Positions 1 through 45,256 of a stretch of DNA of 45,256 nucleotides are shown in pieces. How positions within the stretch are numbered: the first letter of the stretch is position 1; each line of letters starts with the position of its first letter. Under the pieces are notes generated by a model. That model did not search any database, was not told where the DNA came from, and was given only the letters and a program-made list of their open reading frames with translations. The DNA lies in assembly GCA_003250475.1 (NCBI GenBank), contig QKGI01000043.1, forward strand, positions 1 to 45,256. Reading direction: 5' to 3'. This DNA is from Bacteroidota bacterium (GTDB lineage: Bacteria > Bacteroidota > Bacteroidia > Bacteroidales > VadinHA17). The translations under genes were made by a program, and so were the position numbers.

Positions 1-198
1 GTCCGGTCCGTTGACTTTACCCTTGGCAGCATTCAGAAAAAGACGGCAAATTTCAATAATGAGATACAGCTCAGGGACATATTAAGCATAACAGTCATGT
101 TTAACCATAAAATTGTTGACGGTGTTCCTGCTGCCCGTTTTTCAAACCGTTTAAAGCAAATAATTGAAAATCCGGACTTCTTACAAGAGCCTGAGTAA
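1..198 (+). CDS. 2-oxoacid dehydrogenase E2-like acyltransferase, C-terminal end (cut by window edge)
   Basis: The frame is open from base 1 to a TAA at 196-198, giving 65 residues with no start in the window. Fragment residues 36-41 read HKIVDG. This fits the H-x-x-x-D-G catalytic motif near the C-terminus of the acyltransferase domain of 2-oxoacid dehydrogenase E2 subunits and chloramphenicol acetyltransferase relatives. The segment after it (PAARFSNRLKQIIENP) also resembles the E2 C-terminal helix, where the family usually has a DGAxxAxFL pattern. The gene ends two bases before the next start codon, so the two are probably co-transcribed and perhaps translationally coupled. Whether it is a full lipoyl-bearing E2 or a stand-alone catalytic domain cannot be seen here. 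Confidence 0.7.
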   Translation, partial: VRSVDFTLGSIQKKTANFNNEIQLRDILSITVMFNHKIVDGVPAARFSNRLKQIIENPDFLQEPE

Positions 199-200
199 CC

Positions 201-1367
201 ATGAAGAAAATGATTCACACGATTTCTGCACTGATTATTATTGGAGGACTGCTCTTCATCGCATCAAGATTTTTGATGATAAGCACAAAAGATACCGTGG
301 TAAATACCCGGAGGTATCTTGGAAACCGCAGTAACCCGGCTGAAATATATGGATCTCCGCCGGAGGGCATTTATTATTCTCCCTTTAATATTGAAATAAC
401 CCCTATGGATAAACTGATGCTGGTAGACATCGAAGATGACCCGTACTATAAAAGCATTGAACTTCAGACTTTTGACGACTCCAGGGGACAGGGGGCAAGG
501 GTGTTGCTGTATCCGCAAAAGGGTCCGGTTGATGTTTATTACACCAATAGTGACTTTGAGATAAGGCTCTCGGAAAATGCAGACTATACAACAGATCCTG
601 AAATAGAGTATCACCTTGAAGTTACTGAGTCCGGGCTTGATGCCTTTCTGAAGTTGAAAGACAAGATGGGCCGGCCGGTAGAATTCAGCGTAATGGAAAC
701 ACTGCGTAAAGATTGGTCCCGGGGCTTCCTGGCACCGATCGGGGGAAATGATGCGGCAACATTCACCTATTTCCCCTTTTTCCATATGAAGAATATGAAT
801 TTTGTCCTTCGTTCGGGAACGGGTATTTCTGTTTACATTGACGGAGTACAACGCAAACCGAAGAAGCTTCCTGTTCCTGTGGATTGGGAATTTGTTTATC
901 TGAGCCGCTATACGGATGAACCGGTGATGGTAAACTGGAATAAGGCCTTCTCCGGAGAATTGCACCCGGTGAAAGGGAGCGGAATGAATGCAGAAAAAGA
1001 AGGCAGTTCTTCCTGTGAGCTGGTGAATAATGGTGGTCACCCAGAAATCAGGAAAATGACAGTATCCGACAAGAAACATGAGGTCTTTTTCGAATTCTCT
1101 CCCCCGCTGCCGGACCTGGTTTGTTTAAAGGATGGTGTTGATCTTAACGGGCGTTTTTGTGCCGGTGTTGACAAGACCCCGGGAATTATTGCCGGGACAT
1201 ATAATATCAGGCGGCAGGAGGGGCTCATTTTGATGGAGATCAGGCCGGAGAAAGGCTGGCAGCCTACACCCGGCAGGAAGTGGGTAAGAACCTGGATATG
1301 GAAAGGTACAATATCTGTCCTGCCCGACGGCACGGTAACGATGAAATCCTCCTGGGCAAGGAACTAA
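201..1367 (+). CDS. Unknown membrane-anchored protein
   Basis: A 388-residue protein that I do not recognise. Residues about 7-27 form one hydrophobic segment after MKK, so it is either a signal anchor or an uncleaved signal peptide; there is no lipobox cysteine. The rest is soluble, rich in beta-type sequence and aromatic residues, and probably lies outside the cytoplasmic membrane. The ATG at 201 sits two bases after the upstream stop, and no other start fits the hydrophobic N-terminus better. The neighbour upstream is an E2-like acyltransferase. The gene converges on a methyltransferase with only 7 bases between the stops. Confidence 0.7.
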   Translation: MKKMIHTISALIIIGGLLFIASRFLMISTKDTVVNTRRYLGNRSNPAEIYGSPPEGIYYSPFNIEITPMDKLMLVDIEDDPYYKSIELQTFDDSRGQGARVLLYPQKGPVDVYYTNSDFEIRLSENADYTTDPEIEYHLEVTESGLDAFLKLKDKMGRPVEFSVMETLRKDWSRGFLAPIGGNDAATFTYFPFFHMKNMNFVLRSGTGISVYIDGVQRKPKKLPVPVDWEFVYLSRYTDEPVMVNWNKAFSGELHPVKGSGMNAEKEGSSSCELVNNGGHPEIRKMTVSDKKHEVFFEFSPPLPDLVCLKDGVDLNGRFCAGVDKTPGIIAGTYNIRRQEGLILMEIRPEKGWQPTPGRKWVRTWIWKGTISVLPDGTVTMKSSWARN

Positions 1368-1374
1368 TGCTGGA

Positions 1375-2325
1375 TTAGTGTATGTCCCTGGCGACAAGGC
1401 TCCCGGGTTTCTTTCCGTACCCGACAATAACGTCATCTGTTACCTGCCTGATTCCCCTTTTTTCAAACAACAGCACGGCTTTCCTGTATTCCCCCTGTCT
1501 TTTTCTTTCAGGGATCCTGGCATACCACCAGTTTGAAGAGACGGCTGCAAAAAAATCACATGCAGAAGCCGGTGTCCCGAACAAGTTTCTCCAAATGTAT
1601 CTGCTGGTGCAGACATCCCGGAACCCGGCATTTTTCATCATTTTAATGATCTGTTTCTCTGTTCTTGGCCAGAACTCAAACCTGTAGCCGATCACATATC
1701 TTTTACTCAGAGACCGGATAGTAGTGTCAATTGCCTCCCAGTAGTGTTCCGGGCCATGAGCTCCGAGAGATATCAGTCCGCCAGGCTTCAAAACACGAAA
1801 CATCTCATCGACAGCTTTTTTCTGATCCGGGAATAATCCAAAGGACATCCCGGTTATTACAGCGTCAAAACTATTGTCGGCATAAGGCAGTGATTCGGCA
1901 TCCAGCTGGCAGAAGCTGAGACGCCCCGGGTCAATGCCGGCCGCTTTGGAGTTTTTTCCGGCCAATTCCAGCATGGAGGCGGAAATATCTCCGCATACAG
2001 CTTTTTTTGCCCCCATCTCAAGGGCAAGAAGAGAAATAACGCCTGTTCCGCAGCCTATGTCGATAATCTCCTTGTCGCGCAGATCAATCCCGCTTAACTG
2101 AGCTACTGCGGACTTCTTTTGAAATTCACCGGCAAGTTCATCATATCTTGTAATATGATCTGAAAACGCACCATCGTAACCGGACTTCACCCGTTCCTTC
2201 ATTGCAGGGCTATTGACATAATTACCATTAATCAATGCTATAAGGTTGTTGGCATTAACCATAAGCATAACGGGTAATGATAATTTCCCTGACCAGAATA
2301 GTCGTTTCATCTTTTTACATATCAT
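1375..2325 (-). CDS. Class I SAM-dependent methyltransferase (UbiE/Methyltransf_11 type)
   Basis: Predicted cytoplasmic methyltransferase of 316 residues with a Rossmann-type SAM fold. Residues 89-95 are DIGCGTG, the glycine-rich SAM loop (motif I). GDIS at 112-115 ends strand 2 and supplies the acidic ribose contact. FRVLKPGG at about 176-183 is the usual post-motif III signature of the Methyltransf_11 group. About 80 residues precede motif I, which is long for the family, so a downstream start (for example Met42, in PAMKERV) is possible. The substrate cannot be read from the sequence; small-molecule targets are usual in this group. It stands alone, converging with the gene at 201-1367. Confidence 0.85.
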   Translation of the reverse strand: MICKKMKRLFWSGKLSLPVMLMVNANNLIALINGNYVNSPAMKERVKSGYDGAFSDHITRYDELAGEFQKKSAVAQLSGIDLRDKEIIDIGCGTGVISLLALEMGAKKAVCGDISASMLELAGKNSKAAGIDPGRLSFCQLDAESLPYADNSFDAVITGMSFGLFPDQKKAVDEMFRVLKPGGLISLGAHGPEHYWEAIDTTIRSLSKRYVIGYRFEFWPRTEKQIIKMMKNAGFRDVCTSRYIWRNLFGTPASACDFFAAVSSNWWYARIPERKRQGEYRKAVLLFEKRGIRQVTDDVIVGYGKKPGSLVARDIH

Positions 2326-2630
2326 TGAATTACTCTATCCGAAGTTAAATGTATGACAGGATAAAGTCAATTTTTTTATCTGTTGCCGGCAGGGGCGCCC
2401 CGATCACGTACTGAGATTAAAAAAAGGCAGTCAAAAGACCGCCTGTGAGTATGCCCCGCTGATGCCTGAAAATGTTATAAAGGAAAACAAGATCAGGATC
2501 AGAACGCTATAAATTACCGGAATACTCCTTATTTAATCAGCTAGGTCCTCGATTTATTTGAACGCAGGTAAAAAGATTATCCAATGTTTGCTTCAAGGCT
2601 CGCAGAATAGCTGATGATAAAAATGGAATA
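2326..2630. other. Intergenic stretch with one tRNA-associated terminator repeat
   Basis: These 305 bases hold no convincing gene. The only structure I can support is the terminator hairpin at 2419-2443, which is a degenerate member of the repeat found beside the tRNA(CAU) gene. The rest is AT-rich with no clear promoter for the methyltransferase upstream of 2325. Confidence 0.5.
2419..2443 (-). terminator. Intrinsic terminator, repeat copy A
   Basis: On the minus strand the hairpin is GGCGGTC-TTTT-GACTGCC followed by seven T. One position is a G-U wobble. It lies about 190 bases after the stop of the lipoprotein gene at 2631-3125 and can end its transcript. The stem, loop and flank match the terminator directly behind the tRNA(CAU) gene at 5739-5762. 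Confidence 0.65.
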
Positions 2631-3125
2631 TTATTCTACAGCTTCATTGAGTTTTTTAATATCCTCGTTTTTAGGAATAAACGCCCAGTTGATAACTTGA
2701 ATCATCCATTTATCATCTGTTTTAACGAAATGATATACTATACGAAGTGGTATTTTAGGGCTCCAGGGTAACATTAACTGGGTCACTACTACTGCTGAAT
2801 TACCGTCGGGAGCAACTTTTAACACCCGGTCGCTGATATATTCATATTCCGGTGCGGCAGCGGCAGAGTCTTGTTTAAATTGTTCAAGAATTTGCTGTTT
2901 ACTCCAGAATTCCGACGGATCGGTTCCGCATACCAGCGCATCATCTATTAAGGATGCCAGAAACATCGAATTATCTCCGGCCTTGAAGGCCGTATCAAGC
3001 TTATCCATAAACCCGTTGAGAGTTGCTTCTTCAGCCTGAATGTCGACAGGGACAACTTTGGGTGTTTGCTGGCATGCTACAATTAACATGACAGCAACGA
3101 AAGACAGGAAATAGATTTTTTTCAT
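2631..3125 (-). CDS. Lipoprotein with SnoaL/NTF2-like fold
   Basis: A 164-residue lipoprotein. MKK, a hydrophobic stretch and LIVAC with Cys18 form a classical signal peptidase II site. The mature part begins with a helix pair (EEATLNGFMDKLDTAFKAGD), then a WSKQQI segment, and ends in beta strands of the form VVVTQLM and KWMIQVINWAF. This order is typical of SnoaL-like / DUF4440-type NTF2-fold proteins. Such proteins have a cone-shaped pocket but no conserved chemistry, so no reaction is assigned. It has its own promoter-like site at 3155-3185 and a terminator at 2419-2443, so it is probably a single-gene transcript. Confidence 0.75.
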   Translation of the reverse strand: MKKIYFLSFVAVMLIVACQQTPKVVPVDIQAEEATLNGFMDKLDTAFKAGDNSMFLASLIDDALVCGTDPSEFWSKQQILEQFKQDSAAAAPEYEYISDRVLKVAPDGNSAVVVTQLMLPWSPKIPLRIVYHFVKTDDKWMIQVINWAFIPKNEDIKKLNEAVE

Positions 3126-3154
3126 GATAATGGAGCTTTAATGATTTGTATAAC

Positions 3155-3185
3155 CAAATTTAAATGAATAAAGAATCAAAGTCAA
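3155..3185 (-). promoter_or_regulatory. Bacteroidota-type promoter for the SnoaL-like lipoprotein
   Basis: On the minus strand the sequence is TTG, 20 bases, then TAAATTTG, matching TTG-N19-21-TAnnTTTG of the primary sigma factor in this phylum. The -7 box (3155-3162) is 29 bases upstream of the ATG at 3125, leaving a short leader. Confidence 0.6.
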
Positions 3186-3273
3186 TTTTACTTTCATCAC
3201 ATTAATGCCCGGTGAATTCAGGGTATTAAAATTGGCATGGTTGACCATGCTGTAAAATCAGTAGAGGATATCA

Positions 3274-3300
3274 ATAAAAAAAAGGCAGTCAAAGACTGCC
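3274..3300 (-). terminator. Intrinsic terminator, repeat copy B
   Basis: The minus strand reads GGCAGTC-TTT-GACTGCC followed by eight T, a perfect 7-bp stem with a T tract. It lies about 80 bases after the patatin stop at 3380 and would end the TetR-acyltransferase-patatin transcript. Next to it, 3307-3323 matches the 3' end of the tRNA(CAU) gene at 14 of 17 positions, so this is a dispersed copy of the tRNA tail plus terminator. Confidence 0.8.
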
Positions 3301-3379
3301 TGTAAGTGGGACCGGCAGGGATCAGGACCTGATCTATACCGGAGCTGGTACTTTAAGCAGAGCCTTTCATAAATCAGTT

Positions 3380-4261
3380 TTACCGGCTCATATTATCCAG
3401 GACCTCTATTGCAGCCCGTCTGCCGGCTTCCACCTGTTCTTCGGCCTTATAAAAGTCATACAGGGTGCAGGATTCATGGGACACATTGATCAATACCTCC
3501 GGGGAAAACTGTTTTATCTTATCCTCGGCCATTCGCAGGGTCATCAGTTCAATACTTTTTGTAATCAGTGAAAAATAACCCAGCTTCTCCTCGGTTGCGG
3601 AGGTTCTGGGAATCATCTGCTGGTGGAATTCCCTGACCCTCTTCTGGTAAAGGGCCTCCTTCTTGACCGTGTCTTCAGTGATTTTTGGTTTGGAATAGGG
3701 GATATCAGCATTTACATGAACGGCAACCATCATATCTCCTTTGGTACGCTTCACATGAGCCATGGGAAGGTTGTTCAGCAGTCCGCCATCCACCAGTACC
3801 CGGTTCTCTTCCATCACCGGGGTAAAAATTGTAGGAATGGCAATGGATGCACGTATGGCATGATACAGGCTTCCGGACCGGTATACTACCTCCTCCTTGT
3901 TTATCAGGTCCACAGCCACTGCGGCATAAGGAAGGGCAATATCCTCTATGAGAATATCCGGCACAAAGTTTTTCATCGTCTTCAGTATCCGGTCTCCCTT
4001 AATAAGGCCATGTTTACTCAGGGTAAAATCCACCAGACGAAACACCTTGCTTTTATCCAACTGGTACATAAATTCTTTCAATTCAGCCAGCTTTCCTGAG
4101 GCATAAACGCCACCGATAAGTGCTCCCATAGAGGTTCCCGCAATGGAAGTAATTTCAAAGCCCCTGTTCTCCAACTCTTCGATAACCCCTATATGGGCTA
4201 TTCCCCGGGCCGCACCACCGGAGAGCACAAGGGCAACTTTTTGTTTAACTGTACCTTCCAT
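3380..4261 (-). CDS. Patatin-like phospholipase / lipid acyl hydrolase
   Basis: A 293-residue patatin-domain protein, expected to hydrolyse acyl esters of lipids with a Ser-Asp dyad. The oxyanion-hole motif is GGAARG at about 15-20. The nucleophile elbow is GTSMG at 42-46 with Ser44. The second catalytic residue is Asp158 in DGG (158-160), and all are intact. There is no signal peptide, so it is likely a cytoplasmic or membrane-associated RssA/YchK-like protein rather than a secreted toxin. The ATG is preceded by a 43-base gap from the acyltransferase gene, so it is probably the last gene of the three-gene TetR operon. A lipid acyl hydrolase beside an acyltransferase suggests acyl-chain remodelling. 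The substrate is unknown. Confidence 0.9.
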   Translation of the reverse strand: MEGTVKQKVALVLSGGAARGIAHIGVIEELENRGFEITSIAGTSMGALIGGVYASGKLAELKEFMYQLDKSKVFRLVDFTLSKHGLIKGDRILKTMKNFVPDILIEDIALPYAAVAVDLINKEEVVYRSGSLYHAIRASIAIPTIFTPVMEENRVLVDGGLLNNLPMAHVKRTKGDMMVAVHVNADIPYSKPKITEDTVKKEALYQKRVREFHQQMIPRTSATEEKLGYFSLITKSIELMTLRMAEDKIKQFSPEVLINVSHESCTLYDFYKAEEQVEAGRRAAIEVLDNMSR

Positions 4262-4304
4262 TTTGAAGTTGATATTGTTGTGAGTATTCTTGATCTATAA
4301 TACA

Positions 4305-4856
4305 TTAACTTCTGCCGGCCAGGACAAAATTTTCAGGATTCTTTCCCTGAACGTTTTTATACATATGATTTATTTGCCTGATAACATTTTCATAGCTATC
4401 TAAATCGTAGATAATTCCTTTAACGCCCATTTGTTTGTTTTTATAATCGAGAAATGCCACAACGATGGGAACCCGGGCCTTTAATGCCATATAATAGAAT
4501 CCTTTATTCCAATCGTCCACCTTATAAATACGCCCCTCCGGTGATATAACCACATTGAGTTCATCAGTATGATTCAGAATATCAACAACCTGGTAAATGG
4601 CGTTTTTACCTTCCACACCACGAACAGCCATTGAACCAAACTTTTTCATTACCAGATTCATTGGAAAAAAGAACAATTCCTTCTTTGAAAGAAACAAATA
4701 TTTTATACCCAGGCTACTAAACCCCAGTTTGCCGTAAAGAGCATCAATATGTGCAGTATGTGGAGCAAAAATGACTATGGATTTTTTAATCCCGGGAAAA
4801 TCACCGACCATCTCCCACCCTAACATTGATAATACCTTGCCTGATATTGTTTTCAT
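4305..4856 (-). CDS. PlsC-like acyltransferase
   Basis: A 183-residue member of the glycerol-3-phosphate / 1-acylglycerol acyltransferase family, which moves an acyl group to a lysophospholipid or other hydroxyl. The catalytic H-x4-D motif is His33 to Asp38 in PHTAHIDA. The phosphate-binding EGR motif is at 107-109 (SPEGRI) in place of the commoner EGT. At 183 residues it is shorter than most PlsC proteins (about 240) and has no strong N-terminal membrane anchor. It is closest in style to the short acyltransferases that often use non-phosphate acceptors. It lies 82 bases after tetR and 43 bases before the patatin gene, in the same direction. Confidence 0.8.
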   Translation of the reverse strand: MKTISGKVLSMLGWEMVGDFPGIKKSIVIFAPHTAHIDALYGKLGFSSLGIKYLFLSKKELFFFPMNLVMKKFGSMAVRGVEGKNAIYQVVDILNHTDELNVVISPEGRIYKVDDWNKGFYYMALKARVPIVVAFLDYKNKQMGVKGIIYDLDSYENVIRQINHMYKNVQGKNPENFVLAGRS

Positions 4857-4938
4857 AAGTTTCTTTTTGAGTCTTGAATAAGTAAAAAAATGTATATCCG
4901 GATCTGTTAAATTTTATGACTGGCTTCCCGGGGTAAGA

Positions 4939-5517
4939 CTACTTCATTCCTTTCAGCAGAATTTTTAACATCCCGTCGAAACAGGACAGATATTCCCGGT
5001 ATTTGTTTTGCAGAAAGAAAGGGATCTCCAAACCTTTTAAGATCATTATAAACATATCACTCAAAACCCCGGCATCCATATCGATTACAAATTCACCGCG
5101 GTCTATTCCTTCATTAATAATTTTAACCAGCTGTTCTTTTTCCCATGCATCCAGATTTTTCCTGATATCATCAAGAAATTCAAAATGATCAATCTGCCCG
5201 GGCTGAATGGTTTTTTGATAATTGTCAGATTGGTGAAGAACCTCCATCCGCACCATTATATATTTTTTCAGTTTGGTCTCAGCCCCGTATTCACTGTTGT
5301 TTATAACATCACCTGATTTGGCTTTTAATACGTTTATCTCATTTCGCACCACTTCACGGAACAGTTCTTCCTTGCTTGAAAAATGGTAATACAAAGAGCC
5401 TTTTGCCTTTCTTGAAGTTTTAGCTATTTCATCCATCGAGGTTTTCTGAAAGCCAAATTTTCTAAACAACATGTCAGCCACGCTGACAATCTTATCTCTG
5501 GTCTGGTTAAGACTCAT
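4939..5517 (-). CDS. TetR-family regulator of the acyltransferase-patatin operon
   Basis: A 192-residue regulator. Residues about 8-55 form the TetR helix-turn-helix, including TSMDEIAKTSRKAKGSLYYH and the trailing FSSKEELF segment. The C-terminal 130 residues are the ligand-binding and dimer domain, ending in ILKGLEIPFFLQ. It is clearly paralogous to the TetR protein at 8014-8598, which has MLKGMEVPLFW at the matching place. It heads the operon with the acyltransferase and patatin genes. A 13-base palindrome (5523-5535) lies between promoter and start codon, which fits autorepression. By analogy with FadR/FabR-type TetR proteins the ligand may be an acyl-CoA or lipid; this is inference. Confidence 0.88.
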   Translation of the reverse strand: MSLNQTRDKIVSVADMLFRKFGFQKTSMDEIAKTSRKAKGSLYYHFSSKEELFREVVRNEINVLKAKSGDVINNSEYGAETKLKKYIMVRMEVLHQSDNYQKTIQPGQIDHFEFLDDIRKNLDAWEKEQLVKIINEGIDRGEFVIDMDAGVLSDMFIMILKGLEIPFFLQNKYREYLSCFDGMLKILLKGMK

Positions 5518-5521
5518 TGTG

Positions 5522-5535
5522 CAATTAGACTAATT
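5522..5535 (-). promoter_or_regulatory. Likely TetR operator
   Basis: The plus strand reads CAATTAGACTAATT, containing the perfect palindrome AATTAG-A-CTAATT. It lies in the leader, 5-18 bases before the tetR start codon and just after the expected transcription start. A near-identical element (CAATTAGAATTAATTG) precedes the paralogous tetR at 8014. Confidence 0.55.
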
Positions 5536-5548
5536 ATGTTTTGTAGTA

Positions 5549-5578
5549 CAAAAATAAAAGCAAAATTGAACTGTGCAA
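5549..5578 (-). promoter_or_regulatory. Promoter of the TetR-acyltransferase-patatin operon
   Basis: On the minus strand: TTG, 19 bases, TATTTTTG. The -7 box is 5549-5556. The expected start of transcription falls about 24 bases upstream of the ATG at 5517. Confidence 0.6.
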
Positions 5579-5608
5579 TATTTTGCTATTAAGACAACCG
5601 GGAGCAAA

Positions 5609-5632
5609 TAAAAAAGGCAGTCAAAAACTGCC
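5609..5632 (-). terminator. Terminator hairpin, repeat copy C
   Basis: Minus strand GGCAGTT-TTT-GACTGCC followed by six T, with one G-U wobble. It is part of a roughly 55-base repeat (5601-5655) matching 5731-5785 behind the intact tRNA. It serves as a second terminator behind the tRNA(CAU) transcript. Confidence 0.7.
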
Positions 5633-5638
5633 TGAGAG

Positions 5639-5655
5639 TGGGCCCGGCTGGGATC
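5639..5655 (-). pseudogene. 3'-end remnant of tRNA(CAU)
   Basis: These 17 bases (TGGGCCCGGCTGGGATC on the plus strand) match the acceptor and T-arm end of the intact tRNA at 5769-5785 with one difference. They sit at the same distance from a copy of the same terminator. No anticodon arm follows. Instead 5656-5730 contains an unrelated hairpin (AATCATGCC-AGT-GGCATGATT). This is a third, truncated copy in the tRNA array. Confidence 0.7.
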
Positions 5656-5738
5656 AGGGCCGAGCGTTAAGAATCATGCCAGTGGCATGATTTAGCGAAG
5701 GAGCCGGTATGCAGGGCAAGCTCGATCCCTGGAGCAAA

Positions 5739-5762
5739 TAAAAAAGGCAGTCAAAGACTGCC
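5739..5762 (-). terminator. Intrinsic terminator of tRNA(CAU), repeat copy D
   Basis: Minus strand GGCAGTC-TTT-GACTGCC followed by six T, beginning 6 bases after the tRNA 3' end. Perfect 7-bp stem. Three other copies (2419, 3274, 5609) derive from the same sequence. Confidence 0.85.
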
Positions 5763-5768
5763 TGTAAG

Positions 5769-5843
5769 TGGGCCCAGCTGGGATCGAACCAGCGACCCCC
5801 TGATTATGAGTCAGGTGCTGCTAACCATCTGAGCTATGGGCCC
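5769..5843 (-). tRNA. tRNA with CAU anticodon (elongator Met or Ile2)
   Basis: A 75-base cloverleaf reads on the minus strand from GGGCCCATAGCTC to the discriminator A at 5769. The acceptor stem is GGGCCCA/TGGGCCC, the anticodon arm CCTGA-CTCATAA-TCAGG, the T arm GCTGG-TTCGATC-CCAGC. The anticodon is CAU, so it is elongator methionine or the isoleucine tRNA whose C34 becomes lysidine; I cannot separate these by eye. CCA is not encoded. The D arm is odd: after GGTTA comes GCAGC instead of the usual GAGC, one base more than expected, leaving about three D-stem pairs. Broken copies lie on both sides. Confidence 0.88.
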
Positions 5844-5917
5844 GAAAAAAAAAGTCAATATGTCGTATCCAGGTCCTCTCCCGTCTGCCCTTCGGCATCC
5901 GGGGTGCTGCTAATCCC

Positions 5918-5956
5918 GGGAATCATAAAATTCCGCAGGAATTTTATTGTATTCCC
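5918..5956. repeat. Inverted repeat inserted in the broken tRNA(CAU)
   Basis: Nested inverted repeat: GGGAAT, then ATAAAATTCC-GCA-GGAATTTTAT, then ATTCCC. It forms the first half of the insertion that splits the tRNA D loop. Confidence 0.7.
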
Positions 5957-5965
5957 GAGGATCCT

Positions 5966-5988
5966 CGTTACGCCGCTCCGGCGTAACG
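5966..5988. repeat. Perfect 10-bp palindrome inserted in the broken tRNA(CAU)
   Basis: CGTTACGCCG-CTC-CGGCGTAACG, a perfect hairpin immediately beside the retained tRNA 5' segment at 5991-6010. Its length and placement parallel the hairpins in the tRNA-Val locus, though the sequence differs. Confidence 0.8.
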
Positions 5989-6024
5989 GGACCATCTGAG
6001 CTATGGGCCCTGATAAACAGGGTG

Positions 6025-6055
6025 CAAATATAATACACAATTAAAATATCTGCAA
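6025..6055 (-). promoter_or_regulatory. Promoter of the tRNA(CAU) array
   Basis: Minus strand: TTG, 20 bases, TATATTTG. The -7 box is at 6025-6032, so transcription should begin near the 5' end of the broken tRNA copy at 6010. The intact tRNA lies about 150 bases downstream and has no equally good promoter of its own. Confidence 0.65.
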
Positions 6056-6116
6056 GACAAAATGTAATCTGTTCCCGGGAAGCTCCCGGCAGGCCTTCTG
6101 TGCTGCCCGTGCCGGC

Positions 6117-6713
6117 CTATTTTTTTATATAATCAAACAAAACGCTCCCCGCTTCGTCAAGGTCATAGCCGAAAGTGATCAGCCCGCCACGGTCACCGGC
6201 CATCACAATGATCCGCTTTTCAAAGACAACAGGATCGCTGAAGATACGAATCATCTCACGCGCCATGGCCGGAGTGCCATACTCCACATTGGGGTCAGTG
6301 GTGGGTACAATGTTCATCAGCTCTTCCCACAGCCTCATTGAATGAACATGAATGATGGCGTTGGTGCCTTGATCAGCAGTATATATGGCAGCATGGGTGA
6401 GCGACTCCGACGAAGCCTTGAGCGGGCCGCTGCACATCACGGCGTTGTCATCTATGTTGTACGATGACACCTTGACATAATGCCCCGGCTCAAGCTCGGG
6501 TATGTCTCCTGTTGAGGACCCGGTGATGAAGAACTGCTGCGACTTGCCTATCCGTATGCTTATATTGCCGAACCCGACCCCGTTTTCAAAGGCACCGATA
6601 AGATCCAGGTTGAAAAGAATGTCCCTCCAGTGATTTATTATCTCATACTGCTCATCGGTGATGACTGATCCTGACTGGCTCCAGTAACAGTTAAACTTGA
6701 CAAAACCTTCCAT
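6117..6713 (-). CDS. Class II aldolase/adducin-domain protein linked to mtnA
   Basis: A 198-residue class II aldolase-fold protein, expected to act on the ketose 1-phosphate made by the adjacent MtnA. That would be as a dehydratase (MtnB-like) or as an aldolase of the methylthioribulose or deoxyribulose phosphate type. Visible motifs: GNISIR at 49-54, ITGSS at 63-67, the acidic catalytic residue in SSE (Glu103) and two zinc ligands His122 and His124 in HVH. The third zinc histidine, normally in an NHG motif, appears to be arginine: residues 173-177 read GDRGG. It starts 4 bases after the mtnA stop, so the two are one operon. The missing ligand leaves its activity open. Confidence 0.8.
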   Translation of the reverse strand: MEGFVKFNCYWSQSGSVITDEQYEIINHWRDILFNLDLIGAFENGVGFGNISIRIGKSQQFFITGSSTGDIPELEPGHYVKVSSYNIDDNAVMCSGPLKASSESLTHAAIYTADQGTNAIIHVHSMRLWEELMNIVPTTDPNVEYGTPAMAREMIRIFSDPVVFEKRIIVMAGDRGGLITFGYDLDEAGSVLFDYIKK

Positions 6714-6717
6714 ATAG

Positions 6718-7848
6718 CTATGATAATAATTTTAATATTGACTTTTTATCCGCACCGCATATACCCCGGTCAGTGATCAGGCCGGTGATCAGGCGGGCGG
6801 GTGTCACATCAAACCCGTAATTTACCGCATCCATATCCGGATGACAGATATAAACCTGTTGTTCTTCTTCATATAAAGACGAAGGATTGGCATTTTTCGC
6901 CTGCGTCTCATTTATGTTCTTTGGCATGCCTGCAATAACCCTCACCTCATCTGCGTCACGCTCCTCGATCTCTATCTGCCCGGGACTATCAATGCTCATG
7001 TCAAATGTCGATACCGGGAATGCCGAATAAAACGGCACGCCGTTGTCATAAGCCGCCAGCGCCTTAAGGTAGGTGCCTATCTTGTTGGCCACGTCTCCTG
7101 ATGCTGTCGCCCTGTCGCACCCGACAATGGCGATGTCGACCAGTCCCTGCTGCATAAGGTGGCCACCGGCGTTATCCGTCACCAGCGTACACGGTACCCC
7201 GTGGTTTGTCAGCTCCCAGGCGGTGAGCCTGCTGCCCTGGTTGCGCGGCCTCGTCTCATCAATCCACACATGTACCCTGATGCCCTGGTCGTGAGCCAGG
7301 TAAACCGGAGCCAGGGCGGTGCCATAATCGACACACGCCAGCCACCCCGCGTTGCAGTGAGTGAGTATATTAACAACGCCACCACCCTTTTTTCGCATTA
7401 TCTCCTCAATGAGTGACAACCCGTGAACTCCTATACTGCGGCTTCTCTCCGCTTCCATGTCGCAGAGAGCCCTGGCGGACCTTTTCATAACCTCCGCATC
7501 AGCATTTTTGTTAAGGACGTCTGTCATATAATCTACTGCCCAGGCGAGATTGACAGCCGTAGGCCTTGTTGCCTTAAGCCTGGCAGCATCATTCATCACC
7601 GCTGAATAAACATCGCTTTCCGGGCTATGTTCAAGAAAGGAGAGAAAGACACCCCAGGCTGCCGCAGCACCTATGAGAGGAGCTCCCCTTACAGCCATGC
7701 CGCTGATAGCATCACACACCTCCCCGGCGCTCCTGAGTGTCATCACTTCAAGGGAAAAGGGAAGCGCCCGCTGATCAATCACATGAACTGAACGTGGATC
7801 TTCATCGTCATTCCAGATGCTCCTGTATTCTGTGTCCCCAACCTTCAT
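6718..7848 (-). CDS. mtnA: S-methyl-5-thioribose-1-phosphate isomerase
   Basis: A 376-residue aldose-ketose isomerase of the methionine salvage pathway, converting methylthioribose 1-phosphate to methylthioribulose 1-phosphate in the cytoplasm. It is related to eIF2B subunits. Signatures: RGAP at 54-57, the catalytic cysteine Cys165 in THCN, ETRPRNQG at 198-205, and the catalytic aspartate Asp245 in GCDR followed by GDVANKIGTY. Length is normal for MtnA (about 350-375). It is followed at once by a class II aldolase relative, as in MTA salvage and DHAP-shunt operons. MTA phosphorylase or MTR kinase is not in this window. Confidence 0.93.
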   Translation of the reverse strand: MKVGDTEYRSIWNDDEDPRSVHVIDQRALPFSLEVMTLRSAGEVCDAISGMAVRGAPLIGAAAAWGVFLSFLEHSPESDVYSAVMNDAARLKATRPTAVNLAWAVDYMTDVLNKNADAEVMKRSARALCDMEAERSRSIGVHGLSLIEEIMRKKGGGVVNILTHCNAGWLACVDYGTALAPVYLAHDQGIRVHVWIDETRPRNQGSRLTAWELTNHGVPCTLVTDNAGGHLMQQGLVDIAIVGCDRATASGDVANKIGTYLKALAAYDNGVPFYSAFPVSTFDMSIDSPGQIEIEERDADEVRVIAGMPKNINETQAKNANPSSLYEEEQQVYICHPDMDAVNYGFDVTPARLITGLITDRGICGADKKSILKLLS

Positions 7849-7970
7849 AATAAAACCACCCCACCGGATTTAATTCGTAAAATTAAAAATAATTACATGC
7901 ATTTTGGTAATCAGCCTGTTCACATATTTAACAAAACATTTTTTCGAATTTCCGACCCATTTGTTCTACA

Positions 7971-7986
7971 CAATTAGAATTAATTG
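7971..7986 (+). promoter_or_regulatory. Likely TetR operator
   Basis: CAATTA-GAAT-TAATTG, a perfect 6-bp inverted repeat directly upstream of the -7 box of the tetR gene at 8014. It is nearly the same as the palindrome before the paralogous tetR (5522-5535), which supports a shared recognition mode and autoregulation. Confidence 0.55.
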
Positions 7987-7988
7987 AT

Positions 7989-7996
7989 TATCTTTG
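7989..7996 (+). promoter_or_regulatory. -7 promoter box of the tetR gene
   Basis: TATCTTTG matches TAnnTTTG and lies 17 bases before the ATG at 8014. The nearest TTG upstream is 25 bases away, too far for a standard -33 element, so the full promoter is uncertain. Confidence 0.45.
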
Positions 7997-8013
7997 TGTA
8001 AGATTAAAATGTA

Positions 8014-8598
8014 ATGGTAGACAAGGAAGAATACAGGACGAGGATAATTCTGACAGCCAGCAAGATCTTCAGTCATTACGGCTTCAGGAAGACCACGATG
8101 GAGGAGATTTCGAGGGCGCTGAAAAAGGGAAAGAGCTCCATTTACTATTATTTCGGCAGCAAGGAGGAGATTTTTGAAGCGGTGGTGCTTTACGAGGCCA
8201 ACCAGCTGCGAATGAGACTGACAACAGCCATCAAGGAGGTGGAATCACCACCGGAAAAGCTCCGCAACTATATATATGTCAGAATGAAAGAGTTTGCCAA
8301 ACTCTCAAACTACTATAATGCCGTCTTCGACAAGAACCTTGATCATTATGATTTTGTCGAGAAGATCAGGTCGAGATACGACCGCGAGGAGCTTGCCATC
8401 CTTCGCCTTCTTGTCTATGTCGGCACCAGCAGGGGTGTCTTTGCCGCAAAGGACAGCGAGTATACCGCGATGGCTATACAGACAATGCTCAAGGGGATGG
8501 AGGTTCCGCTCTTCTGGCGTAAACGCGAAATAGACATTAATTCCAGGCTGGAGGCAATACTGAACCTTATATTCAACGGTATCATCAGGAAACCCTGA
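8014..8598 (+). CDS. TetR-family transcriptional regulator
   Basis: A 194-residue repressor-type protein. The DNA-binding region is residues about 8-55, with FRKTTMEEISRALKKGKSSI and YYFGSKEEIF. It is paralogous to the regulator at 4939-5517: both share the KEE(L/I)F segment, a YI(Y/M)VRM segment and a C-terminal KG(L/M)E(I/V)P motif. It is divergent from mtnA with about 165 bases between, and converges with lgt, with 6 bases between the stops. No structural gene is co-transcribed, so its targets may lie elsewhere or include the divergent mtnA operon. The operator-like palindrome at 7971-7986 suggests autoregulation. Confidence 0.88.
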   Translation: MVDKEEYRTRIILTASKIFSHYGFRKTTMEEISRALKKGKSSIYYYFGSKEEIFEAVVLYEANQLRMRLTTAIKEVESPPEKLRNYIYVRMKEFAKLSNYYNAVFDKNLDHYDFVEKIRSRYDREELAILRLLVYVGTSRGVFAAKDSEYTAMAIQTMLKGMEVPLFWRKREIDINSRLEAILNLIFNGIIRKP

Positions 8599-8604
8599 TG
8601 CTTC

Positions 8605-9420
8605 TCACCTCTTTTTTCCCGGGGCCACGGGAACCGGCTTTTTCCGGAAAGCCCATATAAGGATAGCCACTCCTGCAAGAACCAGCGGGATACTGAGCCA
8701 CTGTCCCATATTAAGTTTCATCCCGGCTTCGAAGCCAACCTGGTCCTCTTTGATAAACTCCACGAAGAACCTGGAGCCGAACACCATGATCAGGAAAATG
8801 CCGAACAGAAGCCCGGGTCTTTGCTTACCCTTTGTTTTCCAGTATATTCTCATCAATATCCCGAAGGTGATCAGGTATGCCAGCGATTCATAAATCTGGG
8901 TCGGGTGTTTTGGTGCTGTCTCACCATTACGGAGGAAAACGAATCCCCATGGAAGGGTTGTCTCCACGCCGTAAATCTCCGAATTCATCAGGTTGCCCAG
9001 GCGTATCAGCACACCTGCCAGTGCCACTACTATCACTACCCGGTCAATGGCCCATATGAAAGGCTTTTTCTCTTTCCTGACGAAGAGCCACAGTGCCAGA
9101 AGTATGCCTATGGCAGCGCCGTGGCTGGCAAGCCCGCCATGCCATATCTTTAGTATCTCCACCGGTCTCGCCAGGTAGTATGACGGTTCGTAGAACAGGC
9201 AGTGCCCGAGCCTCGCGCCAACGATGGTTCCGATGGCAACATATACTGTCAGCCTGTCAAGAGTTGCTTCACCAAACCCCTCGTTCCTGAAGATCTTCTT
9301 CATTATGTAATACCCGAAGACAAACCCGGAGGCAAAAAGCAGACCGTACCATCTAACGGCAAAGTTTCCGATCCGGAATATCTCCGGATCAACATTCCAC
9401 GGAATTATCTGATGTACCAT
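8605..9420 (-). CDS. lgt: Prolipoprotein diacylglyceryl transferase
   Basis: A 271-residue polytopic inner-membrane enzyme that attaches diacylglycerol from phosphatidylglycerol to the lipobox cysteine of prolipoproteins, the first step of lipoprotein maturation. Seven hydrophobic segments are visible. The HGGLASHG segment at 94-101 carries the essential histidine. The Lgt signature region around RLGNLMNSEIYG (140-151) and the HPTQIYE segment (172-178) are intact. Length is normal. The window encodes several substrates for it, with lipoboxes at 2631, 9547, 31019, 36744 and 42324. It is divergent from the Ig-like lipoprotein gene. Confidence 0.96.
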   Translation of the reverse strand: MVHQIIPWNVDPEIFRIGNFAVRWYGLLFASGFVFGYYIMKKIFRNEGFGEATLDRLTVYVAIGTIVGARLGHCLFYEPSYYLARPVEILKIWHGGLASHGAAIGILLALWLFVRKEKKPFIWAIDRVVIVVALAGVLIRLGNLMNSEIYGVETTLPWGFVFLRNGETAPKHPTQIYESLAYLITFGILMRIYWKTKGKQRPGLLFGIFLIMVFGSRFFVEFIKEDQVGFEAGMKLNMGQWLSIPLVLAGVAILIWAFRKKPVPVAPGKKR

Positions 9421-9439
9421 AGGAATTCAGTTTGAGCTA

Positions 9440-9447
9440 CAAATTTA
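9440..9447 (-). promoter_or_regulatory. Possible -7 box for lgt
   Basis: Minus strand TAAATTTG, about 20 bases before the lgt start codon. No TTG is found at the standard distance, so only the -7 element is supported. Confidence 0.35.
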
Positions 9448-9546
9448 TATAAAAAAGCAACAGGGTAGGCTATCCGGCGTTAACGCGATTACCAGAACTT
9501 CCTGCAGGCAGCAGAATTAATGAAATTTGATGTAAGTTTGCATACA

Positions 9547-11346
9547 ATGGACAGGCGCAGATACATATCGGGCAGGCTGGGCATAACGGCCCTGATGATA
9601 CTCTTCATTTTGTCATGTGCCAAGATAAGTGCCCCGTCAGGGGGCCCGAAAGATGTTGATCCTCCGGTCATTCTTAAGAGCCAGCCGGAAAACAGTTCGA
9701 CAATGTTCTCAAGCAAATCGTTTGTGGTAACCTTCAACGAATATGTCGTTCTTGACCGTGTAACGGAAAAGTTTATGGTGTCGCCACCGCTGGCAGAAAA
9801 GCCCGAGGTAGTACTCAAGGGTAAGAGCCTGCATGTTACATGGGAAGACGAGCTGGCCGACAGCACTACATATACTTTTTATTTTCAGGATGCCATACGC
9901 GACAACAACGAGGGAAACCCTATCCCCAATTACCAGTATGTGTTCTCCACCGGACCCGTGCTTGACTCTCTCTCGCTTACCGGCAACGTCTTCAACGCTT
10001 CCGATCTTGAGGTCGTTGACGATATCACGGTAATGATGTATTCGAACCTGTCGGATACGGCACCCCGTACTGTGTTGCCTGCCTATATCTCACGGCCTGA
10101 TCCCTCCGGCGGCTTCATGATAAACAATATGAGGCCCGGCAGTTACCGGCTGTATGCTCTCAGGGACCTCAACGGTAATAGCCGGTACGATCTTGATGAT
10201 GAGACATTTGCCTTTTGCGATTCAGTAATTGTTGTTACGCCCGCTGAGAATTATCTGGTATTTCCTGACACGGTGAAATACAAACCCGCCGGTGCCGCCG
10301 AGACAACAAAGCCAGACCTCTTTATTTTCGGGCAGTACCGCCTTTATGCTTTCCAGCAGGAATCAAAGAAACAATACCTTAAATTCACCGAGAGAAAGAA
10401 TTCGTGGTCATTTGGGTTTGGCCTCGCGGTTCCGTCCGACAGCGGGCAGGTCTCCCTGGCTATTACCGATGCTGACACAGCCTCATGGTATTTGGAACAT
10501 AATGTGGCCAGGGACTCTTTCATGGTCTGGATAACCAATCCCGCAGTATACGACCGGGATCTTATAGAAGCCATCCTCACATACCCCTTTACTGACAGTA
10601 CCGGTGCCGTGACAGAGCGGATCGACACCATCAATCTCAGGTATCAGAAGCCCGCTCCACCCAGGGGAGGACCGGTAAAGACCCCTCCGCTGACACTCAC
10701 GACAAACGCCAGCGGGAGACAGAGGCCGGGAACCACCCTGTACTTCCTGTCGGCCACACCCCTGGCTGACCCCGACACCTCTCTTATAACGCTCATACAA
10801 ACCGTTGATACTGTAAAAACGAAGCTGGAGTACGGGTTTACGAGGGACACAACAACTGAGCGGCGGCTGTTCATGAAAGCAGCAGTTGCCCCGGGCGGAT
10901 CCTATTCCCTGACATGCAGGGCAGGAGCTTTTAAAGACATTTTCGGCAATGCCACCGATTCCACGCTCTACAGGTTTTCTATCGCCACGGAGGAGGACTA
11001 CGGAAGCATCAAGACAAGGCTGACCGGCTATGAGGGGGATGTCATCATACAACTGATGGCTGACAAGGAAAAGATTGTGAGAGAGGCTTATGTAACCTGT
11101 CCCGGCGAGGTCACATTCCCGCTGCTGGACAAAGGACGCTACAGGCTTAAGGCTATATATGACCTCGACTCAAACAGGGTATGGACTACCGGTGACTACA
11201 ATACAGGAAGGAACCCGGAGCCTGTATCTTACTATCCGGCAGAGCTCGAGGTAAAGATTAACTGGGCATTGGAGCAGGACTGGGATCTGGGGGTAAAATA
11301 CCTGAAGGATGTCTCGGTCAGGAACAAACCCGTGACAAAGAGATAG
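9547..11346 (+). CDS. Lipoprotein with bacterial Ig-like (Big_5/SbsA-type) domain
   Basis: About 599 residues from the ATG at 9547. An in-frame ATG at 9520 would add nine residues, but the later start gives a better signal peptide: MDRRRY, a hydrophobic stretch and the lipobox LSC with cysteine 24. The first mature domain (PPVILKSQPENSSTMF through YVFSTG) has the pattern of the Ig-like domain found in Bacteroidota surface lipoproteins, with its typical E/YVVLDRV and SPPL segments. Later parts are beta-rich, with a GSYRLYALRDLNGN segment and a near C-terminal GRYRLKAIYDLDSNRVW segment. Both resemble carboxypeptidase-regulatory-like strands. It is probably surface exposed. It ends 4 bases before the GH125 gene, so they share a transcript. 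Confidence 0.82.
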   Translation: MDRRRYISGRLGITALMILFILSCAKISAPSGGPKDVDPPVILKSQPENSSTMFSSKSFVVTFNEYVVLDRVTEKFMVSPPLAEKPEVVLKGKSLHVTWEDELADSTTYTFYFQDAIRDNNEGNPIPNYQYVFSTGPVLDSLSLTGNVFNASDLEVVDDITVMMYSNLSDTAPRTVLPAYISRPDPSGGFMINNMRPGSYRLYALRDLNGNSRYDLDDETFAFCDSVIVVTPAENYLVFPDTVKYKPAGAAETTKPDLFIFGQYRLYAFQQESKKQYLKFTERKNSWSFGFGLAVPSDSGQVSLAITDADTASWYLEHNVARDSFMVWITNPAVYDRDLIEAILTYPFTDSTGAVTERIDTINLRYQKPAPPRGGPVKTPPLTLTTNASGRQRPGTTLYFLSATPLADPDTSLITLIQTVDTVKTKLEYGFTRDTTTERRLFMKAAVAPGGSYSLTCRAGAFKDIFGNATDSTLYRFSIATEEDYGSIKTRLTGYEGDVIIQLMADKEKIVREAYVTCPGEVTFPLLDKGRYRLKAIYDLDSNRVWTTGDYNTGRNPEPVSYYPAELEVKINWALEQDWDLGVKYLKDVSVRNKPVTKR

Positions 11347-11350
11347 AATC

Positions 11351-12778
11351 ATGTCTGACCGCAGGAGATTCATAAAGAACACAATGGTTGCCGGCGCAGC
11401 GCTCTCTGCAGGCCTGCCGGCTTTCTCCGCGGCGGCCGGGGAACAGTGGCCGTCAAGAAGGCCTGCACCGCGGGTGCGCAGGTTCCGAAGCAAGGCAGTG
11501 GAAGAGGCAATAAAAGAGGTAGAGTCATTCCTGGGTAAAAACGAGCTCTCATGGCTCTTTGCCAATTGTTTTCCCAATACTCTCGATACAACCGTCAGCC
11601 TTACTGAAAAGGATGGCAAACCCGACACTTTTGTCATTACCGGTGATATCAATGCCATGTGGCTCAGGGATTCAACCGCACAGGTATGGCCCTATATATC
11701 ACTTACTGCAGGAGACCCGGGCCTCAGGGACCTGATTGCCGGGGTGATAAACAGGCAGGTCAGGTGTATTCATATCGATCCCTATGCCAATGCCTTCAAT
11801 GACGGTCCCGGGCAGAGTGAATGGATGAGCGACCTCACCGACATGAAGCCTGAGCTGCATGAACGTAAGTGGGAGATAGATTCGCTTTGCTATCCCGTCA
11901 GGCTGGCTCACGGCTACTGGAAGGCCACGGGTGACACCTCTGTCTTTGATGCCGGATGGATGTCGGCAATGAGACTTGTCATTAAGACCTTCAGGGAGCA
12001 ACAGCGAAAGGAAGACCGGGGACCATATCATTTTCAGAGGGTGACCGGGTGGCAGACCGACACCGTTGCGGGAGGAGGATATGGCAATCCGGTTAATCCG
12101 GTAGGACTGATCGTCTCTATCTTCCGGCCTTCGGATGATGCAACCATCTGGCCCTTCCTGGTGCCGTCAAACTACTTTGCCGTCATGTCTCTCCGTCAGA
12201 TAGCAGAGATAGCAACGACGGTTTACGGTGATGTGAAGATGGCTGCTGATGCCACCTCCCTTGCCGATGAGGTCGATGCGGCACTGGCAGGATATGCAAG
12301 AGCCGTTCACCCGGAGCACGGGGAGATAATCCCCTATGAGACTGACGGATATTACAATTATAATTTCATGGATGATGCCAACGTGCCCAGCCTGCTGAGT
12401 ATGCCATACCTGGGCACCATTGATCGCAATGACCCGCTCTACAGGCGCACCAGGAGTTTCGTCCTCGGCAGGAGCAATCCTTATTATTTCTCGGGCATCG
12501 CCGGCCACGGGGTGGGAAGCCCCCATACCGGGATAAACCGCATATGGCCGATCTCAATCACTATGAGAGCCCTTACCGCGATAAGCGACTATGATATCGT
12601 TTCATCACTCAGGATGCTGAAGAACACACATGCCGGTACAGGCTTCATGCATGAGTCATTCATGAAAGATGACCCCACAAAATATACAAGGAAGTGGTTT
12701 GCCTGGGCAAACACATTATTTGGTGAACTGGTGCTGGAGACTTTCAGAACCAGGCCTGAATTGCTGAAAGAAATTTAA
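11351..12778 (+). CDS. GH125 exo-alpha-1,6-mannosidase, Tat exported
   Basis: A 475-residue metal-independent glycoside hydrolase family 125 protein. Family members release non-reducing-end alpha-1,6-linked mannose from N-glycan-type or yeast mannans. The N-terminus DRRRFIKNTMVAGAALSAG is a twin-arginine signal, so it is exported folded to the periplasm or outer surface. The motif MWLRDST (103-109, Asp107) and the late MHESF segment (Glu435) are strongly conserved family positions. They are likely substrate or catalytic carboxylates, though I assign them by resemblance. The ROK kinase gene follows after 11 bases. In this context mannose is the likely released sugar. Confidence 0.9.
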   Translation: MSDRRRFIKNTMVAGAALSAGLPAFSAAAGEQWPSRRPAPRVRRFRSKAVEEAIKEVESFLGKNELSWLFANCFPNTLDTTVSLTEKDGKPDTFVITGDINAMWLRDSTAQVWPYISLTAGDPGLRDLIAGVINRQVRCIHIDPYANAFNDGPGQSEWMSDLTDMKPELHERKWEIDSLCYPVRLAHGYWKATGDTSVFDAGWMSAMRLVIKTFREQQRKEDRGPYHFQRVTGWQTDTVAGGGYGNPVNPVGLIVSIFRPSDDATIWPFLVPSNYFAVMSLRQIAEIATTVYGDVKMAADATSLADEVDAALAGYARAVHPEHGEIIPYETDGYYNYNFMDDANVPSLLSMPYLGTIDRNDPLYRRTRSFVLGRSNPYYFSGIAGHGVGSPHTGINRIWPISITMRALTAISDYDIVSSLRMLKNTHAGTGFMHESFMKDDPTKYTRKWFAWANTLFGELVLETFRTRPELLKEI

Positions 12779-12789
12779 AAGGAGAAGAA

Positions 12790-13743
12790 ATGAAAGAAGT
12801 TGTAGCCGGAGTTGATATAGGAGGAACAAACACCATCATCGGACTCGTTGATGCCAGGGGAGAGATTCACGCTGAAGGCAGGCTCTCCACTCCCGAATAT
12901 GCGTTTGCTGACGACTTTGTCAAAGCCCTTGACCAGAAGCTTAAGGAGATGATCTCCCGTCACGATGACCTGAAGCTGACAGGTATAGGCATAGGGGCGC
13001 CAAACGCCAACTTCAACAAAGGCACCATCGAGCTGGCGCCCAACCTCAGGTGGAAGGGGATTATACCTCTCGTGAAACTTACCGAGCGGTGCACCGGACT
13101 GAAGACAAGGATAACCAACGATGCCAATGCTGCCGCCCTGGGAGAAATGATATTCGGAGAAGCAAAAGGGATCAAGCACTTTATTATTCTTACCCTGGGT
13201 ACAGGACTGGGTAGCGGTATCGTCGTTGACGGGGAGGTGGTCTACGGCCATACGGGCTTTGCCGGTGAACTGGGGCATATGACCGTTGCCGAGGGAGGAA
13301 GGGTCTGCGGCTGCGGCCGCCGCGGCTGCCTTGAGACCTATGCTTCCGCAACCGGACTGGTCCGTACTGTCCTGGCGCTTCTCAGCGACAGCCGCGAGGA
13401 GAGCGTGATGCGTGATCTCAAAAGCAGCGAAATCACCTCACGCAGAGTAGCCGAAGCCGCGGCGGCAGGCGATCCTGTAGCCATGGAAGCCATGGACAGG
13501 ACAGCTCATATGATCGCCCTTGGAATAGCCAACGCCGTTACCTTCTCAAGCCCCGAGGTAATCTACCTGTTCGGCGGACTGGCACTGGCAGGAGATGCCC
13601 TGTTCATACCGGTGAGAAAATATGCCGACGAACTTGTACAGCCTGTTTTCAGAGGAACATTCAGCATAATGCCGTCAGGACTGCCTGAAGCACAGGCAGC
13701 CATCCTGGGCGCCTCAGCACTGATCTGGAAAGAAGCAAAATAA
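12790..13743 (+). CDS. ROK-family sugar kinase (paralog 1)
   Basis: A 317-residue cytoplasmic ROK kinase, expected to phosphorylate a hexose such as glucose, mannose, glucosamine or N-acetylmannosamine at O6 using ATP. DIGGTNT at 9-15 is the phosphate loop. NDAN with Asp111 is the catalytic base region. The zinc-site set is ELGH at 160-163 and CGCGRRGC at 173-180. An AAGGAG Shine-Dalgarno-like run at 12779-12784 precedes the ATG, which is unusual for this phylum. It follows the mannosidase by 11 bases. No helix-turn-helix is present, so it is a kinase and not an NagC-type repressor. A second ROK gene (17721-18701) is a close paralog. Confidence 0.9.
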   Translation: MKEVVAGVDIGGTNTIIGLVDARGEIHAEGRLSTPEYAFADDFVKALDQKLKEMISRHDDLKLTGIGIGAPNANFNKGTIELAPNLRWKGIIPLVKLTERCTGLKTRITNDANAAALGEMIFGEAKGIKHFIILTLGTGLGSGIVVDGEVVYGHTGFAGELGHMTVAEGGRVCGCGRRGCLETYASATGLVRTVLALLSDSREESVMRDLKSSEITSRRVAEAAAAGDPVAMEAMDRTAHMIALGIANAVTFSSPEVIYLFGGLALAGDALFIPVRKYADELVQPVFRGTFSIMPSGLPEAQAAILGASALIWKEAK

Positions 13744-13745
13744 AA

Positions 13746-13776
13746 TTGACGCTCTGAAAGCGTATTGATATCTTTG
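13746..13776 (+). promoter_or_regulatory. Promoter of the CBM9-like / PFK / deacetylase / SIS operon
   Basis: TTG at 13746-13748, 20 bases, then TATCTTTG at 13769-13776, matching the phylum consensus exactly. It starts 3 bases after the ROK stop and leaves a leader of about 40 bases before the ATG at 13823. Confidence 0.65.
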
Positions 13777-13822
13777 TGTCATACTTGTTCTTTTAGTTCA
13801 GAACTAAATAAAACCAAAACAG

Positions 13823-14476
13823 ATGCATACCATTGAGGTCAGCAAGCTTAGATCCGGCAGGGAGATCCCATCCATGGAGGAGGTCTCCGCACTGCTTGAC
13901 GAACAGGGAGACGGTCATCCCATCGAGACGATAAACTGGGAAAGTCACTTGTATAAACCTTCGGTAAGGTTCAATATGGCCTGGGGTGACCGGGAGATAT
14001 ATATCAAATATTATGTCAGGGAGGATCATGTAAAAGCGGAAAAAAGCCGTACCAACGAGATGGTCTGTGAGGACTCCTGTGTGGAATTTTTCGTTTCGCC
14101 ATCTGATGACGGTATATATTATAACTTTGAGTTTAACCCTATCGGCACCGGCCTGATGGGGGCTGGTCACGGGAGGGCCGACAGCGTCAGGGCTGACCCT
14201 GCTGTGGTTGAGGGCATCCGCAGGCTTACCTCGATGGGCGACAGGCCTTTTCCAGAGATAAGCGGTGATATCGGATGGTCACTTACCCTGGCTATCCCCC
14301 TTTCAGCATTTTTTCATCACCGGGTGGAAAACCTGGCCGGAAAAAGCTTCAGGGCCAACTTCTACAAGTGTGGCGACAGGCTGACTACTCCGCATTACGT
14401 GACGTGGAATCCTGTGGGTACAGAGAAGCCTGATTATCATCAGCCGGCCTTTTTCGGCATCCTGAAATTTATATAA
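13823..14476 (+). CDS. CBM9-like carbohydrate-binding protein without signal peptide
   Basis: A 217-residue protein resembling the 'carbohydrate-binding family 9-like' group. The recognisable pattern is a beta-sandwich with CVEFFVSPSDDGIYYNFEFN in the middle and a WNPVG segment near the C-terminus, where the family has its aromatic binding residues. It has no signal peptide, so it is apparently cytoplasmic, unlike enzyme-linked CBM9 modules. It may bind or sense an intracellular oligosaccharide, or be exported by an unrecognised route. It is the first gene after the promoter at 13746 and is followed by PFK after 21 bases. Confidence 0.75.
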   Translation: MHTIEVSKLRSGREIPSMEEVSALLDEQGDGHPIETINWESHLYKPSVRFNMAWGDREIYIKYYVREDHVKAEKSRTNEMVCEDSCVEFFVSPSDDGIYYNFEFNPIGTGLMGAGHGRADSVRADPAVVEGIRRLTSMGDRPFPEISGDIGWSLTLAIPLSAFFHHRVENLAGKSFRANFYKCGDRLTTPHYVTWNPVGTEKPDYHQPAFFGILKFI

Positions 14477-14497
14477 TAAACAATAAATGTATCATTT

Positions 14498-15703
14498 ATG
14501 ATAAAAGGCAATGCAGTCATCGGCCAGTCCGGCGGTCCGACATCTGTTATAAACTCCAGCCTGGCCGGAGTGGTTACCGCAGCCGGGACCTCGGACCTGA
14601 TATCGGGAATCTATGGGATGAACTACGGTATTGAGGGGCTCATGAACGAGTGGCTCTTCGATCTTGGCGCACAGCCTGATGACATTATCAGGGGCCTGCG
14701 CCATACTCCCTCTTCTGCTCTCGGTTCGTCACGCCACAAGCTGAAAGAGGAGGATTTCCCGCGGATCCTTTCCGTACTTGAGAAATATGACATCAGGTAT
14801 ATGTTCCTTATTGGCGGCAATGACACGATGGACACCATTCACAGGGTGGAGGCCTATTGCCGCAGTAAAGGATATGAGCTAACGGGAGTGGGTATACCCA
14901 AGACTGTTGACAATGATCTTTTCGGTACGGATCACACCCCGGGGTTTGCCTCGGCAGCCCGGTCAAATATACTCAACGTAATGCAGGCCGGCATACTGGC
15001 CCGCGACATGAAAAAGGTCGATCAGTTTGTGATATACCAGACCATCGGCCGTGATGCCGGCTGGCTTGCTGCAGCAACGGCGATGGCCAGGCGCGAAGAG
15101 GGAGACGCCCCCCACCTGATCTATACCCCCGAACATATCTTTGACAGGGACAGCTTCCTTGCCGACGTGGACCGGTGTATCAGGCGTCATGGCTGGGTGT
15201 CTGTGGTGTGTGGCGAAGGGGTGAAATATGCTGACGGAACCCCGGTCAGCGCCTCGGTGGTGAAAGATAAGTTCAGCAACACGGAGTTTGGTGCTATGGG
15301 AGGAGCCAGCGTGGCGGTAACTCTTCACGGCATGATCTCCTCGGAGTTCGGTATCAGAGGTGAGTTTCAGGTTCCGGAGTCGCTCATTATGAGCGATTTC
15401 GTCAGGGCGCTGCCCACAGATCTCGATGAAGCATGGCAGTGTGGCGTCGAGGCCGTACGGATGGCCGGGAGAGGCGAGACCGGGTACATGGTAACCATCG
15501 ACAGGATATCTGACGATCCTTATGAGATCCGCTATGGCAAGATACCCCTGGGAGAGGTTGCCATTGCCGCAAGACCTATGCCTGGTGAATATTTTAACGA
15601 AGCAGGAAACTTCGTCTCAGACGAATTCATTAGATATATGAAGCCCCTAACAGGTGAGCTTCCTGATTTTGTCAGGCTGAAAAAAGTGATGGTATTAAAA
15701 TAA
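14498..15703 (+). CDS. Diphosphate-dependent 6-phosphofructokinase
   Basis: A 401-residue cytoplasmic phosphofructokinase converting fructose 6-phosphate to fructose 1,6-bisphosphate. GQSGGPTSVIN at 9-19 is the N-terminal phosphate loop. GGNDTMDT at 106-113 carries an aspartate (Asp109) where ATP enzymes have glycine, the mark of PPi use. PKTVDND at 134-140 holds the lysine and catalytic aspartates. Length fits the long PPi-PFK clade. It sits between a carbohydrate-binding protein and a PIG-L deacetylase in the same operon, so it probably receives fructose 6-phosphate made by the SIS protein two genes on. A related sugar phosphate such as sedoheptulose 7-phosphate is a possible alternative substrate. 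Confidence 0.9.
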   Translation: MIKGNAVIGQSGGPTSVINSSLAGVVTAAGTSDLISGIYGMNYGIEGLMNEWLFDLGAQPDDIIRGLRHTPSSALGSSRHKLKEEDFPRILSVLEKYDIRYMFLIGGNDTMDTIHRVEAYCRSKGYELTGVGIPKTVDNDLFGTDHTPGFASAARSNILNVMQAGILARDMKKVDQFVIYQTIGRDAGWLAAATAMARREEGDAPHLIYTPEHIFDRDSFLADVDRCIRRHGWVSVVCGEGVKYADGTPVSASVVKDKFSNTEFGAMGGASVAVTLHGMISSEFGIRGEFQVPESLIMSDFVRALPTDLDEAWQCGVEAVRMAGRGETGYMVTIDRISDDPYEIRYGKIPLGEVAIAARPMPGEYFNEAGNFVSDEFIRYMKPLTGELPDFVRLKKVMVLK

Positions 15704-15714
15704 AACGAAATAAT

Positions 15715-16491
15715 ATGGCAACAGAATTCAACAGAGTAGCTCTCTCCATCAACGCTCATCCCGATGATGCAGAGGCATGGAATGCGGGGGTGCTGAAGCT
15801 CCTGCATGACAAAGGATACACAATTGTTATTGCCACCATGACCGGCGGTGACCTGGGCGGGTGCAACATGAGCATGGAGGAGACGGCCAGGGTGCGTTAT
15901 GTGGAAGCCAAAGCCGCAGCCTCGGTGCTTGACGCGGAATATTATTCCATGGGAGGCATTGACGGATCACTGTTTGATACTCCGGAGATGAGGCTGAAGG
16001 TTATCTCCCTGATGAGAAAGGTCCGTGCCGGCATAGTATTCACACACCTTCCCAACGACTATCATCCTGATCACAGGGCTACCGCTGCCATTGTTGAGGC
16101 AGCAGCCATGGTTGCCTCGCTTGACCCGGTACCAGTGCCCGAGAAGCCGCTTGAGGTAACACCCCTGCTCTATCATACGTCGCCGCTGACATTGAACGAC
16201 CCGCTGGGTTCACAGATAATACCCCCGCACTTCTTTGTCGACGTATCCGGCGTGGTGGAGACAAAGATCGAGATGCTCGGCAAGCACGTATCGCAGCTTG
16301 AGCTGATGAAACACATGCACAGGATTGATGATTTCTTCGGCTTTGTGCTGGAGGGTAACAAGAACTATGGCAGGATGGCCGGTGTGGAATATGCAGAAGT
16401 GTACTGGCAGCACCTCGGCGGAGGCTTCCAGAAAGATCCGCAGGTTCAGCGTGATCTCAGTGAATTCATCGTTAAACAACAACAGATCTGA
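15715..16491 (+). CDS. PIG-L/LmbE-family N-acetylglucosaminyl deacetylase
   Basis: A 258-residue zinc deacetylase of the PIG-L family. Members remove the acetyl group from GlcNAc units, as in MshB, BshB, PIG-L and the archaeal chitobiose deacetylase Dac. The AHPDDAE motif at 14-20 supplies zinc ligands and the general base. The second site HPDH is at 117-120. There is no signal peptide, so it acts in the cytoplasm. It is 11 bases after PFK and its stop is one base before the ATG of the SIS gene, a tight operon link. The pairing with a GlmS-like SIS isomerase and ROK kinases points to GlcNAc catabolism rather than bacillithiol synthesis, whose other genes are absent here. Confidence 0.9.
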   Translation: MATEFNRVALSINAHPDDAEAWNAGVLKLLHDKGYTIVIATMTGGDLGGCNMSMEETARVRYVEAKAAASVLDAEYYSMGGIDGSLFDTPEMRLKVISLMRKVRAGIVFTHLPNDYHPDHRATAAIVEAAAMVASLDPVPVPEKPLEVTPLLYHTSPLTLNDPLGSQIIPPHFFVDVSGVVETKIEMLGKHVSQLELMKHMHRIDDFFGFVLEGNKNYGRMAGVEYAEVYWQHLGGGFQKDPQVQRDLSEFIVKQQQI

Positions 16492-16492
16492 T

Positions 16493-17509
16493 ATGAATTT
16501 GAATGACAAGAAATACAATAGATTCGCGCTGGTTCGCGAGATGATGGAGACACCCGGAATAATGAGCTCATTCCGGCCCGAGGTCTCCATACCCTTTATC
16601 CCCGCTTTCAAATCAAAAAAAGGACTCTTCCTTACGGGGGAGGGTAGCAGCAGGCTCTTTCCGGCAAAGAGGGCCATATTCTCATCGCTGAAGAAGGATT
16701 TTCTCCTTCCCGTGCTGACAGAGGGCTGTACGCAGGCGCTAGAATACAACCTGGATGATTTTGTCGTCTTTGCAGCCTCGAACTCAGGACAGACCAAGGA
16801 GGTGATACGCCTGGTAAAAGCACTGAAAGAGAAAAAGCATGATACCGTTTATGGTCTCACCGCAAATGAAGGGACCATGCTCGGGGAGTATGCCGATGCG
16901 GTTCATGTACTCAAGTGTGGCAGGGAAAATGCAGTGGCAGCCACAAAATCGGTAGTGGAGCAGGCCCTGTTTTATGATTCGCTGATGCGTAACCTGAGGG
17001 CGGAGAAGATGTCGGGACTGAAAAAAGCAGCCGGCCAGATGGAACAGGTGATGACGGCCCCGATAGACAGCAGTATTACAGATATGATACGCAACGCGGA
17101 TATGATATATTTTGCAGGTCGTGATAACGGTGTTGCGGCAGAGCTCGCCCTGAAGACAAATGAGATCACCAGGAAAAAATCGGCATTCCTCGAAGGCACC
17201 TTCGCCCTTCACGGCATAGAGGAGGTGATGAACAAGAATGAGGTCCTGGTCTGGGTTGACCCTTTTGAATATGACCATGACAAGTTTATGGAGTGCATCG
17301 TCAGGGGCGCAGAGGTTAATGTGATAACCATAGCCAGGGAGAAAACAATATTTCCCACCATAGTCATACCGGACGGCGGAGAATATGCCGAATACCTGCA
17401 GCTGGCTGCCGGATGGAATATCCTGGTAGAGACGGGCATCGCCCTGGGGATTGATCTTGATCATCCTAAGAGAGCAAGGAAAGTCGGGAATGAATATGTC
17501 CCATCCTGA
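16493..17509 (+). CDS. SIS-domain isomerase/deaminase, GlmS C-terminal/GlmD-like
   Basis: A 338-residue protein with two SIS domains and no glutaminase domain. The first SIS phosphosugar loop is SNSGQT at 96-101. The C-terminus DLDHPKRARKV resembles the closing segment of glucosamine-6-phosphate synthase, where the family has a DxDxPR pattern. The likely reaction is glucosamine 6-phosphate to fructose 6-phosphate plus ammonia, as for archaeal GlmD; a fructosamine-6-P deglycase or AgaS-type activity is possible. I chose the ATG at 16493 because the open frame before it overlaps the deacetylase, whereas this start is coupled to that stop. It lies directly behind PFK and PIG-L. Confidence 0.85.
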   Translation: MNLNDKKYNRFALVREMMETPGIMSSFRPEVSIPFIPAFKSKKGLFLTGEGSSRLFPAKRAIFSSLKKDFLLPVLTEGCTQALEYNLDDFVVFAASNSGQTKEVIRLVKALKEKKHDTVYGLTANEGTMLGEYADAVHVLKCGRENAVAATKSVVEQALFYDSLMRNLRAEKMSGLKKAAGQMEQVMTAPIDSSITDMIRNADMIYFAGRDNGVAAELALKTNEITRKKSAFLEGTFALHGIEEVMNKNEVLVWVDPFEYDHDKFMECIVRGAEVNVITIAREKTIFPTIVIPDGGEYAEYLQLAAGWNILVETGIALGIDLDHPKRARKVGNEYVPS

Positions 17510-17720
17510 GGTTTTCAGGCACCCCGGCCACGGGTGTAATTTATTTTCTTCGGTGTTATCTAAAACGTATATTTACGGTTAGTTTAACATTGTTTCTTAC
17601 AATGAAGCACCTGTATTTCCCGGGAGGGGGCCGGACCGGCGGGTTGTACGCAGCCGGGCACAAAAGAAATACCAACCCTCTTTCGGGTGTTCTGTCGCAC
17701 CTTGTTAACCGTGGGTTATT

Positions 17721-18701
17721 ATGATGAATAAGAAAAAAGTAGTCGTCGGTATAGATATCGGAGGTACCAATACGGTCTATGGTTTTATCGACCGGGAAGG
17801 CAATATCGTTACCGGGGATCAGATAATAACCACACACTATGATGAGCCCGAGGTCTTCGTTGCCGCTCTCTATGAGAAAATGATGATCACGGCATCCAGG
17901 CTCGGCAGTGAGCTTGAGATTCTTGGTTTTGGCATCGGCGCTCCCATGGGAAACATCAACAAGGGCACCATAGAATACCCTGCGGACCTGCCATGGAAAG
18001 GTATCATCCCGCTGGCAGATATCTTTGGAAAACACACCTCTCTGCCGGTTATCGTGACCAATGATGCCAACGCTGCAGCCGTGGGCGAGATGGTCTACGG
18101 CGGAGCTAAAGGGATGAGGAACTTCGTTGTGATAACCCTCGGGACAGGCCTGGGAAGCGGTCTTGTTGTAGACGGAAAGCTGGTTTACGGTCATGACGGC
18201 TTTGCAGGCGAGATAGGCCATACATCTATCAGGCCGGGGGTCTCCAACCGCGACTGCGGGTGCGGACGCAAGGGTTGCCTGGAGACCTATGTGTCATCTA
18301 CCGGTCTCAAACGTACGGTACTCAAGATCATGGCCGACAGGCTTGATGACAGTGAGCTCCGGCGCTTCAGCTTCGAGGAGCTGGATTCAAAGAAGATCTA
18401 TGAGGCAGCCCTCCGGGGTGACCCTATTGCCTGCGAGGCTTTTGAACATACCGGCGCCATGCTTGGCTTTAAGCTTGCAGATGTTGTTGCACATACAAAT
18501 CCCGAAGCAATCTTCCTCTTCGGAGGTCTGGCCCTGGCCAAGGATCTCATCTTTGAGCCGGCAAGAGAACATATGGAAAAGAACCTGCTCTATATATACC
18601 GTGACAAGGTGAAGCTTTTACCGTCGGAGCTCAGCACGCAAAACGCAGCGGTGCTGGGTGCCGGTTCACTCGTCTGGTCTGCCGCAGACCAGGAGCAGTA
18701 A
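17721..18701 (+). CDS. ROK-family sugar kinase (paralog 2)
   Basis: A 326-residue ROK kinase closely related to the one at 12790-13743. Both share GTIE(x)xxxLxWKGIIPL, TNDANAAA, LGTGLGSG and the zinc motifs. DIGGTNT is at 12-18, and the EIGH and CGCGRKGC motifs are intact. The two probably differ in sugar specificity. It follows the SIS gene by 211 bases, where no strong promoter is seen, and precedes a small membrane protein by 12 bases. ATG codons at 17721 and 17724 are both possible starts. Confidence 0.9.
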   Translation: MMNKKKVVVGIDIGGTNTVYGFIDREGNIVTGDQIITTHYDEPEVFVAALYEKMMITASRLGSELEILGFGIGAPMGNINKGTIEYPADLPWKGIIPLADIFGKHTSLPVIVTNDANAAAVGEMVYGGAKGMRNFVVITLGTGLGSGLVVDGKLVYGHDGFAGEIGHTSIRPGVSNRDCGCGRKGCLETYVSSTGLKRTVLKIMADRLDDSELRRFSFEELDSKKIYEAALRGDPIACEAFEHTGAMLGFKLADVVAHTNPEAIFLFGGLALAKDLIFEPAREHMEKNLLYIYRDKVKLLPSELSTQNAAVLGAGSLVWSAADQEQ

Positions 18702-18713
18702 AGAGTACAGTGC

Positions 18714-19106
18714 ATGAATAAATACAGTTTCCCGGAGATGATGAGCTATATCGTAGGCGCCCTTTTTGTGGTGATTGTCTTCTCCATTGCATATGCCTAT
18801 CTCAAACCACATAAGCTGCATCACACAAGACCTCTCTCAACACTGGCCCTCAAGGGCAGTTATATGCTCTATCTCATGGTCATGCTGATCATCATTTACC
18901 TTGCCAGCCTCAGGGGAGGAGGATTGAGCAATGTGTTCGACGGTCCTGAATTCTTTATTTTCCTGGTAGTGTTGTTTGTCCCCACAACAGGGATCCTGTC
19001 GCGGAAGATTACCCGCTTCAGCGGTAAAAGGGTACGATATAACCTGATCTTTACAATTGTAAACATATTGATGACAATAACAGTGCTATTGCTGTACAGA
19101 CTTTAG
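18714..19106 (+). CDS. Small membrane protein with about four transmembrane helices
   Basis: 130 residues, not recognised as a named family. Hydrophobic segments lie at about 10-29, 46-65, 79-96 and 108-128, with basic loops such as KPHKLHHTR and SRKITRFSGKRVR between them. The whole protein is membrane embedded. It starts 12 bases after the ROK kinase and is followed by an acyl-CoA synthetase gene after 60 bases. Its role cannot be inferred. Confidence 0.75.
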   Translation: MNKYSFPEMMSYIVGALFVVIVFSIAYAYLKPHKLHHTRPLSTLALKGSYMLYLMVMLIIIYLASLRGGGLSNVFDGPEFFIFLVVLFVPTTGILSRKITRFSGKRVRYNLIFTIVNILMTITVLLLYRL

Positions 19107-19166
19107 GCATACCTAATATCAGAAAAGATTACATTTGCTCCATAAAAACAGAAAAACTTCAAAGTG

Positions 19167-20819
19167 ATGATTAAGGAAAGATTTATCTCCTACGTGGAGG
19201 AGAGTATTAAAAAGAACTGGGATATTGAAGCACTATCGAATTACCGTGAGAAGGGATTCACCTACAGGGAGATTGCTGCAATAATGGTTAAACATCACAT
19301 TGCCTTCCGTGATTACGGCGTGCAGGAGGGGGATAAAATTGTGCTGCTTGGCAGGAACTCAGCCAACTGGTGCGCAATGTATCTCGCCGTGGTTACCTAT
19401 GGTGCGGTTGTCGTACCGGTTCTGCCTGACTTCAAGCCTGAAGACCTCCATAATATCATCAACCACTCAGATGCAAAGCTTCTGTATATAGACGATAAGA
19501 TATGGGAGCTCCTTGATCCGGAGAAGATCAGGGAGATACAGTGGGTCAAGAGCCTCGACACTTTCGAAATGATTATGAGCCGTTCTGAAAAGATGACGGG
19601 TATCTACAACTCCCTTGATGAAAACTTTGCAAAAGAATACCCGGACTTCAGTCCTGCCGACATTAAGTTCTCTGACATAGACAATGAAAAGCTGGCAGTG
19701 CTGAGTTATACTTCCGGCACCACCGGTTTTTCAAAAGGGGTAATGATACCGCACAGGAGCCTGGCAGCTAACATTAAGTATGCGCAGCACAATATGCCCC
19801 TGGAGCCCGGCGACCCTGTCGTCTCGTTTCTCCCGCTGGCGCATACTTACGGCTGTGCCTTTGAATTTCTGTTTCCTTTTACCTACGGGTGCCATATCAC
19901 AATACTGACAAAGACGCCGTCTCCCCAGGTACTCATCCAGGCCTTCAAGGAGATAAGGCCCAGGCTTATCCTTTCCGTTCCACTTGTTATCGAGAAGGTT
20001 TACAAAAAACAGCTTCTTCCTGTTATCAGCAAGCCTGCCATGAAAGTGCTTCTGAAGGTGCCCGGCATCAACAGGATCCTCTTCAGGAAGGTACGCGAGA
20101 AACTTGAAACAAGCTTCGGGGGACGCTTCAAGGAACTGGTGATAGGCGGCGCTGCTTTTAACGCTGATGCCGAGAAATTCTTCAGGAAGATAGGCATGCG
20201 TTTCGCCGTGGGCTATGGTATGACCGAGTGCGGACCCCTGATCAGCTACGACGGATGGAAAACGGCCCGGCTGGGGTCATGCGGCAAGGCCGTTGATGCC
20301 CTGGAGGTAAAGATCGATTCACCCGACCAGGAGAAGACCGTGGGAGAAATAATCCTTCGCGGTGACAGCGTGATGCTGGGGTATTACAAAAACGAGAAGG
20401 CCACCAGTGAGGTGATTGACGAAGACGGATGGATGCATACCGGCGACCTGGGTGTCATCGACAGGGACGGGTATATCTATATAAAAGGGAGGAGCAAGGA
20501 TATGCTTCTTGGCCCGTCAGGAAAGAATATCTATCCTGAGGAGATAGAATCCCTGATAAACAACTACAAATATGTCACCGAAGCCGTGGTCATCTCGGAG
20601 GATAATAAGCTTGTGGGACTCATTTACCCGGATCACGAGGCACTTAAGGCAGACAATATCAGTGATGACGGGCTTGCGGCTGTGCTTGACGGGATACGCA
20701 GGGAGGTGAACAACAGGGTACCTGAATATATGGCCGTGACCAAATTCAGGGTTCATCCCGAGGAGTTTGCCAAGACGCCAAAGAAAAGCATCAAGCGCTA
20801 CCTTTACATGAAAGAGTAA
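19167..20819 (+). CDS. Long-chain acyl-CoA synthetase (AMP-binding enzyme)
   Basis: About 550 residues. Activates a fatty acid to acyl-CoA through an acyl-AMP intermediate. SGTTGFSKG near 183-191 is the AMP-forming P-loop signature. YGMTECGP is the A5 motif. DGWMHTGDLG and YIKGRSKDM form A7/A8, and the terminal KTPKKSIKRY holds the A10 lysine. All are intact. The frame also opens with GTG at 19164; I prefer the adjacent ATG. It is followed by a strong terminator hairpin at 20834-20860. The fatty acid substrate is unknown. It is soluble or peripherally membrane bound, with no signal peptide. Confidence 0.92.
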   Translation: MIKERFISYVEESIKKNWDIEALSNYREKGFTYREIAAIMVKHHIAFRDYGVQEGDKIVLLGRNSANWCAMYLAVVTYGAVVVPVLPDFKPEDLHNIINHSDAKLLYIDDKIWELLDPEKIREIQWVKSLDTFEMIMSRSEKMTGIYNSLDENFAKEYPDFSPADIKFSDIDNEKLAVLSYTSGTTGFSKGVMIPHRSLAANIKYAQHNMPLEPGDPVVSFLPLAHTYGCAFEFLFPFTYGCHITILTKTPSPQVLIQAFKEIRPRLILSVPLVIEKVYKKQLLPVISKPAMKVLLKVPGINRILFRKVREKLETSFGGRFKELVIGGAAFNADAEKFFRKIGMRFAVGYGMTECGPLISYDGWKTARLGSCGKAVDALEVKIDSPDQEKTVGEIILRGDSVMLGYYKNEKATSEVIDEDGWMHTGDLGVIDRDGYIYIKGRSKDMLLGPSGKNIYPEEIESLINNYKYVTEAVVISEDNKLVGLIYPDHEALKADNISDDGLAAVLDGIRREVNNRVPEYMAVTKFRVHPEEFAKTPKKSIKRYLYMKE

Positions 20820-20833
20820 TCAAATAATATCGC

Positions 20834-20860
20834 AGAGGCCCCGGGAGGGCCTCTCCTTTA
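20834..20860 (+). terminator. Intrinsic terminator after the acyl-CoA synthetase gene
   Basis: AGAGGCCC-CGGGA-GGGCCTCT, a perfect 8-bp GC-rich stem followed by CCTTTAATATTTT. It lies between the acyl-CoA synthetase stop at 20819 and the ispD start at 20871. Confidence 0.75.
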
Positions 20861-20870
20861 ATATTTTGCC

Positions 20871-21545
20871 GTGAAAAAATATTGCATCATAGTGGCCGGT
20901 GGCAGCGGACAAAGAATGAAGTCCGTCATTCCCAAACAGTTCCTCCCGCTTGAAGGCAGACCTCTGCTGATGCATACTATCGAAAGGTTTCACTCATTTG
21001 ACAGCTCCATCGGGCTGATACTTGTGCTTCCCGCAGATTACCACTCACACTGGCAACGGCTCTGCACAGAACACTCATTCACCATACGCCACAGCCTTGT
21101 GGCCGGTGGTGAAGAGAGGTTTCATTCCGTCAGGGCAGGCATGGCCTGTGTGACCGAAGAGTCGCTGGTAGCCATCCATGACGGTGTGAGGCCTCTTGTC
21201 AGCCATGATACCATATGGCGTTGCTTTGCCGATGCCGAGGAATTCGGGAATGCAGTGCCCTTTGTAGGACCTGCAGATTCAGTGAGGCTGCTTGAAGGAG
21301 ATGACAGCAGGCCACTGTCCAGGGATGAGGTAAGGCTGATACAGACACCGCAAGTGTTTCGCGGCAGCATTATCATTAAGGCCTATGACCAGGATTTTAG
21401 TCCTGCATTCACCGATGATGCCACGGTGGCTGAAGCAGCAGGCATTAAGATACATCTCACCCACGGTAACAGGGAGAACATAAAGATAACCACCCCGGAG
21501 GACCTGGCCGTTGCTCATGCACTGGCCGGCGTGCTCAGGCAATGA
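20871..21545 (+). CDS. ispD: 2-C-methyl-D-erythritol 4-phosphate cytidylyltransferase
   Basis: A 224-residue cytoplasmic enzyme of the MEP isoprenoid pathway, coupling CTP with methylerythritol 4-phosphate. The nucleotide-binding loop GGSGQRM at 10-16 and PKQF at 21-24 are intact, as is the HDGVRPL segment. The start is GTG at 20871: the first ATG in frame would cut through the nucleotide-binding loop. The terminator just upstream means it needs a promoter in the short gap after 20854 or readthrough. It ends 13 bases before the GNAT-like gene. Confidence 0.94.
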   Translation: MKKYCIIVAGGSGQRMKSVIPKQFLPLEGRPLLMHTIERFHSFDSSIGLILVLPADYHSHWQRLCTEHSFTIRHSLVAGGEERFHSVRAGMACVTEESLVAIHDGVRPLVSHDTIWRCFADAEEFGNAVPFVGPADSVRLLEGDDSRPLSRDEVRLIQTPQVFRGSIIIKAYDQDFSPAFTDDATVAEAAGIKIHLTHGNRENIKITTPEDLAVAHALAGVLRQ

Positions 21546-21558
21546 AAGGTACCTACCA

Positions 21559-22680
21559 ATGGATCAGGAGCGCATAATTGACCACAAGAAACTGGAGATA
21601 AGAAGAACCAGGAAGGCAGATGATGACATAATAAGCCTTCTGAAAGAAACCGTACTCGGTTCGCAGGGAGGCATACGCTACTCGATGCAAAATACCGCTG
21701 AGAGGATCAAAGCTTACGGTGATGGTCTCTCCTTCATGGCCCTGTTCAAGAGAGACAGTCTTAAAGGTGTCATTGGTCTTTGTCGCAGGATCACCAAAAA
21801 CAGGAACGAGAAAATTTCATCGGTATATCTCAGGTATCTGGCTGTACAGAGTGCCTTTCAGACAGAAAAGGCGCCGGAGAAGAGAAGGGAACGGCTTACC
21901 CTTGCCGGCGACACGTTCAAGCAGAAGATACTCTCTGTCATAAGAGACCCCCGGCAGGTTACCGGGGAGGAGGAGGCAGCCTCCGGCCCTCATGTTATGT
22001 ACGCATATGTAGAGAGCCGGAATGAGAGGTCGAGAAACCTGGTGAACCAGGCGGGATACGAATACATACGCTCCTTTCTTACTGTCGCATTCAGCCGGTT
22101 CAATCCCCGGACAAACGATCATGTCACCAGGCTGACACCAGGGGAGGAGAAGGCAATGTCGCGACTCCTTGACGAGCAGTACGGCGACTATTGCTTCTAC
22201 ACGGATGAGTTTACCTTTTATGATCACAGGTACTATGTACTTAAAAAAGAGGGAGAGATCATTGCCGGCGTAGGAGCAATACCGGCACAGTACCGGGTAG
22301 TAAACGTACCCGGGATATGGGGATGGCTGATGATGAAGGTGTTGCCTCATGTTCCGTATTACAGGAGACTCTTCCGCCCGGAAGAGTTCAGGTATATCAT
22401 CTTCAATGCTATATACTGCAGGCAAGGCCATGAGGGCCGGCTGCCCGACCTGTTCGAGGCAGTATGCGCCGGGGAGGGATACAATACGGCACTTACCTGG
22501 CTAGATGACCATTCCAGGCTCTTTGAGACACTCAGAACCAACAGGAGAATGGGTGTGCTTAACAGGATGCTGAATGCAAAACCGGGACTGGTTTACGCAT
22601 TGTTCACAGGAATGACACAGGAGGAGACGGAGAAATTTTATGATTCTCCGGCATACATTTCCGGGTTTGACTTTTCATAA
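21559..22680 (+). CDS. GNAT-like acyltransferase-fold protein
   Basis: About 373 residues from the ATG at 21559; the open frame extends upstream into ispD, but the later ATG avoids the overlap. Residues of the type YVESRNERSRNLVNQAGYEY, near the middle, resemble the C-terminal acetyl-CoA-binding part of GNAT N-acetyltransferases. The C-terminal half carries a second beta-alpha pattern (YYVLKKEGEIIAGVGAIPAQYR), so it may be a tandem GNAT. The substrate is unknown. It lies between ispD and the fucosidase gene, 21 bases from the latter. Confidence 0.7.
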   Translation: MDQERIIDHKKLEIRRTRKADDDIISLLKETVLGSQGGIRYSMQNTAERIKAYGDGLSFMALFKRDSLKGVIGLCRRITKNRNEKISSVYLRYLAVQSAFQTEKAPEKRRERLTLAGDTFKQKILSVIRDPRQVTGEEEAASGPHVMYAYVESRNERSRNLVNQAGYEYIRSFLTVAFSRFNPRTNDHVTRLTPGEEKAMSRLLDEQYGDYCFYTDEFTFYDHRYYVLKKEGEIIAGVGAIPAQYRVVNVPGIWGWLMMKVLPHVPYYRRLFRPEEFRYIIFNAIYCRQGHEGRLPDLFEAVCAGEGYNTALTWLDDHSRLFETLRTNRRMGVLNRMLNAKPGLVYALFTGMTQEETEKFYDSPAYISGFDFS

Positions 22681-22701
22681 CTAACTGATAAAAACCGGTT
22701 C

Positions 22702-24162
22702 ATGACAGTAAGAAACAGACTTTATCCCTGCACACTTCTTGCAGGAGCGTTGCTTTTTTGTCTCTCACTGACGGCATCAGCCCAGGAGAGTGATGAGAGG
22801 TATGTGCCGGAGACGGATTCCCTGGTACTTGACAAACTGGAACAATGGCAGGATCTCAAGTTCGGGCTGCTGATGCATTGGGGGCCGTACAGCCAGTGGG
22901 GCATAGTTGAATCATGGTCAATATGCTCCGAGGATGAAGACTGGTGCCGCAGGAAGAACCCTGACTACGGGGAATATAAAAAGCAATATGAGGCGCTGAA
23001 GCTGAGCTTCAACCCGGTAGGGTTCGATCCGGTAAAATGGGCGGCAGCAGCCAGGGATGCCGGAATGAAATACATGATATTCACGACAAAACACCATGAT
23101 GGCTTTTCAATGTTTGACACCAGGCTGACAGACTACAGGATCACGGATGCGGAGTGCCCGTTCAGTGTTAATCCCCGGGCCAATGTGACCAGGGAGATAT
23201 TCAATGCCTTCCGTGAACAGGGACTATGGACCGGGGCTTACTTCTCAAAGCCTGACTGGCATAACGAGAACTACTGGTGGCCTAACTTCGCCACACCCGA
23301 CAGGAATGTAAATTACAGCATAAGAGACTACCCGGAACGGTGGGAAAAGTTTGTCGGGTTCACCCACGGACAGATCATGGAGCTCCTGGGGGGTGATTAC
23401 GGCCAGGTCGACATCCTGTGGCTCGACGGCGGATGGGTCCGTAAGATGACGGAAGAGGAGGAGCGGGGCTACCGTCAGTCTGCCGGTCATAAGTTTGTCA
23501 GGGTACAGAGCCAGGATATCCGCATGGATGAGCTGGTGGCAAAAGCAAGGGAGAAACAGCCGGGACTGATTGTTGTTGACAGGGCGGTCTACGGCAGGAA
23601 CCAGAACTATCTCACTCCTGAGAACAGGGTCCCGGAGAAAGCCCTCCCATACCCGTGGGAGTCATGCATCATCGCAGGAGGAGGATGGGCATGGGTGCCG
23701 AACCCCAGGTTCATGTCCGGGAGAGAGGCCGTACATTTGCTCATCGATATAGTTATCAAGGGAGGAAACCTTCTTCTGAATATCGGGCCGGCTCCCGACG
23801 GCACATGGCCGGAAGGAGCATATGCTCTCCTCAGGGATATAGGCAGATGGATGAGGGTCAACGGCGAAGCTATATACGGGACAAGGGCAATGGCTCCGTA
23901 TAAGGACGGCAAGGTGTGTATCAACAGGAAAGACGATGACACCTGGTACCTCTTTTATTTGGCTGATGAGGGAGAAGAGATGCCTTCAACTGTAACGATG
24001 AACGGGCTGACCCTGCCGGAAGGAGCAAAAGTGACCGTCCCCGGTACCGGGCAAAGCTGCTCGTGGAAGAACAGCGCAGGCTCATTCACTGTCTACCTGC
24101 CCCGGAAGGTGAGGCAAAACCCACCTTCTGACTATGCCTGGGTGATGAAGATAAGACTCTGA
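22702..24162 (+). CDS. GH29 alpha-L-fucosidase, secreted
   Basis: A 486-residue retaining fucosidase. Residues 1-28 are a signal peptide ending ASAQE, so it is exported to the periplasm or surface. Family signatures: GLLMHWGPYS at about 55-64, KHHDGF at 130-135 and VDILWLDGGW with the nucleophile Asp242. The acid/base residue of GH29 is variable and is not assigned. A C-terminal beta domain (about 390-486) follows the catalytic barrel. It releases fucose from glycans, matching the mannosidase in the same block. It is the last plus-strand gene of the block and converges with the LytTR regulator. Confidence 0.93.
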   Translation: MTVRNRLYPCTLLAGALLFCLSLTASAQESDERYVPETDSLVLDKLEQWQDLKFGLLMHWGPYSQWGIVESWSICSEDEDWCRRKNPDYGEYKKQYEALKLSFNPVGFDPVKWAAAARDAGMKYMIFTTKHHDGFSMFDTRLTDYRITDAECPFSVNPRANVTREIFNAFREQGLWTGAYFSKPDWHNENYWWPNFATPDRNVNYSIRDYPERWEKFVGFTHGQIMELLGGDYGQVDILWLDGGWVRKMTEEEERGYRQSAGHKFVRVQSQDIRMDELVAKAREKQPGLIVVDRAVYGRNQNYLTPENRVPEKALPYPWESCIIAGGGWAWVPNPRFMSGREAVHLLIDIVIKGGNLLLNIGPAPDGTWPEGAYALLRDIGRWMRVNGEAIYGTRAMAPYKDGKVCINRKDDDTWYLFYLADEGEEMPSTVTMNGLTLPEGAKVTVPGTGQSCSWKNSAGSFTVYLPRKVRQNPPSDYAWVMKIRL

Positions 24163-24182
24163 TACTGCACGTCTAAAAACGC

Positions 24183-24230
24183 GCCACACAGACCTTTGTG
24201 TAATGCTCCTGGCATCATGATCTGTGTGGC
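24183..24230. repeat. Inverted repeat downstream of the fucosidase gene
   Basis: GCCACACAGA at 24183-24192 pairs with TCTGTGTGGC at 24221-24230, a perfect 10-bp stem with a 28-base loop. There is no T tract after it, so it is not a classical intrinsic terminator. It may still fold at the 3' end of the fucosidase message. Confidence 0.5.
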
Positions 24231-24419
24231 CTGACAGGGAAATGGGGGGAAGAACCACCTGTCATTGAAGTTATTAGAGGACTACCTTGTCTTTATTTTA
24301 CGTATTGCGTATTAAAGGTTGTAAAAAGTCTTATCAATACAAAGACAAACTTTCTCAATTGTATGAACGGGGGTATCTAAAGTATGACGGGGCCGTTTTG
24401 TATGATAATGTAAAGCAGG

Positions 24420-25187
24420 CTAAAGATTTTGACTTTCAGCAATACGACCTTTAATATGTTCCATAAGTTGCCTGACCTTTTCACGTGAGATATCGCATCT
24501 GAACTCCTTCTCGCCTTTTATCAGGACGCACTGCAGTTGTTTCATGTCGATACGCACCAGGAAGGCAGTATTGATGATACATGACCGTCCTGTTCTGAAG
24601 AAATGCCTGCCAAGGAGCATCTCTACTGTCCCTATCAGCGAGGTTACCGTCTCCACCCTTCCGGTAATAAAATGAAATATTGAATAATTACCGTCGGCTG
24701 TAATGCAGATAACATCGTCGGTGTCAATAAATGTCACACCCGTGACACCTCTGAATATCAGCACTTTGTTATTTTCTATAAGTGCCTGTGGGCGTTCTGC
24801 GGTATCCTTCCTGTTATTTACACAGAACCTTGTGAGCGTCTCGCGGAGACGGTCCGGATCAATAGGTTTAAGCAGGTAATCGAATGCCGCGTAGTCAAAT
24901 GCCTTGATTGCATATTCATCATGAGCCGTGGTAAAGACCACATGAGGCATGGCCGTATTCAGGTTTTTCATTTCATTGAGTATATCAAAACCCGACATTC
25001 CCGGCATACGGATATCGAGAAACACCATATCCGGTTCATACCTCGTCAGCAGGTCTGTGGCCTGAAAAGGATCTGTTGTGGTAGCCACAACCTCCGCCAT
25101 ACCGGTGGCTTCAATCAATCCTGACAGAAGCTCGAGCGCTTTCGGCTCATCTTCTATTATCACCGTCTGTATTAAATTAGTGTTCAT
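24420..25187 (-). CDS. LytTR-family response regulator
   Basis: A 255-residue response regulator. The receiver domain (about 8-125) has the acidic pair at Glu12/Asp13, the phospho-acceptor Asp58 in FLDIRMPG and the lysine in YLLKPID. The C-terminal LytTR DNA-binding domain (about 150-250) includes GRSCIINTAFLVRID and ends in KVRQLMEHIK. It is translated from the same transcript as the histidine kinase, with 6 bases between them, so it is its partner. Its targets cannot be seen; the convergent fucosidase block is the nearest candidate. Confidence 0.93.
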   Translation of the reverse strand: MNTNLIQTVIIEDEPKALELLSGLIEATGMAEVVATTTDPFQATDLLTRYEPDMVFLDIRMPGMSGFDILNEMKNLNTAMPHVVFTTAHDEYAIKAFDYAAFDYLLKPIDPDRLRETLTRFCVNNRKDTAERPQALIENNKVLIFRGVTGVTFIDTDDVICITADGNYSIFHFITGRVETVTSLIGTVEMLLGRHFFRTGRSCIINTAFLVRIDMKQLQCVLIKGEKEFRCDISREKVRQLMEHIKGRIAESQNL

Positions 25188-25193
25188 GTCTTA

Positions 25194-28097
25194 TCAGGTT
25201 ATCTTTATTGGGTGCAGTCTCCCGGAATCAAAATCCAGGGAATAATTCCGGGGCAGAAAGATGCGCACTTCTGTTCCTGACGGCCGGCCATTGTCACTGA
25301 GGTCTGTCAGGGTAAAAGTGATTTTTTCCCTGTTTGCCTTGTTAATTGTCTGAATGATATTTGCTATGTTTTTCAATCCGGTGCCGGCGCCGCCGGTATG
25401 CATCCTGGAGGCGGCGGCTCTTCCTATGCCGTTGTCGCGGACAATCACCTCTATGCCCTCATCGAGGCTGTTCACAACTATTTCTATCTCACCTTGTCCC
25501 TTCTTGTTCTCAAGACCGTGCTTGATAGCGTTTTCGGCGAACGACTGTATGATCATCTTGGGCACCGGGGTATTCAGAACCACGCTGGCCGACACGGTTA
25601 TCCTGTATTCAAACCTGTCACCGAAGCGCAGCTTCTGGAGCTCGCAATAGCGGGAGACAAACTCCAGCTCCTGCTCCAGCGGCTTAAGCAGGACGGTACT
25701 GTCTGTTATTATTGACCGCAGGAGGTTCGACAGCTTGATGAAATAATTGTAGGCTTTTTCCTTTTCACCCTTCATGATGAGGGAGCCTACGGAGGTCACG
25801 GCATTGAACGTAAAGTGCGGATCAAACTGTTTTATCACCGAATTGAGCTGCAGCCGGTAGCTTTCCGCCTGCCGTCGTGCCTCTTCCACCCTTTTTTCAA
25901 GGACGCTCTTGCGTATCTGCCACGACAGCAGGAAAACAAATAACAGGCTCAGGAAAATAATGGTCAGGCGGGCAAACAACGACTGGAAAAAGGTTGGCAT
26001 AACTGTTATATCCAACCTGTCGGGTGATTCTGAGATAACACCGTCGGCATTGATGGCACGTACCTCAAAGGTGTAATTACCAGGAGGCATGTCAGAATAT
26101 ACAATCATACGCTCCCCGGTTCTTTTTGACCAGCTTCCCTCAAGCCCGCTCATCCTGTACTGGTAAGTAACATCCTCCGGATTAACGGTAGAGATACCCG
26201 TATAACTGATCCTGATACCATTCTTGCGGCCCCGGATATTAATATGATTGTCGCCGTTATAAAAGAGTGAACTGTCAAGAACCGTCTGCCAGCCTGATTT
26301 GCCTCCGGGGATCTCTGCCATGGTAATGTGATTCATTGGCGGCCGGTTGTTTCTGTGGATCTTATCCGGGTTGAAGCGGATCAGTTTGCCGGTTGTAAGT
26401 ATCCACCAGTTTCCCATGGAATCTTTGACAATGCCGTTATCCTGGCAGTCGTTTCCCCTGAATCCCCTGCTGCGGCCTAATACAGTATAATAATCGGACC
26501 ATCCCGAGTAATATTTATCCAGGTCTATTATGCATATATCCATCATACGTCCGACAAGCAGCTTTCTGTCACCCATATCACGTATGACATTGGCAGGCAG
26601 GTTTATTTCATGCGGAAGGCCCTCCTTGAATCCCGTCGGGTCATGTCCACAGATGACAACGCCATCCGAGCCCACACTCCAGATGTTACCTCTATAGTCG
26701 CATACCATACCCCACACCATTTCTGCCGGGGCAGGAGCAGAGCGGTAAGGCACGAAGTTGCTGCCGTCGAAGAATACCATGCCGTAGTGACCTGCAAGCC
26801 AGTGATTCCCATCCTGGTCACGTATCACGCCTTCCACAATGCCATAGCCTGGCCATGACATCTGGTCATACCGGGTTACCTTCCTTCCTTCAATAACAAA
26901 CAGTCCCCTGTCTGTTCCTATAAATATGCTCCTGTCGACAGGATCTTCATAGATGGTGCATATCTGAAGGTTTCCCGGCACCAGGTCAAGGTCTCTGAAT
27001 TGTCTGCCATCCCAGATGATCACCCCGCGACCTGTTGATAACCAGACCTCTCCGTTTGAAAGAGTTGCGCTTCCCCGGTAGAAAGGCCTGGCTGCACCAT
27101 TCCGGAGAGGGAAGTCTTTTCGTTCATAAAACCGTTCTCCGTCGAAATACTTCAGTTCACCGTAGACTGATCCAAGCCATAACCCACCGTCAGGATCAGC
27201 AGCCACAGCCCACGTACCCACAGGAAGCCCGTCCTCGCTATCATATTCAACGAAGGCTTCTGACATTAACCGGTAAATACTGGTCTCGGTCCCCACCCAG
27301 TTGGTTCCTTCGCGGTCTATGAACCGGAAAGCCAGTATTCCGCCCTCCCAGTGGAAGTGACCGATATCAGGAAGGAGAGGCTCTGCCGTGGAAAAAACCG
27401 GTTCGTCATCAACGATCCTTATCCCGGTAACGGGGCGGGGATGGATCATTTTTAACGTGCCCTCCCTGAATGCATATGCATTGCTCCTGGGATCCAACAG
27501 GTAAAGTACCGAGTCGTGAGGGTATGCGGCAGCAGGGGTGAATCGCTGTGTTTTAAGGATGGGGAATTTCTCGGAGAAATTCATATACCTGCCGTTATCG
27601 AAGAAGATGATGGCAAAATTATTATAGTCAATTGCCGCATTCAGGAAAAATGCTGACGAATCACCGGCCAGGCACCCCATGCCCAACTGTTTTATACCCA
27701 GGGAGTCGGGGATGGGGTAGCTTATGAAACGCTTACCGTTGAACCTGGCCATTCCATTCAGGGTAACCGCCCAGATGGTGCCTGACTTGTCTTCAACAAC
27801 ACGGGTGACAAGGTTCGAAGGAAGACCATCCTTGCGAAGATAGGAGATGAAGCTATGACCGTCAAACCGGGCGAGTCCGTTTCTGGTGGGTATCCACAGG
27901 TAACCACGGCTGTCCTGCATCACGTCCATCGACTGCAGCTGAGGCAGCCCGTCATCTGAAGTATACTCACGGAAAGGAAAAGTCTGTGCAAACAGGGTGA
28001 GGCTTGCTGCCCGGGAAAACAGGACAAGGAAGATAATGAGATATATATACCGTTCCCGGCTAAATCTCTTTTGACGCTTCATTTTCAGACTTTTCAC
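25194..28097 (-). CDS. LytS-type sensor histidine kinase with Reg_prop beta-propeller sensor
   Basis: A 967-residue membrane sensor. After an N-terminal hydrophobic segment (about 17-38) comes a periplasmic region of some 600 residues with repeated GxxWxGT/GLARFDG-type units, the two-component propeller repeats. A Y_Y_Y domain follows (YQYRMSGLEGSW to FEVRAIN). A second membrane helix lies near 710-735. The cytoplasmic His_kinase domain carries FDPHFTFN with His761, and the ATPase part has ENAIKH, DNGIG and GTGLKN. Family members sense oligosaccharides or other extracellular ligands. The partner LytTR regulator follows directly. It is not a hybrid: no receiver or AraC domain is fused. Confidence 0.93.
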   Translation of the reverse strand: MKSLKMKRQKRFSRERYIYLIIFLVLFSRAASLTLFAQTFPFREYTSDDGLPQLQSMDVMQDSRGYLWIPTRNGLARFDGHSFISYLRKDGLPSNLVTRVVEDKSGTIWAVTLNGMARFNGKRFISYPIPDSLGIKQLGMGCLAGDSSAFFLNAAIDYNNFAIIFFDNGRYMNFSEKFPILKTQRFTPAAAYPHDSVLYLLDPRSNAYAFREGTLKMIHPRPVTGIRIVDDEPVFSTAEPLLPDIGHFHWEGGILAFRFIDREGTNWVGTETSIYRLMSEAFVEYDSEDGLPVGTWAVAADPDGGLWLGSVYGELKYFDGERFYERKDFPLRNGAARPFYRGSATLSNGEVWLSTGRGVIIWDGRQFRDLDLVPGNLQICTIYEDPVDRSIFIGTDRGLFVIEGRKVTRYDQMSWPGYGIVEGVIRDQDGNHWLAGHYGMVFFDGSNFVPYRSAPAPAEMVWGMVCDYRGNIWSVGSDGVVICGHDPTGFKEGLPHEINLPANVIRDMGDRKLLVGRMMDICIIDLDKYYSGWSDYYTVLGRSRGFRGNDCQDNGIVKDSMGNWWILTTGKLIRFNPDKIHRNNRPPMNHITMAEIPGGKSGWQTVLDSSLFYNGDNHINIRGRKNGIRISYTGISTVNPEDVTYQYRMSGLEGSWSKRTGERMIVYSDMPPGNYTFEVRAINADGVISESPDRLDITVMPTFFQSLFARLTIIFLSLLFVFLLSWQIRKSVLEKRVEEARRQAESYRLQLNSVIKQFDPHFTFNAVTSVGSLIMKGEKEKAYNYFIKLSNLLRSIITDSTVLLKPLEQELEFVSRYCELQKLRFGDRFEYRITVSASVVLNTPVPKMIIQSFAENAIKHGLENKKGQGEIEIVVNSLDEGIEVIVRDNGIGRAAASRMHTGGAGTGLKNIANIIQTINKANREKITFTLTDLSDNGRPSGTEVRIFLPRNYSLDFDSGRLHPIKIT

Positions 28098-28266
28098 ATG
28101 TAAATATATCTATTCTCCAAGATAATAAAAAGGATTAAACGGGTCATGGCGGCACTGATCTATACGGGTCTTTTGTTCCGGCATAAAGGCGTTGCAGGAT
28201 CTTACACCGGGGGTTGCTGACCATGAAGTTAAAGGGTTAAAGCTCTTGGATGGAAGCGACAAAAAA

Positions 28267-28297
28267 TTGACATCCCCTCTTTCTTATAGTAACTTTG
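28267..28297 (+). promoter_or_regulatory. Promoter of the SPOR-domain gene
   Basis: TTG at 28267-28269, 20 bases, TAACTTTG at 28290-28297. Transcription would begin near 28304. This rules out the in-frame start codons before about 28300 and supports a start at 28357 or 28381. Confidence 0.6.
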
Positions 28298-28380
28298 ACC
28301 CGGTACTGGCACATTATTTTCCAAGAATAAACTTCTTCAGGCCTAAAAGTGTTAATATGTCAGGTTCAGGTACGATACCG

Positions 28381-28809
28381 ATGAAGAAATTTGCCCTGGT
28401 CAGCGGTTTGCTATTTTTGATCGTCTATTTATGGGTCAATACCTTCCATCCGGATGAATCAGGCACGGATCTGCTTTATCCTGTCATTGCCGGAAGCTCA
28501 TCCCCGCAGGCATTGCCTTTTCATGACACCATAGCCCGGAGCCCTCATGACCCTCAGTATGTAACCAACCCTCCGGTATGTTTCTACCTGATAGTGGGAA
28601 GCTTTACCGATATAACCCAGGCGCAGGAGATGGCTGAAAAATATGAGGATATATACGGGACCGGTATTTTGATACTGCCCCCCACTCCGGAAGGTTATTA
28701 CCGCATAAGCTGCGGCAGGTATCTGACAGGTAAAGAAGCCGATGCGGCACTCACCGCCGTAAGACAAAACCACTACCCTGACGCCTGGGTTCTTGCTGCA
28801 AAGAACTAA
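28381..28809 (+). CDS. SPOR-domain protein with N-terminal membrane anchor
   Basis: A 142-residue protein from the ATG at 28381; an in-frame ATG at 28357 would add eight residues (MSGSGTIP). MKKFALVSGLLFLIVYLWV is an N-terminal anchor or signal. Residues about 66-140 resemble a SPOR domain, opening with CFYLIVGSFTDITQAQEMAEK. It then has a GILILPP segment and YYRISCGRYLTGKEAD, which is close to the usual YRVxxG pattern. SPOR domains bind septal denuded peptidoglycan, so it may localise to the division site. It is divergent from the histidine kinase and has its own promoter. Confidence 0.8.
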   Translation: MKKFALVSGLLFLIVYLWVNTFHPDESGTDLLYPVIAGSSSPQALPFHDTIARSPHDPQYVTNPPVCFYLIVGSFTDITQAQEMAEKYEDIYGTGILILPPTPEGYYRISCGRYLTGKEADAALTAVRQNHYPDAWVLAAKN

Positions 28810-28989
28810 TTCTGCAACAATCGTATATTTATGGATCAATTGACCGGGGAGATAGGTTATCTCTCCGCGTCTCCGCTTTTTAACATGTTGTGCATTACAA
28901 AGAAACCGGCTTAACCCCGGAGGGTGTCATACACAGGGCATCCGGATATAAATTAACATTGGTTTTTAATAAATACGGAGGAACTTGGC

Positions 28990-29640
28990 ATGGCTTATCT
29001 TAACAGGAGAATCAGCATTACAGCTTCTGCAATAGGAGTATTACTCGGCTTATCCGGAATGTTTAATCATGGTTTATTTGAGATACTCCAGGGCAATACC
29101 CCAACAAACGGGTTCTTTATAGAAGCAATCGGGGAGAAACACAGGTACTGGGTGCATGGGACAGAGGCCGCATTCACTGTAATTCACAACTTCCTGGTTA
29201 CAGGTATCATGGCAGTCCTTGTCGGTTCAGCAGTTGTCTTCTGGTCACTGAAATATTTACACGTGAAAAAGGGGGCAACAGTATTCTTATCGCTGTTAAT
29301 AATGCTTGTCCTTGTAGGAGGAGGTATAGGTTTTATCATACTTTTCCTGCCGACCTGGGCTTTTGCAACCAGGATAAACAAACCCCTGACCTGGTGGAGG
29401 AAAATGTTATCTGTACCACTTAGAAAATCATTATCAGCAATATGGGGTTATGTTGTTGCAGCAACAATAATCTCATGGCTCATAGTGATGGAACTGGGGA
29501 TCTTTGGTTATTTCCCCGGGCAGGAAGATCCTGATACTATCCTGAATATTGTCTTTATATTCTTATTCTCTACAGTGATTCTGGCCTCTGCATCATTTAT
29601 CTGTGCAATTGCCGGAGATATAGAAGAGCGAAGAGACTGA
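28990..29640 (+). CDS. Polytopic membrane protein, function unknown
   Basis: 216 residues with about five hydrophobic helices (near 10-32, 62-86, 94-120, 150-172 and 187-208). I do not recognise the family. A GGAGG Shine-Dalgarno-like run lies about 10 bases before the ATG, which is unusual here. The gap from the SPOR gene is 180 bases, so it may be transcribed separately. It lies in the AT-rich accessory-looking stretch and converges with an AstE/AspA-like gene. Confidence 0.75.
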   Translation: MAYLNRRISITASAIGVLLGLSGMFNHGLFEILQGNTPTNGFFIEAIGEKHRYWVHGTEAAFTVIHNFLVTGIMAVLVGSAVVFWSLKYLHVKKGATVFLSLLIMLVLVGGGIGFIILFLPTWAFATRINKPLTWWRKMLSVPLRKSLSAIWGYVVAATIISWLIVMELGIFGYFPGQEDPDTILNIVFIFLFSTVILASASFICAIAGDIEERRD

Positions 29641-29670
29641 TCATCAGCCAGGGCGGACAATCAGTAATGT

Positions 29671-30789
29671 CTAGTTGTCAAAGCTGCTGACAGGCCGGGC
29701 AATGCTGTAAATTTTATTGTCTTTATTTATTGCCGGAGAGACTAAAATTGTAACTATTATCCCGTCTGCCGGAGAGCGGTATTCTTCAAGGAGATTACCG
29801 AAATAATCGGTAACATATGCTATAAGCGACCCCTTTGTTACATACTCCCCCCTCTTTACAAAAGAGTACAGGATCCCGCTGCTTTTACTGGTTACGCTTA
29901 TTTCATCAAGGAGATATACCTGGTTCTCATGCCAGGCAGCTTCTCCCGGGAGCATCCCGACAGCCCTCATGACATTTTTCAGCCCCTTTTTGGCAAAGAG
30001 AACTTTTTCAGGTTCAACCATGCCCATATCACTCCATTCCAGGGTGATTGTCGGAATACCGTGCCTGATTGCAATCATATCGGAATAAGCGACCGCGGGA
30101 CTTCCATCATCAGGGGGGTATTTATATGGGATCAGGTATTTGTTTCCGATGGTTTTTGCCAGCATATATGATCCCTTGCACAGCTCTTTATCGGGACATC
30201 CGTAATAATAATACACGAAATCCAGAACCTGCTCGTTATATTCACCGCCGTGAGTATCAATAAAATAATCGCTGCCTATGATCAGCTCATTTGCCAATAC
30301 CCAGGCAATACGCTCGGTTATGGTTCCATCCTCTTTCCCGGGAAATATCCTGTTCAGGTTCTTGTCGTCAGGATTTAAATATATTGACCTGCGGCTGAAG
30401 GAAGGCACATTTGCAATATGAACAAGTACAAGCGTTCCCGAAAGTTCCTCCGGGTCAATTTCCTTTGCCAGTTGCTGAAGAACGATCACAGGCACAAATT
30501 CTGTCCCGTGAACGCCGGCAAAGACAGTTAACACCGGCCCTGGCTTTTTGCCGTTGATGATGGTTATGGGAATGATAGTACCCTTGTCGATGGCATCTTC
30601 AACAATAAGCATTCCCGATGCCTTTTCACCCGGTTGCGCCACAACTGACCTTATTGAAAAGGGTTTGTTCATCTGGGCGTTCAGCGAAATGACACCTGCA
30701 GTACAGACAAAAACAAGCATAGCAAATCTCCGGATCAGACTATTGCTACAGGAATTAATTTCTTCTCTTAAAACAAGCAATAATTTCAT
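29671..30789 (-). CDS. Succinylglutamate desuccinylase/aspartoacylase-family hydrolase, exported
   Basis: A 372-residue M14-like zinc amidohydrolase of the AstE/AspA group. Zinc ligands are His94 and Glu97 in AGVHGTE and His180 in DTHGG. The NLNRIFPG segment (144-151) holds the substrate-carboxylate contacts. Residues about 20-39 (RRFAMLVFVCTAGVISLNAQ) act as a signal peptide, so the mature enzyme is outside the cytoplasm, unlike true AstE. The C-terminal about 80 residues form a beta-barrel-like lid with SKSSGILYSF and GxYVTKGSLIAY. The substrate is unknown, probably an N-acyl amino acid or peptide end. Confidence 0.85.
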   Translation of the reverse strand: MKLLLVLREEINSCSNSLIRRFAMLVFVCTAGVISLNAQMNKPFSIRSVVAQPGEKASGMLIVEDAIDKGTIIPITIINGKKPGPVLTVFAGVHGTEFVPVIVLQQLAKEIDPEELSGTLVLVHIANVPSFSRRSIYLNPDDKNLNRIFPGKEDGTITERIAWVLANELIIGSDYFIDTHGGEYNEQVLDFVYYYYGCPDKELCKGSYMLAKTIGNKYLIPYKYPPDDGSPAVAYSDMIAIRHGIPTITLEWSDMGMVEPEKVLFAKKGLKNVMRAVGMLPGEAAWHENQVYLLDEISVTSKSSGILYSFVKRGEYVTKGSLIAYVTDYFGNLLEEYRSPADGIIVTILVSPAINKDNKIYSIARPVSSFDN

Positions 30790-31018
30790 GATGCTTTATA
30801 TTTGATTCAATGCAAGTTACGATTCAATGTCTGCGTTGTCAAGTTTTTTTCTGCCGGCCCTGGCATAAGAGGTAAAATGATCTGTGCAGGAGAGAGCTGA
30901 TGTCACTGGAGAAATGGAGCCTGTTGTTTCAGGCTCTTCATTCTCCCATAGGAAAAAAAACGCAACGGCACATTCCGTCAACTATGTCAAGGGATTTAAT
31001 ACCGGAGATTTTGTTCTA
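30790..31018. other. AT-rich gap with a small hairpin
   Basis: No supported gene. AGCCTG-TTGTTT-CAGGCT at 30918-30935, with imperfect outer pairing, is the only structure seen. An A-rich run follows it on the plus strand, so it is not a terminator for the minus-strand lipoprotein gene. Confidence 0.4.
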
Positions 31019-31687
31019 TTACAATACTTTAAAGTAATCAAATTGAACAAGAAGGCTTCCTGTACCTTCATCTACACCGGCAAATAAGCCCACTTGTATT
31101 GGTATTGAAGTATTTCCCTGTGTTGTACCGATGGTAGTCCAGTTACTATTGTCCTGAGTTTTGAAATATCCGGTATAATTGTCACCTGTTTTTTTAATTC
31201 GTAAATAAATATCACTGGTGCCATCATAGGAACTATAACCAGGAACAGGACTTATGATGTCATCACATTTTGTCTGAAATTCGAGGCGACCAGTATTGTC
31301 TCCATGCATCCAAAGCTTTATCAGGATCCAATCATCATTGTCAGGGAACTTTACAATAATCCCGGCAATATCGGAGGCATTATTCCCCCACTCACAATAC
31401 ATCCTGGTTGAAACATCAAAGTCTTCATCATTATCAAGCGTCTGGAAGAGTCTTGAGCTCTCATCTGTACAGAAAATATTTCCTTTAATATCATCATTAA
31501 ATGAGATCCAACCCTGCCTTGTTTGACCAATATCCCAGCCGCCTGGTTTAAATGCCCAATTCCAAAGAGGGTTTAAAGATGTACCGTTAAATTCATCAGA
31601 AAACGGTGTCGGTGTATCATTGGCTTTTTTGCAGCTGCATAAAACCAGAGTCAGTGTAATAAAAATGGTCGTGAGTAATTTCATCAT
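31019..31687 (-). CDS. Lipoprotein with concanavalin A-like (LamG/DUF1349-type) domain
   Basis: 222 residues. Lipobox with Cys19 in LCSC after MMKLLTTIFI. The mature part begins FSDEFNGTSLNPLWNW, a pattern common at the start of glucanase-type jelly-roll domains. It continues with beta strands (AGIIVKFPDNDDWILIKL and LRIKKTGDNYTGYF) to a final LVQFDYFKV strand. Such domains bind sugars or assist glycan enzymes. No catalytic motif is seen. It stands alone beside the IS remnant. Confidence 0.78.
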   Translation of the reverse strand: MMKLLTTIFITLTLVLCSCKKANDTPTPFSDEFNGTSLNPLWNWAFKPGGWDIGQTRQGWISFNDDIKGNIFCTDESSRLFQTLDNDEDFDVSTRMYCEWGNNASDIAGIIVKFPDNDDWILIKLWMHGDNTGRLEFQTKCDDIISPVPGYSSYDGTSDIYLRIKKTGDNYTGYFKTQDNSNWTTIGTTQGNTSIPIQVGLFAGVDEGTGSLLVQFDYFKVL

Positions 31688-31795
31688 GGTAGAGATTATG
31701 GTTATTCCCCCGGGTTAATTACTTACAATATACACCATTTATAATATCTGGCAATTACATTTTAAGTACTGAAATTATTCCACCATTTCTTATGA

Positions 31796-32023
31796 CATTA
31801 TCTTGAGAATATACCTGATAAGCACATCTTTGAAAACATTAATCGGGTAATGGAAAAAACTGAGGAGTTCATGGAGGATTGCAATACTATCCAACTTCAT
31901 GGTAGCCTGGGAGATCTCAGCCCTATTGAATTTATGAAAGTGAAAATAATCAGTGATAATGCCCAATTTAGCTTCCCGGGAGAAAGGGGGTACTCTCACC
32001 ACTTAAAGTGCCAAATGCTCTGA
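31796..32023 (+). pseudogene. IS3-family transposase (OrfB) C-terminal remnant
   Basis: The plus-strand frame from 31796 to a TGA at 32021-32023 encodes the end of an IS3-type integrase. The recognisable core is FMEDCNTIQLHGSLGDLSPI followed by EF, matching the family's Y/FNxxRLHSSLGYLSPxEF ending. The frame is closed by a TGA at 31793-31795, and no upstream transposase domain, DDE residues or terminal repeats were found. It is therefore a dead fragment. A 70-residue open frame on the opposite strand of the same DNA is a shadow. Confidence 0.65.
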
Positions 32024-32151
32024 ATTAATACAACCTCAATCGCAGTGCAATCCTTAAATAAAATTTGAAAGAATATATTGCAACCGGATAAAACAAAAGA
32101 GAGCCAGCATAGCACCAACTCCCTCATTTTCACCGTGGGGCGTACTGGAAT

Positions 32152-32167
32152 TCCGCCAAAGGGCGGA
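32152..32167. repeat. TCCGCC-N4-GGCGGA hairpin, copy 1 (T-loop position)
   Basis: TCCGCC-AAAG-GGCGGA, a perfect 6-bp stem sitting inside the T loop of the degenerate tRNA-Val copy. Confidence 0.75.
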
Positions 32168-32203
32168 CACGCGAACCAGTGACCTCTTACGTCATCTGAC
32201 GGA

Positions 32204-32219
32204 TCCGCCGGTGGGCGGA
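32204..32219. repeat. TCCGCC-N4-GGCGGA hairpin, copy 2 (D-arm position)
   Basis: TCCGCC-GGTG-GGCGGA followed by CAGG and then the tRNA D-arm sequence. Copy 4 (32649-32664) has the same junction. Confidence 0.75.
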
Positions 32220-32237
32220 CAGGCTAAACCAACTGAG

Positions 32238-32486
32238 CTAAAGAGAATTAACTATTGATTTTACAAACTGTCTGCCACGCGCTGATTTAAGCTGCTTCTC
32301 CCTGGCCATAGCCTCGCTTTTTGTAAGAAAAGGTTCAAGATGGATAAGCATCCAGGGCTGATATCTGGCAGTCCATCCTTGATTATTAGGATTGTTATGA
32401 TGATCAACCCTTGCTTCTGGGTTGGAAGTAAAACCGATGTAGATCTTATCATACTCTTTAGAGTATAATGCATAAACAAAAAACAT
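32238..32486 (-). CDS. Small single-domain GIY-YIG nuclease
   Basis: An 82-residue UvrC/URI-type GIY-YIG domain protein. VYAL and YIGF supply the two tyrosines, EARVDHHN the catalytic arginine and AREKQLKS the metal-binding glutamate. All are present, so the domain looks intact. I chose the ATG at 32486 (MFFVYALYS). The open frame runs further upstream, but that part translates the T arm of the tRNA-Val gene (RSLVRFQYAP). It lies between the intact tRNA-Val and the degenerate copy, which it overlaps by two bases. Stand-alone GIY-YIG proteins are common in Bacteroidota and their targets are mostly unknown; DNA repair or mobility are both possible. Confidence 0.88.
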   Translation of the reverse strand: MFFVYALYSKEYDKIYIGFTSNPEARVDHHNNPNNQGWTARYQPWMLIHLEPFLTKSEAMAREKQLKSARGRQFVKSIVNSL

Positions 32487-32516
32487 GACGGATAATTTAT
32501 TGCAGCGAAAAAGTTG

Positions 32517-32591
32517 TGGGGCGTACTGGAATCGAACCAGTGACCTCTTGCCTGTCAAGCAAGCGCTCTAAACCAACTGAGCTAACGTCCC
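32517..32591 (-). tRNA. tRNA-Val (anticodon GAC)
   Basis: A 75-base cloverleaf from GGGACGTTAGCTC at 32591 to the discriminator A at 32517. Anticodon arm CTTGC-TTGACAG-GCAAG gives GAC, valine. T arm ACTGG-TTCGATT-CCAGT. The acceptor pairs GGGACGT with ACGCCCC and has an A-C mismatch at the fourth pair. CCA is not encoded. The variable and D loops are normal. It is the only complete copy at this locus. Confidence 0.87.
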
Positions 32592-32632
32592 ATATTCAAG
32601 GCAAGCATTTTTTTTGATGAGCTTGCCTGTCA

Positions 32633-32648
32633 TCCGCCAGTTGGCGCA
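32633..32648. repeat. TCCGCC-N4-GGCGGA hairpin, copy 3 (imperfect)
   Basis: TCCGCC-AGTT-GGCGCA, one mismatch in the stem. Directly abuts copy 4. Confidence 0.6.
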
Positions 32649-32664
32649 TCCGCCGGTGGGCGGA
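32649..32664. repeat. TCCGCC-N4-GGCGGA hairpin, copy 4 (D-arm position)
   Basis: TCCGCC-GGTG-GGCGGA then CAGG and the retained tRNA 5' segment, the same junction as copy 2. Confidence 0.75.
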
Positions 32665-32701
32665 CAGGCTAAACCAACTGAGCTAACGTCCCGGACGGGG
32701 G

Positions 32702-32709
32702 CAAAGATA
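32702..32709 (-). promoter_or_regulatory. Possible -7 box of the tRNA-Val locus
   Basis: Minus strand TATCTTTG, 9 bases before the 5' end of the broken tRNA copy at 32692. No TTG is found at the usual distance, so only the -7 element is supported. Confidence 0.4.
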
Positions 32710-32726
32710 AGTATTTTTTGAATTTC

Positions 32727-34250
32727 TTACTCGATCATCACCGGAGTGTTGAACGTGAACAGAAATGAAGATCCCTTCCCCTGTATTGATTCAACCCATA
32801 TGCGTCCTTTCATGAGCTCTGTGAGACGCTTGCAAATGGCAAGCCCCAGCCCTGCCCCCTGGACCTTCGGCACATCCTCATTCCAGTATTGAACGAACGG
32901 CTGGAAGATGTCATCAAGCCTGTCGGACCGTATCCCCTGCCCGGTATCACTGACGAAGTAAGTTATGGTGTACCTGTTCTCACTGCGTGATATGCGGTAT
33001 CCGTATTTTATCTCCCCCTCGTCGGTGAACTTGATGGCATTGCTTACAAGATTGCTCAGTATCTGGCTCAGCCTGAGCTCGTCTATGTACTGGAACACAG
33101 CCTTTTTCGTTGTGTCGGTTACAGGAATAAGGACGAGGTTCCTCTTCCCTGCCGCATCAAGCTCATAGTTAAGGGAAGAGGCCATGGAGGATACAAAATT
33201 GTTAATGTCGACATTGGTGTATTTGATCTCCATGCTGTTGCTCTCTATCCGTGACATGTCTATCATGTCATTGATAAGCCTCAGCAGTCTCTGCGAGTTG
33301 ATCTCTATCAGCCTGACCATCTCCGCCTTCTCCTCATCGTTGGTGTCCATCGAGGTGAGGATATTCAGGAAGCCGAGCATTGCATTGAGAGGTGTACGTA
33401 TCTCGTGGCTGAAGTTGGCAAGGAATGTTGTCTTGAGCCGGTCAGACTCCTCGGCCTGGCGGCGGGCAGCGATCAGGTCATCCATGATCTTCTGCGTCTC
33501 GGTGATATCCTGGCAGGTGCCGTAACGGTAAGCCTGCCTGCCGTTATCGTCATACTTAATGTTGGAGTTGACGGCTACGGCCTTTACCCTGCCCTGCGGC
33601 GTTATTATGCGGTACGATAGAGAGAACGACTCCTTCTTCTTCTCTATGGCATCTTCTATGGCTGAGATCAGGTATGACCTGTCTTCAGGATGAGTGAAGG
33701 CAATATTTTCCTGGAAGGTGAAAGAGAGATCACGTGTTTCGTCGTAGAAGATCCTCGATATTTCTTCCGAACCGATGTATTTGTTTGTCTCGGGACGGAA
33801 TTCCCACCATCCGAAGTGGCCTATGCGCTGGGCCTCACGGAGACGCTCCTCATTCAGTTCAAGGGCCCGCCGGATGCTGTATTCTTCTGTCACGTCGCTT
33901 ATCAGGCTCACATGAAATTTTTCCGAGTAGCTGGTCTGTACCCTGATGATGATGATTCTGCCGTCCTTGCATCTGGCAGGTCTTATGACCGACCCCTCCG
34001 CTTTACCGCTGCTGAGAAGCTCATCTTCTTCCGATTCAGTTGAGATATCGAGCGGTGTCATCTTCTGCAGCTCCTCGTTGGTGTAGCCAAAAAGCCCGCA
34101 GGCAGCTTTGTTTACCTTGATGAACCTGTTGGTGGCGTTGTCAATCAGCATGATTGCATAGCCTGCCTTATCAAATACCTCCTTATACCTGTTGAATGTA
34201 ATACGGGCGAATAGACGCTTTATGAAACCTCCTGATGAGAGACTTGTCAC
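32727..34250 (-). CDS. PAS-domain sensor histidine kinase, cytoplasmic
   Basis: A 507-residue kinase with no membrane segment. Two PAS domains lie at about 20-130 and 140-260; the second, with GRVKAVAVNS and YRYGTCQDIT, has the PAC ending. The HisKA dimerisation helix has the phospho-acceptor histidine in ANFSHEIRTPLNAM. The HATPase domain shows NLVSNAIKFTDEG (N box), DTGQGI (G1) and GAGLGLAI (G2). There is no receiver or output domain, and no response regulator gene is adjacent, so it is an orphan kinase. It likely senses an intracellular cue such as redox or a ligand bound by PAS. No terminator was found in the 61-base gap before pbpC. Confidence 0.92.
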   Translation of the reverse strand: MTSLSSGGFIKRLFARITFNRYKEVFDKAGYAIMLIDNATNRFIKVNKAACGLFGYTNEELQKMTPLDISTESEEDELLSSGKAEGSVIRPARCKDGRIIIIRVQTSYSEKFHVSLISDVTEEYSIRRALELNEERLREAQRIGHFGWWEFRPETNKYIGSEEISRIFYDETRDLSFTFQENIAFTHPEDRSYLISAIEDAIEKKKESFSLSYRIITPQGRVKAVAVNSNIKYDDNGRQAYRYGTCQDITETQKIMDDLIAARRQAEESDRLKTTFLANFSHEIRTPLNAMLGFLNILTSMDTNDEEKAEMVRLIEINSQRLLRLINDMIDMSRIESNSMEIKYTNVDINNFVSSMASSLNYELDAAGKRNLVLIPVTDTTKKAVFQYIDELRLSQILSNLVSNAIKFTDEGEIKYGYRISRSENRYTITYFVSDTGQGIRSDRLDDIFQPFVQYWNEDVPKVQGAGLGLAICKRLTELMKGRIWVESIQGKGSSFLFTFNTPVMIE

Positions 34251-34311
34251 TTTACCTTAAAGTTAGGTTGCTTTGCAGCGGTAAAAATAAACCTTTTTCC
34301 CGATTTGTCCA

Positions 34312-36747
34312 TTACAGTGTTCCAATACAGTAAAACCTGCGTGAGACGGTCACCCCCCTGTCGTCCACGGCAGTGATGACATGTTCACCCTCCCCTGCCC
34401 GGATCTCTGTCTGGTGCACAAACCTCGTCGTGCCGATGTACCTGTTGTCAAGATGCCAGTAAACCGTTGCATCCCTTCTCCTGTGGGCGATCTCAGGGAG
34501 CATCGACATGAGCTGTCCCTGCAGGCTTCGCGGTATGAAAATGCGTGCATCCTTCGGGGGATATATGAATTCCATGGAGGGCACCTGCATATCATCGGCA
34601 CATCCGGTGAGGAGAGGCGGGAGGGTGTGATATGACGGGTTGTGCATGCGGTAGTAATACTCCATTGCCGGAGGCAGGACAAACCACGACGTGGCAGTCA
34701 TCTCATCAGGTGTTGAGCAAGAGCTGTTGACCCTGAATTTACCTGTCTTATCGAGGTTGATTATTTGATGGTACGGACAGGCATCGCTGCGCAGCCCCGT
34801 CTCAGGTATCCACTCCTCTCTTCTTTCTGTACAGTCGGGCCCTGCCCTGTAACCGCTGGCGGCACATACCCCGGCCAGGGTCATCCCCTCCTCCGGGCGG
34901 GTGAACCACTCCTGTGTGCCGGGTTGCAGCAGCCTGATGATATCGAACAGCAGGGGAGCCGCTGACGAGATGCCTGACAGACCAGGCCTGCCCTCCCCGT
35001 CGGCATTGCCTGCCCACACCCCCGCCACATGAGTAGGGGTAGTGCCGACAGCCCAGGCATCACGGAACCCGAAGCTTGTTCCCGTCTTCCATGCCACCTC
35101 GGGAGCGTTGCCGAAGTATTGCCATCCCGTCTCGGTATCCGGCCTGTTGACCCTTTTCAGGGCTTCATATGTCAGCCATACTGCCGGTGCCGACAATGGG
35201 GGTGAAGGATCGTTTGTTGCACGTGCAGTGTCACCTTTATGTATCAAGGGCATATGCCACTGCCCGGGGTAGTATTCTATACCGGCGTTGGTCTCATTCA
35301 GCACCCTGGCCATGGAGGCATATGCGCCTGTCAGCTCACCCAGGGTGGCTTCACCGCCGCCGAGGATGAGGGAGAGGCCGTAGTGCGTGGCAGGTTTGTT
35401 GAAGGTGGTGAATCCCATGCGGTGCAGCAGGTCGAGGAAGCGTTCCTCCTCCAGCATCTGCAGCATGCGTACGGCGGGTATGTTAAGTGAGCGGGCCAGC
35501 GCGTCCCCGGCAGGCACGGCGCCGCTGTAGGTGAAGTCGAAGTTCTCGGGGCGGAAGCCCTGGAAGCGGGTGGGTATGTCGGGTATGAGGGCGTTGGGCA
35601 GCATCCTGCCCGAGGAGAGCAGCGCCGCGTAGAGGAACGGCTTCATGATGCTGCCTGTGCTGCGCGGCGCCGTGATCATATCCACCCCGCGCCCGTGCCT
35701 GCCGGTAGTGTCAGGGAGGGTGCTGTTACCCACGTAGGCAACGACGTTGCCCGTGGATACCTCTACCACCATGGCGGCGGAGTTAAAGATGAGGTTGCCA
35801 TCGAGCGATGCCTGGTGCCTGTTGACCAGAGCCGACACCTCTCTCTGCAACCGGGCGTCGATGGTGGTCCTGACCCTGCTGCCGGGGCTCTCCTGCCAGA
35901 TACGTTCGGTGAGATGAGGCGAGAGCGCAGGCATGGGCATGGCCGCCCCGGGGAGAGGCTCGCCCATAGCCAGCGAGCAGGAGAGGCTGTCAATGACACC
36001 CCGCTCTGCCAGCGAGAGGAGGAGCCTGTCTCTCTTATCCCGCAGCCTCGCTGAGTTACGTCCGGGATAGATGAGCGAGGGGGCGTTTGGAAGCACCGCC
36101 AGCGTCGCCGCCTCGGCCCAGGTCATATCCTCTGTGCCCCGTCCTGTATATCTCCATGCTGCTGCCTCAATACCTACAGTATTACCTCCGAAGGGAGCGT
36201 TGGCGGCATAGAGGATCAGGATGGCTCTCTTGGAACGAAACAGCTCAAGCTTGAGGGCCGAGAGCATCTCTACCATCTTACCTGCATATGTCCTTTGGGG
36301 GTTGCCCCGCGCCAGCCGCGCCACCTGCATCGTTATGGTGCTGCCGCCACGCACCGTCTCCCCGGCCCTGATGTTGTCGGTGAGAGCCTTGAAGACAGCG
36401 ACAGGATTGACACCCGGGTGCCAGCGGAAGTACCTGTCTTCATAGTTGACCAGGCAGGTGACATATTTATCCGGCAGGCCGGAGGGAGGAGGGAAGCGCC
36501 ACTGCCCGTCATCCGCCACACGTGCACCGAGGAGGGTGCCGTCGGAAGCCTCAACGACAGTGGAGAGGGGGCTGTGAAAGGATGGCATCGGCGCCGCAAG
36601 CACACATATGATAAGTGCCGCCGCCATGCCGATGACTATCCTGTGCCACAGCTTTAACTGTTTGCGTCGAATGTTACCCCGGCGTACCGGGCGTGTTACC
36701 GGGCCATCCCTGTTCACCTGCCGGTGGAGAAATGTTTTCTGCCTCAC
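34312..36747 (-). CDS. pbpC: Penicillin-binding protein 1C
   Basis: An 811-residue bifunctional peptidoglycan synthase. A basic cytoplasmic tail precedes one membrane helix (about 36-54). The GT51 transglycosylase has its catalytic Glu103 in NYEDRYF and GGSTITMQ at 134-141. The transpeptidase has the nucleophile motif SIMK (Ser366), SLN at 420-422 and KTGTS at 554-558. The C-terminal about 90 residues form the BiPBP_C domain typical of PBP1C. The ATG overlaps the stop of the upstream alpha-2-macroglobulin gene by 4 bases, so the two are translationally coupled, as in E. coli yfhM-pbpC. Confidence 0.95.
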   Translation of the reverse strand: MRQKTFLHRQVNRDGPVTRPVRRGNIRRKQLKLWHRIVIGMAAALIICVLAAPMPSFHSPLSTVVEASDGTLLGARVADDGQWRFPPPSGLPDKYVTCLVNYEDRYFRWHPGVNPVAVFKALTDNIRAGETVRGGSTITMQVARLARGNPQRTYAGKMVEMLSALKLELFRSKRAILILYAANAPFGGNTVGIEAAAWRYTGRGTEDMTWAEAATLAVLPNAPSLIYPGRNSARLRDKRDRLLLSLAERGVIDSLSCSLAMGEPLPGAAMPMPALSPHLTERIWQESPGSRVRTTIDARLQREVSALVNRHQASLDGNLIFNSAAMVVEVSTGNVVAYVGNSTLPDTTGRHGRGVDMITAPRSTGSIMKPFLYAALLSSGRMLPNALIPDIPTRFQGFRPENFDFTYSGAVPAGDALARSLNIPAVRMLQMLEEERFLDLLHRMGFTTFNKPATHYGLSLILGGGEATLGELTGAYASMARVLNETNAGIEYYPGQWHMPLIHKGDTARATNDPSPPLSAPAVWLTYEALKRVNRPDTETGWQYFGNAPEVAWKTGTSFGFRDAWAVGTTPTHVAGVWAGNADGEGRPGLSGISSAAPLLFDIIRLLQPGTQEWFTRPEEGMTLAGVCAASGYRAGPDCTERREEWIPETGLRSDACPYHQIINLDKTGKFRVNSSCSTPDEMTATSWFVLPPAMEYYYRMHNPSYHTLPPLLTGCADDMQVPSMEFIYPPKDARIFIPRSLQGQLMSMLPEIAHRRRDATVYWHLDNRYIGTTRFVHQTEIRAGEGEHVITAVDDRGVTVSRRFYCIGTL

Positions 36748-39700
36748 CTGCCTGCGGTGACAACCACCTCGCGTCCCGGCCTGCGTGCCGCGACACTCTC
36801 ATCATACATGGCCTCGCAGACGACGGCAGGCATGCTGTAGGTACCGCGGTAGGATGCGGTCAGGATGATGAAGAACTTCCTGGTCTCTCCCGGCTTAAGG
36901 CTGAAGTAGGTATATACCCTGTCATCACGGAAGTCGCGGTAATCATAGCCGCTCTCCTTAAGCTGCAGGCCGGCCTCGAAGAGACGGGTGTTCTGTATCT
37001 CCCATCCCGACGGCACCATCTGCGTGAGAGCCAGGTTATTCACCTGCCTGAAGGTGGTGTTGGTGACAGCCACGGTCATGATGAAGCTGTTACCCTGTTC
37101 AAGGGTAGATATGTCGACGGGATTGAGCTCTATGTCGGTGTAGCTGACAGTCATGGAGAGATTGTTCTCCTTTACCGTCATGTCGGCTGAAGCCGGCACT
37201 CCCTGCTCCGTGAAGGTGACGAACAGCGGCTTTTCGCTCTCGTTCTCAATAAGAAGACTGTTGGTGGCCTCAGGGGTGAAGGTTTTAAGTATAGCCCCCT
37301 CGGTGGCAGTGATCTTCTCCTTCTTTCCGTTTAACTCCATCGTGATCTTCACCGGCTTACTGTTGTCACCCTTTATCTTACGGCTGTAGTTCATATACGC
37401 GAAGAGGCCCCATGCCGTGGTCTGGGTACTGAACCAGCTGTCCTGGCTCAGCTGTCCGGCAACCTCTTTCAGCAGCTCAAGCGCTTCTGTGTTGTTTCCC
37501 ATGGTGGTGAGGGTATAGAGTATTATCGACTGGTCCCTGAGGGTGCTTCCGTAGTAATAGTACCTGTAGTCTTCCTCTGTCTTCAGGTTCCTGACATCAA
37601 TAAGTCCCTGAGCCACCTCTGTCCTGCCTGTTATCGAGTAGGCGGCGGCGAGGAACCAGCGGGCCAGTGACGGCAGGTCGGTTATCTCGCGCATACGGTT
37701 CATGGCGCCCTTGTCGGCGGAGCCGGCGAGAGCCAGGGTAAAGAGCCTGTAGGCCTGGTCATTGGCAGTATATCGGTACTGCGGCTGGTATCTCCAGGCT
37801 GATGCCTGTGACCGCTGGTAGGCACTCCACTTGTTTATAAAGCCTGCCGGGATGGCATACCCCGCTTTCTGTGCCTCGATGACGAAGTGGCCGGCGTAAG
37901 ATGTCACCCAGTCGTCAGGATATGTCCTGCCGGGCCACAGCGTGAGCGCCCCGGAAGAGAGTTGCCGCGAGGCGATGCCGCGCAGGGCCTCCTGGACGTT
38001 ATTGCGCACACCGGCAGGATCAGGCAGACCCGATCCGAACAGTTCAGGCAGGTATATCTGCGGGAAAGCGGCGGAGGTTATCTGTTCGGTGCAGCCGTGA
38101 GGGAAGGAGGTGAGGTAACCCAGCCGGCGGCTAAGGTTAACCGATGGCAGCGAGAATACCTCGACGGATGCGGATGAGGTGCCGGCAATGCCGAAAGGCA
38201 TGAAGGTTCTCAGGAATTTCTCCCCGGGGTTGATCATGCTTGTCTCTGCCCTCCTGTCGGGAGGGTTGGGCGAACGCACAGGCACGGTAAGGGAATACGA
38301 AGCTTTCTCACCGCCACCCTCGGCCGTCACCTTTATCTCGGCTGTGCCGGGCTGACCGGCAGTATTAAAGGCCAGCTCCAGGTCCTTGTCGCCGGGCTCA
38401 TTGAAATGCACGCTGCCCGACGGCTCGGTGAAGGTTATCATCTCATTGGCGGTGGCGGAGACGTTTACATCTGTTATGCCCTTCTCCTGGGCAAAGACAG
38501 TCACCGGAAGAGCCACCCTGTCCCCGGGCGACAGTACCCTGGGCGCTGTCGCCAGTATCATCAGCGGGTCAGACACCGTCACGCTCTTCTCTGCAGAGCC
38601 GAAGGTATTACCCTTGCCTGCCGCCGTCACCATGACCCTCACCGAGCCGGTGTACTGCGGCAGCCTGATGACATGTTTGCCGGTCTTGCCCGGGGCAAGG
38701 GTGAAGGGACCGATGAATCTCACCACCGGCTCAAAACGGCGTGCCCTGTTCCTGCTCTGGTCGACGGCGGCTTCCGAGCCTCCCACTGCAAAGGCACGAC
38801 CCAGCTTACCGCCGAAGGCGCCAAAGACGATATCGTAAAGATCCCATGTCCTGACACCGAGGGCATGCTTCACAAAATACCACTTCCACGGATCGGGGGT
38901 CCTGAACCCGGTCAGGTCAAGGAGCCCTTCGTCGACCACGGCCAGGGTGTAGGTCATCTCCTGCCTGTTCTTCTCTTCGATATTTATCTCTACCTCCTGC
39001 TGTGACCTTATCTTGTCGGGCATGGTTATGACAGGGACGAGCTTTGACGACGGGTCTTCGACCATCACGGGGATGACCCCGTATAACCTTACAGGTGCGT
39101 CATTGACCGACTGCGAGTGGGGCTGAAGCATGGTGACATAGAGGTAAGCGTTGGGTGCCATGGCTTTTGTTGCGGTGATCTTCACCTCGCTGTTGCCGGC
39201 CTGGGTCTTCACCTCTTTTATATCAAGGAGGCCGTAGCTGTTTTCAATGGTGATGATGGCGCGGCCGTTCTCCGGTGCCGGGAAGGTGAGGCTTATGTCA
39301 TCGCCCACACTGTATTTGTCCTTATCGGTATTAAGCTGCAGCAGGCTGGCACCGTCGTTGCCGCCGGGCTTCATCCCGTAATCCCAGGGCCAGTCGACGA
39401 GGACTATCATGCCTGTTGAATGTCCTGACGGCAGGGTGGCCCTCACGAGGTAACGGCCCCACCTCTCCTTGTTTATGCTGAACGAGACCTTTCCTTCTCC
39501 TCCCGTGGTGGTTATCTTCTCTGAGAATATGTTGCTGTTTCGTCCGCGTGATATGTATGACCCCAGGTACTCGTCGTCAGACTCCCACCACCAGCGGTAG
39601 TCGAGCTTATATACGTTTATCTCCACCTCGCTGCGCACCGGCCTGCCGTTCTTGTCAAGGGTGACCACACGCACTTCGTTAGGGCGGTCGGTAAAGAGTA

Positions 39701-42302
39701 TGCGGCCTGTGGCTCCCAGGGCAGGGATATTCATTCCCACAAAGGCCGGGTATGGGGCATAGGGAAGGATGGTCTGTGTGATGCTGGCATCACCACCCTT
39801 CTCAAACACGCGTGTCGTGAAGATGGCGTTGAGCATACCGGGGGCCCGGAGGTCGGCATCCGGGGTGAATGACACCGTGGCCTCTCCCGAGCTGTTGATG
39901 CTGCCGTCAAAGATGGTCTGGCTCTCAAACCAGAACTGTGCGGCAGGGTCGTCAAAGTTGTACTGGCCGTATTTGTCGAAGGTGGTCTTCACAGGCTTAA
40001 GGAGCAGGTCAACGGTCGACTTCATGTCGCGTGCCGTGGTGCCGTTCAGCCAGGTGACCTTGAGATTCCCCCTGAGGGTGGTGTTGGCACCACCGCCCAC
40101 GGCCTCGGGGAAGTCGAGCTTCATCTTCAGCCTGTTGGGCTTGACGGTCTCCACCTTGATGATCCTGGTGAAGGTGGCGGCGCCGATGCGCACCTGTGCC
40201 CGGTAGTTACCCGTCCCGGCATCATCGGAAGTGACGGATGTAAAGGCCAGGAACCCCTTGTCATTCAGCGTGGTGACCTGGTCATCTATCCTCTGGCCTT
40301 TATTGTTGTAAAGCTCATAGTGCACGGGGTGCCCTGCCGGCAATCCTGTTCCGGCATCGCGTACTATCACACCTACATAGATTGTGTCACCGGGACGTCT
40401 CACATCGCGTTCGGTGAACAGGAAGGCCCTGATACCATCCTGCGGGGTCTCTCCTGACACATCGAAGGAACTCATTGACAGAGCATTGCCATCAAGGAGA
40501 GAGAGGTAGTTACGATTCTTGTCCTTACGCGCTATGACAAGGAAGGGTTTTCTCGGGCAGGGGATAGCAGCTACGCCCGCCTTATCCGTTGTGACGGTAC
40601 CCATAAGCTGCATCTGGTAGTCATATATCTCAGCCGAGGCTCCCTCAACGGGATCGGCAGTGCGCAGGTCCCTGATAAAGACACGCAGGTTATTGTCACT
40701 GCCACTCTTGGCAATGATGCCAAGATCAGAGGCAAGGATATTGCTGATGAGCTTTTTCTCAGGACTGTAGTAGGCATCGCTGCAGGGGTTACCGCTTTCG
40801 CGCCAGTTGTAGGCATATTCGTAGAAGAGTCCGTCTTCGGAGAGGGAGTAGTAGTCATCCGATCCCTCCCACCTGCGGTCGAGATCGGCGAGATCGAGCA
40901 TCTCCTCATATTTTGATTCCTTGCGTTCGCTGCTGCACGGGTAGAGCGAGTAGGAAGGTCTCATGCCCAGCTCCACACGGTAGAGAATGCCCTGTTCCGG
41001 CTCGATATAGTTAGCCAGGTCGATGGTAAACAGGTTGTAGTTGTTAGGGTCAAAGCCGGCTCCGCCGGTAAGATCTACACGGCCACGATAGACCGGGCGT
41101 CCGAACTGCCTGATGCTGCCGTACCTGTTAGCTTCGCCCATGCTGTTCTGCTGCAGGAAATAGGGAAGGTTGTTTTCAAAGATCTTGATGATGGTGAGAT
41201 CCACTGCACTGAGGTTGGCGGCCATGAAAGGATAGATCAGGTTACCTGATGAGGGCATGATGACACCCCTGCCTGCCTGCCTGATTCCCGGTTCGACGGG
41301 GGTGAAGTTGATGCTTCTGATGACCGGCTCGCCCAGCCTCTCGCCGCGGATGTTCCTGAGAGCGCCGTCGACAGTGACTTCAATGGCTCCCACAACACGG
41401 TCGCCGGGAATGACAAGCAGCCTGTTACCGTCGGCACTCACCGACAGCGGGTGGACAGGGTTCGTTGTCACCATCCCGTCCAGCTCATTGCCGGCGTCGA
41501 GCAGGTCGGAGAACCATATCTCGATGCTCTTGCTGTCACCGGCATTGATCTTCATATCGGTGACGGAGAAGACACCGGCGGCGGGTATGGCAACGGCCAG
41601 TTCACCTTTTACACGGGCACCGTAGGGTGTGCCGTTCCAGCTGACGGTGACAGTGTTCTCCTCCCTGGAGCGTTGAATCTTATTGATGGTGAAGGTGTGG
41701 ACATTGTTGCTTGCATGATCCCAGGTGATCTTTTCATCACGCCTGCCGGCGCGGGCAGTGAGGTATTTCTCCACCTCAGCCTTATCCACATGGTCGGAGG
41801 TCACTATGGTACCCGTCAGCGTATAGGTGTTCCCGTCAGGGAGATCGACAGTGACGGGATTGAGGCTGACGGTGAAACTCTTTTCTACGGTGCGGAACAA
41901 GAGGGGAAAGAAACGGAACCGCTCCTCCACATCTCCCAGCCTGCCCAGGTCAAGAGTCCCCTGGTACGAGGTGGAAGGCTCAAGCAGCTTTGCCGGCTTG
42001 AACACCAGGGTTATATCATCGGCCCACTCGGCAGTACCCTTCAGTGCGGGACTGAATGAGAAGAGGCCCTGTGTGCGGCTGCGGTCGATAGTGGCAGCAA
42101 ACTCAGGAGTGAAGACCACCTGCACCGTACCCGTGGCAGGGATGATGCCGCTGGTATAGGCGGAGATGAATTTACTGAAGCCCTTGTCGATGACAGTGAC
42201 GGCGGGAGAGACAGCAACAGGAGCGCTCTTTTTCTCCGCCTGTCCGCAGGAGATTACGATAACGGCAATAAGAGCCGCGGGGATAAGAAGACGACGGTTC
42301 AT
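36744..42302 (-). CDS. Bacterial alpha-2-macroglobulin, lipoprotein
   Basis: An 1852-residue periplasmic protease-trapping lipoprotein. Lipobox with Cys19 in VISC. A chain of MG-type beta domains runs through the N-terminal about 1100 residues, with TERDVRRPGDTIYVGV in the first well-conserved MG segment. The A2M domain includes VDEGLLDLTGF and PQYTGSVRVMV. The thioester site is CTEQ, Cys1404 to Gln1407, in a HGCTEQITS context; this is the bacterial form of the CGEQ/CLEQ motif. A thioester helical domain and a final MG/receptor-like beta domain follow. The link to pbpC suggests it traps proteases that enter after wall or outer-membrane damage while PBP1C repairs the wall. Confidence 0.94.
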   Translation of the reverse strand: MNRRLLIPAALIAVIVISCGQAEKKSAPVAVSPAVTVIDKGFSKFISAYTSGIIPATGTVQVVFTPEFAATIDRSRTQGLFSFSPALKGTAEWADDITLVFKPAKLLEPSTSYQGTLDLGRLGDVEERFRFFPLLFRTVEKSFTVSLNPVTVDLPDGNTYTLTGTIVTSDHVDKAEVEKYLTARAGRRDEKITWDHASNNVHTFTINKIQRSREENTVTVSWNGTPYGARVKGELAVAIPAAGVFSVTDMKINAGDSKSIEIWFSDLLDAGNELDGMVTTNPVHPLSVSADGNRLLVIPGDRVVGAIEVTVDGALRNIRGERLGEPVIRSINFTPVEPGIRQAGRGVIMPSSGNLIYPFMAANLSAVDLTIIKIFENNLPYFLQQNSMGEANRYGSIRQFGRPVYRGRVDLTGGAGFDPNNYNLFTIDLANYIEPEQGILYRVELGMRPSYSLYPCSSERKESKYEEMLDLADLDRRWEGSDDYYSLSEDGLFYEYAYNWRESGNPCSDAYYSPEKKLISNILASDLGIIAKSGSDNNLRVFIRDLRTADPVEGASAEIYDYQMQLMGTVTTDKAGVAAIPCPRKPFLVIARKDKNRNYLSLLDGNALSMSSFDVSGETPQDGIRAFLFTERDVRRPGDTIYVGVIVRDAGTGLPAGHPVHYELYNNKGQRIDDQVTTLNDKGFLAFTSVTSDDAGTGNYRAQVRIGAATFTRIIKVETVKPNRLKMKLDFPEAVGGGANTTLRGNLKVTWLNGTTARDMKSTVDLLLKPVKTTFDKYGQYNFDDPAAQFWFESQTIFDGSINSSGEATVSFTPDADLRAPGMLNAIFTTRVFEKGGDASITQTILPYAPYPAFVGMNIPALGATGRILFTDRPNEVRVVTLDKNGRPVRSEVEINVYKLDYRWWWESDDEYLGSYISRGRNSNIFSEKITTTGGEGKVSFSINKERWGRYLVRATLPSGHSTGMIVLVDWPWDYGMKPGGNDGASLLQLNTDKDKYSVGDDISLTFPAPENGRAIITIENSYGLLDIKEVKTQAGNSEVKITATKAMAPNAYLYVTMLQPHSQSVNDAPVRLYGVIPVMVEDPSSKLVPVITMPDKIRSQQEVEINIEEKNRQEMTYTLAVVDEGLLDLTGFRTPDPWKWYFVKHALGVRTWDLYDIVFGAFGGKLGRAFAVGGSEAAVDQSRNRARRFEPVVRFIGPFTLAPGKTGKHVIRLPQYTGSVRVMVTAAGKGNTFGSAEKSVTVSDPLMILATAPRVLSPGDRVALPVTVFAQEKGITDVNVSATANEMITFTEPSGSVHFNEPGDKDLELAFNTAGQPGTAEIKVTAEGGGEKASYSLTVPVRSPNPPDRRAETSMINPGEKFLRTFMPFGIAGTSSASVEVFSLPSVNLSRRLGYLTSFPHGCTEQITSAAFPQIYLPELFGSGLPDPAGVRNNVQEALRGIASRQLSSGALTLWPGRTYPDDWVTSYAGHFVIEAQKAGYAIPAGFINKWSAYQRSQASAWRYQPQYRYTANDQAYRLFTLALAGSADKGAMNRMREITDLPSLARWFLAAAYSITGRTEVAQGLIDVRNLKTEEDYRYYYYGSTLRDQSIILYTLTTMGNNTEALELLKEVAGQLSQDSWFSTQTTAWGLFAYMNYSRKIKGDNSKPVKITMELNGKKEKITATEGAILKTFTPEATNSLLIENESEKPLFVTFTEQGVPASADMTVKENNLSMTVSYTDIELNPVDISTLEQGNSFIMTVAVTNTTFRQVNNLALTQMVPSGWEIQNTRLFEAGLQLKESGYDYRDFRDDRVYTYFSLKPGETRKFFIILTASYRGTYSMPAVVCEAMYDESVAARRPGREVVVTAGR

Positions 42303-42323
42303 AATATAGGTTTTACAGGTTGT

Positions 42324-43226
42324 TCAGACAGTAGTGATCTCTGCTCTCAGCTTCGCCACATAATCACGTATCTCATTCAGCGCTCCCACAGTCACGGTCA
42401 TCTCGGTACCGGTGGTGGTGATGACCTGCCGGAGGGTGTCAATACTGACATCTCCCGGCTGATAATAAATCTCAAATGTATCAAACCAGCGATTGAGATA
42501 CTTCAGTTTCTTTGTATAAAAGACTACCATCGGGTCATCGTAGTAGTTCTTCATGAAGCTGAGAAGGGATATCAGCGAATACTTCTGTTCAGCTATCCTG
42601 CCTGACACCTCAGGATCAGGATTGGCAGGGTCATATGCCAGTTGTGTGGCCAGGTACATGGCCTCTACCCACCCTCCCATAAGCATCAGCCCCAGGGTAC
42701 CCTCACTTCCTTCGAGACGCAGGTGCTCATCTATCTTTCCGTAGGCTTCGTTCATCAGCTCTGTCACGGAGTCAGCGTTACTGATCTCTGCATCGAAGTT
42801 CCTAATTACGTCTGACAGGTATCCGTCAGGTATATTGAGCCTTTCGCTGAGCGACTGTATGGCGGTGAAGTATTCAAGGGTCTGCCTGCTCACCCCGAAG
42901 AGCTTCATGTAACCCATATCGACGCCATAGACACCCAGGTTCATTGCCGCCTTATAGCTGCTCATATACAGATCACGGTTCGCGGCCGGCAGTATGATCG
43001 AATCGTTATACCTGACGCCGAGCCGGTCAAAGATATTACAGGCCTCCACGGGTGTCGGCAGGCCGTAGTAGATATCTCGGATATTGCTTATGTCAGGACT
43101 CTTTTCAGATTGATAGGTTGAAAAGACCGGCTCCGGTATTTTAGACCCCCTGTTTCCCTTATTACATGATGTGATGACGAGGGTCATCGCACATAATGCA
43201 ACAGCAACAGGAAATAAAGGTCTCAT
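42324..43226 (-). CDS. Lipoprotein of unknown function
   Basis: 300 residues. Lipobox with the cysteine at about position 21 (VITSC) after MRPLFPVAVA. The mature part is mostly helical, with several predicted amphipathic helices and no enzyme motif I recognise. The short segment YYGLPTPVEACNIFDRLGVR near the start is distinctive. It lies 21 bases before the alpha-2-macroglobulin gene in the same direction, so it is likely in that operon and may work at the envelope. It follows dnaG by 48 bases. Confidence 0.8.
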   Translation of the reverse strand: MRPLFPVAVALCAMTLVITSCNKGNRGSKIPEPVFSTYQSEKSPDISNIRDIYYGLPTPVEACNIFDRLGVRYNDSIILPAANRDLYMSSYKAAMNLGVYGVDMGYMKLFGVSRQTLEYFTAIQSLSERLNIPDGYLSDVIRNFDAEISNADSVTELMNEAYGKIDEHLRLEGSEGTLGLMLMGGWVEAMYLATQLAYDPANPDPEVSGRIAEQKYSLISLLSFMKNYYDDPMVVFYTKKLKYLNRWFDTFEIYYQPGDVSIDTLRQVITTTGTEMTVTVGALNEIRDYVAKLRAEITTV

Positions 43227-43274
43227 CGTTCGTTTAAATTTTCACCAAGGTAAGAAAAAGAAATTTAGTCTTTA

Positions 43275-45215
43275 TCATAGGACAATACGGCCCCCCAGGC
43301 TTTTAGAGATTTTTTTCTGCAGGGAGGTGAATGTCTTATACTGCTCCTGCAGCGAGGAGATCTTATCATCGTCACCGGCAGCCTCTGTCATCGCCCGGCG
43401 TAGCTCTTTCTGTATCAGCTTTATCTTGTCGCTCTTAAATTTCAGCACCGAATCGGGCACGATCTCTTTAAGCTTCATATCTTCTGTCTCGACATAGGTG
43501 CCGTGGGAGCTCCATATGCGGCTGAGGGTGTACTGTTCGGTCAGCATATCGACGGCCATGGCGCTGATGACCGGGTCGGGATGGTGGACGAAGTGCCTGT
43601 CTTCCACTACCAGTCCCTGCTGCACGTTGAAATCTATCTCATCGAATATCCTGGCGAAGGCCGGGTCTTCGAAGGTAAGCTGATCCTCTTTTATCTCCGA
43701 GATGATATAGTCTGCCACGGTGGTTATTATCTCCCTGCCTGTCTCCTCGTCTGTCTGGCGCTTCAGCACCACGGATCCGTACCGTATCAGCAGCCGCAGC
43801 AGCTCCTTCTCCGAATAGTAAGATGTCTCTTCGGTCTTCTTCTGCTTTGGCGCCGGCACCTGTGGTGAGACCAGGGTATCCTGCACGGGCCAGGCGTTAC
43901 GGTCACGGAACGTCTGTTGTCTGCGCAGTTTCATCACCTCATCGAGGACTACCTCTTCCGGCATACCCAGCTGCGTGCTGCACTCCTTGACATAGATGGT
44001 ACGTGATATCTGGTCGGGTATGACGGCTATCGAGCGTACTACCTCGCGTACCAGGTTGGCACGCCTGACGGGGTCGTTCTGTGCTTCGTCGAGCAGCAGC
44101 CTGGTCTTGAACCTGATGAAGTCGGTCTCGTTATCTCTGAGGTAGCTTTTGAACTCCTCATCCGACACCTTCTTAGAGTAGGAGTCGGGGTCTTCGCCGT
44201 CAGGCAGCATTACTATGCGTACGTTCATGCCCTCCTCGAGAACCATGTCGGTGCCCCGCACGGAGGCCTTGACGCCTGCCGGGTCACCGTCATAGAGCAT
44301 GGTTATGTTGGGGGTGAAGCGCTTGATGAGACGTATCTGTTCCTGTGTCAGGGCCGTGCCGGAGGAGGCCACGACATTCTCCACACCCGACTCATGCATC
44401 GAGAGCACGTCGGTATAACCCTCGACGAGATAGCAGCGGTCTTCACGTGTTATCGCCTGCCGGGCCTGGAAGATGCCGTAGACGATACGGCTCTTGTGAT
44501 ATATCTCTGTCTCGGGGGTGTTGACATACTTGGCCGACCTGGGGTCGCTCTTTATGATACGGCCGCCGAAGCCCAGCACCTGCCCTGAGAGGGAGTGGAT
44601 GGGGAACATGATGCGGCCGGCGAAACGGTCGAAGAGGTATCCCTCACGGTCTATCGTCAGCCCGCTCATGACCAGGAAGTCATTCTTATAGCCTGCAGCT
44701 ACCGCTCTCTGTGTGAAGTCGTCACGCTTCTCGTTGCTGTAACCCACCTCGAACTTACGGAGCACGGCATCGCCGAAGCCTCTCTCGCGGAAGTAAGAGA
44801 GGCCCAGTGCCATCCCCTCATGGCCATGGAACAGGTTTTCCGAGAACAGGCGCGCGGCATACTGGGTGACGACGAGCATGCTCTCGCGTTCGTTCTGTTT
44901 CTGTATCTCCTCGGCGGTGACCTCCTTCTCCTCTATCTCGATATGATACTTCTTCGCCAGCCATCGCAACGCCTCGGGATAGGAGAGGTGTTCATGCTCC
45001 ATGATGAAGTTGACGGCATTGCCACCCTTGCCGCAGCCGAAGCACTTGAAGATGCCCTTGGCAGGCGAGACGGTGAATGAGGGTGTCTTCTCGTTATGGA
45101 ACGGACACAGACCCAGCAGGTTGACCCCCCTTTTCTTCAGGGAGACGAACTCCTGCACCACGTCGGTGATCTGCGCGGCATCGAAGATTTTTTCTATGGT
45201 GGAATGGTCAATCAC
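43275..45215 (-). CDS. dnaG: DNA primase
   Basis: A 646-residue primase that makes RNA primers at the replication fork. The N-terminal zinc ribbon is Cys37, His40, Cys58 and Cys61 (CPFH and CFGC). The RNA polymerase core follows, with the TOPRIM part holding EGYTDVLS and the metal-binding DGDPAG. The C-terminal about 200 residues, from KQKKTEETS on, are a helical DnaB-interaction region. It is the only gene here with a purely replicative role. Upstream sequence runs to the window edge, so its promoter is not seen. Confidence 0.96.
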   Translation of the reverse strand: MIDHSTIEKIFDAAQITDVVQEFVSLKKRGVNLLGLCPFHNEKTPSFTVSPAKGIFKCFGCGKGGNAVNFIMEHEHLSYPEALRWLAKKYHIEIEEKEVTAEEIQKQNERESMLVVTQYAARLFSENLFHGHEGMALGLSYFRERGFGDAVLRKFEVGYSNEKRDDFTQRAVAAGYKNDFLVMSGLTIDREGYLFDRFAGRIMFPIHSLSGQVLGFGGRIIKSDPRSAKYVNTPETEIYHKSRIVYGIFQARQAITREDRCYLVEGYTDVLSMHESGVENVVASSGTALTQEQIRLIKRFTPNITMLYDGDPAGVKASVRGTDMVLEEGMNVRIVMLPDGEDPDSYSKKVSDEEFKSYLRDNETDFIRFKTRLLLDEAQNDPVRRANLVREVVRSIAVIPDQISRTIYVKECSTQLGMPEEVVLDEVMKLRRQQTFRDRNAWPVQDTLVSPQVPAPKQKKTEETSYYSEKELLRLLIRYGSVVLKRQTDEETGREIITTVADYIISEIKEDQLTFEDPAFARIFDEIDFNVQQGLVVEDRHFVHHPDPVISAMAVDMLTEQYTLSRIWSSHGTYVETEDMKLKEIVPDSVLKFKSDKIKLIQKELRRAMTEAAGDDDKISSLQEQYKTFTSLQKKISKSLGGRIVL

Positions 45216-45256
45216 GGGGGATAAAGTTACGTATTATTAGTCTGAAGTCTGAAGGT

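Follow-up and report, generated by a model that had tools for sequence, protein, structure and literature searches.

A conserved operon with a PIG-L deacetylase and an unnamed SIS protein, probably feeding an acetylated amino sugar into glycolysis in Bacteroidota

What is a PIG-L deacetylase doing in a gene string between a phosphofructokinase and a SIS protein? The question is raised by a window of 45,256 nucleotides, the whole stretch of Bacteroidota DNA that was analysed. A first-pass annotation had recognised a PPi-dependent phosphofructokinase (PPi-PFK), a PIG-L deacetylase, a SIS protein and a ROK kinase, and had proposed, by inference, a 'distinct route' for N-acetylglucosamine (GlcNAc). 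Pfam and NCBIfam matches bear out all four gene identities (Table 1). PFK, PIG-L and SIS genes are in order and nearly abutting, as described, with gaps of 11 nt (PFK to PIG-L) and 1 nt (PIG-L to SIS); the module had been assigned to 15715-18701, and the PFK gene lies just outside that interval. The ROK gene does come next in order, but it does not abut the SIS gene: 211 nt separate the two, and a terminator-like hairpin (consensus match only) is found between them. The same string also has, upstream of these four genes, a second ROK gene, a gene for a CBM9_2 protein and a GH125 mannosidase gene, whose product has a twin-arginine-like leader when read by eye.

Table 1. Features of the gene string (window coordinates)
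Feature	Position	Strand	Basis
GH125 alpha-mannosidase	11351-12778	+	PF06824, 543 bits; cluster in 13/82 loci
ROK family sugar kinase 1 (ROK1)	12790-13743	+	PF00480, 211 bits
CBM9_2 protein	13823-14476	+	PF16011, 227 bits; cluster in 58/82 loci
PPi-dependent phosphofructokinase (PPi-PFK)	14498-15703	+	NF010675, 401 bits, above cut-off of 273
PIG-L family deacetylase, Dac-like	15715-16491	+	PF02585, 79.4 bits, cut-off 28.2
Double-SIS protein, unnamed subfamily, putative glucosamine-6-phosphate deaminase	16493-17509	+	PF01380
Terminator-like hairpin 3' of SIS gene	17519-17537	+	Consensus match only
ROK family sugar kinase 2 (ROK2)	17721-18701	+	PF00480, 196 bits

The source genome, an assembly of 168 contigs totalling 3.47 Mb with 97.8% completeness, has five PFK-family matches, one of which is the PPi-PFK of the operon. 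On the 3' side of ROK2, positions 18714-20819 hold a small membrane-like open reading frame and an AMP-dependent-ligase-like gene, both of which recur behind ROK2 in over 50 of the 82 loci. Further downstream on the same strand is a GH29 alpha-L-fucosidase gene (22702-24162), and GH29-like genes are present in 19/82 loci. Promoter-like matches between 9300 and 24500 number 31, about twofold the 15.8 (sd 4.2) of shuffled sequence.

Is the arrangement peculiar to one genome? A single-sequence search with the SIS protein (E<=1e-20) gave matches in 3 of 395 Bacteroidota genomes, the source genome included. Of 586 candidate stretches from a contig scan, 502 held up at a loose E<=1e-3. The best 80 of these 502 were used; by record titles they are from Bacteroidales and other Bacteroidota, one Chlorobiota and Spirochaetes. 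In the phylum of one genome titled Spirochaetes (G441), the SIS family profile matched 10 of 198 genomes at E<=1e-40. A plasmid search returned four records, all below 25% identity. Genes were clustered over 82 loci (L004-L085), and the PFK and PIG-L clusters are found in 64 and 59 of them, respectively. Much rarer are an MFS transporter cluster (6/82), an N-acetylhexosamine-kinase-like cluster (5/82) and a GH92-type cluster (4/82), identified from one tested member (L059). Upstream sequence of 2.2 kb or more is available for 70 loci, and in 53 of these PFK, PIG-L and SIS are consecutive, the other orders being PFK without PIG-L (7), PIG-L without PFK (2) and neither gene (8). L031 was dropped from the comparison of gene order for want of a SIS call. 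When the SIS sequences are grouped by single linkage at 70% identity, 8 of the 12 resulting clusters include loci with the three-gene order, and together these two counts place it beyond chance. A ROK gene lies immediately downstream of SIS in 65/81 loci. The operon is real and conserved.

What might it do? Gene content, order and conservation are observed directly; the substrate of each enzyme is what we infer. To judge from the sequences, its role very likely lies in amino-sugar catabolism, and it probably channels an acetylated amino sugar, for example GlcNAc, into glycolysis. We put at about 0.7 the probability that the operon degrades an N-acetylated amino sugar inside the cell, with GlcNAc released from glycoconjugates as the likeliest substrate, by the following steps. 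The PIG-L enzyme would take the acetyl group off the amino sugar and a ROK kinase would add the 6-phosphate, in either order; the SIS protein would then deaminate and isomerise glucosamine-6-phosphate (GlcN-6-P) to fructose-6-phosphate and ammonia, and a dedicated PPi-PFK would convert fructose-6-phosphate to fructose-1,6-bisphosphate. Conserved order and motifs uphold the earlier notion of an amino-sugar operon that joins a deacetylase to a glutaminase-less, GlmS/NagB-II-like SIS protein. Against the proposed scheme, the enzymes of the operon are all far from any assayed protein.

The deacetylase has the motifs AHPDD and HPDH, and its metal-motif residues H15, D17, D18, H117 and H120 are invariant in 17 sequences, as befits a PIG-L/LmbE protein. 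An obvious signal peptide is absent, and the structure is predicted with a pLDDT of 90. A profile of the 17 sequences matches best the Pyrococcus diacetylchitobiose deacetylases (Dac; 2e-25 to 7e-22), with LmbE/BshB second (1e-21 to 2e-20), and a Foldseek search with the predicted model agrees in putting Dac ahead of LmbE/BshB. VIA Z scores for the same model are a tie, 27.5 for BshB and 26.8 for Dac. By profile the protein is nearest to the diacetylchitobiose deacetylases, and a putative Dac-type activity is offered as a lead only.

The SIS protein has 338 residues, counted from an ATG at 16493, and PF01380 is its only Pfam domain; the predicted structure has a pLDDT of 90.6. It falls outside the GlmD and NagB-II models as curated, with 25.6 bits against a cut-off of 580 for GlmD (NF041128) and 43.4 bits against 430 for NagB-II (NF046059). 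It is also far below the cut-off of the curated GlmS model, and Pfam finds no N-terminal glutaminase domain. The top PDB matches of the SIS profile are NagB-II (5e-11), a GlmS-type chain (8e-11) and Pyrococcus furiosus GlmD (1.7e-10), and no chain named AgaS or FrlB is among its 20 PDB matches at E<=0.001; identity to any solved relative is about 20%. Foldseek with the SIS model places GlmD first (2.2e-17). VIA Z scores are 34.6 for the GlmS isomerase domain (rmsd 2.5, 321 aligned), 33.2 for GlmD, 31.7 for AgaS, 29.9 for NagB-II and 25.3 for FrlB (8glr). The value for AgaS is close to those for GlmS and GlmD, and fold comparison therefore does not discriminate function.

Motifs are more telling. 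The family alignment with references locates ATK(S/A) at 150-153, LK..E at 220-224, HG at 240-241 and a C-terminal lysine, K330. In the SIS protein AVAATKS, LKTNE, HG and the lysine of C-terminal RK(V/I)GN agree with GlmS and NagB-II, and with all four features present the family belongs to the GlmS/NagB-II-like group. E. coli AgaS and FrlB (one sequence each) have neither ATK(S/A) nor the C-terminal lysine. With SIS as the only domain found by Pfam, and two motifs common to GlmS and NagB-II, the protein is rightly described as GlmS/NagB-II-like and without glutaminase. In a tree, the family forms one clade (support 100/99), and E. coli AgaS joins at 82/51 on saturated branches, AgaS and FrlB being at 10 changes per column; FrlB falls outside the family grouping in this same saturated tree. 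A proposed check against FrlB and AgaS was therefore answered in part: the motifs are unlike those of the E. coli proteins, but the saturated tree gave no placement. By sequence, the family is a separate unnamed clade, and the SIS protein likely acts as a glucosamine-6-phosphate deaminase. A separate 615-aa frame elsewhere in the source genome (contig C14) matches the same SIS model.

Does the deacetylase belong functionally with the SIS protein? The strongest argument comes from the spirochaete-group loci. A different PIG-L subfamily directly follows the PFK-SIS pair in L127, L129, L130 and L131, and in L128 it is divergent and nearby. The window PIG-L protein has no tblastn match in L127-L131 at E<=1e-6, and Pfam finds PIG-L in all three second-type loci tested (L127, L128 and L129). 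An aldose 1-epimerase gene adjoins the second-type loci L127, L129 and L130, and L130 has a GH20 gene. The same SIS-PFK pair thus occurs with two kinds of deacetylase, which argues for a link between deacetylation and the SIS step.

Which sugar, and from what source? The GH125, GH92 and GH29 genes suggest glycoproteins. One locus (L062) has a full GH20 gene and a sodium symporter gene, another (L083) a weak GH20 match and a third (L077) an N-sulphoglucosamine-sulphohydrolase-like sulfatase. Homologues of N-acetylhexosamine 1-kinase (NahK) are present in five clustered loci, and that of L062 matches PDB 4ocu, an N-acetylhexosamine 1-kinase, at 4.7e-80; the solved enzyme is presumably of B. longum type. 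These homologues point to a kinase acting on an acetylated sugar.

Is the source genome in need of another route? The first-pass annotation had called for a search for nagA and nagB, and such genes turned up. A nagA gene scores over cut-off (298 bits, contig C139). Contig C35 has a weaker nagA-like gene (195 bits) with GH20 close by and, at 111 bits and so below cut-off, a nagB-like one; a 776-aa frame is also nagB-like (87 bits). The simple idea that nagA or nagB is missing was rejected, and with these genes the organism is not forced into another route. The NagA gene on C139 (G000:C139:43500-47550, L094:5022-9045, other strand) is accompanied by a ROK gene, an MFS transporter and a SIS_2 protein (PRK02947). 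The C35 region (L095:3348-15394) holds GH20, an acyltransferase-like membrane protein, the NagA-like gene, a symporter-like gene, a second GH20-like gene and the NagB-like gene, which is divergent. In the 776-aa protein (L114:1459-3789, G000:C127), the NagB-like part is weak and AFNE reads AFNT; a PHHDD motif is present, and Pfam finds no PIG-L domain at E<=0.01. NagB matches of this kind recur in many genomes, in frames some 780 aa long.

Across genomes the picture is divided. Carriers of the locus (53 genomes, from 50 of the best 80 loci plus three; six titled Spirochaetes) were compared with 148 Bacteroidota genomes, three genomes being in both sets, by Fisher tests that ignore relatedness. 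NagB over cut-off is found in 9/53 carriers against 67/148 Bacteroidota (p 2e-4, the same without the three shared genomes), a depletion that fits replacement by the SIS protein. NagA over cut-off is enriched, with 27/53 against 20/148 (p 2e-7), which argues against a simple replacement of NagA. Seventeen of the 53 carriers are without a PIG-L orthologue, and no anticorrelation with NagA was found: NagA is in 24 of the 36 with an orthologue and in 12 of the 17 without (p 1). In the 148 Bacteroidota, a NagB-II search gave matches below cut-off only, and 54 genomes have a NagB match over cut-off inside a frame of at least 600 aa (e.g. L110:853-2772). The one such fusion-size frame that was tested has NagB and PIG-L domains by Pfam and adjoins a GH20 gene.

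Does deacetylation precede phosphorylation, as had been proposed? With nagA in the source genome and NagA presence independent of PIG-L, that claim is not supported. A scheme in which free GlcNAc or chitobiose is turned into glucosamine by the PIG-L enzyme and into GlcN-6-P by a ROK kinase, before the SIS step, is a tentative hypothesis at somewhat below even odds, and close to its kinase-first rival. It draws on the nearness of the deacetylase to Dac, on the aldose 1-epimerases at three second-type loci, which suggest a free sugar, and on nine carriers, most of them incomplete assemblies of unstated completeness, that have a PIG-L orthologue but neither a NagA match nor NagB over cut-off; the tie between BshB and Dac folds tells against it, as does the use of NahK homologues instead of ROK in five loci, their named relative acting on acetylated sugars. 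Those homologues favour the rival, in which the kinase would come first and give GlcNAc-6-P, with the PIG-L enzyme as a non-homologous stand-in for NagA and the SIS protein for NagB. Genomes with the NagB-PIG-L fusion-size frames lean the same way, having NagA over cut-off in 9/54 compared with 9/13 of those with stand-alone NagB only, and one such fusion has both domains beside GH20. The missing NagA anticorrelation among the 53 carriers weakens this rival, and the parts of the literature searched yielded no assayed PIG-L protein acting on GlcNAc-6-P; we regard kinase-first as possible, if rather doubtful.

Could the sugar be another one, such as GalNAc, with the SIS protein making tagatose-6-phosphate for a PFK paralogue to phosphorylate? 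A PFK that is one of five in its genome might have a special substrate, and the NahK relatives are named N-acetylhexosamine kinases, but SIS motifs unlike those of E. coli AgaS and a profile search that returned no AgaS-named chain (E<=0.001) make this unlikely. Could the PIG-L protein, placed here incidentally, deacetylate bacillithiol or another thiol-glycoside? Its best NCBIfam model is indeed BshB1 (TIGR04001), and it is the sole PIG-L match in the source genome at E<=1e-10. At 102.6 bits it nevertheless falls below the cut-off of 182.5, and no bshC match was found in the source genome or in 50/53 carriers. A bacillithiol role was rejected on these grounds, a deacetylase of BshB/MshB type being what the first-pass annotation had named as fatal to its scheme, and the wider thiol-glycoside reading is very improbable. 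Amino sugar breakdown, most likely of GlcNAc, thus stays the preferred reading.

How does the operon relate to known systems? Dac of Thermococcus is reported to deacetylate diacetylchitobiose (PMC4101496). The archaeal Dac/GlmD chitin pathway (Thermococcus, Pyrococcus) likewise pairs a PIG-L deacetylase with a SIS-type GlcN-6-P deaminase, putative in our case, and its enzymes are among the nearest PDB relatives of the operon's PIG-L and SIS proteins. The operon differs in being bacterial, in its SIS clade, in a ROK or NahK-type kinase and in the PPi-PFK. The NagB-PIG-L fusions of Bacteroidota (PRK02122 type) also couple a GlcN-6-P deaminase to a PIG-L domain; there the deaminase has the NagB fold and is fused, whereas the operon has a separate SIS protein. 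The NagK-NagA-NagB-II pathway shares a SIS-type deaminase giving fructose-6-phosphate, and a Sagittula SIS protein adjoins nagA; in the operon's cluster PIG-L replaces NagA, and the SIS protein scores 43 bits against the NagB-II cut-off of 430. In the parts of the literature searched, which include PMC5583593, PMC4101496 and PMC6409515 and few subscription journals, we found no published description of the gene set. According to PMC5583593, a single GlcNAc route had been described for gut bacteria, and non-orthologous pairs of deaminases and of kinases are known.

Many Bacteroidota may couple PIG-L to a deaminase, the latter being of two different folds. A bolder proposal, possible but speculative, is a bacterial deacetylate-first GlcNAc pathway in Bacteroidota and Spirochaetota, with a new subfamily of SIS GlcN-6-P deaminases, a dedicated PPi-PFK and unrelated PIG-L subfamilies that came to stand next to this one deaminase on at least two occasions. 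The cluster is a concrete candidate for another pair of deaminase and deacetylase. If this is true, genomes scored as amino-sugar-negative for lack of nagB might use the unnamed SIS family instead.
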